A program made the position numbers and the translations under genes. Shown here in pieces: positions 1 through 64,000 of a DNA stretch of 64,000 bases; within the stretch, counting starts at the first letter, position 1; each line of letters opens with the position of its first letter. The notes under the pieces were generated by a model. The model made no database searches. It was not told the origin of the DNA and saw only the letters and a list, made by a program, of their open reading frames with translations. The stretch lies in NCBI GenBank assembly GCA_900450595.1, contig UGGS01000002.1, positions 496,001 through 560,000 of the forward strand, given 5' to 3'. This DNA comes from [Flavobacterium] thermophilum. GTDB lineage: Bacteria > Bacillota > Bacilli > Bacillales > Anoxybacillaceae.

Positions 1-264
1 ACATTCATCTTATGCGCTCCGGAAGGCACGCAGCTCAACTGCCATATTTCCTTCTTTGAATGCGATACAAGCTTAGTTTGCACGGACAACTTCGCCCAAC
101 TCGACGTTTCCATCACCTTATGCCTTGAAGTTCAAATGGAAGCTGACGTCAAAATCGAAGTTGAAGCCCGCTTCTGCCAACCGCGCGAAGAACTTGCCGA
201 AGCTGCGCTGTGCCCGACGGCCAAATTCCCGCCGCAATGCCCGGACGTATTCCCAGCAATGTAA
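1..264 (+). CDS. C-terminal part of a cysteine-rich protein, possibly spore coat (5' end outside window)
   Basis: Frame 1 is open from the first base to a TAA at 262-264, giving the last 87 residues of a protein whose start lies upstream. The fragment has about six cysteines and alternating hydrophobic/charged stretches (for example LCLEVQMEADVKIEVEARFC) that look like beta strands, and it ends in a Pro/Cys-rich tail. The neighbours (yjcA, CotS-like genes, cotO) are spore-coat genes, and the cot cluster sits here in B. subtilis. A coat or SPOCS/DUF3794-like protein is therefore possible, but I do not recognise the family. A strong terminator follows directly. Confidence 0.6.
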   Translation, partial: TFILCAPEGTQLNCHISFFECDTSLVCTDNFAQLDVSITLCLEVQMEADVKIEVEARFCQPREELAEAALCPTAKFPPQCPDVFPAM

Positions 265-279
265 CGTCCTGCACCGCTC

Positions 280-311
280 AGGCTGTTGTTCTCAACAACA
301 GCCTTTTTTAT
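280..311 (+). terminator. Rho-independent terminator
   Basis: An 11-bp perfect stem (AGGCTGTTGTT / AACAACAGCCT) with a 3-base loop is followed by a run of T. It ends the Cys-rich gene 15 bases upstream. Confidence 0.9.
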
Positions 312-366
312 ATGGCATTTGCCTTCTGTGTATACATAAGATAAAAATGGAAGGGGTGGAAAACGA

Positions 367-1134
367 GTGAAAAATGCGAATGATGATCGGCACCTCCGCC
401 TGCAGCAGCAAATCATTCACTACCGGTCTGAAGCCGCCTCGTGCAGGGAACAGATCAAGCAGCTCGAAGCCGAACTGGAAAAAGAAAAAATGCGCAGCGC
501 CTATCTAAAAGAAAAATTGCGTGAAGCCGAAACAGTCAACGCCGAAATGTACAAGAAAAAGATCGCGTCCTTGGAGCGCCAGCTTTTGTTGTATGAAATC
601 GCGCTCGAAGAGGCAGAGCATCGCGTCTCCGGACCGCAACAAACCGCCGGCGCCGATCCGGACGCTTCCGTGCTGGCGCTGTTTCATTACTCGGTTATGA
701 TCCCGACGCACCTTGATGAAGAAGAAATTGTCGTGATTGGCGACTTCATCATCCGCAACAGCGGAACCGCGCCGCTTCACCATCCGGTCGTCTGCCTCCG
801 CATCTCGCCGCCGAAAGCAGCGGTGCTGAGCGGAAAAATTGCGCTCCCCCAAAGCGGGCGCGCCGCACAGGAGGGGCTGGCTGACAGCGGCGCCGAAGGT
901 TGGACGTTCATCCAAGAAAACTGGCGGGAAAAAGTGCGGCAAAACGGCGAATATTGGATTGCCCCGCTCCATGGCGTCCCCATTGAACCAGGTGAAGAAC
1001 GGCGCTTTTCCCAGTTTGAGATTGCGGTTCGACCGTCCGGCAACGTCCGCTCCCTGACAGTCGACGGCTTCGTATATGGCGCTGAACTGCCCAAAGGCGC
1101 CGCCGCGGCCAACCGCATCGCCGTCCAATGGTAA
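367..1134 (+). CDS. Coiled-coil protein of unknown function
   Basis: 255 residues with a GTG start, supported by an upstream GAAGGGGTGG. Residues 1-85 are a charged coiled coil rich in E, K, Q and R (EQIKQLEAELEKEK). After a short Pro/Gly linker, residues 105-255 look like a beta-rich globular domain (VVIGDFIIRNSGTAPLHHP) resembling Ig-like repeats. There is no signal peptide or membrane segment and I do not recognise the family. It lies among spore-coat genes and reads in the same direction as the Cys-rich gene, so a structural role in the spore is a guess from position. A weak GC-rich inverted repeat lies near 1170-1195. Confidence 0.7.
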   Translation: MKNANDDRHLRLQQQIIHYRSEAASCREQIKQLEAELEKEKMRSAYLKEKLREAETVNAEMYKKKIASLERQLLLYEIALEEAEHRVSGPQQTAGADPDASVLALFHYSVMIPTHLDEEEIVVIGDFIIRNSGTAPLHHPVVCLRISPPKAAVLSGKIALPQSGRAAQEGLADSGAEGWTFIQENWREKVRQNGEYWIAPLHGVPIEPGEERRFSQFEIAVRPSGNVRSLTVDGFVYGAELPKGAAAANRIAVQW

Positions 1135-1366
1135 ACGGAGCCCGCCCCATCCAATGGAGCGGCTGCTTTTCCCGGCCGGCTTCAGCCGGCCTCGTCTTGT
1201 CGGCAGCAACGATCTTTGCTTGACAGCAGCAGCGGGGGCATGATGCTTCAAGTGTCCAAGACCAACCGAAAGACAATCTCCCGCCGGCGGAAGCCGTCGG
1301 CCAGCCATCCAGGCGGCAGCTTTCCGCTGCAGCCGGTCCGGATGACGCAAGCTAGCGTCTCTCCCC

Positions 1367-1717
1367 TTACGAGAGCCACTTGCTGACAACCGTTTCAATC
1401 AGCGCCGCCCCGCCGGCGACTGCGAGCAGCACGATCAGCGGCTGGAAAACGGCCGGCCAAGCAACAACCCCAATATAACAAAACGCTGCACACCATATCC
1501 CGGTGCACCAGTAGCAACTTAGCAGTTCGCCGATCCAGCGCCGCAATCCGCTGCCCTTCAAAATGAGAAATACTTCTTTTCTTCCGTCCGGAAGCTCCTC
1601 CTCCACCCATTCATGGAAAGGCCGGCGAAGCCAGGCGGTGATCGTATCGTATACGATGAGCCTCGTCAGGCGAAAGCTGGCTAAACAAAGAAGAATAAAG
1701 GAAAACGGGTCATCCAC
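1367..1717 (-). CDS. yjcA: Sporulation membrane protein YjcA (DUF1360)
   Basis: 116 residues read from a GTG at 1717, chosen because GGGGAGAGG lies just before it and the longer frame adds an unlikely Arg-rich leader. The protein opens with a hydrophobic helix containing the family signature FRLTRLIVYD. A conserved Cys pair follows (SCYWCTGIW), then two hydrophobic segments and LIETVVSKWLS. This is the DUF1360 pattern of B. subtilis YjcA, a sporulation protein next to the cotVWXYZ cluster. That position supports the call. The biochemical function is unknown. Confidence 0.8.
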   Translation of the reverse strand: MDDPFSFILLCLASFRLTRLIVYDTITAWLRRPFHEWVEEELPDGRKEVFLILKGSGLRRWIGELLSCYWCTGIWCAAFCYIGVVAWPAVFQPLIVLLAVAGGAALIETVVSKWLS

Positions 1718-1896
1718 GTTCCTCTCCCCTTTCCGCTCGCCGCGGCCGCAAAAGGAGGCGTGCGCTTTTTCCGCCTCCTCGGCCCGGCAGCAGGCGAACC
1801 TGCTCCGGTGCGGACGTTTACCCAAACGCTCTCCTACGCCAATCATATGATGGAGTATAGGTTTTTAACACAAGAGACAAGAAAGGAGGCGACACA

Positions 1897-2199
1897 ATGT
1901 ACCGTGTCTTTTTTGAGCGGCGGCCGACCCGCCCCCGCCTTTCCCGCGCCCTGCACGACCAGCTGACGGCGCTCCCGCCCAACACAGAAGTGAACGTGCA
2001 CACGGTCAAGGAAACATACTACAATGCCGTTTTTCTCGGTTTTGAGCCACAGACCAACACCGTTTCGCTGCTTGTTGACCGCTTTTATGAAGAGGGAGGG
2101 CGCACGCTGGCCATCAATGCGGCCGCCATCACCTCGATCGATCTCCCCGCTTCCATGCGTTCCGATTCACAAAAACAGCTCGAGGACGAGGAAGAATAA
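1897..2199 (+). CDS. Hypothetical small protein in spore-coat region
   Basis: 100 residues with ATG preceded by AAAGGAGG at good spacing. The N-terminus is Arg/Pro-rich. Residues 30-85 look like a small beta barrel (NAVFLGFEPQTNTVSLLVD, then AINAAAITSIDL), and the tail is acidic (QLEDEEE). The central pattern recalls the end of the CotO-type protein at 13056-13466, but similarity is weak. It sits between yjcA and the CotS-like gene. A spore-coat role is inferred from position only. Confidence 0.65.
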   Translation: MYRVFFERRPTRPRLSRALHDQLTALPPNTEVNVHTVKETYYNAVFLGFEPQTNTVSLLVDRFYEEGGRTLAINAAAITSIDLPASMRSDSQKQLEDEEE

Positions 2200-2353
2200 T
2201 CAAGAAAAGCCTTGCCGGCCAGCGCCCAAGAGCGCAGTCGGCCTTATTTTTTGCCGCCCCTTTTCGCCATGGCTGGTGCGCCTGTCTATACCAACTCGTT
2301 TCCCTTTACATACACTCTTATTAATCGACCATTGGCGCTAGGAGGAACTGATC

Positions 2354-3358
2354 GTGGCCTCAAAACGATCCCGCCTGTTGTTTGAAGTGTTGCACAGCTA
2401 CGGCCTGTCGGAAACCGAGGTGGATATCGCCGGCGAGCTAAAAAAGGAAAAAGTATGGCTTCTGCAAAACAAAAAAACGGGTGAGAGGTGCGTACTAAAA
2501 CGGCTGAATGAGGATAAAACACCTTTCCCGATTTTGCTTCATTCCAAACTGTATGAAACTGGATTTCACGTCCCAAAAATGATCCGGACAAAAACAAAGC
2601 AACTTTACGTTCAACGAAAAAACCACTATTACTACTTGATGGAGTACGTTCCCTCAAGCGGAGGCAAGCCCTCATTCCAGCAGCGGATTGAATGGTTGGC
2701 CCGTTTTCACAAAGACAGCCTATTCGACGATTGGATCGATCCCCATCCGCCGTCCTTCCCCGAACCGACCGATATACTCAAAGCACACCGGGAAAAGACG
2801 GCGGATTTACAGAAGCAGGCAGAGGCTGTTAATAATGGGACCGCTCTTTCTCATATAATGAAACAGATGGCCCAGCTTGCCGCCAAAAGCTATGCGCTGC
2901 TTGAAAAAAGCGATTTAGCCGGCTTTTGCCGTGAAGCAGCGAAACGGAAAGCCATTTGCCATGGGGATTATAACAGCAACAATCTTTTATTGGCCGAAAA
3001 CAATAACGTGATGATGATTGATTTTGACCGCGCTTACTACGGCCTCCCGCTCGATGATTTTCGCTTTTTGCTCATTTCCTTAACAAGAAACCCGAAAAAC
3101 AACGTGGTCAAAAGACTTCGGTCATTATTTGAAATCTATTTCTCCATTTGTCCGCTCTACGCTTCGTATCAAAGCGTCTACTTAGCTGATGCCATGTTTC
3201 CGCATGTGTTTTACAGCGAAATCATCGGCCAAGAGACGCGAAAGCGGGCGACAGGCAGCCAGCCGCCGTTGGACTTGCTCATCCGCCTCGCTGAGCAGGA
3301 AAGGAAAAAGTTCGCTTTTTTGTCCGACTTGTCGAAAAGCGAGGGATCAAGAACATGA
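2354..3358 (+). CDS. CotS-family kinase-fold protein (spore coat, APH-like)
   Basis: 334 residues, GTG start with TAGGAGG upstream. It has the aminoglycoside-phosphotransferase/choline-kinase fold of CotS, CotI and YutH. There is a candidate N-lobe lysine in CVLKRLN (about residue 49), and MEYVP marks the hinge. The catalytic loop HGDYNSNN (203-210) keeps the H-x-D-x4-N pattern, and MIDFDRAYYGLP (221-232) supplies the metal-binding Asp. It should therefore be able to phosphorylate something, though no substrate is known for this family. The stop overlaps the start of the next gene, so it is coupled to a glycosyltransferase. In B. subtilis cotS is likewise followed by the glycosyltransferase cotSA. 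Confidence 0.8.
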   Translation: MASKRSRLLFEVLHSYGLSETEVDIAGELKKEKVWLLQNKKTGERCVLKRLNEDKTPFPILLHSKLYETGFHVPKMIRTKTKQLYVQRKNHYYYLMEYVPSSGGKPSFQQRIEWLARFHKDSLFDDWIDPHPPSFPEPTDILKAHREKTADLQKQAEAVNNGTALSHIMKQMAQLAAKSYALLEKSDLAGFCREAAKRKAICHGDYNSNNLLLAENNNVMMIDFDRAYYGLPLDDFRFLLISLTRNPKNNVVKRLRSLFEIYFSICPLYASYQSVYLADAMFPHVFYSEIIGQETRKRATGSQPPLDLLIRLAEQERKKFAFLSDLSKSEGSRT

Positions 3359-4437
3359 AACGAACGATCGCCCATTTTATCCATGAAAAAATGAAAATTA
3401 ACCAACGGTTTATTTACAACCAAATGGTTCGTCTGAAAAAATACCGGCCGATTATTATCGGATCGTTCGCCGATGACGGCAGCCATCCGTTTCCGCTTGT
3501 CAATTATTATCATCTTCACGATATTTGCCATTTCGGCCGCTTCGCCAAAAAGCAAAACATCGTCGCCATTCACGCCCATCATGGAAAACACGCCGTTGAA
3601 ATTCTTCCGCTTTGTGTTGCCCATGGCATCCCCCTTATTGTCAGCATCCGCGGCCGCGACGGGTCGGCGAAATATAACAGCTTCCGGCGCAACCAAAAGC
3701 GGTACAGCCTGCTTAAAGAGCACGGAGCGCTCTTTCTTCCCGTTTGCCGTTACCTGGCTGACGAACTCGTTACGTTAGGATTTCCCCCAGAAAAAATCCA
3801 TGTCCTCTACGGCGGCATTGAGCTTGATTTATTTCCGTACCGTAAACGGACCATTCCAGCAAGCGGGGATATCATCATTCTCTCAATCGGCCGGCTCGTC
3901 GAGAAAAAAGGGTTTTTAACGCTCGTGCGCGCCTTTTGGCGCGTGCGGGCGAAACACCCGCGCTGCCGTCTCCGCATCATCGGCGCCGGAAAAGAGGAAG
4001 AAAACATCCGCCGGCTTGTCAATGAGCTCGGTCTCGCTCCGTTTGTCGAATTGCCCGGCGCTATGGACGCCGCCGCCATTGCCCAAGAAATGGACCGCGC
4101 CCATCTGTTTTGCCTGGCAAGCGAGACAGCTCCGGACGGAGACATCGAAGGCATTCCGAACGTGCTGAAGGAAGCGATGGCGAGCGGGCTGCCCGTTGTC
4201 TCAACCAACCATGCCGGCATCCCTGAATTGATCGAACATAGACGCACCGGCTACCTCGCCCCGGAAAAAGACGACAAAGAGCTCGCGAACGGCATCTGCT
4301 TTTTCCTCGAACATCCGGAGCAAGTCCCCTTGTTTACCAAACAGGCGCGCAAAGTGATCGAGCAACGGTTTAACCTCGCTAAGCAAATGAAGGAGCAAGA
4401 GCAGCTGTATGATTTAATAGCCAAAAAAACCAGGTAA
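3355..4437 (+). CDS. GT4-type glycosyltransferase, spore-coat locus
   Basis: 360 residues whose ATG overlaps the preceding stop (ATGA). The N-lobe is Rossmann-like. The C-lobe carries GT-B landmarks: ILSIGRLVEKKGFLTLVRA (around 172-190), LFCLASETAPDGDIEGIPN and the E-x7-E donor site in EGIPNVLKEAMASGLPVVST. No signal peptide or membrane segment is seen, so it is cytoplasmic. It differs from the CotSA/YtcC pair in this window in the N-domain and donor region. It probably adds sugar to spore-surface glycan with the adjacent galU-ytcABC genes; acceptor and donor are unknown. Confidence 0.85.
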   Translation: MKRTIAHFIHEKMKINQRFIYNQMVRLKKYRPIIIGSFADDGSHPFPLVNYYHLHDICHFGRFAKKQNIVAIHAHHGKHAVEILPLCVAHGIPLIVSIRGRDGSAKYNSFRRNQKRYSLLKEHGALFLPVCRYLADELVTLGFPPEKIHVLYGGIELDLFPYRKRTIPASGDIIILSIGRLVEKKGFLTLVRAFWRVRAKHPRCRLRIIGAGKEEENIRRLVNELGLAPFVELPGAMDAAAIAQEMDRAHLFCLASETAPDGDIEGIPNVLKEAMASGLPVVSTNHAGIPELIEHRRTGYLAPEKDDKELANGICFFLEHPEQVPLFTKQARKVIEQRFNLAKQMKEQEQLYDLIAKKTR

Positions 4438-4456
4438 TGAATACCTGGTTTTTTCA
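4423..4456. terminator. Bidirectional terminator
   Basis: A 13-bp stem AAAAAACCAGGTA / TACCTGGTTTTTT is A-rich on one arm and T-rich on the other. It serves the glycosyltransferase gene and the convergent galU gene, whose stop codon abuts it. Confidence 0.9.
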
Positions 4457-5260
4457 TTTCTCTTTCCAAACCGCCGAAAGAAGCGCCATATAACCGTCGG
4501 ATGTCCCGATGTCAAACCGCGCTCCAGCGACGATCTTCCCTTCGCATCCTTCCTTGGCCGCTAAGCGGCGGATCGCTTCCGTCAGCTGAATTTCTTCTTC
4601 CCCGGAGCTTGGCAGCGCCTCCAAGTGCGAGAAAATGGCCGGCGTGAACACATAGCGGCCGATGACGGCCAAGTCGGATGGCGGATCGGCTTTTGGCTTT
4701 TCCACCATATCGTCGATGCGGTACGTCCCATCGGCAAGCGGCTTCCCGCGGATAACCCCGTATTTGTGCAATTCCTCCGGCTTCACCCGATTAAGGCCGA
4801 CCACGCTTTTTCCACAGCGCTCATAATGCTCGATCAGCTGCCGAATGGCTGGAACGCCGTCATGCAAAACGATGTCGTCAGGCAACAGCACGGCAAACGG
4901 TTCGCTCCCGACAAATGACTTGCCAAGCCGGATTGCATCTCCCAATCCTCTCGCGTATGGCTGGCGCGTATAATACAGCCGTCCTGGCGGAACGAACTCA
5001 TCTTTTAGCAAGTGCGCTTTGTTTTGCCGCTCTAAAAACGCTTCAAGCTCCAAGGAGCGGTCAAAATAGTCGACAATTAAATTTTTCGCCCTCGATACGA
5101 TCATGAGCAGCTCTTCGATTCCGGAGGCAAACGCCTCTTCGACAATGTATTGGATCGCCGGTTTGGCGCCGATTGGAAACATCTCTTTCGGAATCACTTT
5201 CGTCACCGGCAAGCTTCTTGTCCCATATCCGGCCGCGGGGATGATCGCTTTTTTGACCAT
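4454..5260 (-). CDS. galU: UTP--glucose-1-phosphate uridylyltransferase (GalU/GtaB/YtdA type)
   Basis: 268 residues. It makes UDP-glucose from UTP and glucose-1-phosphate. The nucleotidyltransferase signature PAAGYGTRSLPVTKVIPKEM starts at residue 8. Other family features are KPAIQYIVEEAFASGI, the LLPDDIV metal site, and a C-terminal stretch GARFDIGTSDGYM. It is slightly short for the family (about 290) but complete. It is divergent from the UDP-glucose dehydrogenase gene, so product and consumer are side by side, as in the B. subtilis ytdA-ytcABC spore-polysaccharide cluster. It may be the sporulation paralogue and not the housekeeping GtaB. Confidence 0.9.
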   Translation of the reverse strand: MVKKAIIPAAGYGTRSLPVTKVIPKEMFPIGAKPAIQYIVEEAFASGIEELLMIVSRAKNLIVDYFDRSLELEAFLERQNKAHLLKDEFVPPGRLYYTRQPYARGLGDAIRLGKSFVGSEPFAVLLPDDIVLHDGVPAIRQLIEHYERCGKSVVGLNRVKPEELHKYGVIRGKPLADGTYRIDDMVEKPKADPPSDLAVIGRYVFTPAIFSHLEALPSSGEEEIQLTEAIRRLAAKEGCEGKIVAGARFDIGTSDGYMALLSAVWKEK

Positions 5261-5443
5261 CGTTGTCCCCCCTTGTCTTCTTTTTATACCTTATCGTATT
5301 CGCTTTCGAATGGCAGGGAAGGTTGTCCGGCGAAAATAGGCCACGTCATTTCCAGCGTTTTAGGCGCTTGCCATATGGCAAACAAAGCTTGTCCATTAAT
5401 ACGCTATAAAAGCCGGACATTTCGCGAAGGAGGTCTATAAGTC

Positions 5444-6727
5444 ATGAACATTTGCATCATCGGTGCTGGCTACGTCGGACTGACCACTGCAGCCGTCCTT
5501 GCCGAACTGGGGCATGAGGTGCATTGCATCGATCATGACGAACAGAAAATCCGCCTGCTCAATGACGGAAAGATCCCGTTTTATGAGCCAGGATTGGAGG
5601 AACTGATCACCAAAAACTCTAATTATTTAACATTCAGCGGCCGCTGGGACTACATCAAACGGGCGTCCGTCATTGTGATTTGCGTCGGCACCCCGCCGCG
5701 GCCGGACGGCAGCACCGATTTGCGCTATATTGAAGCCGTGCTCGACCGCCTAGCGGCGACAGTAGAATCGTACAAAACGATCGTCACGAAAAGCACGGTC
5801 CCTCCGGGAACAAACGAATGGATGCGGGCGGAGCTCATCGGAAAAGGAACGGCGCCGCATTTGTTTCGCATCGTGTCCAATCCGGAGTTTTTGCGGGAAG
5901 GATCAGCCGTTTATGATATGTTTCACCCCGATAAAATCGTCGTCGGGCTCGAACCGGACGATGACCGATCGCTCGCCGTCATTCAAGGAATGTATGCCGG
6001 CATCAACGCCCCGTACGTCACAACGAGTTTGACCGGCGCTGAACTGATCAAATACGCCGCCAACGCCTTTCTAGCAATGAAAATCTCATTTATTAACGAA
6101 ATGGCGCGCATTTGTGACGCGTTTGCCGTCGATGTCAATGACATCGCTCATGGGATCGGCTTGGACCCGCGCATCAGCCCGCATTTTTTGCAGGCCGGCC
6201 TCGGCTATGGAGGATCTTGCTTTCCAAAAGATATCAAAGCGCTCGAACATGCAGCGCGTTCACGCCAAGTGGAGCCGCATTTGCTGAAGGCGGTGCAGAC
6301 CGTCAACACCACCCAACTCGATCTATGTCTTCAGAAGCTGCATGAGCAGCTCGCCCCACTGGCCGGCAAAAAAATCGCCGTGCTTGGCATCGCCTTTAAG
6401 CCCAATACGGATGATACGCGGTTTTCCCCCGCCGAAGCGCTCATCCGCCGCTTAAGCGAAAGCGGGTGCACGGTCGCCGCCTATGATCCGAAGGCAACGC
6501 TCTCGGAGCCGCTCACCCGCGTCACACAAGTCCAGTCGGTGCACGAAGCGATCCAAGGGGCGGATGGCTTGGTCATCGCCACCGATTGGGACGAATTCCG
6601 CACGCTTGACTGGGGGCAAGTGAAAGCGGCGATGAATGGGACGCTCGTGTTTGACGGTCGAAACTGTTTGGATCGCCATGCAGTCGAACAAAGCGGTTTG
6701 CGCTACATGGGGGTGGGGCGCCCGTGA
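5444..6727 (+). CDS. ytcA: UDP-glucose 6-dehydrogenase (YtcA/TuaD type)
   Basis: 427 residues with AAGGAGG before the ATG. It oxidises UDP-glucose to UDP-glucuronate with two NAD+. The NAD-binding GAGYVGLTTA is at residues 7-16. The catalytic cysteine is C259 in GYGGSCFPKD. The central helix has LIKYAANAFLAMKISFINE and the C-terminal UDP-binding domain has AFKPNTDDTRFSP. It is the first gene of a tight three-gene operon: the next GTG overlaps its stop by 4 bases. Matching the gene order ytcA-ytcB-ytcC in B. subtilis, it likely feeds glucuronate into spore-crust polysaccharide. Confidence 0.92.
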   Translation: MNICIIGAGYVGLTTAAVLAELGHEVHCIDHDEQKIRLLNDGKIPFYEPGLEELITKNSNYLTFSGRWDYIKRASVIVICVGTPPRPDGSTDLRYIEAVLDRLAATVESYKTIVTKSTVPPGTNEWMRAELIGKGTAPHLFRIVSNPEFLREGSAVYDMFHPDKIVVGLEPDDDRSLAVIQGMYAGINAPYVTTSLTGAELIKYAANAFLAMKISFINEMARICDAFAVDVNDIAHGIGLDPRISPHFLQAGLGYGGSCFPKDIKALEHAARSRQVEPHLLKAVQTVNTTQLDLCLQKLHEQLAPLAGKKIAVLGIAFKPNTDDTRFSPAEALIRRLSESGCTVAAYDPKATLSEPLTRVTQVQSVHEAIQGADGLVIATDWDEFRTLDWGQVKAAMNGTLVFDGRNCLDRHAVEQSGLRYMGVGRP

Positions 6728-7680
6728 ACATTCTCGTCACCGGTGCGGCCGGATTTATCGGCTCCCATTTATGTGAAAAATTGCTCGAAGATGGCCAACA
6801 CCAGGTGATCGGCGTTGACAGCTTCATCGGACCAACGCCGGCGCCGCTCAAGGCGAAAAACATCGCCGGTCTGCAAGCCCATCCGCAGTTTGCGTTAGTT
6901 GAAGCCGATTTGCTGACTGCCGATTTGCCGTCCTTGCTGCAAAACGTCGAAGCGGTCTACCACTTAGCCGGCATGCCCGGTGTGCGAACGAGCTGGGGGA
7001 CGGAGTTTGCCGCCTATGCCGTCCATAACATTTCCGCCACCCAGCGGCTGCTTGAAGCGTGCAAAGACTTGCCGCTTGAGCGATTCATCTATGCTTCGAC
7101 CTCGTCTGTTTACGGCGAGCAGAGCGGCAGGCTGTCAGAATCTCTCGAACCGCTTCCGCTCTCCCCGTACGGCATTACAAAGCTGACCGGCGAGCATTTA
7201 TGCCGCGTCTATTTCCGCGAATTCGGCGTGCCGATCGTCATTTTGCGCTATTTCACCGTCTATGGCCCGCGCCAGCGCCCGGACATGTCGTTTCACCGCT
7301 TCATCCGCCAGCTGCTCGCTGGACAACCGCTCACCGTGTTCGGCGACGGAACACAATCGCGCGATTTCACCTATATTTCTGACTGCGTTGATGGAACGAT
7401 CGCCGCGCTCGAGCGGGATGGCGTCATTGGAGAAACGATCAATATCGGCGGAAAAGAACGAGCATCGGTCAATGAGGTGATCCGTCTGCTGGAAACGCTG
7501 ACGGGAAAACAAGCGATCATTCAGTATACCCCCTCCGCCCGCGGGGAGCCGAAACAAACGTGGGCCAACTTAACGAAAGCGGAGCAGCTGCTCGGGTACA
7601 AGCCGGTTGTGACACTTGAGAACGGCCTGCAAAAAGAAATCGAATACATCCGTTCATTGTATGGGGATGAACGTTCATGA
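6724..7680 (+). CDS. ytcB: NAD-dependent NDP-sugar epimerase (YtcB)
   Basis: 318 residues, GTG start overlapping the previous gene. It is an extended short-chain dehydrogenase: GAAGFIGSHL (7-16) binds NAD, STSS (125-128) and Y149-x3-K153 form the active site, and YGPRQRPDMSFHRFI is typical of UDP-glucuronate/UDP-glucose 4-epimerases. Coupling to a UDP-glucuronate-forming enzyme makes UDP-glucuronate the likely substrate. The stop overlaps the next ATG by 4 bases, indicating translational coupling. The exact sugar product cannot be read from sequence. Confidence 0.88.
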   Translation: MNILVTGAAGFIGSHLCEKLLEDGQHQVIGVDSFIGPTPAPLKAKNIAGLQAHPQFALVEADLLTADLPSLLQNVEAVYHLAGMPGVRTSWGTEFAAYAVHNISATQRLLEACKDLPLERFIYASTSSVYGEQSGRLSESLEPLPLSPYGITKLTGEHLCRVYFREFGVPIVILRYFTVYGPRQRPDMSFHRFIRQLLAGQPLTVFGDGTQSRDFTYISDCVDGTIAALERDGVIGETINIGGKERASVNEVIRLLETLTGKQAIIQYTPSARGEPKQTWANLTKAEQLLGYKPVVTLENGLQKEIEYIRSLYGDERS

Positions 7681-8840
7681 ACATCGCTTACGTTTGCACA
7701 GAAAAACTGCCTGCCCCGGCGGTGCGGGGCGGGGCCATTCAAGTGATGATCGACGGGATTGCCCCCTTGATCGCCCGCCGCCATGATCTGACGATTTTTT
7801 CCATTGATGATCCGCTTTTGCCGTCAGAAGAGACAAACGGACGCATCCGCTACATCCGTTTTCCAAAGGCCACTTATGAAACAGACGTAGCCCGTGCGCT
7901 TTCGGCGTGCAAGTTTGATGTCGTCCACGTCTTCAACCGGCCCGTTGCGCTCGCCGATTACCACGCCGCGGCGCCGCACAGCGCCTTTGTATTGAGCCTC
8001 CATAACGATATGTTTTCGCCTCTGAAAATCACAGCAGAGCAGGCAGAGCGGGCGCTCAACGCCTGCACCTTGCTGACGGCTGTCAGCGAATACATCAAAC
8101 GGACGGTAACCGGCCGTTACCAAGTCGATCCTCGGAAAGTCAAGGTCATTTATTCCGGAGTCGATCTGGCGCCATACGTTCCTGCCTGGACGGAAGAAGG
8201 AAAGCGCATCCGCCGGGCCGAACGGCAAGCGTACGGGCTTGCCGACCAACCAGTCATCCTGTTTCTCGGCCGGCTCAGCAAAACAAAAGGGCCGCATTTG
8301 CTTCTGCAATGCTTGCCGTCCCTTTTGGCCCGCCATCCGGAAACAGTGCTCGTCATTGCCGGCGGGAAGTGGTTTAGCGACAACAGCCGAAGCGAATATA
8401 TCGACTGGCTGCATGAGCTGGCGGCGCCGTTTGTGGAGCACGTCATCTTCACAAACTACATCCCGCACAGTCGCGTTCCGAAACTGTTCTTAATGGCCGA
8501 CGTGTTTGTGTGCAGCTCGCAATGGCACGAGCCGCTCGCCCGCGTTCATTACGAGGCGATGGCCGCCGGCATTCCGGTCATCACGACCAACCGCGGCGGC
8601 AACACTGAAATCGTCCGTCACGGCCAAACTGGGCTTGTCGTTGATGATTATGCGAACGAGCAGGCGTTCGCGGAAGCGATCAGCTATCTGTTTGAACAAC
8701 AAACACACGCCCGGCGCATGGCTGAAACAGCGCGGGAGAGGGTGGAGGCGAACTTCCAATTTGAACACGTCGCCGGCCGCCTTGAAGCGGTCTATAACGA
8801 GGCGCTCGCCGCCCATCAGCGGCAAACCACCGGCCTCTAG
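7677..8840 (+). CDS. ytcC: GT4 glycosyltransferase (YtcC type)
   Basis: 387 residues. The GT-B fold shows EKLPAPAVRGGAIQ at the N-terminus and VILFLGRLSKTKGPHLLLQ in the C-lobe. The donor site is CSSQWHEPLARVHYEAMAAG, with E and E eight residues apart. It closely resembles the CotSA-like protein encoded at 10465-11604, so the two are probably paralogues with related donors. It is last in the ytcABC operon and is followed by a terminator. Expected role: adding a sugar derived from UDP-glucuronate to a spore-surface glycan. Confidence 0.88.
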   Translation: MNIAYVCTEKLPAPAVRGGAIQVMIDGIAPLIARRHDLTIFSIDDPLLPSEETNGRIRYIRFPKATYETDVARALSACKFDVVHVFNRPVALADYHAAAPHSAFVLSLHNDMFSPLKITAEQAERALNACTLLTAVSEYIKRTVTGRYQVDPRKVKVIYSGVDLAPYVPAWTEEGKRIRRAERQAYGLADQPVILFLGRLSKTKGPHLLLQCLPSLLARHPETVLVIAGGKWFSDNSRSEYIDWLHELAAPFVEHVIFTNYIPHSRVPKLFLMADVFVCSSQWHEPLARVHYEAMAAGIPVITTNRGGNTEIVRHGQTGLVVDDYANEQAFAEAISYLFEQQTHARRMAETARERVEANFQFEHVAGRLEAVYNEALAAHQRQTTGL

Positions 8841-8865
8841 CAGCCGGGCGGCCGGAGTCATCACA

Positions 8866-8895
8866 AAAGGATGCCTGTGATGCGGCATCCTTCTC
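8866..8895. terminator. Terminator between convergent ytcC and the 174-aa gene
   Basis: The stem AAGGATGCC / GGCATCCTT has an 8-base loop, with T-rich sequence after it on the plus strand and an A-run before it. It can serve both strands. Confidence 0.7.
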
Positions 8896-8896
8896 C

Positions 8897-9421
8897 TTAT
8901 CCGATCGTAAATACGTTTCCTTTTTTATGCGTTCCCACTGCTTTCGGCTGGGGAATACGGGCGGAAGAAATGGCGAACGAGACGTCCATCCGTCGCTCGG
9001 ACGGCTTTTCTCTTTCTTGTTCCGCCGGTTCGTCCTGTTTCGGACGGCTGACGGCAGCCGGCTTCTCCGACGGCTCCGATTGCTCGCCCCGGCCTGCCTT
9101 CGCTTGCCGTTTCGGACGTTCGCTTTGGCTTGCCTCCTCTCGCCGTTTTAGACGTTTTTCTTTTTTCGGCGCGGACGAACACGTTTCTTTTTTGTGTTCC
9201 ACTATTGGCGGCAGCGGGACGACGGCTTCTTGCCATTCCCCTTCTCCGGCCAGCTCGACAAGGACGGGCGGCACGTCAGCGTCTGTTTCCTCTTCCTCCT
9301 CTTCCCCTACACCGAGCAATAGCTGATCGAAAAACTCACCGTCTTCTATCCATCCCCATCCCATCGGTCCGGGCGGGGAAAAACGAAACGGCTGCAAGTC
9401 GAGTTTCGGAATGTGATCCAA
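8897..9421 (-). CDS. Low-complexity charged protein, probable spore-coat component
   Basis: 174 residues from a TTG start 8 bases after a perfect GGAGGT. The first 75 residues are aromatic/Pro-rich and then very acidic (a run of six Glu). Residues 80-145 are a Lys/Arg/Glu/Ser/Pro low-complexity stretch. The end is short and hydrophobic (GNVFTIG). No fold is recognisable. It is last in the cotSA-like operon, where B. subtilis has ytxO after cotSA, so a YtxO-like coat protein is a position-based guess. Such disordered charged proteins are common in Bacillus coats. Confidence 0.6.
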   Translation of the reverse strand: MDHIPKLDLQPFRFSPPGPMGWGWIEDGEFFDQLLLGVGEEEEEETDADVPPVLVELAGEGEWQEAVVPLPPIVEHKKETCSSAPKKEKRLKRREEASQSERPKRQAKAGRGEQSEPSEKPAAVSRPKQDEPAEQEREKPSERRMDVSFAISSARIPQPKAVGTHKKGNVFTIG

Positions 9422-9439
9422 CGTTAGGCACCTCCTTCT

Positions 9440-10459
9440 TTACAGTAGCGATGGCAGCGGCGTACGGCGAAGCGCATCTTGTTTTGTCCGCTCGACCGTA
9501 ATGGCTGTCTGCAGCTCCCACATATATTTTTCATCTGACCAATTGTCTTTTGCCCCTAAATAATACTTGCGGGCGACGGAGGCAAACAAGTGCGGAAACA
9601 ACAGCTCCGCCTCAAGCAGCCTGTACTGCTCGTCGGTGAGCGGATGGTTGAGGTGATACGCCTGAAGCAGCCGCGCGGCCAATTCTTCATCCCACACCGC
9701 CATCTTTTTCATTACTTTGTGGAGCAGCACTTGAATGTCGCGCACCGGCAAGTCGATGACGACCGCTGGCAGATAGCGCATCATCATCGTCTCTTCCGTT
9801 TCGACGAGGTGTGACAAGGAAATGTCTTTATGAATAAACCCTGTCCATCGGTTCGGACCGGCTGTCCATTCGGCGTAGGCATCGCTGTCTAGCTGCTCGA
9901 CCGCTTCCTCGCCCGCGGCGAGCATCGCACCGACCGTCTCGGAAAACAAGATGGAAAACGGATCATCGACGAACGAAGCCGCCATTTTCTTATAGCCGGA
10001 CAGCTCTTGCAGTTTCCACGTATACGTCTTTGGCCACTTTCCGAGCCGGTTTCGCTTTTTCGCCTTTGGGCTTGGAGAAAACTGTTGCGAGGCAACGTGG
10101 AACAAACCGAGAAATTCAAACGCATGTTCAAGCTGTTCGACATCGTAATAACTCACTTCCTTGCCGCTGACGGCATCATATAGCGCGTACGCCTGCGTTC
10201 CGCCGGCGACGCACAGCCCCCCGTTTTTCGTCCGGCATAACGGGGCGATCGGAAACTGCCGCTGTTGCAAATGCCGATGCGCCTCGGCATAAAACAGCAT
10301 CCGCCCCGGCACCGCCTCCCGTTGCCGCAGCATCTTCTCTCCCTCAGCTGTCGCAACCGTCCAGACCGTTTCCTTCGGCCGCACCGATTGAAGCTCTATT
10401 TGTTCAACTTGGTACGGATACAGCTCAAGCACCTTGGCAGCAATCCATGGTGACTGCAA
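9440..10459 (-). CDS. CotS/CotI-family protein with degenerate kinase motifs
   Basis: 339 residues, CotS-like fold. The catalytic loop reads HKDISLSH (210-217): His and Asp are kept, but the Asn five residues after the Asp is His217. The metal-binding segment is VVIDLPVRD (233-241), with one Asp of the usual D-x-D lost. K42 in EKMLRQ may be the N-lobe lysine. This suggests reduced or lost phosphotransfer, that is, a pseudokinase. It starts 5 bases after the CotSA-like gene, so the two are co-translated. The other CotS-type proteins in this window keep the Asn. B. subtilis CotI would be the nearest named relative. Confidence 0.8.
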   Translation of the reverse strand: MQSPWIAAKVLELYPYQVEQIELQSVRPKETVWTVATAEGEKMLRQREAVPGRMLFYAEAHRHLQQRQFPIAPLCRTKNGGLCVAGGTQAYALYDAVSGKEVSYYDVEQLEHAFEFLGLFHVASQQFSPSPKAKKRNRLGKWPKTYTWKLQELSGYKKMAASFVDDPFSILFSETVGAMLAAGEEAVEQLDSDAYAEWTAGPNRWTGFIHKDISLSHLVETEETMMMRYLPAVVIDLPVRDIQVLLHKVMKKMAVWDEELAARLLQAYHLNHPLTDEQYRLLEAELLFPHLFASVARKYYLGAKDNWSDEKYMWELQTAITVERTKQDALRRTPLPSLL

Positions 10460-10464
10460 CCGCT

Positions 10465-11604
10465 TTACCCCCTTTCTTCCCCGTAAGCGCGCAACAGCTT
10501 TGCGGCCACCGCTTCCCAGCTGAATTCGCGTTCCGCCTTCTGCCGCCCGTATTTGCCCATTTGACTGGCAAAAGCCGGTTCGTCAAGCAGTTTGTTGATG
10601 AGTGCGGCGTACGCTTCGGGGTTGCTGAAGTCGTTGACGATGTAGCCGTTTTTGCCGTTCTCAACGACCTCGGGGTTCCCCCCGCGGTTGCTCGTAATGA
10701 TCGGCAGCCCGGCCGCCATCGCTTCATAATGAACGCGCGCCAGCGGCTCTTGCCACTGGGACGGACAAACGAATAGATCAGCCATCGTGTACAGCTGCGG
10801 AATTTGCTCTGGTTTGACGAACTGAATAAACATCGCATTGTTTTCGTACAGCGCTCCGAGCGTATACAAGTAACGGACATAGCTGTTTACCTCATTAGCG
10901 CCAAACCATTTCGAGCCGACAAACACGATCACCGCTTCCGGATGCTTTTCGGTGATTGACGGCAGCGCCTCAAGAAGCAAATGGGCGCCTTTCACTTTGC
11001 TCAACCGCCCGACAAACAGCACGACTTTTTTCCCCTCGAGCCCGAGCTCGCGGCGGACAGCCGCATTGATTTTCGCTCCTTGCGCCGTCCATTTCGGCTG
11101 GAACGTCTTCCCATCGACCCCTGAATAAACAGTCGCCACTTTTCCAGCCGCCTGCGGGAAGCGGTCGCAAATGGTCGCCCCGATATAGTCGCTCACGGTT
11201 ACAATTTGTTTAACCGTATTAATGCAATCGATCCCTTCGGCATACGAAATTTTATCGTCCCGGAACATTTCATTATGGACGCTCAACACAATGGCGCTGT
11301 CTGGCGAAGCTTCGCGGATGTGGCGAATCCAGCGCGGCCGGTTGCATACGTGAATGACGTCATACGCTTCCGTGCGCAAATGGGCGGCTACTTCTTGTAC
11401 GTATGTCTCTTGGGCGAAGCGACGATAGGCGACCCCGTTTTTGTTCTTCTCCTCATCCGGCAGCTCACGGTCGCGAATCGACAACACCGTGACGTCGTGT
11501 TTTCGCGCCATGATCGCCGCTGTTGCATCGAGATAAATTTGTGTCGCCCCTCCCCGGATGGCTGGCACCGGCAGTTTTTCCGTTGCAATCATGGCGATTT
11601 TCAT
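10465..11604 (-). CDS. cotSA: CotSA-like GT4 glycosyltransferase
   Basis: 379 residues when started at the ATG before KIAMIATEKLPVPA; an in-frame extension upstream lacks protein-like composition. B. subtilis CotSA is about the same length. The GT-B C-lobe shows VVLFVGRLSKVKGAHLLLE and the donor motif CPSQWQEPLARVHYEAMAAG. It is a close paralogue of the YtcC protein in this window. It heads a minus-strand operon with a CotS/CotI-like gene and a charged coat-like gene, the arrangement expected for the cotSA locus. Predicted role: glycosylation of the spore outer layers. Confidence 0.85.
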   Translation of the reverse strand: MKIAMIATEKLPVPAIRGGATQIYLDATAAIMARKHDVTVLSIRDRELPDEEKNKNGVAYRRFAQETYVQEVAAHLRTEAYDVIHVCNRPRWIRHIREASPDSAIVLSVHNEMFRDDKISYAEGIDCINTVKQIVTVSDYIGATICDRFPQAAGKVATVYSGVDGKTFQPKWTAQGAKINAAVRRELGLEGKKVVLFVGRLSKVKGAHLLLEALPSITEKHPEAVIVFVGSKWFGANEVNSYVRYLYTLGALYENNAMFIQFVKPEQIPQLYTMADLFVCPSQWQEPLARVHYEAMAAGLPIITSNRGGNPEVVENGKNGYIVNDFSNPEAYAALINKLLDEPAFASQMGKYGRQKAEREFSWEAVAAKLLRAYGEERG

Positions 11605-11835
11605 GACATTCCCCCATCTTCTCGAAAAGTTCAGGCAAAAGCTTGTTTTTATATCATACGTGTGCTCCTTCCCTACTGTGCATGCCCGTGAAGCAAACGG
11701 GCATCCGTCAAACGCCCTTCGAGGTGGAGAACAGGCTGGACGTTCACCCGTTTTTTTCGTCTCGGGATAAACGGCTATGGACAGCAGCCGGCGCCCGCCA
11801 TACAGTAGAAAAAAAGAGGAAAGCAGGGACTGACG

Positions 11836-12882
11836 ATGGCTGATCAAACCGTCTATTCCACCGCGCCGTCAGCCGCCGCTGAACGGCTCGTCCATATGGC
11901 GCGTCTGCTGTTAAAGCAGTGGGACATAGAAGCCAAAGCGATTGACGTCGTGCAAAGCGGGCAAATGGCGCTCGTCTGGAAAGTGCATACCGATGGCGGA
12001 CCGAAATGCTTAAAGCGCATTCACCGCCCGGAAAAAAAGGCGCTCTTCTCGATTTACGCGCAAGACGCTTTGGCGAAAAAGGGGCTTTATGTCCCGCGCA
12101 TCATTGAGACACGCGACCACCGCCTATTTAAAAAGTACGGACCGTTTTTGTTTGTGCTGTACGACTGGATCGAAGGAACGCCGTTTGATTTGGCGATCCG
12201 CGACGATTTAACCGCCATGATCGGCGCCCTTGCCCATTTTCATGCGCAGTCGTCCGGTTACGAACCGCCGCCGGGCGTGCCGGTGTTCAGCAAACTCGGC
12301 AAATGGCCAAAGCATTACATGAAGCGCTGCCGGCAGCTCGAGGCGTGGAAACAGCTCGCCGAGTTGGATCGCGACGATCCGTTTTCCCGCTTGTATTTAG
12401 CCGAAATCGACCGCTTTATTGAAAAAGGAGAGGAAGTGTTGCAGCAGCTCCTCGATTCTCATTACGAGGCATGGGTTGAGCAGCTGAAGAAACGGCCGTC
12501 GCTTTGCCACCAAGACTATGGGACAGGGAACTCGCTGCGCGGAGAAGACGGAAACGTCTGGATCATCGACCTCGATACAGCTGCCTTTGACTTGCCGATT
12601 CGCGATGTCCGCAAAATGATGGCTCCGCTTCTTTTTGAAACAGACCGGCAAGGAAAAGCAAAAGCCGATATGGTGCTCGAGGCTTATGAGGCGGTGCGCC
12701 CGCTGGCAACAAAGGAAAAAAAAGTGCTGTTCATCGATCTATTGTTTCCGTACGATTTGTATGAGCTGGCAGTGGAAAAATATATCCGGAACGTGCCCCT
12801 CGCCGAGACGGAACTGGCCGAGGCAATGGCATACGAACAGGCCAAATGGGGGGAAATCGAGAGACGGCTCGCTTCGTTGTAG
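11836..12882 (+). CDS. CotS/CotI-family kinase-fold protein
   Basis: 348 residues, close to the 350-357 of CotS and CotI. The N-lobe lysine may lie in GGPKCLKRIH (K57 or K60). The hinge is LYDWIEGTPFDLA. The catalytic loop LCHQDYGTGNS keeps H-x-D-x4-N, and WIIDLDTAAFDLPIRDV supplies the metal-binding Asp pair, so it looks active. It also carries KLGKWPKHYMKR, a segment shared with the degenerate paralogue at 9440-10459 (RLGKWPKTYTWK). It is divergent from the cotSA-like operon across 231 bases. No substrate is known for this family. Confidence 0.82.
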   Translation: MADQTVYSTAPSAAAERLVHMARLLLKQWDIEAKAIDVVQSGQMALVWKVHTDGGPKCLKRIHRPEKKALFSIYAQDALAKKGLYVPRIIETRDHRLFKKYGPFLFVLYDWIEGTPFDLAIRDDLTAMIGALAHFHAQSSGYEPPPGVPVFSKLGKWPKHYMKRCRQLEAWKQLAELDRDDPFSRLYLAEIDRFIEKGEEVLQQLLDSHYEAWVEQLKKRPSLCHQDYGTGNSLRGEDGNVWIIDLDTAAFDLPIRDVRKMMAPLLFETDRQGKAKADMVLEAYEAVRPLATKEKKVLFIDLLFPYDLYELAVEKYIRNVPLAETELAEAMAYEQAKWGEIERRLASL

Positions 12883-12942
12883 AAAAACGGGCATTCCAGG
12901 CCGGCAGACGGCCCCAGGAACGCGGCCGACGCAAGTCGACGC

Positions 12943-12985
12943 GGCGGGCATGTGCAGCAGCAACCTTTGATGCCCGCCGGCTTCT
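12943..12985 (+). terminator. Possible terminator
   Basis: A 9-bp stem (GGCGGGCAT / ATGCCCGCC) with an 18-base loop and a weak TTCTTC tail lies downstream of the CotS-like gene. The T-run is poor. Confidence 0.4.
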
Positions 12986-13055
12986 TCACGTCTTCAACAA
13001 TGGCAGCCGGACGAAGAGGGTCGCCTGATCGGGAAATGACTTGTTCGAAGTGCCT

Positions 13056-13466
13056 TTATTGCATAAACCCGATCATCGTCACAGAAAGAAGCTGTGCGCG
13101 CCCGATGGCCGTTTCGTTTCCTCGTTCATCGGCGACCGTCAACTCGGTCGCCGTGCATCGTTTCAGCACACCTTCATAGCTTTGTTCTTTCGTGGCAAAC
13201 TGGCATTTAAGCGGCGGCAAATGGGTGGGCAGCCTCGTTAAAAAAGCGAGCTGCTCATCAAGCGTCATCGCCTGAAACTCCTTTTTAATGAAAAACGCCC
13301 TCTGTTCCTCCCCCTCTTCAATCTGTTCGGTGTCATCTGTCGTTTCTTTCTGTTGGGGGCGGTTCGTCCATGTAAACGTTTCTTGCATATGCGCCGCAGC
13401 CCGCATGGCCTTTGGCTGCACAATGTAAAGCAACGGCTCGGTTTCTACCACTTTTTGTTTCCGCAC
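13056..13466 (-). CDS. cotO: Spore coat protein CotO-like
   Basis: 136 residues from a GTG preceded by AAGGAGG. The longer in-frame extension would run through the fabI terminator, so it is rejected. The N-terminus carries the short motif PLLYIVQP, the middle is Lys/Glu/Thr-rich and disordered, and the C-terminus (about 70-136) looks like a small beta domain (QSYEGVLKRCTATELTVAD). cotO lies next to fabI in B. subtilis and the same is true here. CotO is a morphogenetic coat protein for the outer coat/crust. The call rests on position, size and layout. Confidence 0.7.
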   Translation of the reverse strand: MRKQKVVETEPLLYIVQPKAMRAAAHMQETFTWTNRPQQKETTDDTEQIEEGEEQRAFFIKKEFQAMTLDEQLAFLTRLPTHLPPLKCQFATKEQSYEGVLKRCTATELTVADERGNETAIGRAQLLSVTMIGFMQ

Positions 13467-13540
13467 GCCAATCCTCCTTCCATGCTTGCCTTCCCTTATA
13501 TATGTATGCCTTTGATTCCAATAATTGCCCCTCGACGGAC

Positions 13541-13573
13541 AAAAAACAGCCGTCCCATCGGCCGGGACGGCTG
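13541..13573 (-). terminator. fabI terminator
   Basis: Read on the minus strand, CAGCCGTCCC pairs with GGGACGGCTG and is followed by a run of T. It lies 13 bases past the fabI stop and before the cotO ribosome site, so cotO has its own promoter. Confidence 0.9.
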
Positions 13574-13585
13574 CCTCATTCATTT

Positions 13586-14362
13586 TTAATATCCTAAAAT
13601 GTGATACCCGGAATCGACATGAATAATTTCTCCGGTGATGCCGCGCGACAAGTCGCTGAACAAAAACAGCGCCGCATCGCCGACTTCTTCCTGCGTCGTC
13701 GTCCGGCGGAGCGGAGCGCGTTCTTCGATTTGCTTTAAAATCGAGTTGAAATCGCTCACCCCTTTGGCCGACAGTGTGCGAATCGGTCCAGCGGAAATGG
13801 CATTGACGCGGATGCCGTATTTGCCCAAATCGTTCGCCAAATATTTCACGCTCGCATCAAGCGACGCTTTCGCCACACCCATAATGTTGTAGTTTTGCAC
13901 GACGCGCTCGCCGCCTAAGTACGTAAGAGTGACGATGCTGCCGCCTTCCGTCATCAGCTCTTTCGCTTCACGAGCCACCGCGGTGAGCGAATACGCACTG
14001 ATGTTATGGGCGAGCAAAAAGCCTTCGCGGCTGACATTCATATACTCACCGCTCAAGTCTTCTTTATTGGCATAGGCGATGCAATGAGCGACGCCGTGGA
14101 TGACGCCGACTTGTTCTTTGATTTGCGCGAAACATTGAACGATGTCTTCGTCTTTTGCCACATCGCACGGCAGCAGAAGGGAGCGTTCATCCCCAAGCGT
14201 ATCGACCAGCGCCCGCACCTCTTTTTCAAACCGCTCGCCGGCATACGTAAACACCAACCGAGCGCCGGCAGCATGAAGCGAACGAGCAATCCCCCAGGCG
14301 ATGCTTCGTTTGTTCGCCACCCCCATCACGACATATGTACGTCCTTCCAATGATAAGACCAT
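13586..14362 (-). CDS. fabI: Enoyl-[acyl-carrier-protein] reductase FabI
   Basis: 258 residues from the ATG preceded by GGGAGG; the upstream ATG would place the start inside the leader. It is the NADH/NADPH-dependent last step of fatty acid elongation. Cofactor motif GVANKRSIAWGIA (14-26); active-site Tyr158 and Lys165 in QNYNIMGVAKAS; APLRRTTTQEEVGDAALFLFSD near the end. It is single-gene, with a FapR operator upstream and its own terminator. Synteny with B. subtilis fabI next to cotO is conserved. Confidence 0.96.
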   Translation of the reverse strand: MVLSLEGRTYVVMGVANKRSIAWGIARSLHAAGARLVFTYAGERFEKEVRALVDTLGDERSLLLPCDVAKDEDIVQCFAQIKEQVGVIHGVAHCIAYANKEDLSGEYMNVSREGFLLAHNISAYSLTAVAREAKELMTEGGSIVTLTYLGGERVVQNYNIMGVAKASLDASVKYLANDLGKYGIRVNAISAGPIRTLSAKGVSDFNSILKQIEERAPLRRTTTQEEVGDAALFLFSDLSRGITGEIIHVDSGYHILGY

Positions 14363-14391
14363 TCGTTCATCCTCCCAATTATCATTTATTC

Positions 14392-14408
14392 TTAGCACCA
14401 GGTGTTAA
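14392..14408. promoter_or_regulatory. FapR operator of fabI
   Basis: The 17-bp near-palindrome TTAGCACCAGGTGTTAA matches the FapR box (TTAGTACCTGATACTAA type). It lies 30 bases before the fabI start, where it would overlap the promoter or start site. FapR represses fatty acid genes until malonyl-CoA rises. Confidence 0.8.
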
Positions 14409-14560
14409 TTCTATTATAGGCGATGCGGCAGACAATGTAAATGCGCGCTTTCTTTTTGCCTTTTGGCTCCTTCATGCTGCCGGCGGTTTTTCCCACTTTG
14501 CAAAACCGACTCAATTCGCTAATATGGTATATGGTACATTTGAATGGAGAGGATCGTTCC

Positions 14561-15736
14561 ATGGATCATGACCGTTTTTCCCAATCGAAGCTTGATTATC
14601 ACTTATTATTTCTTTTATTCTTAATGGCCGTGGTGAGCGCCATCGCCATTCACAGCGCGGAGCCGATGCTTCCCGAGAAGCTGCAGAACGTCAACTTCGC
14701 TTCCAAGCAGCTGCAATGGTACGTGATCGGCGCCGTTGTGATTGCGTTCACCATGATCGTCGACTATGATCGGCTGTTTCAAATCGCTTGGTATTTGTAC
14801 GGATTCGGGATGCTGCTGTTGCTCGGACTCGAACTGAACGTTCCGGGCTCCGTGACGATTAAAGGAGCGACAAGCTGGTACAGCCTCCCGGGCGGGAACT
14901 TTCAGCCATCCGAGCTGATGAAAATTTTTATGATCATCGTCCTAAGCCGCATCATCGTCAATCATCGGGAAAAATACCCTGAACCCATGATCCGCGATGA
15001 TTTCAAGCTGCTCGGCAAAATCGCCCTCACCGTGTTGCCGCCGCTCATCTTGTTGGCCAAGCAGCCGGACATGGGCATGTCGATGGTATTTACGGCCATC
15101 ACCGCCACCTTGGTGCTCGTTTCCGGCATCCGTTGGCGCATCATTTTCGGCATCGTCTTTTCCGGAGTGGCGGCCGTGGCATCCATTGTATTCATATACT
15201 TTTATTTTCCGGACTTTTTTCATAAATATATCATTGAAGAAGATTACCAATTAAACCGGTTTTACGGATGGCTCGCACCGTATGAATATTCGACCGACCA
15301 AGGGTTTCAGCTCATCCGTTCGTTGATGGCCATCGGCTCGGGGGAGCTGTACGGGAAGGGGCTCGGCAATTTACAAGTGTACTTGCCTGAGGCGCATACC
15401 GACTTTATTTTCGGGGTTATTGCCGAACAGTTCGGATTCGTCGGTTCGAGCATCGTCGTTTCGCTCTTTTTCCTGCTTGTTTACCGCATGGTCCATATCG
15501 CGCTTGAGAGCAACGATTTGTATGGCAGCTATTTATGCGCCGGCGTCGTCGGCATGATCACGTTCCAAGTGTTCCAAAACATCGGCATGACGATCGGGCT
15601 GCTGCCGATCACCGGGCTGCCGCTGCCGTTTATCAGCTACGGAGGAAGCTCGCTCGCCACGTACATGCTGGCGATCGGCCTTGTCTTAAATGTCCATTCG
15701 CGGACGCGGAAATTTATGTTCGCGAGCGATGAATAG
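14561..15736 (+). CDS. RodA/FtsW/SpoVE-family peptidoglycan polymerase
   Basis: 391 residues, start chosen at the ATG after GGAGAGGATCG. It is an integral membrane SEDS protein with about ten hydrophobic segments. Signature parts: GATSWYSLPGGNFQPSELMKI (about 107-127), QGFQLIRSLMAIGSGELYGKGLG, PEAHTDFIFGVIAEQFGF and the C-terminal GLPLPFISYGGSSLATYM. The polymerase Asp is probably in PEAHTDF. SEDS proteins polymerise glycan strands with a class B PBP. It resembles RodA in length and lack of a long tail. Its place next to fabI differs from B. subtilis. It is divergent from fabI and ends in a terminator. Confidence 0.87.
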   Translation: MDHDRFSQSKLDYHLLFLLFLMAVVSAIAIHSAEPMLPEKLQNVNFASKQLQWYVIGAVVIAFTMIVDYDRLFQIAWYLYGFGMLLLLGLELNVPGSVTIKGATSWYSLPGGNFQPSELMKIFMIIVLSRIIVNHREKYPEPMIRDDFKLLGKIALTVLPPLILLAKQPDMGMSMVFTAITATLVLVSGIRWRIIFGIVFSGVAAVASIVFIYFYFPDFFHKYIIEEDYQLNRFYGWLAPYEYSTDQGFQLIRSLMAIGSGELYGKGLGNLQVYLPEAHTDFIFGVIAEQFGFVGSSIVVSLFFLLVYRMVHIALESNDLYGSYLCAGVVGMITFQVFQNIGMTIGLLPITGLPLPFISYGGSSLATYMLAIGLVLNVHSRTRKFMFASDE

Positions 15737-15771
15737 CCGCTTGCCCATCACCGGCAGGCGGCTTCGTTTTT
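15736..15771 (+). terminator. Terminator of the RodA-like gene
   Basis: GCCGCTTGCC pairs with GGCAGGCGGC (7-base loop) followed by TTCGTTTTT. The first base belongs to the stop codon. Confidence 0.8.
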
Positions 15772-15882
15772 GCCGGCCGCCACCCATTTTGCGGCTGTCC
15801 CGGCGCAATCTCCTCTTTTCTTTCTATTGTCTGACGGACATACTGGTAGTATACCGACCATAGTCAGAAAGGAGAGCATCCT

Positions 15883-16620
15883 ATGGCCATTGACATTATC
15901 GGCGATATTCATGGCTGTCGCCGAGAATTTGTTGCGTTGACAGAAAAACTAGGGTATGTATGGAACGAAGGGATTCCCGTTCATCCTGGCGGCCGAAAGC
16001 TCGGGTTTGTCGGTGATTTGACCGATCGCGGCCCCGAGTCGCTAAACATGATTGAGATCGTCTCCGCCCTTGTCGAGCGAAAGCTGGCTTACTACGTGCC
16101 GGGCAACCATTGCAATAAGCTGTACCGCTTCTTTTTAGGGCGCAACGTGCAAATCGCCCATGGTCTTGAGACGACCGTCGCGGAATATCGCGCCTTGCCC
16201 CCGAGCGAACAGGAGATGGTCCGCCGCAAATTTATCCGCCTGTATGAGCAGGCGCCCCTGTACGCCGTTTTGGATGAGGGGCGCCTTGTCATCGCCCACG
16301 CCGGCATTCGCCATGATTATATCGGGCGGACGGATCAAAAAGTCAAGACGTTCGTCCTATACGGAGACATCACCGGCGAAACGAACCCGGACGGGACGCC
16401 GGTGCGCCGCGACTGGACGAAGCGGTATCGCGGCGACGCATGGGTCGTCTATGGCCATACGCCTGTCAAAACTCCGCGGTTTGTCGGACGAACCGTCAAC
16501 ATTGACACCGGCTGTGTATTCGGCGGTGCGCTCACTGCGTTGCGCTACCCGGAAATGGAGACCGTCTCGGTTCCGTCATCGATGCCATACGTTCCGGAAA
16601 AATTCCGTTCGTTCCCGTAA
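15883..16620 (+). CDS. prpE: Bis(5'-nucleosyl)-tetraphosphatase PrpE
   Basis: 245 residues, GAAAGGAG before the ATG. It is a metallophosphoesterase of the PPP type that hydrolyses Ap4A and can dephosphorylate proteins. Metal-ligand motifs appear in order: GDIHGC (7-12), [25 protein letters not shown] and [10 protein letters not shown]. The C-terminal [19 protein letters not shown] is typical of PrpE/PP1-like bacterial enzymes. In B. subtilis prpE (yjbP) is followed by yjbO, as here. The gene converges on yjbO; a mobile element has landed in the short gap. Confidence 0.93.
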
Positions 16621-16632
16621 CCGGCGCTTCAT

Positions 16633-17033
16633 CCTATTTCGCGCAGGAGACTCCCACTTCAACGACCAAAGGGAGTAAGTGGGAGAGGAATGCGCGTTCC
16701 CCTTTTCTTTTGTGTATGATAGAATAAAGGCGTGGAGAAAACCGTTTAATAAAGGCACTCCAATAACTGCTACTCGATGTATGGAGTTGGTTACAGGAAA
16801 CGTTGTAACCGTAAAACATCGAGCGTAGATCCGTCTGTTGTGTGTGGAAGCCAAGTACTGCCAACAGACACACCGAGAGAATCGGTAACGATGCAGGCAT
16901 GACCTGCGTCGTTGGGTAGTTGTCAACCTGCCCTGATGCAACCCCAAGTCAAGGAAGGAGGACGAAGTCCGCTTGTACTTCTGGGGAGTTGCAAGCCCCC
17001 ACTTCAAGCGTTAGCTAAGTGGGGGTAGTTGAC
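16633..17033 (+). mobile_element. Non-autonomous IS200/IS605-type element (401 bp, no protein gene)
   Basis: The left end carries a 9-bp palindrome (CTCCCACTT at 16651, AAGTGGGAG at 16677). The right end carries CCCCCACTT at 16996 and AAGTGGGGG at 17017, followed by GTAGTTGAC. The left end abuts TTCAT (16628-16632) and the right end finishes in TTGAC, the expected pair of cleavage sites for TnpA(Y1) transposition. Joining the flanks recreates a plausible empty site in which the neighbouring yjbO gene ends in TGA. It encodes no TnpA or TnpB, so it would have to be moved in trans. There are no terminal inverted repeats or target duplication, as expected for the family. Confidence 0.8.
16771..17033 (+). 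ncRNA. Putative omega-RNA-like structured RNA
   Basis: A chain of stem-loops fills the right part of the element: CTCGATGT/ACATCGAG (16773, 16816) enclosing GGTTAC/GTAACC; GTCTGTTG/CAACAGAC (16833, 16862); AACGATGCAGG/CCTGCGTCGTT (16887, 16903); GCAACCCCAAGT with ACTTCTGGGGAGTTGC (16938, 16977) enclosing GGAC-GAA-GTCC; then the right-end hairpin. TnpB omega RNAs are derived from the right end of such elements and take the flanking DNA as guide. Here the guide would begin GAGCGCACCGTTTCAATG. Transcription is not shown by sequence. Confidence 0.55.
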
Positions 17034-17929
17034 GAGCGCACCGTTTCAATGAGATGCGCCATGTCCCCGGGAAGCGGAGCGGCAAATGTCAACCAGCGGC
17101 GCGCAAACGGATGGAAAAACGAGAGCTGACGGCTATGGAGCGCCTGGCGGTCGATCATCTCCCGACTCCCGCCATAGAGGTCATCCCCAGCGAGCGGATG
17201 GCCAACATAAGCCAAATGGACGCGGATTTGGTGCGTACGTCCGGTTTCAAGCTGCAGCGACACGTGCGTATAGCCGCGAAGCCGCTCGAGCACCCGGAAA
17301 TGAGTGACCGCCGGCTTGCCGTCCTCCCGCACTTCGCGGGCGATGATGCTGTCTCCCCGGCGGCCGATCGGCGCATCAATCGTCCCTTCGTCATCAACCA
17401 TGACGCCGTGGCAAATGGCCTCATATGTGCGCGCCACCTTCCCTTTTTGCTGGAGCGTGGACAACAAATGGTGAACGTGGCGGTGCTTGGCAACGAGCAC
17501 AAGCCCGGACGTGTCGCGGTCCAATCTTGTCACAATATGGACGGTTGAATCGAGCCGCTGCCTTCGGTAATGGTGCAGCAGGCCGTTGGCAAGCGTTCCG
17601 CCCGGATGATGGCGCGACGGGATCGTGGCCAACCCGGCCGGTTTGTCAACGACAAGGATGTAATCATCTTCGTACACGATATGAAGCGGCATCTCTTCCG
17701 GATCCATCCAATCGCTCGTCCGCTCCGGCGGAAACACAACCGACAGCGTCTCACCGGCACGCAGCACATGGCGGACGGTGACGGGCCGACCGTCAACCAA
17801 CAGCGCCCCGCCATGGAATTTAATATCGGTAAGCGCCGTCCGCGAAATGCCGTTCTCTTGCAAAAACTGGCGCAGCAGCTTTCCGTCGTGCTGTTCATCG
17901 ATGGAAAAGGTCATGGTAAACGGCGGCAA
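17015..17929 (-). CDS. yjbO: RluD-family pseudouridine synthase YjbO, with element-derived C-terminus
   Basis: 304 residues from a TTG start after AGAAAGGTGA. An N-terminal S4-like domain (about 1-75) is followed by the pseudouridine synthase domain: ILVVDKPAGLATIPS, catalytic Asp137 in TRLDRDTSG, LETGRTHQIRVHLAYVGHPLAGDDLYGG. The last five residues (STTPT) and the TAG stop lie inside the right end of the IS605-like element; without it the gene would end ETVRS-TGA. The core is intact, so activity is probably kept. It is third in a relQ-nadK-yjbO order that matches B. subtilis yjbM-yjbN-yjbO. Confidence 0.9.
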   Translation of the reverse strand: MPPFTMTFSIDEQHDGKLLRQFLQENGISRTALTDIKFHGGALLVDGRPVTVRHVLRAGETLSVVFPPERTSDWMDPEEMPLHIVYEDDYILVVDKPAGLATIPSRHHPGGTLANGLLHHYRRQRLDSTVHIVTRLDRDTSGLVLVAKHRHVHHLLSTLQQKGKVARTYEAICHGVMVDDEGTIDAPIGRRGDSIIAREVREDGKPAVTHFRVLERLRGYTHVSLQLETGRTHQIRVHLAYVGHPLAGDDLYGGSREMIDRQALHSRQLSFFHPFARRWLTFAAPLPGDMAHLIETVRSSTTPT

Positions 17930-18085
17930 TGTTCGTCACCTTTCTGATCAAAAATCTCCGTCTTGCTCATCGTGTTCCATCCACTTTCCTTTGGCGCCGC
18001 TAAAACGGAATCGGCATCCGCGCCAAAAGACCATCACCTCGCCGCAAACGGGAAGCGTTGCCTAACCAAGGAGGCGGGTTTTCCA

Positions 18086-18901
18086 TCAGTCGGCGATGAA
18101 CGAATCGCGCACCCGCCGCCAAAACGGAAACGGCCGAAAACGGGCGAAACGCACTTTCTCGTCGGCGACCCGGCATTGAATCGATTTGACTTCTTTATGT
18201 ACGAGCGACAAATGGTCGACCGTAATTTGAAAATCGATATGGTTGACCGGCTTCAGCAAGCACGTATGGTGCGCCGGCAGCACAAGCGGCGAGCCGATCG
18301 TCCGGAAGACGCGGTTGTTGATGGATGCCATCTCCGTCACTTGAATCGCCTCGAGCGACGGGTGCAAAATCGCCCCGCCGAGCGCCTTATTATAGGCCGT
18401 GCTCCCGGTCGGCGTGGAAATGCACAGCCCGTCGCCGCGGAACCGCTCAAACAAATCACCGCGAATTTCAACATCCATGACGAGCGTCCCACTCACACAT
18501 TTCACCGTGCATTCGTTGAGCGCTAAATACTTCGCCTCGCGCCCACCGTTAATGTAACGAATCGTCACCTCAAGCAGCGGGTACTCCACCACTTGATACG
18601 GTGTTTTGGCGATGGCAATCACGAGCTTTTCGATTTCTTCCGGCACCCAATCGGCATAAAAGCCGAGATGGCCGGTATGGACGCCGACAAACGCCGTCTT
18701 GTCCAACCGATGGCAATAGCGATGGAACGCGTACAACAGCGTTCCATCCCCGCCGACGGAAATGACCAAATCCGGCGCTTCCTCATCATAGCGCAAATCA
18801 AAATCAAGCAAATACGTCTTCATCTTCTGCGCGAGGGCGTTCGACACATCATCCCCTTTTGACGTAATGGCGAAGGCCAGCGGCGCATCAGTTCGTTTCA
18901 T
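18086..18901 (-). CDS. nadK: NAD kinase
   Basis: 271 residues. It phosphorylates NAD+ to NADP+. GGDGT is at residues 50-54, the NE motif in LALNECTVK, and the ATP/NAD site [26 protein letters not shown] is complete. The ATG overlaps the relQ stop by 4 bases and has GAAGGGGAAGG before it, so it is co-translated with the alarmone synthase. A gap of 156 bases separates it from yjbO, which has its own ribosome site. Confidence 0.95.
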
Positions 18902-19536
18902 TGTCCTTCCCCTTTTGCTTCTTGTTTTCGTGAAAAGGCGGCCTGCGCTTCTTGAATTTCAACGCGGATTTTCGACATTTCCTCATCGAGGCGGTAGGCA
19001 GCCTCCGCCGCGCGCTGCAGCCGGGCTTTAATATCTTCCGGAAAGCGGCCGCTGTATTTGTAGTTCAGAGAGTGTTCGATCGTCGCCCAAAAGTTCATCG
19101 CCAGCGTGCGGATTTGAATTTCCGCCAAAATATTTTTCTCGCCGCGGATCGTCTGCACCGGATACCGAATGACGAGGTGGTATGAACGATAGCCGCTTTC
19201 TTTCTTTTGCGTGACATAGTCGCGCTCCTCGACGATTGTAAAATCGTTGCGCTGGCGCAGCAGCTCGACGACCGTTTTAATATCGTCGACAAACTGGCAC
19301 ATGATGCGCAGTCCTGCAATATCTTGCATCTCTTCCTCGAGGCGGTCGAGCGGGATGTTTTTCTTTTGCGCCTTGTCTAAAATGCTGGCAACCGGCTTCA
19401 CGCGTCCGGTGACAAACTCAATCGGCGAGTGCGCTTCAATCATCTCAAACTGGGCGCGAATGCCTCGCAACTTTACTTTCAGCTCTTCGACTGCCTGCTT
19501 ATACGGGGCTAAAAACAAATCCCAATGGTTTACCAT
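18898..19536 (-). CDS. relQ: Small alarmone synthetase RelQ (YjbM/SAS1 type)
   Basis: 212 residues, synthetase domain only. It makes (p)ppGpp from GTP/GDP and ATP. Motifs: [47 protein letters not shown], and [24 protein letters not shown], with the EIQIRT catalytic strand. There is no hydrolase, TGS or ACT domain, as in B. subtilis YjbM. The C-terminal charged helix ([17 protein letters not shown]) is probably for tetramerisation. It is first gene of the relQ-nadK pair. Confidence 0.94.
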
Positions 19537-19679
19537 CGTACCACCTGCCTATCTATTTCAATTTCCTGACAGCCTGGGCCAAGAGAAAGCATCCGCACCT
19601 TCCCAGCGCCGCTTTGACGGTAAGCGGCCTTTGGCGCGCTCCGCCTCCCCTCACGCCCAAAGGCAGGCAACCGGACGGC

Positions 19680-20057
19680 TCATCCGGTAAAAAACATCTC
19701 TTGTACTGCTCGTTCAAGCGCCTCGCCATAGTTGGCGTTGTCACGAATATTTTCGAGCAAATATGACAATTCATCGTGAAACTGTTCAAGTTCGAGCACT
19801 TCTCCCCCGCATTGAAGCAAAACCGGCTCCTTGGCGTCAAGCGCCTCTTTCAGCTCGGGCCACCATGGCTTCGGAACCATGACATATAGAAAGCGATCCT
19901 CGGTTTCCAATATATACACAAACGCCAATGCATCTGAGTCAACAAGCATATGGCGCTTCGGCATAACACCGGCGGGCAAAACAAGCGCATCATCAACCTT
20001 CAGCCAGAGCCGGCCGTCTTTTCGCTCTGCCCGCTCGACGATCCATTTTTCGTTCAT
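19680..20057 (-). CDS. yjbL: UPF0738 protein YjbL
   Basis: 125 residues with GGAAGGAGAG before the ATG. The family pattern shows as VYILETEDRFLYVMVPKPWWPELKEAL in the middle and an acidic helical end (QFHDELSYLLENIRDNANYG). No enzymatic motif or membrane segment is visible. Its position between relQ and yjbK is the same as yjbL in B. subtilis. Function unknown. Confidence 0.8.
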   Translation of the reverse strand: MNEKWIVERAERKDGRLWLKVDDALVLPAGVMPKRHMLVDSDALAFVYILETEDRFLYVMVPKPWWPELKEALDAKEPVLLQCGGEVLELEQFHDELSYLLENIRDNANYGEALERAVQEMFFTG

Positions 20058-20192
20058 GCTTTCTCTCCTTCCACACCAACCATCCGCCCTTTATTTTACC
20101 ATATTCAGCCTATGCGGGCGAAATAATTGATATTCGCCGAAAAACAGCTGATAATAGAGGGAGACGATGATCTTTCCCGAGGGAGATTCACG

Positions 20193-20783
20193 ATGCATCA
20201 AGAGGTCGAAATCGAATTGAAAAACTTGTTAACGGCAGCGGAATTTGCGGCCGTCCGCGCCGCCTTCCGGTTGGATGATGGCGCTTTCTTCCGCCAGGAA
20301 AACCATTACTTTGACACTCCGTCATTCGCCTTAAAAGAACGGGCGGCAGCGCTGCGCATCCGGGCGAAAGAAGGGCGGTTTACGCTGACGCTGAAACAAA
20401 CGCGGGCGGATGGGGCGCTTCTCGAGACGCACGTGCCGCTCACCCCTTCCGAAGCGGAGGCGCTGCTCACGGGCGTGCCGCTGCACGGAACGATCGCGGC
20501 CTTGCTTGCGGAACTGGGCATTGATCCATCCAACGTGCGCCATTTCGGCTCTCTTGTCACCGAACGCGCCCAATGGCCGTACGAAGGCGGTACGCTTTTC
20601 CTTGACCGCAACTTCTACTTGCAAAGCGAAGATTACGAACTTGAGTATGAAGTGGATCACGTGGAAGCGGGTGAAAAGCGGTTTTTGCGCCTGCTTGAGG
20701 CGCTCGGCATCCCGCGCCGCCCGGCGCCAAACAAAATCGCCCGCTTTTACGCCCGCATGAAAGAAATGGAGGAAAGACGATGA
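20193..20783 (+). CDS. yjbK: CYTH-domain phosphatase YjbK (triphosphate tunnel family)
   Basis: 196 residues from the ATG after GAGGGAG; an earlier in-frame start is possible but lacks a ribosome site. The E-x-E-x-K signature of CYTH enzymes is at VEIELK near the start. Tunnel strands follow: [50 protein letters not shown]. Such enzymes hydrolyse inorganic triphosphate or related substrates with Mg2+. The stop overlaps the next ATG (ATGA). It is divergent from yjbL. Confidence 0.88.
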
Positions 20784-21403
20784 CCGTTTCGCCATTAAAG
20801 CTGCTTATCGAATGGCAGGCGCTCCATGCGTTCTCACCCGGACGCTCCAGCCTGTTGCCATCGCCGGTGCCATCCTTGTTTTCAAGCTTGCTTGCCGAAT
20901 CGCTCAGCCGCGGGGAGGAATCGTCTGCCGAGGCGCCTCAAGCTGCCCTAAGCGGTCAGCCCCCGGCGCCCGCCGGCCATCGCAGCGCCCCGCTCGAACA
21001 TGAAGCGGGTGCTGCAACCAACTCATCTTCTTCCATCGATGCTTTCATCGCGGCGGCAGCGGAAAAATACGACGTTGAACCGCAGCTCATCCGCGCCGTC
21101 ATTCGCCATGAGTCAAATTTCCGTCCCGATGCGAAAAGCCCGGCTGGAGCGCTTGGACTCATGCAGCTCATGCCAAGCACGGCAAAAATGCTCGGCGTCG
21201 ATGATCCGCTTGATCCGGCGCAAAACATCGACGGCGGCGTAAAATATTTGCGCCAGCTCCTTGACCGGTACAACGGGAATATCACTCTCGCCTTAGCCGC
21301 CTACAACGCCGGGCCCGGGCACGTCGACCGCTATGGGGGCGTGCCGCCATTTGCCGAAACGCGGGCGTATGTCGAACGCGTGTTGAACAGCTACCGTGCA
21401 TAA
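20780..21403 (+). CDS. cwlQ: Soluble lytic transglycosylase CwlQ (YjbJ)
   Basis: 207 residues. The first 75 are Ser/Pro/Ala-rich and poorly conserved. The SLT domain starts near 85: [21 protein letters not shown] with the catalytic Glu in RHES, then [20 protein letters not shown] and [20 protein letters not shown]. It cleaves the MurNAc-GlcNAc bond of peptidoglycan. No classical signal peptide is obvious, as in the B. subtilis homologue, so export is uncertain. It is coupled to yjbK by a 4-base overlap. Confidence 0.9.
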
Positions 21404-21486
21404 ATGGCAGGCGAGTCACTTTGTTTGAGATAAACAGCCGCTGTTGATAAAATAGCAATCAAACGACAGCTAAAGGAGCATCCGCG

Positions 21487-21900
21487 ATGGGAGGACAATG
21501 GCAAACTCTTTATGAAGCAATCGGCGGAGAAGAGACGATTGCGAAGCTGGTCGAAGCGTTTTACCGCCGCGTGGCCGCGCATCCGGACTTGCGGCCCATT
21601 TTCCCTGACGATTTGACGGAAACCGCCCGCAAGCAAAAACAGTTTTTAACACAATATTTAGGCGGCCCCCCTCTTTACACGGCAGAGCATGGACACCCCA
21701 TGCTGAGGGCGCGCCATCTCCGCTTTGAAATCACGCCGAAGCGGGCGGAAGCATGGCTTGCCTGCATGCGGGCAGCCATGGACGAAATCGGCTTGTCCGG
21801 GCCGGCGCGCGAACAGTTTTATCACCGGCTCGTACTCACCGCCCATCATATGGTCAATACCCCAGATCATCTGGACAGAAAGGAGCATACCCTTGAGTGA
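21487..21900 (+). CDS. yjbI: Truncated haemoglobin YjbI (group II)
   Basis: 137 residues, AAAGGAG upstream. Helix B/C region [31 protein letters not shown], then [32 protein letters not shown] carrying the proximal His. This is the short two-on-two globin fold of thermophilic Bacillaceae HbO, which bind oxygen and possibly handle NO or peroxide. The end overlaps the SpxH TTG start by 8 bases, so globin and thiol-redox adaptor are made together, as in B. subtilis yjbI-yjbH. Confidence 0.93.
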
Positions 21901-22786
21901 GAAGTTTGCTGGGAAGACGACATCAACTTGCTACCCTTCCCAGCCGCTAGGCAACACGAACAAACCGCTCGAGCTGTATTTGTTTATCGATCCTTTATGC
22001 CCGGAATGCTGGGGGCTTGAACCAGTCATCAAAAAACTGACGATCGAATACGGCCGTTTTTTTACCTTAAGGCACATATTGAGCGGAACATGGGCGACAT
22101 GGGGCGCGCACAAAGGAACAAAGCCGGAGGCAATGGCCAAAGCATGGGAATGGGCGGCTTGCCGCACCGGCATGTCATGCGACGGCAGCGTTTGGCTCGA
22201 AAATCGGATTTCAAGCCCGTTCGCCCCATCGCTCGCCATTAAAGCGGCGGAAATGCAAGGAAAGCGGGCCGGCCTCCGCTTTTTACGCAAGCTGCAAGAA
22301 CAGCTCTTTCTCGAAAAACAAAATGTCTCTGATTTGTCGGTGCTCGCCGAATGCGCCGCCGAAGCTGGTCTTGACGTCGATGAATTTCTGCGCGATATGC
22401 ACTCACCGGGAGCGGTAAAAGCGTTCCAATGTGATTTGAAAATCACGTCGGAAATGGATGTCGACGAAATACCGACGCTTGTCTTATTTAATGAAAACAT
22501 TGAAGATGAAGGCATTAAAATTTCCGGATGCTATCCGTATGACATTTACGTCGAACTGATCGCCGAAATGCTTGGCTTCCATCCCAAGCCGTCTCCTCCC
22601 CCTCCACTGGAATCATTTTTAAGCCATTTTAAGTTCGTCGCCACGAAAGAAGTTGCCGTTGTGTACAATTGGACCATCCAAGAAGCGGAAACGGAAATGA
22701 AAAAGCTGCAGCTGAAACAAAAGGTCGAGCGGGTGCCTGTCAAGCATGGAACGTTTTGGCGCTATATCGAAAAAGCCCGCCTGTAG
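21893..22786 (+). CDS. spxH: ClpXP adaptor SpxH (YjbH)
   Basis: 297 residues from a TTG preceded by AGAAAGGAG. The thioredoxin-like (DsbA/FrnE) fold has CPEC at 36-39 in [17 protein letters not shown]. The later part has [29 protein letters not shown] with the cis-Pro loop, and a C-terminal region with [17 protein letters not shown]. SpxH delivers Spx to ClpXP for degradation; spx is also in this window at 31252. Ribosome site and overlap with yjbI fix the start. A strong terminator follows. Confidence 0.93.
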
Positions 22787-22797
22787 CGTGCGACCGA

Positions 22798-22833
22798 CAA
22801 GAAAAAGCCCGGCCGAAGCCGGGCTTTTTCTTG
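22798..22833 (+). terminator. spxH terminator
   Basis: A stem of about 16 bp (CAAGAAAAAGCCCGGC / GCCGGGCTTTTTCTTG) with a short loop lies 12 bases after the spxH stop. The stem is A/T-symmetric, so it could stop transcription on either strand. Confidence 0.92.
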
Positions 22834-23065
22834 TCGTCAAGACAACAAAGGGGATGGGAGAATTTGTTCACGGTCAAACAAAGGGGTATCAGGTTTTGTC
22901 TTCCGTTCACATCTTTATCTTACCAAACGCCCGACCGGATTGACAACCCGTTTGCTCGTTTGTTCACATTATTGTCATAATTCCCTTCCCCGTCGCTGTT
23001 TGTCATGACTGCATGGACAGCGGACATATATTGAACATAAAAGAACCGAGAAAGAGGCGAACAAC

Positions 23066-23263
23066 GTGAAAAAACGAATCGTTTTATGCGTTTGGGCGGC
23101 AGCGGCCATCGCCGCATTTTTCCTTAACCTTTTAGGCCTTATGCGGCTGCTTCCCTTGTGGGCGACGATGCCGCTGTTGTTTTTGACGCTGCTTGGACTC
23201 GTGGCGTCTTGGAACCGCCGCCGCCAGTTTAAGGGATTTTCGTCAAAACGGCTGCGGCTGTAG
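23066..23263 (+). CDS. Small two-helix membrane protein
   Basis: 65 residues with GAAAGAGGCG before the ATG. Two hydrophobic helices (about 5-27 and 31-48) are followed by a basic tail WNRRRQFKGFSSKRLRL, which would stay in the cytoplasm. A terminator follows closely. I do not recognise the family. Clear ribosome site, membrane pattern and terminator make it likely real. Confidence 0.6.
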   Translation: MKKRIVLCVWAAAAIAAFFLNLLGLMRLLPLWATMPLLFLTLLGLVASWNRRRQFKGFSSKRLRL

Positions 23264-23292
23264 GGAAAATAAGACGATATACGTTTTTCGAT

Positions 23293-23326
23293 ATGGATGC
23301 AGGCGTGGCGCTGCATCCATTTTATT
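23293..23326 (+). terminator. Terminator between the small membrane gene and pepF
   Basis: ATGGATGCAG pairs with CTGCATCCAT over an 8-base loop, then TTTTATTT on the plus strand. Confidence 0.8.
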
Positions 23327-25145
23327 TCCCAAGCAGCCGCTCCATTTCCTCAAGTTTTTCCGCAAATACTTGGCATGCCTGGCGGATCGGCTCGGCGCTC
23401 GTCATATCAACGCCGGCTTTTTTCAGCACTTCGATTGGGTAGTCCGAGCTGCCGGCTTTTAAAAAGTCAATGTACCGTTTCACCGCCGGTTCGCCTTCCT
23501 CTAAGATTTGTTTGCTGAGCGCTGTTGCCGCGCTGAAGCCGGTCGCATATTGGTACACATAATAGTTGTAATAAAAATGCGGAATGCGCGACCATTCCAA
23601 GCCGATTTCTTGGTCGACCACAATCTCATCGCCAAAATACTTTTTGTTTAAATCATAATAAAGCGAGGTGAGCGTCTCAGCCGTTAACGCTTCGCCCTGT
23701 TGCGCCTTCAGGTGGATCAGATGCTCGAATTCCGCAAACATCGTCTGCCGAAAGACAGTGCCGCGGAATCCCTCAAGATAATGGTTCAACAAGTACAACC
23801 GTTTCTTCTCATCATCAATCGTTTTCAGCAAGTGATCGTTCAAGAGCGCTTCATTGCACGTTGACGCCACTTCAGCGACGAAAATCGAATAATGGGCGTA
23901 CGGATACGGCTGCGTTTTGCGCGTATAGTAGCTATGGACCGAGTGGCCAAACTCATGGACGAGCGTAAACAAGTTGTGAACGTTGTCCTGCCAATTGAGC
24001 AAAATGTACGGATGGGTGCCATACGCTCCCGACGAATACGCACCGCTCCGCTTCCCTTTGTTCTCGCGCACATCGACCCAACGGTTGTCAAGCCCTTCTT
24101 TGACGATCGCTACATACTCCTCGCCGAGCGGCTCCAGCCCGTCAAGCATATATTGCTTCGCTTCCTCGTACGTCACGTCCATTTTCACATCTTGCACAAG
24201 CGGCGTGTACAAGTCATACATATGGAGCTCGTCAAGCCCCAACACTTGTTTGCGCAGCCGCACATAGCGATGCAAAAGCGGCAAATGTTCATGAACCGTG
24301 GCAATCAAGTTGTCGTACACGCTCTCCGGGATGTTGTTGGCATCGAGCGCCGCTTGGCGCGCCGATTCATAACGGCGGACGCGGGCAAAAAAGTTATGTT
24401 TTTTCACCGTTCCGGCAAGCGTGCTGGCAAACGTGTTTTGAAACTTTTCGTACGTATGGTACACCGCATGGAACGCATCGCGGCGGACGCGGCGGTCAGT
24501 GCTCTCCAAAAAGCGAATGAACCGGCCGTGCGTCACTTCCACTTCATCGCCGTTTTCGTCCATAATCGCGGGGAACGTCAAATCAGCGTTGTTCAACGCG
24601 CTGAACGTATTCGATGTCGCCTGCATCACCTCGGCCGCCTGCGCCAATAACGCTTCCTCCTCCGCCGACAACACATGCGGGCGCTGGCGCGTAATTTCGT
24701 CTAACGCGTGCGCATACAAGCGAAGCGGCTCGTATTGTTCCAAAAACGAGCGCAGCACCGCTTCATCGATGGATAAAAGTTCTGGGACGATGAACGCCAT
24801 GGCGCTCGACGCCTCGCTGTATAAGCCCTTCACGCGGTCATTCAGCCCTTGGTAAAACGAGTTGGTCGTATCCTGGTCATAGCGCATATGGGCGTATGTA
24901 TACAGCTTGCCGAGGCGCATCGATACTTCATCTTGGTATTGCAGCGCTTCATACAGCACTTGCGGCGATTGCCCAAGCCGTCCTTTGTACTCCCCGAGCT
25001 TCGGGATCATCGCTTTCACCTGTTGGAACTCCTGCTCCCAGGCGTCATCAGTCGGAAAAATATCCTCAAGCCGCCACGTTTCTTCCACAGGAATCTCGCT
25101 TCGCAGCGGCAGCGACTTTTTCGCTTTCTTTTCCTCCACCGTCAT
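23322..25145 (-). CDS. pepF: Oligoendopeptidase F
   Basis: About 607 residues. Two ATGs are adjacent (25148 and 25145); I take the second because AAGGAGG lies only one base from the first. It is an M3-family zinc metallopeptidase that degrades 7- to 17-residue peptides in the cytoplasm. The zinc motif is LVHEFGHSVHSYY near residue 393, with the third ligand in VAEVASTCNEALL. The N-terminal helical region has RLEDIFPTDDAWEQEF. It overlaps the end of coiA, so the two are one unit as in B. subtilis yjbF-yjbG. Confidence 0.95.
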   Translation of the reverse strand: MTVEEKKAKKSLPLRSEIPVEETWRLEDIFPTDDAWEQEFQQVKAMIPKLGEYKGRLGQSPQVLYEALQYQDEVSMRLGKLYTYAHMRYDQDTTNSFYQGLNDRVKGLYSEASSAMAFIVPELLSIDEAVLRSFLEQYEPLRLYAHALDEITRQRPHVLSAEEEALLAQAAEVMQATSNTFSALNNADLTFPAIMDENGDEVEVTHGRFIRFLESTDRRVRRDAFHAVYHTYEKFQNTFASTLAGTVKKHNFFARVRRYESARQAALDANNIPESVYDNLIATVHEHLPLLHRYVRLRKQVLGLDELHMYDLYTPLVQDVKMDVTYEEAKQYMLDGLEPLGEEYVAIVKEGLDNRWVDVRENKGKRSGAYSSGAYGTHPYILLNWQDNVHNLFTLVHEFGHSVHSYYTRKTQPYPYAHYSIFVAEVASTCNEALLNDHLLKTIDDEKKRLYLLNHYLEGFRGTVFRQTMFAEFEHLIHLKAQQGEALTAETLTSLYYDLNKKYFGDEIVVDQEIGLEWSRIPHFYYNYYVYQYATGFSAATALSKQILEEGEPAVKRYIDFLKAGSSDYPIEVLKKAGVDMTSAEPIRQACQVFAEKLEEMERLLGK

Positions 25146-26473
25146 CATTCCTCCTTATCCAAATAATCGATACACGAATTATTATTCACCATTCCGTTCA
25201 TCTTTTCCTGTTTTCTGCTCATTTTTTCCACTCTCCCGAACTCAAGTGTTGACCAATAGCAGCTAAGCGCCGACGTTTGGTGAATTTGCTCAAGAAGCGC
25301 AGCATCTTGATGAATCATCTGATCGACGGTCGACGGAAACGACAGCGGCTTCACCAAATGAAGCTGGTCGCCCTCTTCGCGGCGGAGATAGCCGAGCAGG
25401 CTCAACCAATGCAAATACTCGCCGACGGCCTCACGATACGTATCCCGGCCGACAAGCGGCAGCCGGCGCGGAACGAGGCGGCCGGTGCGGATTTTGTCGT
25501 CGAGCCACTGAAATAAAGATACTGCCGTTGCCGGCCGTCCGGTCTTTCCAAGAAGAAACAAAAGGACATACGTTTGCCAAATGAACGGCGCCGTCTCCCA
25601 TAAATACCCCCGCGGCACTGGCCAGCCTGCTTCGGTCGGAAACAGTGACGGAACGATGCCCGCCTGGTAAAAATCAGCACAAATGCGGCGCACGGTTTGG
25701 TTCGGATAAAGCGGAAACGTCCGCCGCCATTGTTTTTTTCGTTCGAGCCATCGCTCCCAAAACTCGGATGGAAGCGGCAGCGGGCAGGGGGCCATCCAAT
25801 CGGGGAACGAAAACGACGAAAGCGGAATCGAATCGACCGCGGCCAATGTTCGCTGCACCGATAGCGGCAACGGGCGAAAAAGACGGATGAAGCGTTTCGT
25901 CTCTGGACTGTAGTACCATATATGTGGAACGACTGAATGTGGAGCGCGATGGGCAAACAACCATTGAAACCGGGAGAGCTGCACTTCCCCCGAATATTTT
26001 GGCGAACGCCGCAAATGATGGGCTCCTAACACCCACAACGGGCGGATGCCAAGGAGACGGTAGCCGTCATTGCGTTCGCGAAACAGCGATTCATCGATCG
26101 TGGAACATTGGTATTCGAGGGCATAAAGGTGTGGGCCATGGCGGAACAATACGTCAGGACGCTGCTTGATGGCGGGCAAATACGGCTCGAGCTTCGCCTC
26201 CATGCCTTGGCGAATGAGCCACGCGAACAAGTCTCGCTTCCCAGTTAAGTGACGCTCCGACTCCGGTTCGTGCTCGACCGGGCAGGCCGCCCCTTTTCGA
26301 TGGGCGAAATGCGGCAAACGGTAGCGGCCCGACCGGAGCACCACTTCTTGACGGCACGCGGGACAAAAAAACGGTTCCTGTCGTTTCAGGCGCATCAGCC
26401 CCTCTCGTTCCCATCTTTCCGCCCCGGCAAGCGAAACCGTCCTGCCATCAGCGGCGAGAGCGACAAACAACAT
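25145..26473 (-). CDS. coiA: Competence protein CoiA
   Basis: 442 residues from the ATG with AAAGGAAG upstream; a GTG two codons earlier is an alternative. An N-terminal Cys pair (FFCPACRQEVVLR) and LPHFAHRK come first. A nuclease-like domain follows: KRDLFAWLIRQGMEAKLEPYLPAIKQRPDVLF with ALEYQCSTIDESLF, matching a PD-(D/E)XK arrangement. CoiA acts in DNA uptake and recombination during transformation. The order mecA-coiA-pepF is kept from B. subtilis except that cls and an IS630 copy intervene. Confidence 0.9.
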   Translation of the reverse strand: MLFVALAADGRTVSLAGAERWEREGLMRLKRQEPFFCPACRQEVVLRSGRYRLPHFAHRKGAACPVEHEPESERHLTGKRDLFAWLIRQGMEAKLEPYLPAIKQRPDVLFRHGPHLYALEYQCSTIDESLFRERNDGYRLLGIRPLWVLGAHHLRRSPKYSGEVQLSRFQWLFAHRAPHSVVPHIWYYSPETKRFIRLFRPLPLSVQRTLAAVDSIPLSSFSFPDWMAPCPLPLPSEFWERWLERKKQWRRTFPLYPNQTVRRICADFYQAGIVPSLFPTEAGWPVPRGYLWETAPFIWQTYVLLFLLGKTGRPATAVSLFQWLDDKIRTGRLVPRRLPLVGRDTYREAVGEYLHWLSLLGYLRREEGDQLHLVKPLSFPSTVDQMIHQDAALLEQIHQTSALSCYWSTLEFGRVEKMSRKQEKMNGMVNNNSCIDYLDKEE

Positions 26474-26614
26474 GATCACTTCCTTTCCAGTAAAAAATAG
26501 TTGTCCGTGAGCGGGAACAGCTGGAATTGTTCTCTGCTGCCCCCCTTCACCGTTCGGTTCTTCCCTTTTATTCGTTGACCATCGCCGGTTTTCCTGCCCA
26601 AAGCCAAACTTCGT

Positions 26615-26642
26615 CGAAAAAAGTCCGCCGATTCGGCGGACT
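26615..26642 (-). terminator. cls terminator
   Basis: On the minus strand AGTCCGCCGA pairs with TCGGCGGACT and is followed by six T. It lies 20 bases past the cls stop. Confidence 0.9.
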
Positions 26643-26661
26643 GGCGTTTACAAGCGGTTGG

Positions 26662-28170
26662 TTACAACAGAGGCGACAACAGCCGGGAGACCGATTCAGC
26701 GATACGCACCCGGAACGGGCGCTGTTGAAACTGTTCGTAGTCGATCATGGAAGCGTGGCGAAAATCTTCCAAAAAGTCACGCACCAGTTTCTCGATGCTG
26801 TCCGTGTAATACAAAAACGCGTTCACTTCAAAATTCAAATGAAAACTGCGCATATCCATGTTCGCCGTGCCGATCGAGGCGAGCTCGCCATCGACGACGA
26901 TGACTTTGCTGTGCAAAAACCCTTTCTCATACTCGTAAATTTTCACCCCAGCCTCGAGCAGCTCGGGAAAATACGAGCGAGAAGCGTAAAAAACGATTTT
27001 TTTGTCCGGCCGCTTCGGCGCAAGCAACCGCACATCAATGCCGCTTAGCGCTGCCACTTTCAGCGCCGTCAAAATGTCTTCATCCGGCACAAAATACGGC
27101 GAAGCCACCCAAATCGACCGTTTCGCTGCTGTGATCATAGCAAAATACAGCTGCTTAATGACCTCCCACTTTTGATCCGGACCGCCGGCGATGAGCTGGA
27201 CGCCGCCTTGCCCTTCTTCTACAATGAGAGGCGGCGACAAGTAGTCCGGCGTCAAGAGCCGCTCTCCCGTCATATAATACCAATCTTGCAAAAAAATAAG
27301 CTGCAACGTCCGGACGGCTTCGCCCCGGATCAACAAATGCGTGTCGCGCCAAAATCCGAAATACTCATTTTTCCCTAAATACTCGTCGCCGATATTCAAC
27401 CCGCCGACAAAGCCAACACTCCCGTCAATGACGATGATTTTCCGGTGGTTGCGGAAGTTGATTTGGTTGCTTAAAAACGGCAGGCGCACCGGCGAAAACG
27501 GGATCATCTCGACTCCAGCCGCGCGCAGCTCCTCGATATAGGCGTTTGACAACTTCCAACTTCCAACGGCGTCGTACAAAAAACGGACGCGCACACCTTG
27601 ACGCGCCTTTTCTATCAAAACACGCTTCAGTTTTTGTCCGATTTCATCATGACGAACAATATAATATTCCAAGTGGATATGATGCTCCGCTTTCTCCAAC
27701 TCAGCAAAAATCGCCGCAAACGTCTCGTCGCCGTTGGTCAATACTGCCGTTTGCGATGCCAATGACACAGGGTGTTGGCCAATGCGGTAAGCAAGATGCA
27801 ACAACGGACGCTGATGGGGCGCCATCGGCAGCCGTTCGACGGCAATCGGCGACGGCTCTTGAAACCTTAACAGCACCGCCTCATCAAAATCGGCTTTCTT
27901 TTTATAGCGCCGTTGTTGCCAATAGTTGCGTCCGAACAATAAATAAAACAAAAAGCCAACGATCGGGAAACTGCCTAACACCGCCAGCCAGGCGATCGTT
28001 TGTGCCGGCTTTCGGTTTTCAAGCGAAATGACAAAGGCAATAAACACCACTGAACAAGAGATGAGCACGCTGAAAATGCCGAGGAGCTTCCCTTCCCAAT
28101 AATCGTGCGTCAAAGCCAGCAACAGGCCGACGATGCCAGCAAGAATGGCCACTCTTGATGCGTTTCTCAA
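26662..28170 (-). CDS. cls: Cardiolipin synthase
   Basis: 502 residues, TTG start 5 bases after GGAGGGG. Two N-terminal transmembrane helices (about 7-20 and 30-50) and a third near 60-80 anchor it. Two phospholipase-D HKD motifs follow: INFRNHRKIIVIDGSVGFVGG in the middle and FLHSKVIVVDGELASIGTANMD near the end. It joins two phosphatidylglycerols into cardiolipin. It lies between mecA and coiA, which are adjacent in B. subtilis, so it is a lineage-specific gain or rearrangement. Confidence 0.94.
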   Translation of the reverse strand: MRNASRVAILAGIVGLLLALTHDYWEGKLLGIFSVLISCSVVFIAFVISLENRKPAQTIAWLAVLGSFPIVGFLFYLLFGRNYWQQRRYKKKADFDEAVLLRFQEPSPIAVERLPMAPHQRPLLHLAYRIGQHPVSLASQTAVLTNGDETFAAIFAELEKAEHHIHLEYYIVRHDEIGQKLKRVLIEKARQGVRVRFLYDAVGSWKLSNAYIEELRAAGVEMIPFSPVRLPFLSNQINFRNHRKIIVIDGSVGFVGGLNIGDEYLGKNEYFGFWRDTHLLIRGEAVRTLQLIFLQDWYYMTGERLLTPDYLSPPLIVEEGQGGVQLIAGGPDQKWEVIKQLYFAMITAAKRSIWVASPYFVPDEDILTALKVAALSGIDVRLLAPKRPDKKIVFYASRSYFPELLEAGVKIYEYEKGFLHSKVIVVDGELASIGTANMDMRSFHLNFEVNAFLYYTDSIEKLVRDFLEDFRHASMIDYEQFQQRPFRVRIAESVSRLLSPLL

Positions 28171-28264
28171 CCAAACCCCTCCAACTGATGTTCCTCTTTC
28201 CCCTTATTCTTTATACTTGACTTCACGGCCAACGGTTTCACGGTTTTCCCTTCTCTTTCCTATC

Positions 28265-29465
28265 TATATACATGCAACATGAAGAGTTAACTTCTCAGTC
28301 ATCCTGCACACCCTAAGCGCTGCAGCACTTCCTCCGGACGTTCGTGGATGTAGTTGACAAACCGAGTAATGGCTTGAATGATATCGTTGCGATCCTTGTG
28401 AAATACATTGGCAATCACCGTATCTTTCAGCCATTTCCATAAGCGTTCGATCGGGTTCAGCTGTGGCGAATAGGGAGGAAGGTAAATAAAGTGAAAACAC
28501 TGCCCTTCTTCCCGCAAAAACTCCTTGACCATCTTGGCATGGTGAATGCGGGCGTTATCCAACACCAAGACCATGAGACGGTCTGGATAGCGCTCTTTGA
28601 GCATTCTCAAGAAATCCAAGAACGTCGCAGCATTGGCGGCAGTTGTTTGATGAAGCACCGTTTCACCATCATGGACGTTGACCGCGCCAAACAGCGATAC
28701 GTGGGCATGATGGCCAAACGTCGGCACTTGTTTTTGGCGGCCGACTTCCGACCATGTGGACCGCAAGACATGGTAAGAGCGGATATGGGTTTCATCGATG
28801 TACAGAAGAACAGCATCTTCTGTCTCCTTGGTGATCAAGTTTTTTTTTATCAGATCCATTTGTTTTTCAAATTGCTTTTGCTCATCCGGATTTCCTTTCG
28901 CCAGTGTGTACGTCGGTCGTGTCCACGACAGCCCTTTGCGGTGCAGGAGTTTTCGCAACGCTTCGCGGGAAATGGAAACACCGAATTGCTTTGCGACATA
29001 GGATTGCAGGAGTTTGGTGTTCCACGCCGAAGCGACGTCCCAGCCCAGTTCCGCGGGAGTGGTGGTCAATACAAGCTGTTTGATCTTTTCTTGCTGTTCT
29101 TCCGTGAGAAACGGCTCCCGCCCAGGGGCGAAATCCCGATGAAGCAAGAGCTCCAGACCGCCTTCGTTGAACAGCGACACATAATGGGAAACGGTTTGTC
29201 GGCACACGTTGACCATGGAGGCCACCTCTTTGCCCAAATAGCCTTCCATGACCAGGCGGACGGCCATCACACGTTGGCGAAGAAGGGTGTTTTTGATTTT
29301 CCGTTCCTGTTTGCGAAGTGTCCGAGGTGTCCATCCGTGATCGTTGGTGATTTTGAGACGTTTCATGCAGAATTCCGCTCCTTTTCCATGTTTTTCATTA
29401 GGAGCAGTATAACCAGAGTGGGCACCGCTTATGCGAAGGTTAACTTTTCAATGAGCATGTATATA
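28265..29465 (-). mobile_element. IS630-family insertion sequence (about 1.2 kb)
   Basis: The ends are inverted copies: TATATACATGC starts the left end (28265) and is mirrored at 29455-29465, followed inward by TGAARAGTTAAC in both. IS630 elements insert at TA, and TA is present at both edges. One intact transposase gene fills the interior on the minus strand. It sits between cls and mecA and disrupts no gene. Confidence 0.88.
28299..29366 (-). CDS. IS630-family transposase
   Basis: 355 residues, intact. The N-terminal helix-turn-helix region has KEVASMVNVCRQTVSHYVSLF (51-71) and a second winged helix around 90-145. The DDE catalytic triad: Asp in LLYIDETHIRSY, Asp in LVLDNARIHHA, and Glu in PPYSPQLNPIERLWKWLK. 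These are classic for IS630/Tc1-type enzymes. No frameshift is present, so the copy may be active. Confidence 0.95.
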   Translation of the reverse strand: MKRLKITNDHGWTPRTLRKQERKIKNTLLRQRVMAVRLVMEGYLGKEVASMVNVCRQTVSHYVSLFNEGGLELLLHRDFAPGREPFLTEEQQEKIKQLVLTTTPAELGWDVASAWNTKLLQSYVAKQFGVSISREALRKLLHRKGLSWTRPTYTLAKGNPDEQKQFEKQMDLIKKNLITKETEDAVLLYIDETHIRSYHVLRSTWSEVGRQKQVPTFGHHAHVSLFGAVNVHDGETVLHQTTAANAATFLDFLRMLKERYPDRLMVLVLDNARIHHAKMVKEFLREEGQCFHFIYLPPYSPQLNPIERLWKWLKDTVIANVFHKDRNDIIQAITRFVNYIHERPEEVLQRLGCAG

Positions 29466-29602
29466 GAAGGGTCGGGAAAGCAGCCATTTTCGAAATCAGT
29501 GACCGACGGGTGCGAAAAAGCGTGCTGTTATAAAGCTTCTCCATTTGAAAACAACAGGGTCAACCCGCGTTTTCTGTCCGCCCCCTCCAAGCGCCCCAAC
29601 AA

Positions 29603-29636
29603 AGAAAACGCCGATTTCTGGCGGCGAAATCGGCGA
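29603..29636 (-). terminator. mecA terminator
   Basis: On the minus strand CGCCGATTTC pairs with GAAATCGGCG (7-base loop) followed by TTTTCTTT. Confidence 0.88.
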
Positions 29637-29649
29637 ATGAACGAAAAGG

Positions 29650-30330
29650 TTATGGAGCTGGAAAATACCGTTTTACGGTCTCAAGCGCATTGTCGCCCAT
29701 AATTTCAGTTCCGTATTCCTCAAGGCGGTAAATCGTCAGCTGTGAATCGTTTCCGTATTCCAGAAGAAGGCTGAGCATATTGTCGATATCATGCTCGCTA
29801 TATTGTTCGGTAAATTGTACGAACAAGTAATAACGCCCTTCAAACTGGAATAAACGGTTCGACAAACTTGAAAAGTCGGCGCGGTGAGCCAAGGAGATGA
29901 CGTCTTCAATGTCTTTGAACGAAATGATAAATTGAAGCACGTCTTGTGCTTCTTCGTCTCCGGCCGCATTGTTCCGCCCGAAATGGAAGTGATGGCCGAA
30001 CAGCGATTCGATCTTCTCATCAGCCGAGAGCGAAAACTCGCGCCACTTGTCTTCCGGGAGCGGCAGCTCAAGCTTGCTTCCGTCTTTGGACAGCTGCGCT
30101 TTCGTTACAACAACCTCAAGTCCTTTCTCAAGCGCCTGCACTTGAATCCAAAGCGGACCGTCAAGCGAAAAATCACTTTCGCCGTGAACCTCATCCATCA
30201 TTTCCCAAAACAATTCTTCGCTCCGCTCCCGATTGTACCAAATTTCCTCACGGTCAAAACCGCGTTCCTCTATATCAACATACGAAATGTAAAATTTCAC
30301 CGTATGGTCGTTGATGCGTTCAATTTCCAT
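29650..30330 (-). CDS. mecA: ClpC adaptor MecA
   Basis: 226 residues. N-terminal substrate-binding domain MEIERINDHTVKFYISYVDIEERGFDREEIWYN (binds ComK/ComS-type clients), a linker, then the C-terminal ClpC-binding domain with DVLQFIISFKDIEDVISLAH and RYYLFVQFTEQY. MecA brings ComK and others to ClpCP. It stays near spx and coiA as in B. subtilis. The insertion of IS630 is downstream, after the mecA terminator, so its expression should be unaffected. Confidence 0.95.
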   Translation of the reverse strand: MEIERINDHTVKFYISYVDIEERGFDREEIWYNRERSEELFWEMMDEVHGESDFSLDGPLWIQVQALEKGLEVVVTKAQLSKDGSKLELPLPEDKWREFSLSADEKIESLFGHHFHFGRNNAAGDEEAQDVLQFIISFKDIEDVISLAHRADFSSLSNRLFQFEGRYYLFVQFTEQYSEHDIDNMLSLLLEYGNDSQLTIYRLEEYGTEIMGDNALETVKRYFPAP

Positions 30331-30538
30331 CTTCTCCGACTCTCCCTTCTAAACCAACGAGATAAAAAGGGAAGGGATCGTTCCCCTGGACATTCTTCAA
30401 AACTTCTATCTTGTACTTTATATTTTATGACAAAAAGCGAAAGAAGGGAAATAAAAAAACGTATTTTTAAAAATTGGTTATGAAACCGGCCATGTCCTAC
30501 TATAATGGTGATGAACACGGACGGAATGAGGGACGTCT

Positions 30539-31201
30539 ATGGTGGATGAATATCTCGTCTCGATTTTATTAATCATTGGCATCGATGTCATTCTCGGCGG
30601 GGACAATGCGGTTGTCATTGCGTTAGCGAGCCGCAACTTGCCGGAACAAAAGCGGAACATCGCCATTGTCCTCGGCACGGCGCTGGCGATCGCCGTCCGC
30701 ATTTTGCTGACCGCAGCGGTCGTATGGCTGTTGACCATCCCGTTTCTGCAGCTAGCTGGCGGCCTCCTCCTGTTTTGGATCGCCTTGAAGCTCATGGGGC
30801 AAAAAGACGAAAAACATGCCGCCATTAAAGCCGAACCGTCGCTTTGGAAAGCCGTCCAGACGATCGTCGCCGCCGATGTCGTTATGGGCATGGACAACGT
30901 CATTGCCATCGCCGGAGCATCCCAAGGCCATATGGGGCTTGTCATCTTTGGCTTTCTTTGTTCTGTTCCTATCATCATTTTAGGCAGCAAAATCATCCTT
31001 TATGCCATGGAACGGTTTTCGTTTCTGATTTATGCCGGCGGCGCCCTTTTGGCATACACAGCCGGAAACATGATCACTGCCGAAGAGCGGCTGCGTCCGT
31101 TTTACGACCCGCGCTGGGAGGCGTTGTTTCCGGTCTTAACGGCCATTCTTGCCGTTTTGCTCGGCTTTGCGGCCAACCGGCGGACGCGCGCCGTGCGCTG
31201 A
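30539..31201 (+). CDS. yjbE: TerC-family membrane protein YjbE (metal efflux type)
   Basis: 220 residues with about seven membrane helices. Family motifs with acidic residues in the membrane: LGGDNAVVIALASRNLPEQKR (about 18-38) and MGMDNVIAIAGASQGHMG (about 118-135). TerC proteins such as B. subtilis MeeF/MeeY (YceF/YkoY) are linked to Mn2+ export; YjbE is the close relative in this place. It is divergent from mecA and shares a terminator with spx. Confidence 0.9.
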   Translation: MVDEYLVSILLIIGIDVILGGDNAVVIALASRNLPEQKRNIAIVLGTALAIAVRILLTAAVVWLLTIPFLQLAGGLLLFWIALKLMGQKDEKHAAIKAEPSLWKAVQTIVAADVVMGMDNVIAIAGASQGHMGLVIFGFLCSVPIIILGSKIILYAMERFSFLIYAGGALLAYTAGNMITAEERLRPFYDPRWEALFPVLTAILAVLLGFAANRRTRAVR

Positions 31202-31213
31202 CCGGCAAGTGTG

Positions 31214-31253
31214 AAAAAACTTCTACATGGCAAGCCATGTAGAAGTTTTTCTT
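31214..31253. terminator. Bidirectional terminator between yjbE and spx
   Basis: A 16-bp stem AAAAACTTCTACATGG / CCATGTAGAAGTTTTT with CAAG loop; A-run on one side and T-run on the other. Confidence 0.93.
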
Positions 31254-31650
31254 ACCCGTTTACCAGCCGCTGCGCTTCGCGGAGTTGGTAGGCCCGCACT
31301 TTGCGCGGCAAAAAACGGCGGATTTCATCTTCGTTATAACCGACTTGAAGCCGTTTTTCGTCAATGATGATCGGCCGGCGCAAAATGCCTGGGTTTTTCT
31401 GAATCAGCTCGTACAAATCTTGCAACGGCAAAGCTTCCAAGTTAATGTTCAACTTTTGGAACACTTTCGAACGGGTCGAAATGATTTCGTCCGTTCCCGT
31501 TTCCGTCATCCGCAAAATTTCTTTAATCTCTTCCACCGTGAGCGGCTCAGAGAAAATATTGCGTTCGACATAGGGAATATCGTGCTTCTCGAGCCACGCC
31601 TTCGCCTTCCGGCATGACGTGCAGCTCGGTGATGTGTATAGTTTGACCAT
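31252..31650 (-). CDS. spx: Transcriptional regulator Spx
   Basis: 132 residues from the ATG preceded by AAAGGAGTG; a longer in-frame reading is Cys/Ser-rich noise. ArsC-like fold with the redox switch C10-x2-C13 (SPSCTSC), [20 protein letters not shown], and a conserved Arg in ISTRSKVFQ. Spx binds the RNA polymerase alpha subunit under disulfide stress. Its degradation adaptor SpxH is encoded at 21893-22786, about 9 kb away. Confidence 0.96.
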
Positions 31651-31953
31651 TTTGATCACTCCTTTTTCACAAGGAATCCCTTGCTTCCCTCGTCCGTCAG
31701 ACGACAGACGTGCACCGCTATGCCGGTTTGACGTCTGACAGCATAGCGACACGGCCTGGACGCCAGTCTGGCGATCAGCCGCTTTGCCAATCGTTTGCAA
31801 ATTGAAATGACTTTAACATGATATATTATACAATACATCGGCCAAGAAAGATATAGTTTTTCGATGATAAATGCAATTTTCTTTCTTTCCTCTTCCAAAG
31901 TGAAGGCAAATCCTCTACAATCAAAGTAGAAAAGGAAAAGGGAGGAAGAACCG

Positions 31954-32136
31954 ATGGCCGGCTATTTCATCGACTTTGCCATTGCTTCGGCATTGATCGT
32001 CGTCCTCACCGCATTGATGGGGAACATCAGCAACACGATCGGAGAGCGGATGTTCGGCCGAAACAAAAGTGGAAAGCATGTCGAGGCCTCCCGCCGCATC
32101 CAACAAGGATGGAAAGTCGTCGGAGGAAAAAAATAA
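31954..32136 (+). CDS. Small single-helix membrane protein
   Basis: 60 residues with GGGAGG before the ATG. A hydrophobic helix at about 4-23 (YFIDFAIASALIVVLTALMG) is followed by a basic amphipathic stretch ending in KVVGGKK. It is followed by a strong terminator. Family not recognised. The ribosome site and terminator support it being a gene. Confidence 0.6.
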   Translation: MAGYFIDFAIASALIVVLTALMGNISNTIGERMFGRNKSGKHVEASRRIQQGWKVVGGKK

Positions 32137-32161
32137 CGCGCCAAAACAGGCGCATAGGTGG

Positions 32162-32218
32162 GCGCCGCCTCTTTCACCGTTCGCGTCATGCGGCGGTGAA
32201 GGAGCGGCGCTTTTTTCG
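32162..32218 (+). terminator. Terminator downstream of the small membrane gene
   Basis: Long imperfect stem GCGCCGCCTCTTTCACCG / CGGTGAAGGAGCGGCGC with a T-run. It lies before the convergent oppF stop. Confidence 0.8.
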
Positions 32219-32224
32219 ATTCGG

Positions 32225-33160
32225 CTAGGCATACATCGCCCGATACCGCTTATATTCTTCCTCTGAACAAAGCACAAAATGGCCAGGCGTAATTTCGCGG
32301 AATTCGAGTTCCTCTCCGTCTTTGTAGCCATGTTGCGCCGGGTCGTACATGATCCGCTTGCGCGTCCGCTCCGTTTCCGGATCAGGAAGCGGAATGGCCG
32401 ACAAGAGCGCCTTCGTGTATGGGTGGATCGGATTGCGGTACAGCTCTTCCGATTCAGCAAGCTCGACCATTTTCCCGAAATACATGACGCCGATCCGGTC
32501 GCTGATGTATTTGACCATCGACAAGTCATGGGCAATAAACAAGTACGTCAACCCTTTTTCACGCTGCAGGCGCTTCAATAAGTTCACGACTTGCGCCTGA
32601 ATGGAAACGTCCAGCGCCGAGATCGGCTCATCGGCGATGATGAATTCCGGCTCGACGGCAAGCGCCCGGGCGATGCCGATCCGCTGGCGCTGACCGCCGG
32701 AAAACTCATGCGGGTAGCGGCTGGCATGCTCGCGGTTCAAGCCAACCGTCTCAAGCAATTCATACACGCGTTGCATCCGTTCTTCTTTCGTTTTCGCCAG
32801 CCCATGGATGTCGATGCCCTCAGCGATAATATCCGCGACCGTCATCCGCGGATTCAACGACGCATACGGATCTTGGAAAATCATCTGCATTTTCCGATTT
32901 AACTCTTTCAGCTCTTTTTTGGATTTTTTGCCGTGCACATTGACGCCGTTAAACAGCACTTCTCCTTCCGTCGCTTCGTACAGCCGGATGATCGTCCGCC
33001 CCGTTGTCGACTTGCCGCAGCCCGACTCGCCGACAAGGCCGAACGTTTCCCCTTTATAAATGTCAAACGTGACGCCGTCGACCGCTTTGACGACCTCGCC
33101 GCGGCCGGCCGGGAAGTATTGTTTTAAGTTTTTCACTTCAAGCAGCTTTTGCTTAGCCAC
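32225..33160 (-). CDS. oppF: Oligopeptide ABC transporter ATP-binding protein OppF
   Basis: 311 residues from a GTG preceded by AAAGGAGGG, overlapping the oppD stop by 8 bases. ABC ATPase: Walker [13 protein letters not shown]-loop [13 protein letters not shown], signature [15 protein letters not shown], Walker [14 protein letters not shown], and the C-terminal peptide-transporter extension ([17 protein letters not shown]). It works with OppD to power peptide import. It is last in oppABCDF. Confidence 0.95.
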
Positions 33161-34214
33161 GCGGCTTCCCTCCTTTCCGGGCGACGATGTCAGCAAACCG
33201 TTTCATCCGTTCACGCACGATAGCCGGCGGTTCCACTTTCGGCGCCATTTCATGCAACAGCCATGTCGCCGCATAGTGCGTATCAGACACTTGGAACATC
33301 GGCGGCTCGAGCTCATAGTCGATTTTGAGCGCATACGGATTGCGCGGCGCAAACGCATCGCCTTTTGGCGGATTTAACAAATCCGGCGGCGAGCCCGGGA
33401 TCGAATACAGCTCCGTATCTTTATGATCAAGGCTCGGCATCGAGGCGAGCAATCCCCACGTGTACGGATGTTTCGGATTGTAAAAAATTTCATCCACCGT
33501 GCCGATCTCCACGATTTTCCCGGCATACATCACCGCCACTCGATCGGCCATGTTGGCGACAACCCCTAAATCATGGGTGATGAAAATAATCGACATGCCG
33601 AGCTTTTTCTGAATGTCTTTCATGAGCTCCAAAATTTGCGCCTGAATCGTCACATCCAGCGCGGTCGTCGGTTCATCGGCGATCAAAATTTTCGGATTGC
33701 ACGCCAAGGCGATGGCGATGACAACACGCTGGCGCATTCCGCCGGAAAATTGGTGCGGGTATTGCTTCATGCGCAGCTCGGCGTTTTTAATGCCGACCAG
33801 CTGCAATAGTTCAATCGCCCGTTTGCGCGCTTCCTCTTTCGACAGCTTTTGATGCTTTAAAATCGCTTCCATAATTTGTTTCCCAATCGTCATCGTCGGA
33901 TTGAGCGACGTCATCGGATCTTGGAAAATCATTGAAATTTCCGCACCGCGGATCGATTGCATCTCTTTCTCCGACAGCTTGGTCAAGTCTTTGCCTTCAA
34001 ATAAAATTTCCCCTTGCTTAATCCGGCTCGGCGGTGTCGGCAACAGGCGCATCAACGCTTTTGAAGTCACTGATTTCCCAGACCCTGACTCGCCGACGAT
34101 TGCCAGCGTTTCTCCCTTATACAAGTCGAACGTGACGCCGCGAACCGCCTGCACTTCACCGGCGTGGATGTCAAAGGAAATATGCAAATCGTTCACCTGC
34201 AAAATTTTCTCCAT
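33153..34214 (-). CDS. oppD: Oligopeptide ABC transporter ATP-binding protein OppD
   Basis: 353 residues from the ATG with AAGGGGTG upstream; a GTG three codons earlier is less well placed. Walker [15 protein letters not shown]-loop [13 protein letters not shown], signature [15 protein letters not shown], Walker [14 protein letters not shown]. The C-terminal oligopeptide extension has [12 protein letters not shown] and [20 protein letters not shown]. Cytoplasmic partner of OppF. A gap of 21 bases separates it from oppC. Confidence 0.95.
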
Positions 34215-34235
34215 CGGTTTCACCCCTTCCGTCGG

Positions 34236-35258
34236 TTATTTGCGCATTTTCGGGTCAAGCGCATCGCGGATTCCGTCTGCCACCAAGTTGAAGCTTAAAA
34301 TGAGCAAGCTGATGACAACGGCCGGAATAATCATCAAATGCGGATATGTTTGGATCGATTTGTATCCATCATTGACAAGCGAGCCAAGCGACGCTTCCGG
34401 CGGACGGATGCCAAGGCCGATAAAGCTCAAAAACGCCTCAGTGAAGATGGCCGATGGAATCGTGAACATCGTCGTAATAATGATCGGGCCGATGACGTTC
34501 GGGATCAAATGTTTGAAAATGAGCCGTGATGTCGGCGCTCCGAGCGTCCTTGCCGCCAACACGTATTCCATGTTCTTTAATTTCAACACTTGTCCGCGCA
34601 CGATCCGCGCCATCGTCGTCCAACCGGTAATGACCATCGCCAACGTGATGGAAATGATTCCAGGCTCAAAAATCAAAATGAACAAAATGACCATAATTAA
34701 ATACGGAATGCCGTTTAAAATTTCGATGATCCGCTGCATCACATTGTCGACGCGGCCGCCATAGTAGCCGGAAATGCCGCCGTACGCAATCCCGATCAAT
34801 AAGTCGATCAACGCCGCGAGCAAACCAATGTAAAGTGAGATGCGCGTGCCATACCACGTTCTCACCCACAAGTCGCGTCCTAAGTCATCCGTGCCAAACC
34901 AATAGTACTCTTTCACGCCGCGCTGTTTATATACATCAACGCCGTTCGCATCCCGGCCGTCAAACGGAAGCCAATGAACATGCTCGAGCACCGGGATTTT
35001 CGGCGGAAGTTTCGCATGCCGCAAGTTTTGATCTTTATACGTCCGGTCGCTCGCCATCGGGGCGATGATCGCCATGAGCGTCAAAATGATAATCATCACG
35101 AGCCCCACGATCGCTGCCTTGTTTTCCCGAAGGCGAAGCCAAGCATCCTGCCAAAACGTCAAGCTCGGACGATTGATTTTTTCCTGCTCACCGACGTTCG
35201 GCGGGGCGGGCTGAAACCATTCCGGTGAAAGTTGTTCGTATTGTTGTTTCGCCATCAT
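34236..35258 (-). CDS. oppC: Oligopeptide ABC transporter permease OppC
   Basis: 340 residues with GGGAGG before tandem ATGs. A soluble N-terminus of about 45 residues precedes the first helix. A large periplasm-side loop contains HWLPFDGRDANGVDVYKQRGVKEYYWFGTDDLGRDLW. Then come the inner-membrane permease helices and the EAA loop in AARTLGAPTSRLIFKHLIPN, which contacts the ATPases. The start overlaps the oppB stop by 4 bases. Confidence 0.95.
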   Translation of the reverse strand: MMAKQQYEQLSPEWFQPAPPNVGEQEKINRPSLTFWQDAWLRLRENKAAIVGLVMIIILTLMAIIAPMASDRTYKDQNLRHAKLPPKIPVLEHVHWLPFDGRDANGVDVYKQRGVKEYYWFGTDDLGRDLWVRTWYGTRISLYIGLLAALIDLLIGIAYGGISGYYGGRVDNVMQRIIEILNGIPYLIMVILFILIFEPGIISITLAMVITGWTTMARIVRGQVLKLKNMEYVLAARTLGAPTSRLIFKHLIPNVIGPIIITTMFTIPSAIFTEAFLSFIGLGIRPPEASLGSLVNDGYKSIQTYPHLMIIPAVVISLLILSFNLVADGIRDALDPKMRK

Positions 35259-36184
35259 TTTTTCCCTCCCGCTAACCGGATGCGTGGGTCGACAACCCCG
35301 TACAACACATCAACGATAAAGACGGCCAAAATCAACAAGGCGGAATAAAACAACGTCGTTCCCATAATAACAGGGTAATCGTTCAGTTCAATCGAACGGA
35401 CAAACTGCTCTCCAAGACCAGGGACAGCAAACAGTTTCTCAATGACAAGCGTTCCCGTCATTAAATTGACGGTCATCGGTCCTAAAATGGTAATGACGGG
35501 GATAAGCGAGTTGCGGATGGCGTGCTTGATGATAACCCCCGCCTGGCTGATCCCTTTCGCCCGAGCCGTCAAAATGTAGTCAGAGCTTAACACTTCAAGC
35601 ATTTCCGTGCGCATAAAGCGGGCGATGCTGGCGATGACCCCGACAGACAGCGCCAATGTCGGGAGAATCGTATATTTGAAGCCTTCCCAAAAGGCGACCG
35701 GAAGCCATTGCAGTTTCACAGCGATAAAATATTGCAAAAACCCCCCTAACACAAACGACGGGATCGAGGCGCCCAACACCGCAATGACCGTAGCTGTGTA
35801 ATCTTCCCAATGATTATGTCGAATCGCCGCGACAATTCCGAGAATCAACCCAACGATCGTCCCAAAAACAATCGCCTGAAACCCGAGCTGGGCCGACGGG
35901 CCGATTCGATCGCTGATGAGCTCTGTCACTGGGCGGTTGTCATATTGGAACGATACCCCCAAGTCTCCTTTCAACAAATTCCCTAAATATTGAATGTATT
36001 GAACAGGCACGGGCTTATCCAATCCGTACTCTTTTAAAATAAGCGCCTTCTGTTCCGGCGTTAATTTCTCTTGGTTTTGCAGCGGCGAACCAGGCAACAG
36101 CTTCATTAAAAAGAACGTCAACGTAGCAATGATAAACAACGTGATAATCATATAAACGAACCGCTGAAGCGTATACCGCGCCAT
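35255..36184 (-). CDS. oppB: Oligopeptide ABC transporter permease OppB
   Basis: 309 residues, six membrane helices. The first helix is RFVYMIITLFIIATLTFFLMK. A conserved GSPLQNQEKLTPEQKALILKEYGLDKP loop follows. The EAA loop is TARAKGISQAGVIIKHAIRNSLIP. It is separated from oppA by 120 bases that contain a strong stem-loop, likely making oppA message more abundant than the rest. Confidence 0.95.
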   Translation of the reverse strand: MARYTLQRFVYMIITLFIIATLTFFLMKLLPGSPLQNQEKLTPEQKALILKEYGLDKPVPVQYIQYLGNLLKGDLGVSFQYDNRPVTELISDRIGPSAQLGFQAIVFGTIVGLILGIVAAIRHNHWEDYTATVIAVLGASIPSFVLGGFLQYFIAVKLQWLPVAFWEGFKYTILPTLALSVGVIASIARFMRTEMLEVLSSDYILTARAKGISQAGVIIKHAIRNSLIPVITILGPMTVNLMTGTLVIEKLFAVPGLGEQFVRSIELNDYPVIMGTTLFYSALLILAVFIVDVLYGVVDPRIRLAGGKK

Positions 36185-36251
36185 GACCGCACCTCCTCTG
36201 CTTTTCTATAATCTTTGTTGTTTTTCGACATTTTTCGCCTTGGCAGGCAAA

Positions 36252-36283
36252 AGGAGAGTATATGCCTATGCATATACTCTCCT
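36252..36283 (-). promoter_or_regulatory. Stem-loop between oppA and oppB
   Basis: A perfect 14-bp stem (AGGAGAGTATATGC / GCATATACTCTCCT) with a 4-base loop. On the minus strand it is followed by only a short TTT, so it may be a partial terminator or a 3' stabiliser of the oppA message. Confidence 0.75.
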
Positions 36284-36304
36284 CCGCATCTCTCAAGAGA
36301 ACGG

Positions 36305-37957
36305 TTACTCAATATACGCCCATTTCAAGCTGTAGTCGGCGCCAAACGTGTGCGTGACGAAATCTTTGACGTATTCGCGTTGCAAATACGCAGCGCCGCG
36401 TTGGTACAGCGGAGCGATCGGCATTCCTTCAAAGACGATTTTTTCTGCTTTCAGCATCGCATCCCAACGAGCTTGTTGATCGTTGGCAAGCGTCGTTTGC
36501 GCGTCTTTGATCAGCTTGTCGTACTCAGGATTCGACCAGCCTGTTTCGTTGTGCGGGCTTGTCGACGTCCAAAGCTGCAGGAACGTCATTGGGTCTTGAT
36601 AGTCCGGACCCCAGCCGGAGAACGACAAATCATATTGCATGTTGCTTTCGAGCTTCAGTTTTTGTGCAAACGGTTGTTGCTTAATGTTGACCGTCAAGCC
36701 CGGCAAGTTTTGCTCAAGCTGCGCTTTGACGTACTCGCCGATTTTCTTCGCGCTGTCGCTGTCATAGTTCAGCAGTTCAAGCGTGAATTTGTCTTTGCCC
36801 AGCTCTTTTTTCGCTTGCTCCCACAGTTTTTTCGCTTCATCCGGATTGTAATTGACCAAATCGCCATTCACATCGCGGAAGTCTTTGCCATCCGGACCGG
36901 TGACGAAGCCTTTCGGAACGGTGAACTTCGCTGGAATCGAACCGTTGTTCAAGAGCGTATCGACCATCGCTTGCGTGTCGATGGCCATCGCAATCGCTTT
37001 GCGGGCGTTGACGTTGTTCAACGGTTCTTTTTTCGTGTTCATGCGCAGCCAAAAGAGCGACGGATCCAATTTCGTATGGAAGTTTTTGTCGTTTTTGTAC
37101 TTATCCACGAACTCCGCCGTCAAGCCGACGCGGTCCGCTTGTTTTGTTTCATACAAGTTGACGGCTGTTGCCGTATCTTTGACGATTTTCACATTGACTT
37201 TTTCAAGCTTTACAGCATCTTTGTCCCAATAATTCGGGTTTTTCGTGTACGTCCAGCCTTGTTCATGCTTCCACTCGCTCAACACGAATGGGCCATTGTA
37301 AAGCGTCGTATTAGCTTCGAGACCGTATTTGTCGCCTTGCGCTTTCACAAATTTTTCGTTTTGCGGCATAAACGTGCCAAACGCCGTCAAGCCGACGAAA
37401 TACGGAACCGGGTTTTTCAGCTCGACTTGGAGCGTGTAGTCGTCAAGCGCTTTGACGCCCAGCTGGTCAACTGGCAGTTTGCCGGTGTTGACTTCTTCCG
37501 CGTTTTTGATGTCGTACATAATGTACGCATACTCCGCTTTCGTTTTCGGGTCAAGCACCCGTTTCCAAGCAAACACGAAGTCGTGCGCCGTCACCGGATC
37601 GCCGTTCGACCATTTGGCGTCTTTGCGAAGCTTGAACGTATACGTTTTGCCGTCTTCGCTCACTTCATAGCTTTCCGCGATCCCTGGCACCGGCTTGTTG
37701 TCTTTGCCTAAACGGTACAGCCCTTCCATGACGTTGTTCAAAACAACGAACGACACCGAATCAGTGGCGAGCGCCGAATCAAGCGACGGAATTTCTGAGG
37801 AATCAAGCAAGTTCAGCACCTGCTCCTTTTTCTCCGCCGGCTTTTCGCCGCCCTGGCCGCCTTGGGCGTTGTCGTTGTCCTTGCCCCCGCCGCAAGCCGC
37901 GAGGAACGTTGACAGCGCGAGAAGCAGGACGAGGAAGAAAGAAAATCGCTTCTTCAC
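36305..37957 (-). CDS. oppA: Oligopeptide-binding lipoprotein OppA
   Basis: 550 residues. The signal peptide of about 21 residues ends in a lipobox LAAC with Cys22 as lipidation site, so it is anchored outside the membrane. SBP family 5 features: LRKDAKWSNGDPVTAHDFVFAWKR, VGLTAFGTFMPQNEKFV, YNPDEAKKLWEQAKKEL and SFSGWGPDYQDPMTFLQLW. The linker after Cys22 is Gly/Asp/Asn-rich. It captures peptides for the OppBCDF importer and is the first gene of the operon. Confidence 0.95.
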   Translation of the reverse strand: MKKRFSFFLVLLLALSTFLAACGGGKDNDNAQGGQGGEKPAEKKEQVLNLLDSSEIPSLDSALATDSVSFVVLNNVMEGLYRLGKDNKPVPGIAESYEVSEDGKTYTFKLRKDAKWSNGDPVTAHDFVFAWKRVLDPKTKAEYAYIMYDIKNAEEVNTGKLPVDQLGVKALDDYTLQVELKNPVPYFVGLTAFGTFMPQNEKFVKAQGDKYGLEANTTLYNGPFVLSEWKHEQGWTYTKNPNYWDKDAVKLEKVNVKIVKDTATAVNLYETKQADRVGLTAEFVDKYKNDKNFHTKLDPSLFWLRMNTKKEPLNNVNARKAIAMAIDTQAMVDTLLNNGSIPAKFTVPKGFVTGPDGKDFRDVNGDLVNYNPDEAKKLWEQAKKELGKDKFTLELLNYDSDSAKKIGEYVKAQLEQNLPGLTVNIKQQPFAQKLKLESNMQYDLSFSGWGPDYQDPMTFLQLWTSTSPHNETGWSNPEYDKLIKDAQTTLANDQQARWDAMLKAEKIVFEGMPIAPLYQRGAAYLQREYVKDFVTHTFGADYSLKWAYIE

Positions 37958-38041
37958 TAAAAAACCCCCCTTAAAAATTTATGTAGCGTATTGCAAATCT
38001 TCTGAATGATTTGATTTCAGAAGATTGCACTTACATCGCTT

Positions 38042-38070
38042 ATTATATCCTGTGTTAGTATATTTGAAAA
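38042..38070 (-). promoter_or_regulatory. oppA promoter (sigma-A type)
   Basis: On the minus strand TTTTCA (38070-38065) and TATAAT (38047-38042) are 17 bases apart. The leader to the oppA start contains an imperfect inverted repeat (TCTTCTGA / TCAGAAGA at about 37998-38024) that could regulate translation or transcription. Confidence 0.65.
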
Positions 38071-38380
38071 GGATTTTTTTATTTTCTTAAATAAAAAAAT
38101 TTCAAACCACTTAAAAAAAGGTGGGGATCGGATTCATTTACACCTGCATTGTAACGACTTTTACCGCAATTGTAAACAAAAAATTCTGCCCACAGAAAAG
38201 AAAACGCTTACAATATAATTTTTTTGCCCCCTCCTCTCAGCTTCGAAGCAAATTTCTCCTGAACTTCCAAGTTTCTTCTATATTTTTCAATATAATTTTG
38301 TTAATAATTTTGACAATCTTCCCGCCCGCATGATTTATGATAAAATAAGCAGTGAGAAGGGAAAGGCGGGAACAGACGAT
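38071..38380. other. AT-rich intergenic region, no gene seen
   Basis: 310 bases upstream of oppA and of the DUF3899 gene with long A/T runs. No coding frame with a ribosome site and no convincing RNA structure. A CodY or other nutritional regulator site for oppA could lie here but I cannot point to one. Confidence 0.5.
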
Positions 38381-38755
38381 ATGAAACAAACGGCTGTGCG
38401 GACTGGATGGCTCGTCGCCGCGATGCTGGCGGCAAGCGCACTCATCGTAATAGGGCAAGGAGCATGGAGTACGGTGGCCTTTATTAACGTTTCGTTTTTG
38501 CTCTCCCTTTTGCCTCTGTCGCTTGGCGGGCTTTTGTTTGTTTATGAACGCGGGTTTTTCAGCGGATTTGCATACGGGTTTCGCCGATTGCGCAGAAGCA
38601 GCACGAGGGTGGAGCGGTATCTTGAGGAAGCGGCAGCAGAACATGAATCGGAGGAACAGCCCGGTCCGCGGCGTTTCGCCATCACGTACCCGCTCCTTTT
38701 TGCCGGACTCCTTTTGTTTCTCGCGATGATCGCCGCCGGATATGCCTTGCAATAA
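38381..38755 (+). CDS. DUF3899-type membrane protein
   Basis: 124 residues from the ATG after AAAGGCGGG; an upstream in-frame start is unsupported. Three hydrophobic segments (about 8-27, 31-53 and 101-122). A cytoplasmic loop between the second and third has GFAYGFRRLRRSSTRVERYLEE. This layout resembles DUF3899 proteins often found next to trpS in Bacillaceae. Function unknown. Confidence 0.65.
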   Translation: MKQTAVRTGWLVAAMLAASALIVIGQGAWSTVAFINVSFLLSLLPLSLGGLLFVYERGFFSGFAYGFRRLRRSSTRVERYLEEAAAEHESEEQPGPRRFAITYPLLFAGLLLFLAMIAAGYALQ

Positions 38756-38757
38756 GG

Positions 38758-38786
38758 TTGCAACAGCTGAATGTTTTCCGTATAAT
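38758..38786 (+). promoter_or_regulatory. trpS promoter (sigma-A type)
   Basis: TTGCAA (38758-38763) and TATAAT (38781-38786) are separated by exactly 17 bases, just upstream of the T-box leader. Confidence 0.85.
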
Positions 38787-38794
38787 ATAAGGCA

Positions 38795-39061
38795 AATCTA
38801 GAATAACCGAGCGATGAGAAAGAAAAGTACATATGGCGATGCCTTCAGAGAGCTTGTGGACGGTGCGAACAAGCGGCTAGCCATATGGAATGGGCTTTCG
38901 AGCTTCCCGCCGAACCGGCGACGCAGTAGGCGGGGACGTTCCCCGCGTTACAGGGGCCATGCGCAAAGCATGGGCTGAGCGATTGCGCTTTTCCGCGCAA
39001 TAAGTAGGGTGGCACCGCGGTCCTACCGTCCCTATCAGAGGGCTGGCAGGACCTTTTTTAT
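38795..39061 (+). ncRNA. T-box leader riboswitch, tryptophan-specific
   Basis: The leader has stem I closed by CATATGGC / GCCATATG, the AG-box region CTTCAGAGAGCTTG, the specifier codon TGG at 38891-38893 in GGAATGGGCTT, and the invariant T-box AGGGTGGCACCGCGG at 39006-39020. A terminator (39019-39061, GGTCCT...AGGACC plus T-run) is mutually exclusive with the antiterminator. Uncharged tRNA-Trp pairs with TGG and the T-box, permitting read-through into trpS. Confidence 0.96.
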
Positions 39062-39080
39062 TTTTGGCTTGAGGGAGTGA

Positions 39081-40070
<990 letters not shown>

Positions 40071-40083
40071 GAAGGCGCCATAC

Positions 40084-40121
40084 AAAAAACGGGCGGGCGC
40101 ATAGCGCCCTGGCCCGTTTTT
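40084..40121. terminator. Bidirectional terminator between trpS and yjbA
   Basis: AAAAAACGGGC pairs with GCCCGTTTTTT around an inner GGGCGC / GCGCCC stem; A-run and T-run on both sides. Confidence 0.9.
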
Positions 40122-40861
40122 TAATTCACTTTCGGCTCTTGCTCCATTTCCCAAAGCTTTTCGAAAAACGGCTGGCCTTTAATTAAGTTTTCACATAGCT
40201 GCTCGTGCCGTGCAGACCAGCCGTGTTTCGTTTCTTCGTACAGCCGTTCCCACGCTTCCTCAAACGACATTTTTTGAATATCTGCGTACTTTTCCGGGGC
40301 CCATTCTGTATACCAGTAGCGCACCTCGGCGCTGTTTTTCGTTGAATGCAGCTGGTCAAGCGCCATAAACAGCAACTGCTTCAGCTGCCGCTCTTTCCGT
40401 GTCAATCCGCACATCAACTCCGGCGCCGGCGACAAAATGTGGTACTCTTTTTCGTACTTCGGCAGCGGGTAGGCCCGCTCTTCCGTCTCGGCGGCCATCT
40501 CGTACACAAGCTGCTCTTGCCGCGGAATGAGGCGGCTTTTGCGGATCGGAATATGATAGCCGATCGTATCGACGGCCAAAATGCCAGCTCCGTCGGTCAC
40601 AACGAAACAATAATCGAGCTGAATCCGTTCATGGTTTTTGCGGACATAGGCTTTTTGGTACACATCGTCCAAAAGCGGCTTCGGAAGGTCGGATAAACTG
40701 TTTTCAATATATTGGAATAGAGCCGGGGACACTTTTAACAGCGGCACTTGGTCAAGCAACTCAATTTGGTCGTCTTTGCGCCATTCGTGAAAATGGCAGA
40801 CGTTGTACCCGTTCTCTTCACCTTCAAACCAGTTCACCCAAATGTCGTGCAGGTAAAGCAT
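40121..40861 (-). CDS. yjbA: UPF0736 protein YjbA
   Basis: 246 residues, soluble. Recognisable family stretches: [31 protein letters not shown] at the start, [33 protein letters not shown] in the middle, and [23 protein letters not shown]. The N-terminal cluster of Trp, His and acidic residues is conserved in the family, but no activity is known. In B. subtilis yjbA also neighbours trpS and opp. Confidence 0.85.
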
Positions 40862-40946
40862 GTGATACCCCTCACTTCCAGACGTGTTTGTCCATCAGTA
40901 TAGGCAGAGGGGCAGAATTTTATTCCATTTCGCCCTCTTTTCCCCA

Positions 40947-41153
40947 CTATGAGCCACGGCTTGGAAACGACAAGCTCGCCCACATAAGCAACAAGCCGAG
41001 CGGCAATAAATAACATTCCGCCCTTGTCGCGATATAAGCAGCGTATTCACCAAACCCGTGCTCCGGGGTGATGATGTTTAAATAGACGATCATCATCATG
41101 CCGCCGACGACCGAAAAACCAAAGCCGACCAAATAAAAAAACAGGCGGACCAT
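40947..41153 (-). CDS. Small two-helix membrane protein
   Basis: 68 residues. Two hydrophobic helices (about 3-26 and 45-62) separated by NIITPEHGFGEYAAYIATRAEC. The hydrophobic periodicity and the GEYAAY loop suggest a real Bacillaceae protein of unknown function. It lies between yjbA and yjaZ. Confidence 0.55.
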   Translation of the reverse strand: MVRLFFYLVGFGFSVVGGMMMIVYLNIITPEHGFGEYAAYIATRAECYLLPLGLLLMWASLSFPSRGS

Positions 41154-41246
41154 CGGGCTTCCCTTCCTTCTTGTCCACGTCCTTTCTTTACGTATATGCC
41201 TGTTCGGTGGACAAGATGCCTATCATTGCCCCTGGTCCATCCCGCC

Positions 41247-42038
41247 TTACCCGCGGCTGTCCAGACCGGCTAAAGCAACCATTTGTTTCGCCTCCATCGC
41301 CATCAATTGAGCCAATGAATACCCCCGCTCCAAACAGCGGCGGACGATGGCATAACCGACTGCATAGCCGCCCATGTTCGGATACCACCCAAGGCCGTAT
41401 AAAATGCGGGAGCTGAGTGGGTGCGAAACAGCGGCATCTTGATTGGGGGCGATGTAGCGGCGCCAAAACCGCTCGATCTCCCTGTCAGTATAATACGACG
41501 TCCAGTCGGCGCATTGTTCCGGTCCGACTGTTTCAGCGACGGCATGTTCTGCCAGCCCTTCCATAATCACCGCATCTAACAGCGTCGCCTCTTTGCCGCC
41601 ATACGACAGCTGCTTCAGCCGGCAAACATGGTTGTACTCATGCGCCACCAATGCCGCGACCTCCTCGTCGCGATGATCGGGCAGCAAAAAGAAAACGAGC
41701 TTATCGGCAAACGCCACTCCTCCTTTTCCGCGAAACTCGCGCAAAAGTTTCCGGTTTTCATCATCGGCCGGCAGCAAAAACACCGGAACGTCAGGCCCTT
41801 TCCATCTCACCCGCTGTTCGTCATATAAGCGGGCAAGCCGCTCCCAAAGGCCTTTTGCCTTCATCTCCGGCAAAAGGCGAACGGCCTGCCGGGCGCTTCG
41901 ATACATGCCATATAAGCATAAATAACGATGAATGGCGCGCGCTGGTGCATCGGCAAAAAACGGCGCCAGCCGGGCGCAAACACGGAGCGGATCGCCTTCA
42001 TCTTGTTCAAGCCAACGATCAGTTGGAGCCAGTCCCAT
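41247..42038 (-). CDS. yjaZ: Predicted zinc-dependent protease YjaZ (DUF2268)
   Basis: 263 residues. The key motif is LVAHEYNHVCRLKQL: HEYNH is the H-E-x-x-H zinc site, followed by the family EGLAEHAVAE, which carries the third ligand. C-terminal WYPNMGGYAVGYAIVRRCLERG is also conserved. There is no signal peptide. It follows fabF on the same strand but after a terminator, so it is probably separately transcribed. In B. subtilis yjaZ also follows fabF. Confidence 0.88.
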   Translation of the reverse strand: MGLAPTDRWLEQDEGDPLRVCARLAPFFADAPARAIHRYLCLYGMYRSARQAVRLLPEMKAKGLWERLARLYDEQRVRWKGPDVPVFLLPADDENRKLLREFRGKGGVAFADKLVFFLLPDHRDEEVAALVAHEYNHVCRLKQLSYGGKEATLLDAVIMEGLAEHAVAETVGPEQCADWTSYYTDREIERFWRRYIAPNQDAAVSHPLSSRILYGLGWYPNMGGYAVGYAIVRRCLERGYSLAQLMAMEAKQMVALAGLDSRG

Positions 42039-42091
42039 CGTCTTCCCTCCCTTTTTGCTACCTTATGTCAAGGCAACCGGGACGGTGAACG

Positions 42092-42140
42092 AAAAAAGCC
42101 CCGTCCGGAGTGAAGCCCGGCGCCCGTCTTCCAACGGGGC
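42092..42140 (-). terminator. fabF terminator
   Basis: On the minus strand GCCCCGT pairs with ACGGGGC over a long loop with inner GC-rich stem, followed by six T. Confidence 0.8.
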
Positions 42141-42179
42141 CGGGTTCGTCCGGCCGAGGCTAATGGCCTTCATTGCTAT

Positions 42180-43421
42180 CTATTGCGCATACGCTTTGAA
42201 AATCAATGTCGCGTTATGGCCGCCAAATCCAAACGAATTGCTTAACACTGCGCGCACAGTCTGCCGGCGGGCTTCGTTCGGCACATAGTCCAAGTCGCAT
42301 TCCGGATCCGGCGTTTCATAGTTGATGGTCGGTGGAATGACGCCATCGCGGATCGCCAACACAGAGAAAATGGCTTCCACCGCGCCGGTTGCGCCAAGCA
42401 GGTGACCGGTCATCGATTTTGTAGAACTGATCGCAAGCTTATAGGCATGGTCGCCAAACACTTCTTTAATGGCGATCGTCTCATATTTGTCATTGTACTC
42501 CGTGCTTGTGCCGTGGGCGTTAATGTAGTCGATGTCCTCCGGCTGCAAGCCGGCATCCTGCAGCGCCAGTCGCATCGCCCGCACGCCGCCTTCACCGCCC
42601 GGCGCCGGTGCAGTGATATGATATGCGTCAGCCGTCGCGCCGTAGCCGACAATTTCCGCGTAAATTTTCGCCCCGCGGCGCAACGCATGCTCCAGCTCTT
42701 CAAGCACGATAATGCCTGCCCCTTCCCCCATGACAAAGCCATCACGGTTTTTATCAAACGGGCGGCTTGCCGTTTTCGGATCCGGATTGGTCGAAAGGGC
42801 CGTATTCGCGCAAAAGCCGGCAAACGACATTTTCGTAATCGGCGCCTCCGTTCCCCCCGCGATCATCACATCCGCATCGCCGCGCTGAATGACCCGAAAC
42901 GCGTCGCCGATCGAGTTTGCGCCCGTCGCGCAAGCGGTGACCGTGCATGAATTCATTCCTTTCGCCCCAAGGATGATTGAGACTTGCCCCGCAGCCATAT
43001 CCGGAATCATCATCGGCACGAAAAACGGGCTCACCCGGCGATAGCCGCGCTGCTGGAAAATTTCAAACTGCTGCTCAAACGTCTCCATACCGCCGATGCC
43101 AGAGCCGATCCAAACACCGACCCGCTCGGCGTTATGCTCACCGATTTCCAAATTCGCATCTTTCACCGCCATGAGCGCCGCCGCCACGGCGTATTGCGTA
43201 AACCGGTCCATCTTCCGCGCTTCGCGGCGGTCCATAAACAACGACGGATCAAAATCTTTCACTTCTGCCGCCACTTTCGCTGGAAAATCGTCTGGATTGA
43301 CGCGGGTGACAATGTCGATGCCGGACTGGCCGGCGACAATGTTTTTCCACGTCGTTTCTGCGTCATTCCCCAGCGGGGTGACGGCGCCTATTCCGGTCAC
43401 GACGACTCGTCTTTTTTCCAT
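42180..43421 (-). CDS. fabF: 3-oxoacyl-[acyl-carrier-protein] synthase II FabF
   Basis: 413 residues, the usual length, from the ATG of [18 protein letters not shown]. It condenses malonyl-ACP with acyl-ACP in chain elongation. The catalytic Cys lies in [16 protein letters not shown], the two His in [12 protein letters not shown] and [16 protein letters not shown]-terminal [13 protein letters not shown] is complete. It follows fabH after 50 bases under shared FapR control. Confidence 0.97.
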
Positions 43422-43471
43422 ATTCCTCTGCCTCTCCTTTATTCTGGATAATGATGTTGGGATACAGAACA

Positions 43472-44404
43472 TCAACGGCCCCAACGCAAGGCGATCGCGC
43501 CCCATGTCAGCCCGCCGCCGAACCCGACCATGACGATGAGATCACCGTCGCGAATGTTTCCTGCCTCCAGCTCCTCCACGAGCGAAATCGGAATGGAGGC
43601 CGCGGATGTGTTTCCATAGCGGCGAATCGTTGTCGAGATTTTTTCCTCCGGCAGCTCGAGCCGCTGTCTCGCCGCCTCCACAATGCGGATGTTCGCTTGA
43701 TGGGGAATGAGAAAATCGACATCCTCTTTTGTCAGCCCCGCTTTTTCAAGCACCCGCACACTTGACTCTCCCATCTGCCGGACGGCGAACTTGAACACTT
43801 CCCGGCCGTTCATCACGATATATTCGTCTTTGTATAAATGTTTTCCTCCTGTTCCGTCAGCACCCAATTCAAATGATAAAATGCCCCGCCCTGGCGACAC
43901 TGGGCCCATGACAACCGCACCGGCTCCATCGCCAAACAACACCGCCGTATTGCGGTCTGTCCAATCGGTGATTTTTGACAGCTTATCGGCCCCCACTACT
44001 AATATATACTTGTAAACCCCCGTGTCAATAAATTGGGCAGCCGTGACCATTCCGTACATAAATCCGGAGCAGGCGGCGCTGAGATCCATTGCCGCGGCGT
44101 TGACAGCCCCAAGCCGCTCTTGCAGCATGCAAGCAACTGATGGAAAGGAACGGTCTGGCGTTACGGTAGCAACGACAATGAGATCGATGTCTTTCGCCTC
44201 GACACCGGCATCCGCAAGCGCCTTTTCGGCAGCAAAATACGCCATATCGGACGTATCGATGTCATCTGCCGCAATGCGGCGTTCCTCAATCCCGGTGCGC
44301 GTCCGAATCCATTCGTCTGATGTATCCATCATTTTCTCCAAGTCGGCGTTGGTCAACACCTTTTCCGGCACATAGCGGCCGACCCCGATAATTCCTGCTC
44401 CCAT
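43472..44404 (-). CDS. fabH: 3-oxoacyl-[acyl-carrier-protein] synthase III FabH
   Basis: 310 residues from the ATG of [14 protein letters not shown], 9 bases after AAGGAG. It starts fatty acid synthesis by joining acyl-CoA with malonyl-ACP; Bacilli use branched primers. Catalytic Cys in [12 protein letters not shown], His in [11 protein letters not shown], Asn in [13 protein letters not shown]. It ends [15 protein letters not shown]. It is first gene of fabH-fabF and has a FapR operator upstream. Confidence 0.97.
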
Positions 44405-44499
44405 ACCATTCATCTCCTTTTTTTCTTCCAAAATAACCGAAAAGCCTCCCAAGTACAGCACAATTGTCAACGTACAATCAGTCCACATAACCAATTATT

Positions 44500-44516
44500 A
44501 TTACTTGGTACTAATT
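44500..44516. promoter_or_regulatory. FapR operator of fabH-fabF
   Basis: TTATTACTTGGTACTAA matches the FapR consensus TTAGTATCAGGTACTAA at 13 of 17 positions, including the whole GGTACTAA half. It lies about 96 bases before the fabH start. Confidence 0.75.
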
Positions 44517-44678
44517 TTAACGGAAAGAGCGCATATGCGCAATAGCAAAAGCGCGCCTTCCCGGCCGGAATCCTATTGCTTTCTTCCCGCCCGAAGGCAT
44601 TTGTCCAAACCAACGTTTTACCTCCGCCATACAATACAATGACAAGCAAACGATGAGGAAAAAAGGAGGACTGATTTT

Positions 44679-44927
44679 ATGGCGAACGTCCCATCATCCC
44701 GGCAAAGCCGTGAAGAGCGCGACCGCTTCTCCCGCCTCATGTTCGGCCCCTTTCCTCCAAAACGGACCGGCCGGCGGGACGAACAAACAAAAACGGAGCC
44801 GCTCCCGCTGCCAAACATTGATTTGATGAAACTCGTCGAAAACGTCGGTACGCTGACGGACTCGTTGCAGCAGCTGAAACCGCTCATCAAAAAAATCTCC
44901 TCGCTCATCGATGGATTGAAAAAATAG
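44679..44927 (+). CDS. Hypothetical small protein
   Basis: 82 residues with AAAAGGAGG before the ATG. The first 45 residues are Arg/Ser/Pro-rich and probably disordered. Residues 46-82 form an amphipathic helix with heptads (LMKLVENVGTLTDSLQQLKPLIKKIS). No family recognised. Divergent from fabH, in the place where B. subtilis has med, comZ and yjzB. Confidence 0.6.
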   Translation: MANVPSSRQSREERDRFSRLMFGPFPPKRTGRRDEQTKTEPLPLPNIDLMKLVENVGTLTDSLQQLKPLIKKISSLIDGLKK

Positions 44928-44962
44928 CAGACGCAACAACCTCATGCGTCTGCCTTCACTCT

Positions 44963-45694
44963 TTACGGGAGTTCGTTATATTGGCGAAAAAATTGCCCGA
45001 TCTGCCAAGCAAGCTGGCGCCGCTTTTCCGGCAGCTGGTAGACGATGCGCACCCGGTGGTTGGTTGTTTTCATCCATTGTTCGTACTTCCGGCTATGCAA
45101 TGCGGACGGGTATTCGCTCACGCCGGCGAGCTGCCAAATCATCACCGGGACATCGTGCGGGCTAAGGAAAAGAGACGGGACACCCTCCGGCACTTCCTCT
45201 TCCTTCAATCCGTAAGCGAGGGCGATTTCTTTTACCATCCGCCGATACACGAATGGGTGGCCCCGCTCGTGTTCAAGCTGGGCGCGCACATCAAGGCAAG
45301 GGTTGAGCATGGCGACGGCGCGGATTTGCCTCGGCATGACGCCAAGCAACTGCAGGGCGACGAGCGCGCCCATTCCTTCGGCGACGATATAGATGCGTCG
45401 GTTGACGATCTCGCTTTTCAATACCGAGTAGATGAGTTGGCGCGCCAGCCGGACCGCCTTCGGGCTTCCCCAATGCCGGCCGTACAAATGAGATGAAAAC
45501 ACCGTGTACCCTTGTTCAAGCCACTCGTCCAGCCACTGGCGCCGTCTCGGATGCTCGAGCCAAAAACTCGTCTGTTCATTCACGAAATGGTCGCCATCGC
45601 CCATTAAAAAAAGGGCAAACCCGTTTGGGCGCTCCGGCACGTGAACGATGCACCATTGTTCATCGAGTTGGAAAAACCGTCGTTGTCCTGCCAT
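44963..45694 (-). CDS. Alpha/beta-hydrolase-like protein
   Basis: 243 residues from the ATG of MAGQRRFFQ, 9 bases after AAGGGTGA; an earlier ATG is too close to it. The layout suggests an alpha/beta hydrolase: GFALFLMGDGDHFVNEQTSFW, then a nucleophile-elbow-like IYIVAEGMGALVALQLL, where the usual Gly-x-Ser-x-Gly is EGMGA, so the nucleophile Ser is replaced. Thus a catalytic serine is missing and activity is doubtful. The Bacillus syntenic position is yjaU. Confidence 0.7.
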   Translation of the reverse strand: MAGQRRFFQLDEQWCIVHVPERPNGFALFLMGDGDHFVNEQTSFWLEHPRRRQWLDEWLEQGYTVFSSHLYGRHWGSPKAVRLARQLIYSVLKSEIVNRRIYIVAEGMGALVALQLLGVMPRQIRAVAMLNPCLDVRAQLEHERGHPFVYRRMVKEIALAYGLKEEEVPEGVPSLFLSPHDVPVMIWQLAGVSEYPSALHSRKYEQWMKTTNHRVRIVYQLPEKRRQLAWQIGQFFRQYNELP

Positions 45695-45837
45695 CGTTTC
45701 CATTCACCCTTGTTTGACGATACATAATTGTACAGTATACGATATGCCGGGCAGAAAAAAACGCCCGGGTATATGCCTAAACGAGCAAATTATGATATGA
45801 TAGGAAAAGGAATGATGCGAAGATAGGAGGAAATGGG

Positions 45838-46026
45838 ATGCGCTTGTTTTGGACGTTTTTTTGGACGTTTTTGCTTGTGCAAATGGCGACGTACGTCATG
45901 GGCTCGATGCAAGGCATCGGCTACAACTTCACAACCGGCGCCTTGCTCGGCGTGATCGTGACCGTTTTAGTCCTTGTCGTCGCCGCTTTGATTCCGGACG
46001 AGCCGGCTGGGGATCATCGCCATTGA
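45838..46026 (+). CDS. yjzD: DUF2929 membrane protein YjzD
   Basis: 62 residues with ATAGGAGG before the ATG. Two helices: LFWTFFWTFLLVQMATYVMGSM and TTGALLGVIVTVLVLVVAALI. Short polar tail DEPAGDHRH. B. subtilis yjzD sits in the same interval between argF and fabH. Function is unknown. Confidence 0.8.
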   Translation: MRLFWTFFWTFLLVQMATYVMGSMQGIGYNFTTGALLGVIVTVLVLVVAALIPDEPAGDHRH

Positions 46027-46042
46027 TCATTCTCCTCATAAG

Positions 46043-46081
46043 ACAACGCCTTGGGTTGAAAGTCCCAAGGCGTTGTTTTTG
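46043..46081 (+). terminator. yjzD terminator
   Basis: AACGCCTTGGG pairs with CCCAAGGCGTT (7-base loop), then GTTTTTG. Confidence 0.88.
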
Positions 46082-46288
46082 TCATCGAGAAGCCCCATTC
46101 CAACACGTATATAGGCGTAAGTCGAGGAGGGATTCCATCTTGATGGGTGTAGGTTGGTGTTTTCTGCAGCCGGCCACGTGCCCCACAATGCTCAATGGGA
46201 TGGGCTTTATGGGGGCATAAAAACGTTTGACGCTGCCAGCAAGAAGCGCGTCTCTTCCCCCGGCCATCCCCCGCCTCTTCGACTCGTT

Positions 46289-48877
46289 TCATGCTGACGG
46301 GCGAATGACAAGCCGGCCGTTTTCGGCATCGACCGTGACGGTGCTGTAATCTTTCACCCGCCCAGCGATCAGCTCTTTCGCAAGCGGCGTTTCGATCTGC
46401 TTTTGCATAAACCGCTTTAAGGGGCGGGCGCCGTAGACCGGATCGAAGCCCGCTTCGGCGATGTATTGCTTCGCCGCTTCGGTCAGCACGAGTTCGATAT
46501 GCCGATCGGCCAAACGGGCCGACAGCTCGCGGGCGAACTTTTCGATGATGCCTTTCACCTCATTCATCGACAATGGCTTAAATAAGACGATATCGTCGAT
46601 CCGGTTTAAAAATTCTGGGCGGAAATGGGCGCGCAGTTGGTCAAACACTTGTTTGCGCGTTTCTTCATCGATGTCGCCCTGTTTGTTTTCCAACAACAGC
46701 GGCGAGCCAATGTTCGATGTCATAATGACGACCGTGTTTTTAAAGTCGACCGTCCGCCCGTGCGAATCGGTGAGCCGTCCGTCATCGAGCAGCTGCAGCA
46801 GGATGTTGAACACGTCCGGATGAGCTTTTTCGATTTCATCGAACAACAGAACGGAATACGGCTTGCGCCGCACCGCCTCGGTCAGCTGGCCGCCTTCCTC
46901 ATAGCCGACATAGCCGGGCGGCGCCCCGATCAAACGGGAGACAGCATGTTTTTCCATGTATTCGGACATATCGAGGCGAATGAGCTGCTCCTCGCTGTCA
47001 AACAGCGCCTCGGCCAGCGCTTTGGCCAGCTCCGTTTTGCCGACGCCGGTCGGTCCAAGGAACAAAAACGAGCCGATCGGACGGTTCGGGTCTTTCATCC
47101 CGGCCCGCGCCCGCAAGATGGCGTCGGCGACGAGCTCCACCGCTTCGTCTTGGCCGATGACTCGCTTATGGAGCCATTCATGAAGCCGCAGCAGCTTTTC
47201 CCGCTCCCCTTCGACAAGGCGGGTGAGCGGAATGCCTGTCCAGCGCGACACGATTTCGGCAATCTCTTCTTCCGTCACTTCCTCGCGCAGCAATTTTCCT
47301 TCCCGTTGCTCGCTGATTTCTTGCTCGAGCTGCCTGAGCTGCTTCTCAAGCTGCGGGATCCGTCCATGACGCAGCTCGGCCGCCCTGTTTAAATCGTAGT
47401 CGTTTTCCGCGTCCTCGAGCTCACGCTTCGCCCGCTCAAGTTCCTCGCGCACGCGGCGGACACGGTCAAGCGCCTCTTTTTCTTTTTGCCATTGCGCTTT
47501 CATGGCGTTCGCCTTTTCACGCAAATCGGCAAGTTCTTTTTGCAATGCCGCCAGCCGCTCGCGGCTCGCTTCATCCGTCTCTTTGCTTAACGCCGCCTCT
47601 TCAATTTCCAGCTGCATGACGCGGCGCATCACTTCATCAAGCTCGGACGGCATTGATTCCATTTCCGTCCGGATCGTTGCGCACGCCTCATCAACGAGAT
47701 CGATCGCTTTGTCAGGCAAAAAGCGATCCGAGATGTAGCGGTCGGACAACACCGCGGCCGCGACGAGCGCCCGGTCGTGAATTTTCACGCCATGGTGCAC
47801 TTCATACCGTTCTTTCAATCCGCGCAAAATCGAAATCGTGTCCTCGACACTCGGCTCTTGGACAAGCACTTGTTGGAAGCGGCGCTCGAGCGCCGGGTCT
47901 TTTTCGATGTATTGCCGGTACTCATCAAGCGTCGTCGCCCCGATGCAGCGCAACTCGCCGCGGGCAAGCATTGGCTTTAACATATTGCCGGCGTCGATCG
48001 TCCCTTCGGCCCGGCCGGCGCCAACGATCGTGTGCAGCTCGTCGATAAACAAGATGATGCGGCCCTCGCTTTTTTTAATTTCGTTCAATACAGCCCTCAG
48101 CCGCTCTTCAAACTCACCGCGAAACTTCGCTCCGGCGACGAGCGCGCTCATGTCAAGAGCGAAAATCGTTTTGTCTTTCAACCCGTCCGGGACGTCTTTG
48201 CGCACGATGCGCTGGGCGAGCCCCTCGACAATAGCGGTCTTCCCAACGCCCGGCTCACCGATCAGCACCGGGTTGTTTTTCGTCTTCCGCGACAAAATGC
48301 GGATGACGCGGCGAATTTCGCTGTCGCGGCCGATGACCGGGTCGATTTTTCCCGCCTTCGCCTCGGCGACAAGATCGCGCCCGTATTTGGCCAACGCTTC
48401 ATAGGTTGCTTCCGGATGTGGACTCGTCACGCGTTGATTCCCCCTTACCTTTCTCACGGCTTCTACCAGTGCTTCCTCTGTCAAGCCAAACGATGCCAGT
48501 TGCCGGGCAACCGGCTCGGCGCCATGAGACAGCGCGAGCAGCACATGTTCGACCGATATGTACTCATCTTGCATTCGCTTCGCTTCGTTTTCCGCCCCCT
48601 CAAGCAGCCGCGCCAAGGCAGGCGCAACGTACATCTGTCCCTCTCCCGCTCCGTGCACTTCCGGCTTTTGGCGAAGCCGGTCTTGCAGCCAGCGGATCGC
48701 CTGAGCGCGGTCGGCGCCGCAAAGGGCAAACAGCCGCGGCGCCAAGCCATCTTCTTGCTCGAGGAGCGCCAGCAGAAGATGTTCGACATCAAGCTGTTGA
48801 TGATGCCGCTCTTTGGCGAGCGACTGCGCCGCCATAAGCGCCTCTTGCAGTTTTTCCGTCAAACGGCTTGCGTCCAT
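46289..48877 (-). CDS. clpB: ATP-dependent disaggregase ClpB
   Basis: 862 residues from the ATG of [14 protein letters not shown] after TGGAGGGG. It refolds aggregated protein with DnaK. Two N-domain repeats (about 1-145) precede NBD1 with Walker [14 protein letters not shown] and [15 protein letters not shown]. The long coiled-coil M-domain (about 400-520) is Glu/Arg-rich, and NBD2 has [19 protein letters not shown] and [15 protein letters not shown]. The M-domain separates it from ClpC/ClpE. B. subtilis 168 has no clpB, so this is a Geobacillus-side gain. It is under CtsR control by the operator just upstream. Confidence 0.96.
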
Positions 48878-48890
48878 GCCGTCCCCTCCA

Positions 48891-48907
48891 TTTGACCTTC
48901 TTTGACC
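48891..48907 (-). promoter_or_regulatory. CtsR operator of clpB
   Basis: On the minus strand GGTCAAAGAAGGTCAAA is an exact match to the CtsR tandem heptamer (RGTCAAANANRGTCAAA). It lies between the -10 box and the ribosome site, so CtsR would block the promoter until heat stress. Confidence 0.93.
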
Positions 48908-48914
48908 ATAAATC

Positions 48915-48943
48915 ATTATAGCGGATCGCAAAGCGCACGGCAA
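48915..48943 (-). promoter_or_regulatory. clpB promoter
   Basis: TTGCCG (48943-48938) and TATAAT (48920-48915) are 17 bases apart on the minus strand, immediately upstream of the CtsR site. Confidence 0.8.
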
Positions 48944-48949
48944 ATGAAA

Positions 48950-48976
48950 AGCCACTCCATGCTTGGAATGGCTTTT
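48950..48976 (-). terminator. yjzC terminator
   Basis: On the minus strand AAAAGCCATTCC pairs with GGAGTGGCTTTT (one G-T pair) just past the yjzC stop and before the clpB promoter. Confidence 0.7.
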
Positions 48977-48984
48977 GTTCTGCT

Positions 48985-49164
48985 TCACGGTTTGCGCAAA
49001 TACGTCCAATGCCGGTTATGGTTCGACGTTTCTGGAAACGTATCGCCGGCTTTCAGTTTCAGCTTTTTCGGGTGCTTTACATTGTCTCCCGTTTCGCCGA
49101 TTTCAATATACACGCCGTTGTTCGGCGCTTTATCGCCTGGTTTGAAATGGCGCGGTTGGCCCAT
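48985..49164 (-). CDS. yjzC: YjzC-family small protein
   Basis: 59 residues from the ATG of [27 protein letters not shown], 8 bases after AAGGGGG; the ATG three codons earlier is too close to it. The family motif is GDKAPNNG...EIGETG and the end [12 protein letters not shown]. Highly conserved in Bacillaceae, function unknown. In B. subtilis yjzC also follows argF. Confidence 0.82.
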
Positions 49165-49318
49165 TTGTTTCATCCCCCTTGCTTCGATTGCATTTGTTAG
49201 CATTCCCGGTTTCGCCGCTGTTCATAAGAAGGGAAATGATGGGGCCGCCGCACACGGAGCGTCAAGCCTTCACAATAAAAACGTTTTTTCTCATGAAAAT
49301 CCTTTTCCTTGCAAAGAA

Positions 49319-49352
49319 CAAAAAAGGAACTCCCGAAACGGGAATTCCTTTC
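49319..49352 (-). terminator. argF terminator
   Basis: On the minus strand GGAATTCCCG and CGGGAGTTCC pair (one mismatch) and are followed by six T. It closes the argCJBD-carAB-argF run. Confidence 0.88.
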
Positions 49353-49354
49353 TC

Positions 49355-50293
49355 CTATAGGATCGACACTAAAATCGCTTTTTGGGCATGAAGCCGGTTG
49401 CCGGCCTGCTCAAAGACGACCGAGTTCGGACCGTCCATGACGCCGGCCGTCACTTCTTCGCCGCGGTGGGCCGGCAGACAATGCAAAAAGAGATAATCCG
49501 GTTTTGCCGCTTTGACGAGCTCTTCGTTGACTTGATACGGCTGAAACACTTGCAGCCGCTCAGCACTTTCGCTTTCTTGGCCCATGCTCGTCCAGACATC
49601 CGTATAAATCGCATCCGCCCCCGCCACCGCCACAAGCGGGTCGTGCGTCACCGTGACGGCGGCGCCTGTCTGTTCACCGATCCGGCACGCCGCCTCGACA
49701 TATTCTTTCTTTGGCTCATAGCCCGGCGGACAGGCGATGGCGACATCCATGCCGACTTTCGCCGCGGCCACAAGCAAGGCGTTGGCGACGTTGTTGCCGT
49801 CGCCGACATAGGCGAGCTTGACGCCTTGGAACGTTTTCTTCACTTCATAAATCGTCAGCAAATCCGCCAACGCCTGGCACGGATGATCGTCGTCCGTCAG
49901 GCCGTTGATGACCGGAACGGACGCATATTCGGCCAACTCCTCGACTTTTTGATGGGCAAATGTGCGAATCATCATGACATCGACGTATTGCGACAAGACG
50001 CGGGCCGTATCGGCGATCGTTTCGCCGCGGCCAAGCTGCAAATCGTTTCCGTTTAAATACATCGCCTGGCCGCCAAGCTGAATCATGCCGACTTCAAACG
50101 ACACGCGCGTGCGCGTTGACGGCTTTTCAAAAATCATCGCCATTGTTTTCCCGGAAAGCGGCGTATACGATACACCGGCTTTTTGTTTCGCTTTTAAATC
50201 AGTTGCTAACGCCAGCAAGTCCAAAATTTCTTCTGTCGAGAAATCAAGAAGCGTTAAAAAATCTCTCCCTTTTAATGAGATCACTGCATTCAT
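49355..50293 (-). CDS. argF: Ornithine carbamoyltransferase
   Basis: 312 residues. It makes citrulline from ornithine and carbamoyl phosphate. Carbamoyl-phosphate loop [15 protein letters not shown], ornithine-side motif [17 protein letters not shown], and the [16 protein letters not shown] segment. The ATG overlaps the carB stop by 4 bases, so product of CarAB and user are made together. Last gene of the operon. Confidence 0.96.
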
Positions 50294-53200
50294 GCGATCA
50301 CCGCCTGTTCTGCCTGTTTTTTCTTTTCCAACCAGCCATGGATCGGCTGCACATCAAGATGATCGACATCGAGCGCCTGCAAGAAGAGCTTCAATGTCTC
50401 ACGTTCCGTGAAGACGAGCAATTGTCGGGACAACGCAGTCATTCGTTTGTTCGCTTCGCCTTCCTCTTTGCCCAAGTCGATCACCGCGAGCGCCGTGTCG
50501 CGCTTCACCCAATCGGCAAACGGGACATCTGACACGATCACAAGCTGTTTCGCTTCGATTTCCGCGACCAGCGTCTCATCGATGCCGCCAATCACATACA
50601 TTTCATTGGCGTTTGCTTTCTTTCGCAAGTACGCGTAAAACGCTTTGTACGCCGCTTCTTCCTTCGTCGCAGCGATGCTGATGCCTTCGCCGGTCGATTT
50701 CATCTCTGGCCCAACCACCGGGTCAACCCCCGGCAGCTTATGGGTCGAAAAGACCGGATACTTTAACACGGCGTACGGCATGACCGCCAAGCCGCGCGCT
50801 TTTTCGTCCACGATGTCGACAAGCGATTTCCCAAGCAATAATTTTGTCGCAATTTGCGCCAGCGGCACGCCGGTCGTTTTGCTGACGATCGGCACCGTCC
50901 GGCTCGCGCGCGGGTTCACTTCCAGGACATATACATTGCCGTCCGCAATGACATATTGAATGTTCATAATTCCTTTAAAGCCGAGTTTTTTCGCAATCCG
51001 GCCCGCATAGTCGATGATTTTCGCTTTTTCTTCACCTGTGAGCGTCTGCGCCGGCAGCCAAGCATAGCTGTCACCGGAGTGGACGCCGGCTTTTTCGACG
51101 TGTTCAATGATGACCGGCAACACGATGTCTGTTCCATCCGTCACGATGTCCGCTTCTGCCTCTTTCCCGTCCAAATACGCATCAATCAAAATCGGATAGG
51201 TCAACTCGCCTTGCTCGATCAAAGCAGCGAGCTGCGCCTCGCTATGGACGATAAACATGCCGCGGCCCCCGATGACATACGACGGACGAAGCAGCACCGG
51301 GCAGCCGATCTCAGCCGCTTTGGCGGCGAGCTCCTCGGCATTGTTCGCCACCAAGCCCGGTACGTGCGGGATGTCAAGCTCCTCAAGCAACTGGTAAAAA
51401 CGATCGCGGTCCTCGAGCTGGTCAATCATATCGTACGTGACGCCAAGCAGCGGCACACCTGCTTCTTCGAGTCCTTTGACCAAATTGATCGCCGTCTGAC
51501 CGCCAAATTGAACGATGACATGCTTGATTTGTTCCGCTTCGATAACATCGAGGACGCTCTCAAGCGTCAGCGGTTCAAAGTACAGACGGTCGGCGACGGC
51601 AAAGTCGGTGCTCACCGTTTCCGGATTGTTGTTGATCATCACCGTTTCATAGCCCTCTTTTTGCAAGGCGAACACGCTATGAACGGAGCTGTAGTCAAAC
51701 TCAATGCCTTGGCCGATGCGGATCGGTCCAGCTCCAATGATCAGCACTTTCTCTTTGCCGCTCGGTTGTTTTCGCTCGTCTTCGCCGAAATAAGTCGAGT
51801 AGTAATAATCCGTTTCTGAATGAAATTCGGCCGCGCACGTGTCGACCATTTTGTATGACGGCACGATGCCAAGTTCCTTCCGCTTGTTGCGCACGTCAAG
51901 CTCCGTCACGCCCCACGTTTCAGCTAAAAAGGCGTCGCTACATCCTTTTTCTTTCAAGAAACGGAACGTTTGCTCCTCAATCGTGTCCAACGTTGCAGCC
52001 GCTGCCCGTTTTTCAAGGGCGACAAGCCGCTCGAACGAGCAAAGGAAAAAGCGGTCGATTTTCGTCCATTTGTGAATGGCTTCAACCGCCACCCCGCGGC
52101 GGAGCAGTTCCAAAATCGCGAAAAAGCGGCGGTCGTCTTTGTCGACAAGCAGCTGTTTCAGCTCATCATTCGTTTTCACCGAAAGCTCCGGCAACAACAG
52201 TCCGTTGTTTTTGCCTTCGAGCGACTGCACCGCTTTTTGAAACGCCCGCTCCATGTTACGGTCGATCGCCATCACTTCCCCGGTCGCCTTCATTTGCGTG
52301 CCGAGCTTCCGATCCGCGTGCGGAAACTTGTCAAACGGCAAGCGCGGAAACTTGACGACGACATAGTCCAAGGCCGGTTCAAAGCTGGCGTACGTCGTTT
52401 TCGTCACCGGATTGACGAGTTCCGCGAGCGTATAGCCGACCGCCAGCTTCGCCGCAATGCGGGCGATCGGGTAGCCGGTCGCTTTCGAGGCGAGCGCTGA
52501 CGAGCGGCTGACGCGCGGGTTGACTTCGATTAAGTAATATTGTTTGCTGTTCGGGTCAAGGGCGAACTGAATGTTGCAGCCGCCGATGATCCCTAATGCG
52601 GAAATGATCTTCACCGCCGACGAACGGAGCATTTGGTACTCCTCATCGGTCAACGTCTGCGACGGTGCGACGACGATCGAATCGCCCGTGTGGATGCCGA
52701 CTGGATCGACGTTTTCCATATTGCAAACCGTGATGCACGTATTCGATTGGTCGCGCATCACTTCATATTCAATTTCCTTAAATCCGGCGACGCTCCGTTC
52801 GATCAAACATTGATGAATCGGGCTTTCGTTCAATCCTTTTTCTACGAGCGCGAGAAACTGCTCCATGTTTTCGGCAATGCCGCCGCCCGTCCCGCCGAGC
52901 GTATACGCAGGACGAATAATGATCGGAAAACCGATTTGTTCGGCGAACGCGACCGCTTCCTCGACGCTTGTAACAATTTCGCTTTCCGGCACCGGTTCGC
53001 CAAGCTCGTGCATTAACGCGCGGAACGCTTCGCGGTCTTCCCCGCGCTTGATCGCTTCAATCGGTGTTCCGAGCAGTCTCACCCCATACTTTTCAAGCAC
53101 GCCGGCTTCATGCAGCTGAAACGCCAAATTGAGCCCTGTCTGGCCGCCGAACGTGGCGAGCAGCCCGTCCGGGCGTTCTTTGGCAATAATCGCTTCGACC

Positions 53201-53418
53201 GCATCGACGGTGAGCGGTTCAAAATACACGGCATCGGCATGAACTTCATCGGTCATGATCGTCGCCGGATTGTTGTTCACTAAAATGACGCGATATCCTT
53301 CTTCCTTTAAGGCGATGCACGCTTGTGTGCCGGAATAATCAAACTCGGCGGCCTGGCCGATGACGATCGGCCCCGACCCGATCAGGAGAATCGACTGAAG
53401 CGAAGAATCTTTAGGCAT
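50290..53418 (-). CDS. carB: Carbamoyl-phosphate synthase large subunit (arginine-specific)
   Basis: 1042 residues from the ATG of [22 protein letters not shown], which overlaps the carA stop; a longer reading is an extension through carA. Two ATP-grasp halves: the first with [17 protein letters not shown] and [14 protein letters not shown], the second with [20 protein letters not shown] and [14 protein letters not shown]. The C-terminal methylglyoxal-like domain is short ([22 protein letters not shown]). Placement in the arg operon marks it as the arginine-pathway copy, distinct from the pyrimidine one. Confidence 0.96.
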
Positions 53419-54475
53419 ACACGTTCTCTCCCTTGAACACGGTTTGCAAAAATTCGTCGAAAATATAGCCGGTATCGTGCGGCCCCGGATGCGCCTCCGG
53501 ATGGTATTGCACGGACAAAATCGGTTTATGGCGATGGACGATGCCCTCGACCGAACCGTCGTTGACGTTGATGAAACGAATGTCAAACGGTTTGCCCACC
53601 AAACTGCCTTCTTTGACGACATAACTATGGTTTTGTGATGTCATCATCACGTTTTGCTTCCCGGCGTCCCACACCGGTTGATTGGCGCCGCGATGCCCGA
53701 AGCGGAGTTTTTCCGTATCCGCCCCGTACGCCAAGGCAACGAGCTGATGGCCAAGGCAAATCGCAAGCGTCGGATACCGGTCGATCAGCTGACGGATAGC
53801 GGGAAGCTGATGGCGTAACTGTTTCGGATCGCCTGGGCCGTTCGAGAGGACAAGCCCGTCCGGTTTCAGCGCGTCAATCGCTTCCGGCGTCGTATCATGC
53901 GGCACAACCGTCACCCGGCAGCCGCGCGCAAGAAGCGACTGCAAAATCGATTTTTTATAGCCGAAATCGACGAGCACCAAATGCGGGCCGCCTTCGCCGT
54001 ATGTTTCGATCGTTTTCGTTGACACCGCGCGCACTGGAAACGCCGCTTCCTCATCAGCAACTGCTGGAATCGGCGACAAACTTAATTCCGCCATCATCGT
54101 CCCAGCGGTGCGGATTTCTTTCACAAGGGCGCGCGTGTCCACATGCGTGAGAAGCGGAATGTTCCAATGCTGCAAGTATTCTGCCAAGCTGTATTTCGCC
54201 CCGTAATGAAATCCTGTGCCGCTCGCTTCGTAGACGACGACCGCTTCGACGTGCGGCCGCTTGCTTTCAAAATCGTCTTCATTAATGCCATAATTGCCGA
54301 TCAGCGGGTACGTAAAAACGATGATTTGGTTTTTATACGACGGGTCGGTCAACACTTCTTGATAACCGGTCATGCCGGTGAAAAAAACGATCTCCCCGCT
54401 CACCTTTTCTTCAAGCGGAGCGGCGAGCTCGCCGCTGAACGTTTTTCCGCTCGCCACATGCAAATACGCTTTCAT
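53411..54475 (-). CDS. carA: Carbamoyl-phosphate synthase small subunit (arginine-specific)
   Basis: 354 residues from the ATG of MKAYLHVASGK after GAGGTGG. N-terminal domain with FTGMTGYQEVLTDPSYKNQI; C-terminal glutamine amidotransferase with nucleophile Cys in LAICLGHQLVALAYG and His/Glu in VQYHPEAHPGPHDTGYIF. It supplies ammonia to CarB; its stop overlaps the carB start by 8 bases. Two ARG-box-like sequences precede it, suggesting an internal operator. Confidence 0.96.
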   Translation of the reverse strand: MKAYLHVASGKTFSGELAAPLEEKVSGEIVFFTGMTGYQEVLTDPSYKNQIIVFTYPLIGNYGINEDDFESKRPHVEAVVVYEASGTGFHYGAKYSLAEYLQHWNIPLLTHVDTRALVKEIRTAGTMMAELSLSPIPAVADEEAAFPVRAVSTKTIETYGEGGPHLVLVDFGYKKSILQSLLARGCRVTVVPHDTTPEAIDALKPDGLVLSNGPGDPKQLRHQLPAIRQLIDRYPTLAICLGHQLVALAYGADTEKLRFGHRGANQPVWDAGKQNVMMTSQNHSYVVKEGSLVGKPFDIRFINVNDGSVEGIVHRHKPILSVQYHPEAHPGPHDTGYIFDEFLQTVFKGENVYA

Positions 54476-54510
54476 TGGCGCCACCTCATCGTTTGAGTTT
54501 TTATAACCGT

Positions 54511-54547
54511 TCAAGAATTTTTATGCATGAACAGGAATAAAAATTAA
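54511..54547. promoter_or_regulatory. Candidate ARG boxes upstream of carA
   Basis: Two imperfect AT-rich palindromes, on the minus strand TGCATAAAAATTCTTGA and TTAATTTTTATTCCTG, resemble ArgR/AhrC boxes of the TGAATWWWWATTCA type. They lie in the 88-base argD-carA gap. The call is by eye. Confidence 0.55.
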
Positions 54548-54563
54548 GCCGTCGGCCGTCCGT

Positions 54564-55724
54564 TTACAAGACGGCTGAGGCGTTGGCGTTGTTCAACACG
54601 TTTATCAAAATGTCCACCGCTTCATCGATTTCCGCTTTCGTCACGACAAGCGGCGGCAACAGGCGGATCACCTTCGGCCCTGCCGAGAGGACAAGCAAGC
54701 CGTTTTCATGAATCAATGGCAACAGCGGTGCGACGTCCGTTTGGCACTCGACCCCGACAAGCAGCCCGAGCCCGCGCACGTCCTTGACGATGTCAAGCGA
54801 AGCGAGCGCGTCATGGAGGCGTGCAAGCAAATAGCGGCCTTTCTCCTGCACTTCTTGCAAAAATACCGGATCGAACACAACTTCTAACGTCGCCTTGGCA
54901 GCGGCCATCGCGATCGGGTTGCCGCCAAACGTCGACCCGTGCACGCCAGGCCCAAACGACTCTTTCAAAAACGCTTTGCCGATCATCGCCCCAACCGGAA
55001 TGCCGCTTCCAAGTCCTTTCGCCACGGTGATGATGTCGGGCTCCACGCCGAAATGCTGGTACGCAAACGGCTTCCCGGTCCGGCCGATGCCGGTTTGCAC
55101 TTCGTCGATGATCAAAAGCGCCCCGTACTGTTGACACAGCTCCGACGCTATTTGCAAAAACGCCGGATCCACCGGGCGGACGCCGCCTTCCCCTTGGACG
55201 ACCTCAAGCATCACCGCGGCCACTTCTTCGTTCATTGCCTGCTTGAGAGCGTCGACATCATTCAGCGGCAAGTGAATGAATTCCGGAAGCAGCGGACCAA
55301 AACCGCTATGCACTTTCTCCTGCCCGGTCGCGGCCATGGTCGCGAACGTCCGGCCGTGAAACGATTGGGAAAACGTGATCACTTTGTGTCGTCCGGTATG
55401 TTTGCGCGCCAGCTTCAGCGCCGCTTCGTTCGCCTCGGCTCCGCTATTGCAGAAAAAGACGCAGTCGCCGGCGCTGTGGGCGACAAGCAAGGACGCGACC
55501 TCTTCTTGAATGGGAATCGTAAACAAGTTCGATACGTGCCAATATTGATTCAGCTGCTTTTCAATCGCCTTTTGGACGTGCGGATGGCGATGGCCGAGAT
55601 TGCAGACGGCAATGCCGGAGACAAAGTCGAGATATTGTTTTCCGTTTACATCGGTCACAACCGTCCCTTCCGCGGCTTGGACGGCGATCTTCCAACGGTT
55701 GTATGTCGGAAACAGCGCGCTCAT
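54564..55724 (-). CDS. argD: Acetylornithine aminotransferase
   Basis: 386 residues from the ATG of [11 protein letters not shown] after GGGGGT. PLP fold type [21 protein letters not shown] binds phosphate, [16 protein letters not shown] carries the Asp, and the PLP lysine lies in [18 protein letters not shown]. It converts N-acetylglutamate semialdehyde to acetylornithine with glutamate. The start overlaps the argB stop by 4 bases. Confidence 0.96.
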
Positions 55725-56497
55725 AAATATACCCCCACTTCTTTGCGAATCGTTGTGCCGTGCCATGTTCCGTTCTGGTAAAACGTCGCTTTGCCGCTGA
55801 CGATCATCACCTCGGGCAGCGCATCGGACAGGGCGGAGAGCGCCGCTTTCACTTTCGGAATCATCCCGCCCGTGATGACGCCGTCTTCGATCAGTCGTTC
55901 AATCGTTTCCGCCGTCGCCTCGGCCACGAGCGCGCCGTCTCGCAAAATGCCGGGCACGTTCGTCACAAACGCGAGCTGGCTGGCGCCAATGGCGGCCGCG
56001 ACCGCCCCAGCCGCTGTGTCGGCGTTAATGTTGTATGTTTGCCCGTTTTGGTCGATGCCAAGCGGCGAAACGACCGGAATGTAGCCCGCCTCAAGCAGCG
56101 TGCGCAAAAGACGGGAGCGAACCGTTTTCACACGGCCGACATAGCCAAGTTTAGCAAAGTCAATCGGTTCAGCTTCGAGCAGCCCCCCGTCCACGCCGGA
56201 AACGCCGACCGCCGGCAAGCCGTTCTGCCTGAGCATCGCCACAAGCTGTTTGTTCACTTTGCCGGAGAGCACCATTTCCACAACGGCCAGCACCTCTTTC
56301 GTCGTTTTCCGCAAGCCGTTGACAAACTCGCTCGGCACCGCCAGTTTTTTCAACATTTGCCCGATTTCCGGCCCGCCGCCGTGGACGATGACGACATCCA
56401 TCCCTTGTTCCCGCATCATGTTCACGCTGGCAAAAAAGGCGGGAGACAGCTCATCGAGCACGCTGCCGCCGCATTTGATGACGACCGTTTTCCCCAT
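55721..56497 (-). CDS. argB: Acetylglutamate kinase
   Basis: 258 residues, amino-acid kinase fold. [12 protein letters not shown] at the start, [18 protein letters not shown] for substrate, [29 protein letters not shown], and a late Lys in [14 protein letters not shown]. No N-terminal arginine-sensing helix is present, so it is the arginine-insensitive form typical of organisms with ArgJ. It lies 12 bases after argJ. Confidence 0.96.
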
Positions 56498-56509
56498 CGT
56501 TCTCTCTCC

Positions 56510-57742
56510 TTACGTCCGATAGCTGGCGTTGATTTTCACATAATCGTACGTCAAGTCGCAGCCCCACGCGACGCCGAAGCCATCGCCTATATGCAAATCG
56601 ACCTCAATGACGACCGTCTCTTGTTGCAAATACGCCGTCGCTTCTTCTTCCGAGAACGGCTGCGGCTCGCTTCCTTTCAGCATCACCATCGGCCCGATCG
56701 CGACATCAACATTGTCCGGATCAACGTCAGCGTCCGCATAGCCGATCGCGCCGATGATCCGCCCCCAGTTGGCATCCGCGCCGTAAACGGCCGTTTTCAC
56801 TAAGTTGGAGCCAACGATTTGCTTCGCGACTTTTTTCGCCTCATCGTCCGTTTTCGCACCGCGCACGCGCACTTCAATGAGCTTCGTCGCCCCCTCGCCG
56901 TCTTTGGCGATTTGCTTCGCCAAATCTTCGCACGTTTTCCGCAGCGCCTCGTAAAAGTGTTCCCAGTCCGGATGATTCGGCGTCAACTCATCATTTCCAG
57001 CAAGACCGCTTGCCATCACAACGACCATATCATTTGTCGACGTATCGCCGTCGACCGTAATTTGGTTAAACGAAACGTCCGTAATCGACCGCAGCGCCGC
57101 GTGCAGCACCGGCGACGAAACATTGGCATCCGTCGTGATGAATGCGAGCATCGTCGCCATGTTCGGATGGATCATCCCCGATCCTTTCGCCGCCCCGCCG
57201 ACGGTGACCGTTTTCCCATCGACGGTCGTTTGGTAACAGGCGCGCTTCATCACCGTATCCGTCGTTAAAATCGCCGTTTGAAACGCCTCAGCATCCGCCA
57301 TCGTCGCCCCTGGAACAAGCTTTTCGATGCCCGCGCGAATTTTTTCCATCGGCAAATATTCCCCGATCACGCCCGTTGAAGCGACGGCCACACGATGCGG
57401 CGCCAGGCCAAACTGTTTCGCGCACAGCTCGCGCATTTCATAGGCGTCCTTGAGCCCCTGCTCGCCGGTGCAGGCGTTCGCGCAGGCGCTGTTGACGATG
57501 ACCGCCTGCAATTTTTGTTCTACAGCGAGGCTCGCCTGCGTCACTTTGAGCGGCGCCGCCTGGAAATGGTTTTGCGTATACACCGCCGCCGCCGAAGCGG
57601 GCACGTCGCATAGAATAACCCCTAAATCGTTTTTCGAATAGCGCAGCCCGGCATTCACCCCGGCCGCTTGAAATCCTTTCGGCGTGACGACTGTTCCATC
57701 GGCGACCGCCGTCACTTGCCCCGTTTGTTTTGTGATCGTCAT
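56510..57742 (-). CDS. argJ: Bifunctional ornithine acetyltransferase / N-acetylglutamate synthase
   Basis: 410 residues from the ATG of MTITKQTGQVTAV. It makes N-acetylglutamate and recycles acetyl groups. The autocleavage and nucleophile Thr lies in GSGMIHPNMATMLAFITTDA, splitting alpha and beta chains. Oxyanion Thr-Gly pair in VASTGVIGEYLPM. C-terminal INASYRT is typical. The thermophilic Geobacillus enzyme is known to be bifunctional; specificity here is inferred from family and from the absence of argA/argE nearby. Confidence 0.95.
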   Translation of the reverse strand: MTITKQTGQVTAVADGTVVTPKGFQAAGVNAGLRYSKNDLGVILCDVPASAAAVYTQNHFQAAPLKVTQASLAVEQKLQAVIVNSACANACTGEQGLKDAYEMRELCAKQFGLAPHRVAVASTGVIGEYLPMEKIRAGIEKLVPGATMADAEAFQTAILTTDTVMKRACYQTTVDGKTVTVGGAAKGSGMIHPNMATMLAFITTDANVSSPVLHAALRSITDVSFNQITVDGDTSTNDMVVVMASGLAGNDELTPNHPDWEHFYEALRKTCEDLAKQIAKDGEGATKLIEVRVRGAKTDDEAKKVAKQIVGSNLVKTAVYGADANWGRIIGAIGYADADVDPDNVDVAIGPMVMLKGSEPQPFSEEEATAYLQQETVVIEVDLHIGDGFGVAWGCDLTYDYVKINASYRT

Positions 57743-57758
57743 CGTTTTTCCCCTTCCC

Positions 57759-58793
57759 TCACGGATAGATCGGCAAGGATTGGAGGCCCTCGGCCTCATC
57801 CCACCCCATCATCAAATTGAAGTTTTGCACCGCCTGCCCGGCCGCACCTTTCATTAAGTTATCGATCACCGACACGACCGTCATCCGTCCCGTCCGTTCA
57901 TCGTAGGCGAGGCCGATGTCGCAATAATTTGAGCCGTACACTTCTTTCGTCGTCGGAAATTGCCCGACCTTGCGAACGCGGATAAACGGCGAACCTTCAT
58001 AACTTGTTTTATATAAATCTACCAAGTCGTTTGGCGAAATCGGTTGTTTCGCCTTCGCATAGATCGTCGCCATAATGCCCCGTGTCATCGGAATCAAATG
58101 GGTGCTGAACGTAATCGGCTCCATCGCTTCATTCCACGTTTGCAGCGTTTGCTCAATTTCCGGAATGTGCTGATGGACGTTCACTTTATAAATTTTCACG
58201 TTTTCGTTCACTTCGGAAAAGTGCGTCCCGAGCCCTGCTTTTCGTCCTGCGCCTGATACGCCAGACTTGGCGTCAACGATGATCGAGTCTTCCTTAATCA
58301 ATCCTTCTTTGACAAGCGGCGCCAAGCCAAGCAGCGTCGCCGTCGGATAACAGCCCGGGTTGGATAGGAGCACGGCCTCGCGCACCGCCTCCCGATTCCA
58401 CTCGGTCAGCCCGTATACCGCCTTTTGCAAATATTCCGCCGGCGCCGCCTGCCGTCCGTACCATTGTTCGTACACCGTTCCGTCTTTCAAACGGAAATCC
58501 CCGGATAAATCGATCACTTTCACTCCCCGATCCACGAGCGCCGGCGCCCACTCCCCCGACACCCCGGGCGGCGTGGCGAAAAAGACCGCATCGTAACGGG
58601 AAAGCGCCTCGATTTCAAGTTTATGCAACACCGCACCATCGACCGAACCGACGTGCGGGAAACTTTCCGATACATGAACCCCGTCCTGCGACGACGAGAA
58701 CACGTCGCACTGGCTCACGTGCGGATGCCCGTATAGCAAGCGGAACAGCTCCGCGCCGCTGTATCCCGTCGCCCCGATGATTGCCACTTTCAT
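57759..58793 (-). CDS. argC: N-acetyl-gamma-glutamyl-phosphate reductase
   Basis: 344 residues from the ATG of MKVAIIGATGYSGAELFRLL. NADPH-dependent. Catalytic Cys in LLSNPGCYPTATLLGL, His in VNVHQHIPEIEQTL, and VSGAGRKAGLGTHFSEVNENVKIY. First gene of the arginine operon, with promoter and candidate operator upstream. The gap to argJ is 16 bases. Confidence 0.96.
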   Translation of the reverse strand: MKVAIIGATGYSGAELFRLLYGHPHVSQCDVFSSSQDGVHVSESFPHVGSVDGAVLHKLEIEALSRYDAVFFATPPGVSGEWAPALVDRGVKVIDLSGDFRLKDGTVYEQWYGRQAAPAEYLQKAVYGLTEWNREAVREAVLLSNPGCYPTATLLGLAPLVKEGLIKEDSIIVDAKSGVSGAGRKAGLGTHFSEVNENVKIYKVNVHQHIPEIEQTLQTWNEAMEPITFSTHLIPMTRGIMATIYAKAKQPISPNDLVDLYKTSYEGSPFIRVRKVGQFPTTKEVYGSNYCDIGLAYDERTGRMTVVSVIDNLMKGAAGQAVQNFNLMMGWDEAEGLQSLPIYP

Positions 58794-58830
58794 GACGTTC
58801 CCCCTCACCCGTATGCCTCATGTAGTTCTC

Positions 58831-58859
58831 ATTATAATACTGTATAAAAATAAAATCAA
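58831..58859 (-). promoter_or_regulatory. argC operon promoter with candidate ARG operator
   Basis: On the minus strand TTGATT (58859-58854) and TATAAT (58836-58831) are 17 bases apart. The spacer TTATTTTTATACAGTA is AT-rich and half-palindromic, as expected of an ArgR/AhrC site overlapping the promoter. Further AT-rich sequence to about 58880 could hold a second box. The operator call is by eye. Confidence 0.7.
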
Positions 58860-59050
58860 ATGTATATTTAATAATTTTTGAGGATTTTTTTCTTGCCCCT
58901 CCCTCCGTCTATGGGAAACGAATACCGATTTGTCCCGGCAGCCAAGGTGCATCCTTGACTCCATCGCCCTCATGTTCTCGGGATGCAAAGACTTTCACAA
59001 ACGATTCCACCGATGTTCAACAAGTTTTCAATCTTTCCACTATCCTTATA

Positions 59051-59078
59051 TTGACTTCCCTCTTTTTTCCTGTACACT
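59051..59078 (+). promoter_or_regulatory. Candidate fnr promoter
   Basis: TTGACT and TACACT are 16 bases apart, about 38 bases before the fnr start. No clear TGTGA-N6-TCACA FNR box is seen. The rest of the 58860-59050 interval shows nothing I can identify. Confidence 0.5.
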
Positions 59079-59116
59079 TTTATATAGCGATACATTTTAC
59101 GTAAGGTTGTGATCAG

Positions 59117-59803
59117 ATGAACGAGATGGAATCTCGTGAATGGCAGAAGTGGCTTACATCGCTTGGGCGCGATCTTCGCCTTGAGAAGGGAACGTACTTG
59201 TTTCAAGAAGGGGAAAAAGCAGACGATATTTACTATATCCAATCGGGGAAAATCCAAATCAGCAAAATGGACATGGACGGACAGGAGCTCGCGCTGCGCA
59301 TTTGCAGCGAGGGCGATTTGATCGGCGAGCTGACACTGTTTTGTCCTGGGGCCCGCTACATGCTGACGGCGAAAGTGCTGGAAGACGGCGTCGTTTCCGC
59401 CATTAAGCGCGAGACGCTCGAACAAGAACTTGCCAACAATCCGACGCTGGCGATCGAGTTGATGAAATGGATGAGCCTCCATTTCCGCAAAACGCAGACG
59501 AAATTCCGCGACTTGATTTTACACGGCAAAAAAGGAGCGCTCTATTCAACGCTCATCCGTTTATGCAACAGCTACGGCATCATGAAAGAAGACGGCATTT
59601 TGATCGACGTGCCGCTGACGAACCAAGAGCTCGCCAACTTTTGCGGCACCGCCCGTGAAGTCGTCAACCGCATGCTCGGCGACTTGCGGAAAAAAGGCGT
59701 CATCTCCGTGGAAAAAGGAAAAATTTGCGTCCACAACTTGCAATATTTGCGTGACGAAATCGCCTGCGAAGGCTGCCCGCCCGAGCTGTGCCGCATTGAC
59801 TGA
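59117..59803 (+). CDS. fnr: Anaerobic regulator Fnr (Crp family, C-terminal Fe-S cluster)
   Basis: 228 residues. The cyclic-nucleotide-like domain (about 15-110) has LFQEGEKADDIYYIQSGKIQIS and GDLIGELTLF. The dimer helix runs to about 135, then the helix-turn-helix LTNQELANFCGTAREVVNRMLGDL (167-190). The last residues have C217-x2-C220-x4-C225, the spacing by which B. subtilis Fnr binds a [4Fe-4S] cluster (C227, C230, C235), with D132 as candidate fourth ligand (D141 there). E. coli-type FNR has N-terminal Cys instead. It should switch on anaerobic genes. It is divergent from argC. Confidence 0.88.
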   Translation: MNEMESREWQKWLTSLGRDLRLEKGTYLFQEGEKADDIYYIQSGKIQISKMDMDGQELALRICSEGDLIGELTLFCPGARYMLTAKVLEDGVVSAIKRETLEQELANNPTLAIELMKWMSLHFRKTQTKFRDLILHGKKGALYSTLIRLCNSYGIMKEDGILIDVPLTNQELANFCGTAREVVNRMLGDLRKKGVISVEKGKICVHNLQYLRDEIACEGCPPELCRID

Positions 59804-59819
59804 CGGGCGGGTGCGGCGA

Positions 59820-59983
59820 AAAAGGAGCTGACCCAAAAGAGCGGTAATGTTCCTATTTAGGGCGACATGGAAAAACAGGCCACCACGAAAAACCCGGTAA
59901 AACCAAGGGTTTCAGAGGTGGTCTCTTTCACATAATTGGGTTAAATTTCACCAAAAAGGGGGCTTTTGAGTCAGCCCCTTTTG
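59820..59983. mobile_element. MITE-like element with 20-bp imperfect inverted repeats
   Basis: AAAAGGAGCTGACCCAAAAG at the left edge (59820-59839) and CTTTTGAGTCAGCCCCTTTT at the right (59963-59982) are inverted repeats with two mismatches. The 164-base unit has no coding frame. The internal AACCCGGTAAAACCAAGGGTTT can fold. The end sequence GGGGCTGACTCAAAAG is typical of transposase-recognised ends in Bacillaceae. No target duplication was found by eye. It begins 17 bases after the fnr stop. Confidence 0.7.
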
Positions 59984-60063
59984 CTCTTTTCGGAGCAATC
60001 ATTCACACCGCACCTTACTTCACCATATCCCGATCCATCCAACTCAGACGGCCATCGTCTCCA

Positions 60064-60205
60064 GTGAACTACCCACCACCTACGCTTCGCTGAGAGGTGG
60101 GGGCTTCAAGCGACTTGTGTGCGTTCGCCGAACGGTAAGCCACACACAAGAACCCTTTACGCTTCCCTTCGTTCGGAAGGTGTCCGTTCTAACCATATTC
60201 TATCC
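60064..60205 (-). mobile_element. Right-end remnant of an IS200/IS605 element, omega-RNA-like
   Basis: On the minus strand a right end CCCCCACC...GGTGGTGGGTAGTTCAC ends at 60064 with TTCAC, like the GTAGTTGAC end of the element at 17033. Upstream stems CTTGTGTG/CACACAAG (enclosing GTTCGCCGAAC) and CTTCGTTCGGAAG resemble an omega-RNA scaffold. No left end or tnpB is present; the IS110 remnant lies where it should continue. Flanking guide would begin TGGAGACGATGGCCG. Bases 59984-60063 hold nothing else I can see. Confidence 0.6.
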
Positions 60206-60240
60206 TGAAAACACCATTTAAGACAAAAAACGGAGCCCAC

Positions 60241-61182
60241 CTAGCCTTCGGAATCGGATTCCAAAGGAAGGTATTTCAGTATATATATGGTTAATAAGTG
60301 CTGTGCACTCGTTTTTTCTAGTTTCACTTCGTACCCTAACCCCTCTAATCGTTTCACCGTTTGACGCACGATGCTCGCTTCTCGCTGCCGATCCCAGTAG
60401 TCGGCTCCCAACTCTCTATACGGTTCCTTTCGAGTTAAGATGTAATAGATCATTTCTAAAATCGTTCTCCCGACCGCGACACTCGCTCGATTCGCTCCTC
60501 TTCGTTTGGCGATCCGATGATACTTGGCCGATAGGTACGTGTTCTTCGTTCGGGCGGCGGCACGGGCGCATTCCACGAGGCACGACCTCAGCTTCTTGTT
60601 CCCTTTCCTCGTTCGACCTGACAACCGTTTCCCTGCACTCTCATGATTCCCGGGAGCCATTCCGGCCCATGAGGCCAAGTGCGCGGCGGTAGGGAACCGG
60701 CTCATATCCGTCCCGATTTCCGCTACAATTTGTTCCGCGCTTTGCCGCCCCACTCCCGGGATCGTATCGATGAGCTCCAGCGCTTCATGAAAAGGGCTCG
60801 TTCGTTCCTCGATTTCCCGATCCAACCGGGCAATCGCTTCATCTAAATACTCCACATGACGCCATTGCTCGGCCAGCATCATGCGTTGATGCGGCCCCAT
60901 CACTCCTTTCAATGCGCGCCGGAGCTCTTCCGTTTTTTGTTTCAGCCGCCCTTTGGCGAGCTGGGCGAGGGCCGCCGGATCGTCCTTTCCTTCGATAAGG
61001 GCGCGAATGATGAGCCGGGCCGACATCCCGTTGATGTCGGATACGACCGAAGAAAGCTTGATATTGGCTCCTTCCAGCACTTTTTGGATGCGGTTGAGCT
61101 CCCGTGCCCGTTCCTCGATCAAACTGCGCCGATAACGGACCAGTTCCCGGAGCTCCCGCTGAGCCCGATGAGGGATGTAACT
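60241..61182 (-). pseudogene. IS110-family transposase, 5'-truncated
   Basis: The minus-strand frame is open from 61182 and reads SYIPHRAQRELRELVRYRRS, then EERARELNRIQKVLEGANIKL. It continues to LIDTIPGVGRQSAEQIVAEIG (helix-hairpin-helix) and the Tnp20 part LASWAGMAPGNHESAGKRLS with RTRKGNKKLRS, which carries the catalytic Ser. About 314 codons remain. The N-terminal RuvC-like DEDD domain is missing, cut by the IS4-type element. A TTG at 61122 could start a shorter product, but it would lack catalysis. Confidence 0.85.
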
Positions 61183-61235
61183 CCATACCCATCAAGTTAA
61201 GAATTTTGGTCTTTGTGCATCGTCAAAAACATGGT

Positions 61236-61277
61236 ATCCTTTCTAACGAACACTCCACGTTAGAAAGGATTTTTTTC
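61236..61277 (+). terminator. Terminator-like hairpin in front of the IS4-type transposase
   Basis: A perfect 13-bp stem ATCCTTTCTAACG / CGTTAGAAAGGAT, 9-base loop, then a T-run that runs into the ATG at 61278. The AGAAAGGA ribosome site is inside the stem. Incoming transcripts would be stopped or untranslated; such hairpins protect IS elements from outside transcription. Confidence 0.85.
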
Positions 61278-62609
61278 ATGGAAAAACAAATGAAAGCATG
61301 GATTCAAACCATTCGTCAACTCTTTTCTCCCGAAGAATTAACCCGTCTCGCACGGAAAACAGGCTTTATCCGGCGGCAGCGTTCGTTAACGGCGGAAGCC
61401 TTTCTGACTCTCTGTGCATGGGGAGATGGCTCACTGGCCAAACAGTCGCTTCAGCGGTTGTGTGCGGCCTTGACGCTCTGGCATGGCTGTTCCCTTTCAA
61501 GCGAAGGCTTGAATCAGCGTTTTACCGATCGGGCCGTGGCATTTTTGCGAGAAGTGTTTTTCCTTCTCCTCCTGCATCAACGTCCATTGCTTTTGTCAGC
61601 CATGGAGACCTATCGAACTTGTTTTACCCGCCTGCGGATTTTGGACTCAACCAGCTTTTTGGTTCCCGCTGACTATGGGGAAGACTATCGAGGTTCCGTT
61701 TCGTCGGGGGTGAAAATTCAGTTTGAATATGACTTGTTATCCGGCGCCTGCCTTCAGCTATGCGTTCAATCGGCCAATGACTCGGACGCTCGTTTTGCCT
61801 ATCATGCCCAGCATACGATTTTACCGAATGACCTATGGATTCGGGATTTGGGCTTTTTCTCCGTTGCCGCACTGGCCGAGATCGACGCCCGCGGAGCGTA
61901 TTATATGACTCGGCTCCGTTCCGATATGAAAGTGTATATCAAGGAGAATGGCCAGTGGAAGGAATGGGATTGGGAATCCCTTGGGAATCAATTAGAGGAA
62001 GGGGAATCAGTGGAAATGGAACATGTGTACATCGGACATGAACGCTTGTATGTTCCACGGTTGGTTTTCCGCCGTCTGACGGCGGAAGAATGGCAAAAAC
62101 GGATGGCGTATGTGCGGAAAAAGGAAAAAAGAAAAGGGAAGGCGCTGGCACGCCAAACCCTCGAACAAAAGAAATACCACATCTTACTGACGAATTTACC
62201 ACAAGAGTCGTTTGATGGTCAACAGGTTTATGAGCTCTATTCCCTGCGCTGGCAAATTGAATTGTTGTTTAAAGCCTGGAAATCCGTATTTGATTTGGAG
62301 AAAGTCAAGGAGATGAAAAAAGAACGTTTCGAATGCCATTTATACGGGACGTTGATTGCCATTTTGGTCACCCAGACGTTTCTGTTTCAAGCTCGGATGT
62401 ATTGGCATCAAAAGGAAGACATTGAAATCAGTGAACGGAAAGCGCTCGATCTTCTCCAATCGTATTGGCACCAGTTGCTTTTGCGTTCGCATATGGCGGA
62501 AATCAACCTTTTCTCTCTCCTTTCCCTGTTACGAAAACATGCCAAGAAAGGTCGAAGGAAAGGGGAAGAAACGGCATCAGATATCTTAACGAAATTAGAG
62601 ATATGGTAG
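61278..62609 (+). CDS. IS4-family transposase
   Basis: 443 residues from the ATG after the hairpin; the longer reading upstream is IS110-derived. The DDE motif: first Asp in RLRILDSTSFLVPADYG, second Asp in DLWIRDLGFFSV, and the Y-(2)-R-(3)-E-(6)-K signature in YSLRWQIELLFKAWKSVFDL. The basic region EKRKGKALARQTLEQKK is typical. The frame is intact, so the copy may be active. Confidence 0.92.
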   Translation: MEKQMKAWIQTIRQLFSPEELTRLARKTGFIRRQRSLTAEAFLTLCAWGDGSLAKQSLQRLCAALTLWHGCSLSSEGLNQRFTDRAVAFLREVFFLLLLHQRPLLLSAMETYRTCFTRLRILDSTSFLVPADYGEDYRGSVSSGVKIQFEYDLLSGACLQLCVQSANDSDARFAYHAQHTILPNDLWIRDLGFFSVAALAEIDARGAYYMTRLRSDMKVYIKENGQWKEWDWESLGNQLEEGESVEMEHVYIGHERLYVPRLVFRRLTAEEWQKRMAYVRKKEKRKGKALARQTLEQKKYHILLTNLPQESFDGQQVYELYSLRWQIELLFKAWKSVFDLEKVKEMKKERFECHLYGTLIAILVTQTFLFQARMYWHQKEDIEISERKALDLLQSYWHQLLLRSHMAEINLFSLLSLLRKHAKKGRRKGEETASDILTKLEIW

Positions 62610-62627
62610 AATTAGATATGGATATAA

Positions 62628-62664
62628 ATACCAAATACCCCTCTTCTGGAGGGGTATTTGGTAT
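62628..62664 (+). terminator. Hairpin after the IS4-type transposase gene
   Basis: A 16-bp stem ATACCAAATACCCCTC / GAGGGGTATTTGGTAT with a 5-base loop, no T-run. It may be a transcript stabiliser or terminator-like structure inside the IS. Confidence 0.65.
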
Positions 62665-62757
62665 GCCCAATAATGGATGTGATCCCCATCATTCACTGCG
62701 GGGATGAACACGAGTATCGTCTTAAAAATTTTATACCGCTAAACTTGACGGGTATGG

Positions 62758-62961
62758 GAGCGCCACCCTTTCTCGTGCCGGGAAGACGCTGAACAAGCCT
62801 TGGCGTCCCTCAAGACGTCCCTTCGCCCACGGTTTCATCAGGTCAAGGCCGCGGTCGAAGAGATCGTACGCCCGAAAAAACGGCGCTTACGGCCGAAAAA
62901 CTCACATTTCGCACCCTCCCAACGAAAATCGGGAGGATTTTTTGTGTCCATCGTCGAATGA
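62758..62961 (+). pseudogene. Remnant of an IS1634-type transposase
   Basis: The frame reads ERHPFSCREDAEQALASLKT, then RPRFHQVKAAVEEIVRPKKRRLRP. The same protein sequence, ERHPFSCRE, ends the intact copy at 63970-64000 (the window ends there), so this is a piece of a second copy of the same element. Everything before it is lost at the IS4 edge. The reading after about 62895 (KNSHFAPSQRKSGG) probably belongs to the left end of the next copy. Confidence 0.75.
62916..62944 (+). terminator. Hairpin with T-run at the left end of the IS1634-type copy
   Basis: CTCCC pairs with GGGAG over a 10-base loop, followed by ATTTTTTG. It sits before a TTGACA-like box (62967-62972) and GTGAAGGAG, so it would shield the transposase from incoming transcription. 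Confidence 0.6.
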
Positions 62962-63000
62962 ATCCTTGACATACAAGGAAAGTGAAGGAGTTTTTCTCTC

Positions 63001-64000
63001 ATGAACGTTCAAGTCAAAAAGGTCTATCGTAATGATTATTTGAATATAATAAGTGCCCTATTCAAGAAACTGGGCCTGCCCCAATTGATTGACCATCTCG
63101 TTCCCGTTGATCCACAGTGCCAGACTCGAGTCAGCGATGCCGTTCAGGCCATCATCTACAATATGTTTGACGGCCGGCAAGCCCTCGTTCACGTGGAACG
63201 ATGGGCTCAGGAGATCGATCTAGAGAAACTCATCCGTCCCGGTCTCCATCCTTCCTGGTTGAACGACGATGCGTTGGCTCGTCATCTCGATCGCCTGTAT
63301 GAGGCTGGCATTCACAACGTCATCAGCACTTGCTTGATTCATATTTATCGAAAAGAAGGCCTTTCCCTCCGAGCCTTTCACGCCGATACGACGGACAAGA
63401 CGGTTTACGGCGCGTATGAATCGGCCTCGTTAGAGGCCTTACAAATCACACATGGCTACAACCGTCATCATCGTTGGCAAAAACAGATCGGTTTCGGACT
63501 GGTCGGCAACGAGGACGGCATCCCGTTTTACGGCGATGTGCACGATGGCAACCTGCCCGATAAAACATGGAATCCCGAGGTGCTGTCTCGTGTCCATGAA
63601 CAGCTGAAGCAGGCCAAAATCGAAGACGAATGGATTTACGTGGCCGATTCCGCCGCGATGACAAAAGACACTCTGGCGCAAACCAAAGCGGCCAACGCCT
63701 TTTTGATCACCCGAGGCCCTTCGTCGCTTCGGATCGTGAAACGGGCATTAGCGGAGGCCGATTCGCCTCACATCCCGTGGAGCGAACCCTTTACCCTGGC
63801 GGAGAGAAACGGCGCCACGTACCGGGTATGGGAAACATCCTCCACCTATGAAGGCCACCCCGTTCGGCTGATCGTCGTCGAATCGAGTGCGCTCGACCAG
63901 CGAAAAGGAAAGACGCTTGAAAAAGAACGAACCAAAGAAGCGGAGCTTCTTCGCGAGGAACAAGCCCGTTGGGAGCGTCACCCCTTCTCCTGCCGGGAAG
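63001..64000 (+). CDS. IS1634-type (IS4 superfamily) transposase, 3' end outside window
   Basis: At least 333 residues from the ATG with GAAGGAG upstream; the frame is open to the end of the window. N-terminal helical region with LPQLIDHLVPVDPQCQTRVSDAVQAIIYNM. The first catalytic Asp is D129 in AFHADTTDKTVYGAYES, with YNRHHRWQKQIGFGLVGNEDGIPF after it, and the second in WIYVADSAAMTKD. The Glu motif lies beyond the window. It continues into the sequence seen in the remnant at 62758. Confidence 0.88.
   Translation, partial: MNVQVKKVYRNDYLNIISALFKKLGLPQLIDHLVPVDPQCQTRVSDAVQAIIYNMFDGRQALVHVERWAQEIDLEKLIRPGLHPSWLNDDALARHLDRLYEAGIHNVISTCLIHIYRKEGLSLRAFHADTTDKTVYGAYESASLEALQITHGYNRHHRWQKQIGFGLVGNEDGIPFYGDVHDGNLPDKTWNPEVLSRVHEQLKQAKIEDEWIYVADSAAMTKDTLAQTKAANAFLITRGPSSLRIVKRALAEADSPHIPWSEPFTLAERNGATYRVWETSSTYEGHPVRLIVVESSALDQRKGKTLEKERTKEAELLREEQARWERHPFSCRE

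What the first reader, a model, noticed from the sequence alone, without database searches (positions are those of the whole stretch)
16633..17033. Protein-less IS605-type element that looks like a mobile guide-RNA cassette
The 401-bp element has IS200/IS605 ends (palindromes at both ends, TTCAT before the left end, TTGAC at the right) and no protein gene. It is filled by at least five nested stem-loops that end exactly at the right boundary, the layout of a TnpB omega RNA. Such elements would need TnpA and TnpB in trans. If the RNA is made, a TnpB encoded elsewhere could use it with the flank GAGCGCACCGTTTCAATG as guide, cutting empty sites preceded by TTCAT.
Basis: partly seen in the sequence, partly recalled or inferred. 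Interest (0 to 1): 0.85.

Follow-up and report, generated by a model that had tools for sequence, protein, structure and literature searches.

The report
Protein-less guide-RNA transposon in Geobacillus
A 401-base jumping element without any protein gene carries a conserved structured RNA ending in a TnpB-type guide-RNA scaffold, and on its other strand a ribosome-binding site that may let it sit harmlessly at the start of genes.

Summary
The element is real and its ends are exact. It is a PATE (protein-less IS200/IS605-end element): six full copies here, its core in 21 of 41 family genomes. Its last 120 nt look like a TnpB omega-RNA scaffold: 91-96% identical to right ends of TnpB elements in sister genomes, same stem-1/pseudoknot topology as ISDra2, covarying helices. 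(1) A covarying 5' RNA domain (about 155 nt), seen only in PATEs here, sits between promoter-like sequence and scaffold, so this is no plain tnpB deletion. (2) The target TTCAT is ATGAA reversed: 25 of 67 insertions lie between Shine-Dalgarno and ATG of opposite-strand genes, once at pgk (184 of 3165 control sites). The element's opposite strand carries a Shine-Dalgarno beside the left hairpin in 63 of 67 PATEs and 0 of 9 TnpB elements. Transcription, TnpB use and TnpA mobilisation are inferred.

The parts
16628..16632 (+). TTCAT, left cleavage/target site outside the element (reverse complement of ATGAA)
   Evidence: found at 67 of 67 motif-selected copies distinct by flanks; a decayed copy, L257, has TTCCAT
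16633..17033 (+). whole PATE, 401 bp
   Evidence: six full copies with same ends, different flanks; uninterrupted site in 12 of 14 genus genomes
16640..16696 (+). left-end imperfect palindrome with internal guide GGAG (16646-16649)
   Evidence: fold; LE similarity to TnpB elements
16699..16707 (-). Shine-Dalgarno-like sequence on the opposite strand (GAAAAGGGG here; AGAAAGGAGG in 21 of 67 copies)
   Evidence: 63 of 67 PATEs have an exact match of 5 nt or more, 0 of 9 TTCAT-type TnpB elements; spacing
16717..16725 (+). extended -10-like sequence TGATAGAAT (TGATATAAT in several copies)
   Evidence: alignments; remote copies keep TATAAT; promoter not tested
16725..16886 (+). PATE-specific 5' RNA domain (model R1)
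   Evidence: 102 places in 21 of 41 family genomes; covariation; no blastn match in the TnpB-element loci
16887..16913 (+). hairpin corresponding to the end of tnpB (stop-codon region) in TnpB elements
   Evidence: alignments; 9 of 10 pairs change on both sides in helix 1
16914..17033 (+). TnpB omega-RNA-type scaffold, 120 nt; stem 1 GGGTAG/CTGCCC, pseudoknot GTCAAC 16922-16927 with GTTGAC 17028-17033
   Evidence: ISDra2 topology from PMC10097598
16991..16995 (+). right internal guide GCAAG
   Evidence: sequence; differs with the right cleavage site in the 420-aa TnpB family
16996..17025 (+). right-end imperfect palindrome
   Evidence: fold
17029..17033 (+). TTGAC right cleavage site
   Evidence: TTGAC in 64 of 66 distinct copies with a located right end, TTAAC and TTGAT in the other two
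17034..17051 (+). flank that would be the guide (3' end of a pseudouridine synthase gene)
   Evidence: position only; gene by Pfam

Best explanation
This is a PATE moved by an IS200/IS605 TnpA supplied in trans. From a promoter next to its left end it makes a roughly 305-nt RNA: a PATE-specific 5' domain followed by a TnpB omega-RNA scaffold that ends at the right end, so the next 16-20 nt of flank become the guide. Shown by sequence: ends, copies, empty site, homology of the scaffold to TnpB elements, covariation and pseudoknot topology. Inferred: transcription, loading by the 375-aa TnpB where a genome has it, and cutting of empty TTCAT sites so that the element is kept or copied back. In this genome the cognate TnpB is broken, so the RNA most likely has no partner. 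A second property may help it survive: its opposite strand carries a Shine-Dalgarno that the left hairpin would bring next to the ATG when it inserts at a start codon (inferred).
For: copies, ends; empty site; TnpB elements share left and right ends; own TnpB remnant; 5' domain adjoins the scaffold in 32 of 35 loci tested; covariation; pseudoknot: ISDra2 -106..-102 with -6..-2, here -112..-107 with -6..-1; plus strand; intact Y1 TnpA in an element with similar hairpins; 84, 87-90, 92, 97 (start-codon insertions and opposite-strand Shine-Dalgarno).
Against: No RNA or protein data. A TnpB of at least 50% identity was not found (E up to 1e-60) in 10 of 21 genomes that carry the 5' domain, including G028 with 13 copies, so TnpB seems not to be needed for the PATE to persist. 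No Rfam match over threshold. TnpA was searched for only in the own genome. Stem 1 itself hardly varies, so it has no two-sided covariation.
Confidence: 0.7

Rival explanations
1. A plain non-autonomous deletion derivative: TnpA recognises the ends, and the omega-RNA scaffold is only a leftover of the right end without function as an RNA.
For: Such derivatives are known (Halanaerobium PATE-like element; Haloquadratum PATEs). The right-end hairpin is needed for transposition anyway. In 10 of 21 PATE genomes no close TnpB was found.
Against: The 5' domain shows no match to tnpB, is found in three families and covaries with plus-strand wobble pairs. Helices far from the ends covary too.
Confidence: 0.2
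2. The RNA serves something other than a TnpB nuclease, for example a distant TnpB-like protein, a host RNA-binding protein, or control of TnpA; the scaffold is shared by descent only.
For: A large conserved 5' domain not seen in TnpB elements; persistence without a close TnpB.
Against: Pseudoknot and stem 1, which TnpB binds in ISDra2, are kept, and the RNA ends exactly at the guide junction.
Confidence: 0.15
3. An IscB/IsrB (HEARO-type) guide RNA on the minus strand.
For: Weak full-length HEARO match on the minus strand starting at 17033 (19 bits, E 0.15).
Against: Gathering score is 83; six other PATE loci give no HEARO match at E up to 1, while the genome's own IscB locus gives 153 bits. 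Wobble pairs favour the plus strand.
Confidence: 0.02

Closest known systems
PATEs of Haloquadratum and Halanaerobium (PMC3119063, passages read; PMC7290912, passages read)
   Same: IS605-type palindromes near both ends, too short for a transposase, no target duplication, many copies in Haloquadratum
   Different: The one Halanaerobium case is LE + end of tnpB + RE; here the core is a conserved RNA domain without match to tnpB, and an opposite-strand Shine-Dalgarno is present
TnpB omega RNA, ISDra2 type (PMC10097598, passages read)
   Same: scaffold of 116-120 nt, stem 1, pseudoknot with the last nucleotides before the guide, TAM-like motif at the left flank
   Different: no tnpB in cis; extra 5' domain and a promoter-like sequence in place of tnpB mRNA; shorter stem-1 loop
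Geobacillus stearothermophilus IS605/TnpB/IscB elements of Meers et al., Nature 2023 (recalled; not held)
   Same: same genus, TnpB and IscB elements together, PATEs as I recall also mentioned
   Different: could not be compared; whether these very PATEs or their RNA are described there is unknown to me
IS608 guide/cleavage-site pairing (PMC5934647, abstract and passages read)
   Same: target set by a short guide 5' of the left hairpin; TTCAT goes with GGAG, TTTAT with GAAG, TTGAC with GCAAG, TTCAC with GGAAG
   Different: seen by comparison of families only; the remote copy L087 has TTAAC with GCAAG and does not fit
Free-standing IS605 stem loops in Borrelia plasmids (PMC2775950, abstract read)
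   Same: IS605 hairpins without transposase, conserved as RNA and linked to genes
   Different: single hairpins at 3' ends of lipoprotein genes, not whole elements at start codons

Membership tests
PATE (protein-less IS200/IS605-end element) | subterminal palindromes, no terminal inverted repeats, no target duplication, no transposase gene | tested here: met
PATE (protein-less IS200/IS605-end element) | several copies with the same ends at different sites | tested here: met
   six copies here; 68 insertions distinct by flanks in held loci, some of them orthologous
PATE (protein-less IS200/IS605-end element) | moved by TnpA in trans | not testable with these tools
   intact TnpA present in own genome; activity not testable
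TnpB omega RNA | homology to the right end downstream of a tnpB gene | tested here: met
   91-96% identity over 147 nt to the right end of seven loci with a whole or partial 375-aa-type tnpB
TnpB omega RNA | stem 1 and pseudoknot with the 3' end before the guide | tested here: met
   against PMC10097598
TnpB omega RNA | made as RNA, bound by TnpB, guides cleavage | not testable with these tools
   no RNA or protein data
TnpB omega RNA | cognate TnpB in the same genome | tested here: not met
   only an 81-aa remnant in the own genome; a TnpB of at least 50% identity in 11 of 21 genomes with the 5' domain
HEARO (IscB/IsrB) RNA | match to RF02033 above 83 bits | tested here: not met
   19 bits; no match in six other PATE loci, positive control 153 bits
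IStron (group I intron + IS605) | group I intron core | tested here: not met
   no Rfam intron match at E up to 10

The most novel reading that the evidence does not exclude
A stealth guide-RNA transposon. On one strand it is a free-standing guide RNA with a new RNA domain, able to work in trans with TnpB; on the other it is a portable ribosome-binding site. Because its target is the reversed start codon ATGAA, it lands between Shine-Dalgarno and ATG, and its left-end hairpin, which TnpA uses as DNA, is reused as an RNA hairpin that brings the element's own Shine-Dalgarno to 8-11 nt from the ATG, so that even pgk stays expressed.
Probability: 0.3. Interest if true: 0.8.

Novelty: new variant of a known kind. 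Interest (0 to 1): 0.62.

Why it matters
It would show that the guide RNA of a transposon nuclease can become a mobile unit of its own, with an added RNA domain, and that an IS605-type element can evolve to be harmless at start codons. Both can be tested in ordinary laboratory strains.

Tried and rejected
HEARO/IscB RNA on the minus strand: weak match not repeated in relatives. Group I intron (IStron): no match. Protein remnant in the core: element 60-254 gave no blastn match to the TnpB elements. Use by the 420-aa TnpB of this genome: weak scaffold similarity (38.9 bits) but left flank TTTAT and right end TTCAC, so judged unlikely, not excluded. Carriers: no match among phage records; one viral contig holds a copy (L254); three plasmid records match.

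Results against my reading: the contrast in start-codon insertions between PATEs (25 of 67) and TnpB elements (1 of 9) is not significant (p 0.15). Against control TTCAT sites it is (p 7e-14; the control count was slightly more lenient, as it also took open ORFs of 40 codons). Part of that excess is expected because insertions inside genes are lost. Restricted to points not covered by an ORF, it is 10 of 31 against 50 of 590 (p 3e-4). Some of the 67 are the same old insertion in two genomes (for example L158/L211, L161/L236), so they are not all independent. In the 25 cases the folded leader gives 8-11 nt effective spacing in 21, but 18, 24 and 40 nt in three, and in one no inner Shine-Dalgarno was found; of the 24 with one, it is fully unpaired in the predicted fold in only 15 and partly or wholly paired in 9. 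Because of this recount I lowered the novel case from 0.35 to 0.3. The window's own copy is not at a start codon.

Rows dropped: one insertion at a contig edge (L227) before the 67, 65 insertions had flanks long enough. In one search the left end of L146 was first placed on an internal TTCAT; searches give the right one. The PATE search in held loci used a motif and so misses decayed copies such as L255-L257; one search also required TTCAT, one search did not. In one search only 7 candidates per genome were scored, so weak members in the order may be missed.

Full report
OBSERVATION. The element at 16633-17033 is exactly as described: TTCAT before it, TTGAC at its end, palindromes near both ends. 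The genome (3.73 Mb, 5 contigs) holds six full copies, 96-100% identical, each with TTCAT on the left, TTGAC on the right, and different flanks. Twelve of 14 genomes of the genus match the joined flanks without a break, two have the element. The nearest empty allele, in G001, reads ...GACGCTTCAT|TCGCGCATCG... with no duplication; most other alleles have diverged there.

NEIGHBOURS. Upstream is a metallophosphatase gene (15883-16620), downstream on the other strand a pseudouridine synthase gene. The stop codon of the latter now lies inside the element, so its last few residues come from the element's right end.

THE RIGHT END LOOKS LIKE A TnpB OMEGA-RNA SCAFFOLD. In sister genomes, elements of about 1.36-1.40 kb carry a 375-aa tnpB between a left end like element 5-59 and a right end like element 255-401. 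Seven loci with a whole or partial tnpB and one without (L101) match the right end at 91-96%. The match begins about 15 nt before the end of tnpB. The last 120 nt hold stem 1 (GGGTAG, -120 to -115, with CTGCCC, -106 to -101) and, in its loop, GTCAAC (-112 to -107), complementary to the last six bases GTTGAC. In ISDra2 the pseudoknot joins -106..-102 to -6..-2 and stem 1 joins -116..-111 to -91..-86 (PMC10097598, passages read): the same topology, with a longer loop. A covariance model of this part finds 29 of 41 family genomes. On 24 distinct rows, 22 of 43 pairs change on both sides and 96.9% of cells pair, against 86.8% in shuffles and 33-46% when slid; the pseudoknot helix has two such pairs of six (alignment fitted to the model). 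Stem 1 varies on one side only.

A PATE-SPECIFIC 5' DOMAIN. Element 60-254 has no blastn match in the TnpB-element loci. A model of 93-254 finds 102 places in 21 of 41 family genomes, and among 397 genomes of the order also two in other families. Of 35 loci with the domain given to the scaffold model, 32 have the scaffold adjoining it (one cut by a contig end, one weak); the other three are a truncated copy (L193) and two decayed copies (L256, L257). In remote copies (L248, Bacillus sp. CGMCC 1.16541; L268) the order is the same: TTCAT, left hairpin, TATAAT, 5' domain, scaffold, TTGAC. On 23 rows 17 of 34 pairs change on both sides (fitted alignment). The MAFFT alignment A1 (17 rows, both domains), folded independently, gives 18 of 75 pairs with such changes. 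G.U pairs outnumber A.C mismatches 64 to 21 in the 5' domain and 76 to 18 in the scaffold, which favours an RNA read from the plus strand. An extended -10-like sequence, TGATATAAT or close to it, lies just before the domain, so the expected RNA starts near 16731; this was not tested.

PARTNERS. The own genome has an intact TnpA (C1:542456; Y1_Tnp 145.6 bits) in an element with similar hairpins, two other Y1 matches over most of the domain and two fragments. The internal guides differ with the cleavage sites as the IS608 model predicts (PMC5934647, abstract and passages): TTCAT with GGAG, TTTAT with GAAG; TTGAC with GCAAG, TTCAC with GGAAG. L087 (TTAAC with GCAAG) does not fit. The cognate TnpB is missing: only residues 1-81 remain (95% identical), the nearest intact TnpB is 38% identical, and an orphan right end stands elsewhere (L007). 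Across the family 16 of 41 genomes have a match at E up to 1e-60, 15 of them at 50% identity or more (counted from its rows); 11 of the 21 genomes with the 5' domain are among these 15, and 4 of the 20 without. Known TnpBs trim the 5' side of their own mRNA to make the omega RNA (PMC10278001, passages), which is how a long PATE RNA could be trimmed too (inference).

OPPOSITE STRAND. TTCAT is ATGAA reversed. Of 68 insertions distinct by flanks in held loci, 67 had a usable left flank; in 25 the ATG starts an ORF of at least 60 codons and the right flank, which would be the guide, carries a Shine-Dalgarno match of 4 nt or more; among 3165 other TTCAT sites 184 do. Twenty of the 25 ORFs were scanned: 19 match Pfam families, among them phosphoglycerate kinase, dUTPase, a dehydrogenase E1 component, ETF and, in the own genome, the queuosine gene (L005). 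In L173 the order is a gene that reads as gap by eye (not scanned), then AAGGAGGCCTTTCC, the PATE, then ATG of pgk. The PATE's opposite strand has AAAGGAGG, AAAGGGGG or similar just outside the left hairpin: an exact match of at least 5 nt to the consensus in 63 of 67, in 0 of 9 TTCAT-type TnpB elements. With the hairpin folded the spacing to ATG is 8-11 nt in 21 of 25 cases, but the Shine-Dalgarno is fully free in only 15 of 24 predicted folds. That the hairpin bridges the two and keeps genes translated is my inference; no expression data exist, and whether pgk has a second copy in G062 was not tested.

KNOWN AND NEW. PATEs are known. Free-standing omega RNAs, and PATEs in G. stearothermophilus, are, as I recall, in print, but the paper is not held. 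Among the rows listed by searches (top rows only, of an open-access library) I saw no title or abstract on a PATE-specific RNA domain or an opposite-strand ribosome-binding site; no paper was read in full. I therefore call it a new variant of a known kind.

Noticed in passing
38805-39036: T-box leader (RF00230, 136 bits) on the plus strand.
   Followed up: no
L113 and some 28 similar left ends in the own genome: Many copies of a 420-aa TnpB element with left flank TTTAT and right end TTCAC in those inspected, whose left hairpin resembles that of the PATE.
   Followed up: partly
L114 (G000:C1:1153500-1157500): IscB gene with a strong HEARO RNA (153 bits) in the same genome, sharing the right-end hairpin.
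   Followed up: partly
L103, L104, L320, L322-L324: A second TnpB family (373 aa, about 50% identical) shares the PATE's right end but has TTCAA, not TTCAT, at its left flank.
   Followed up: partly
L007 1501-1650: Orphan omega-RNA-like right end without left end, followed by a terminator-like inverted repeat by eye.
   Followed up: no
17015-17033: The right end supplies a new stop codon to the neighbouring pseudouridine synthase gene.
   Followed up: partly
L254 (IMG/VR contig): A PATE copy on a contig classed as viral.
   Followed up: no
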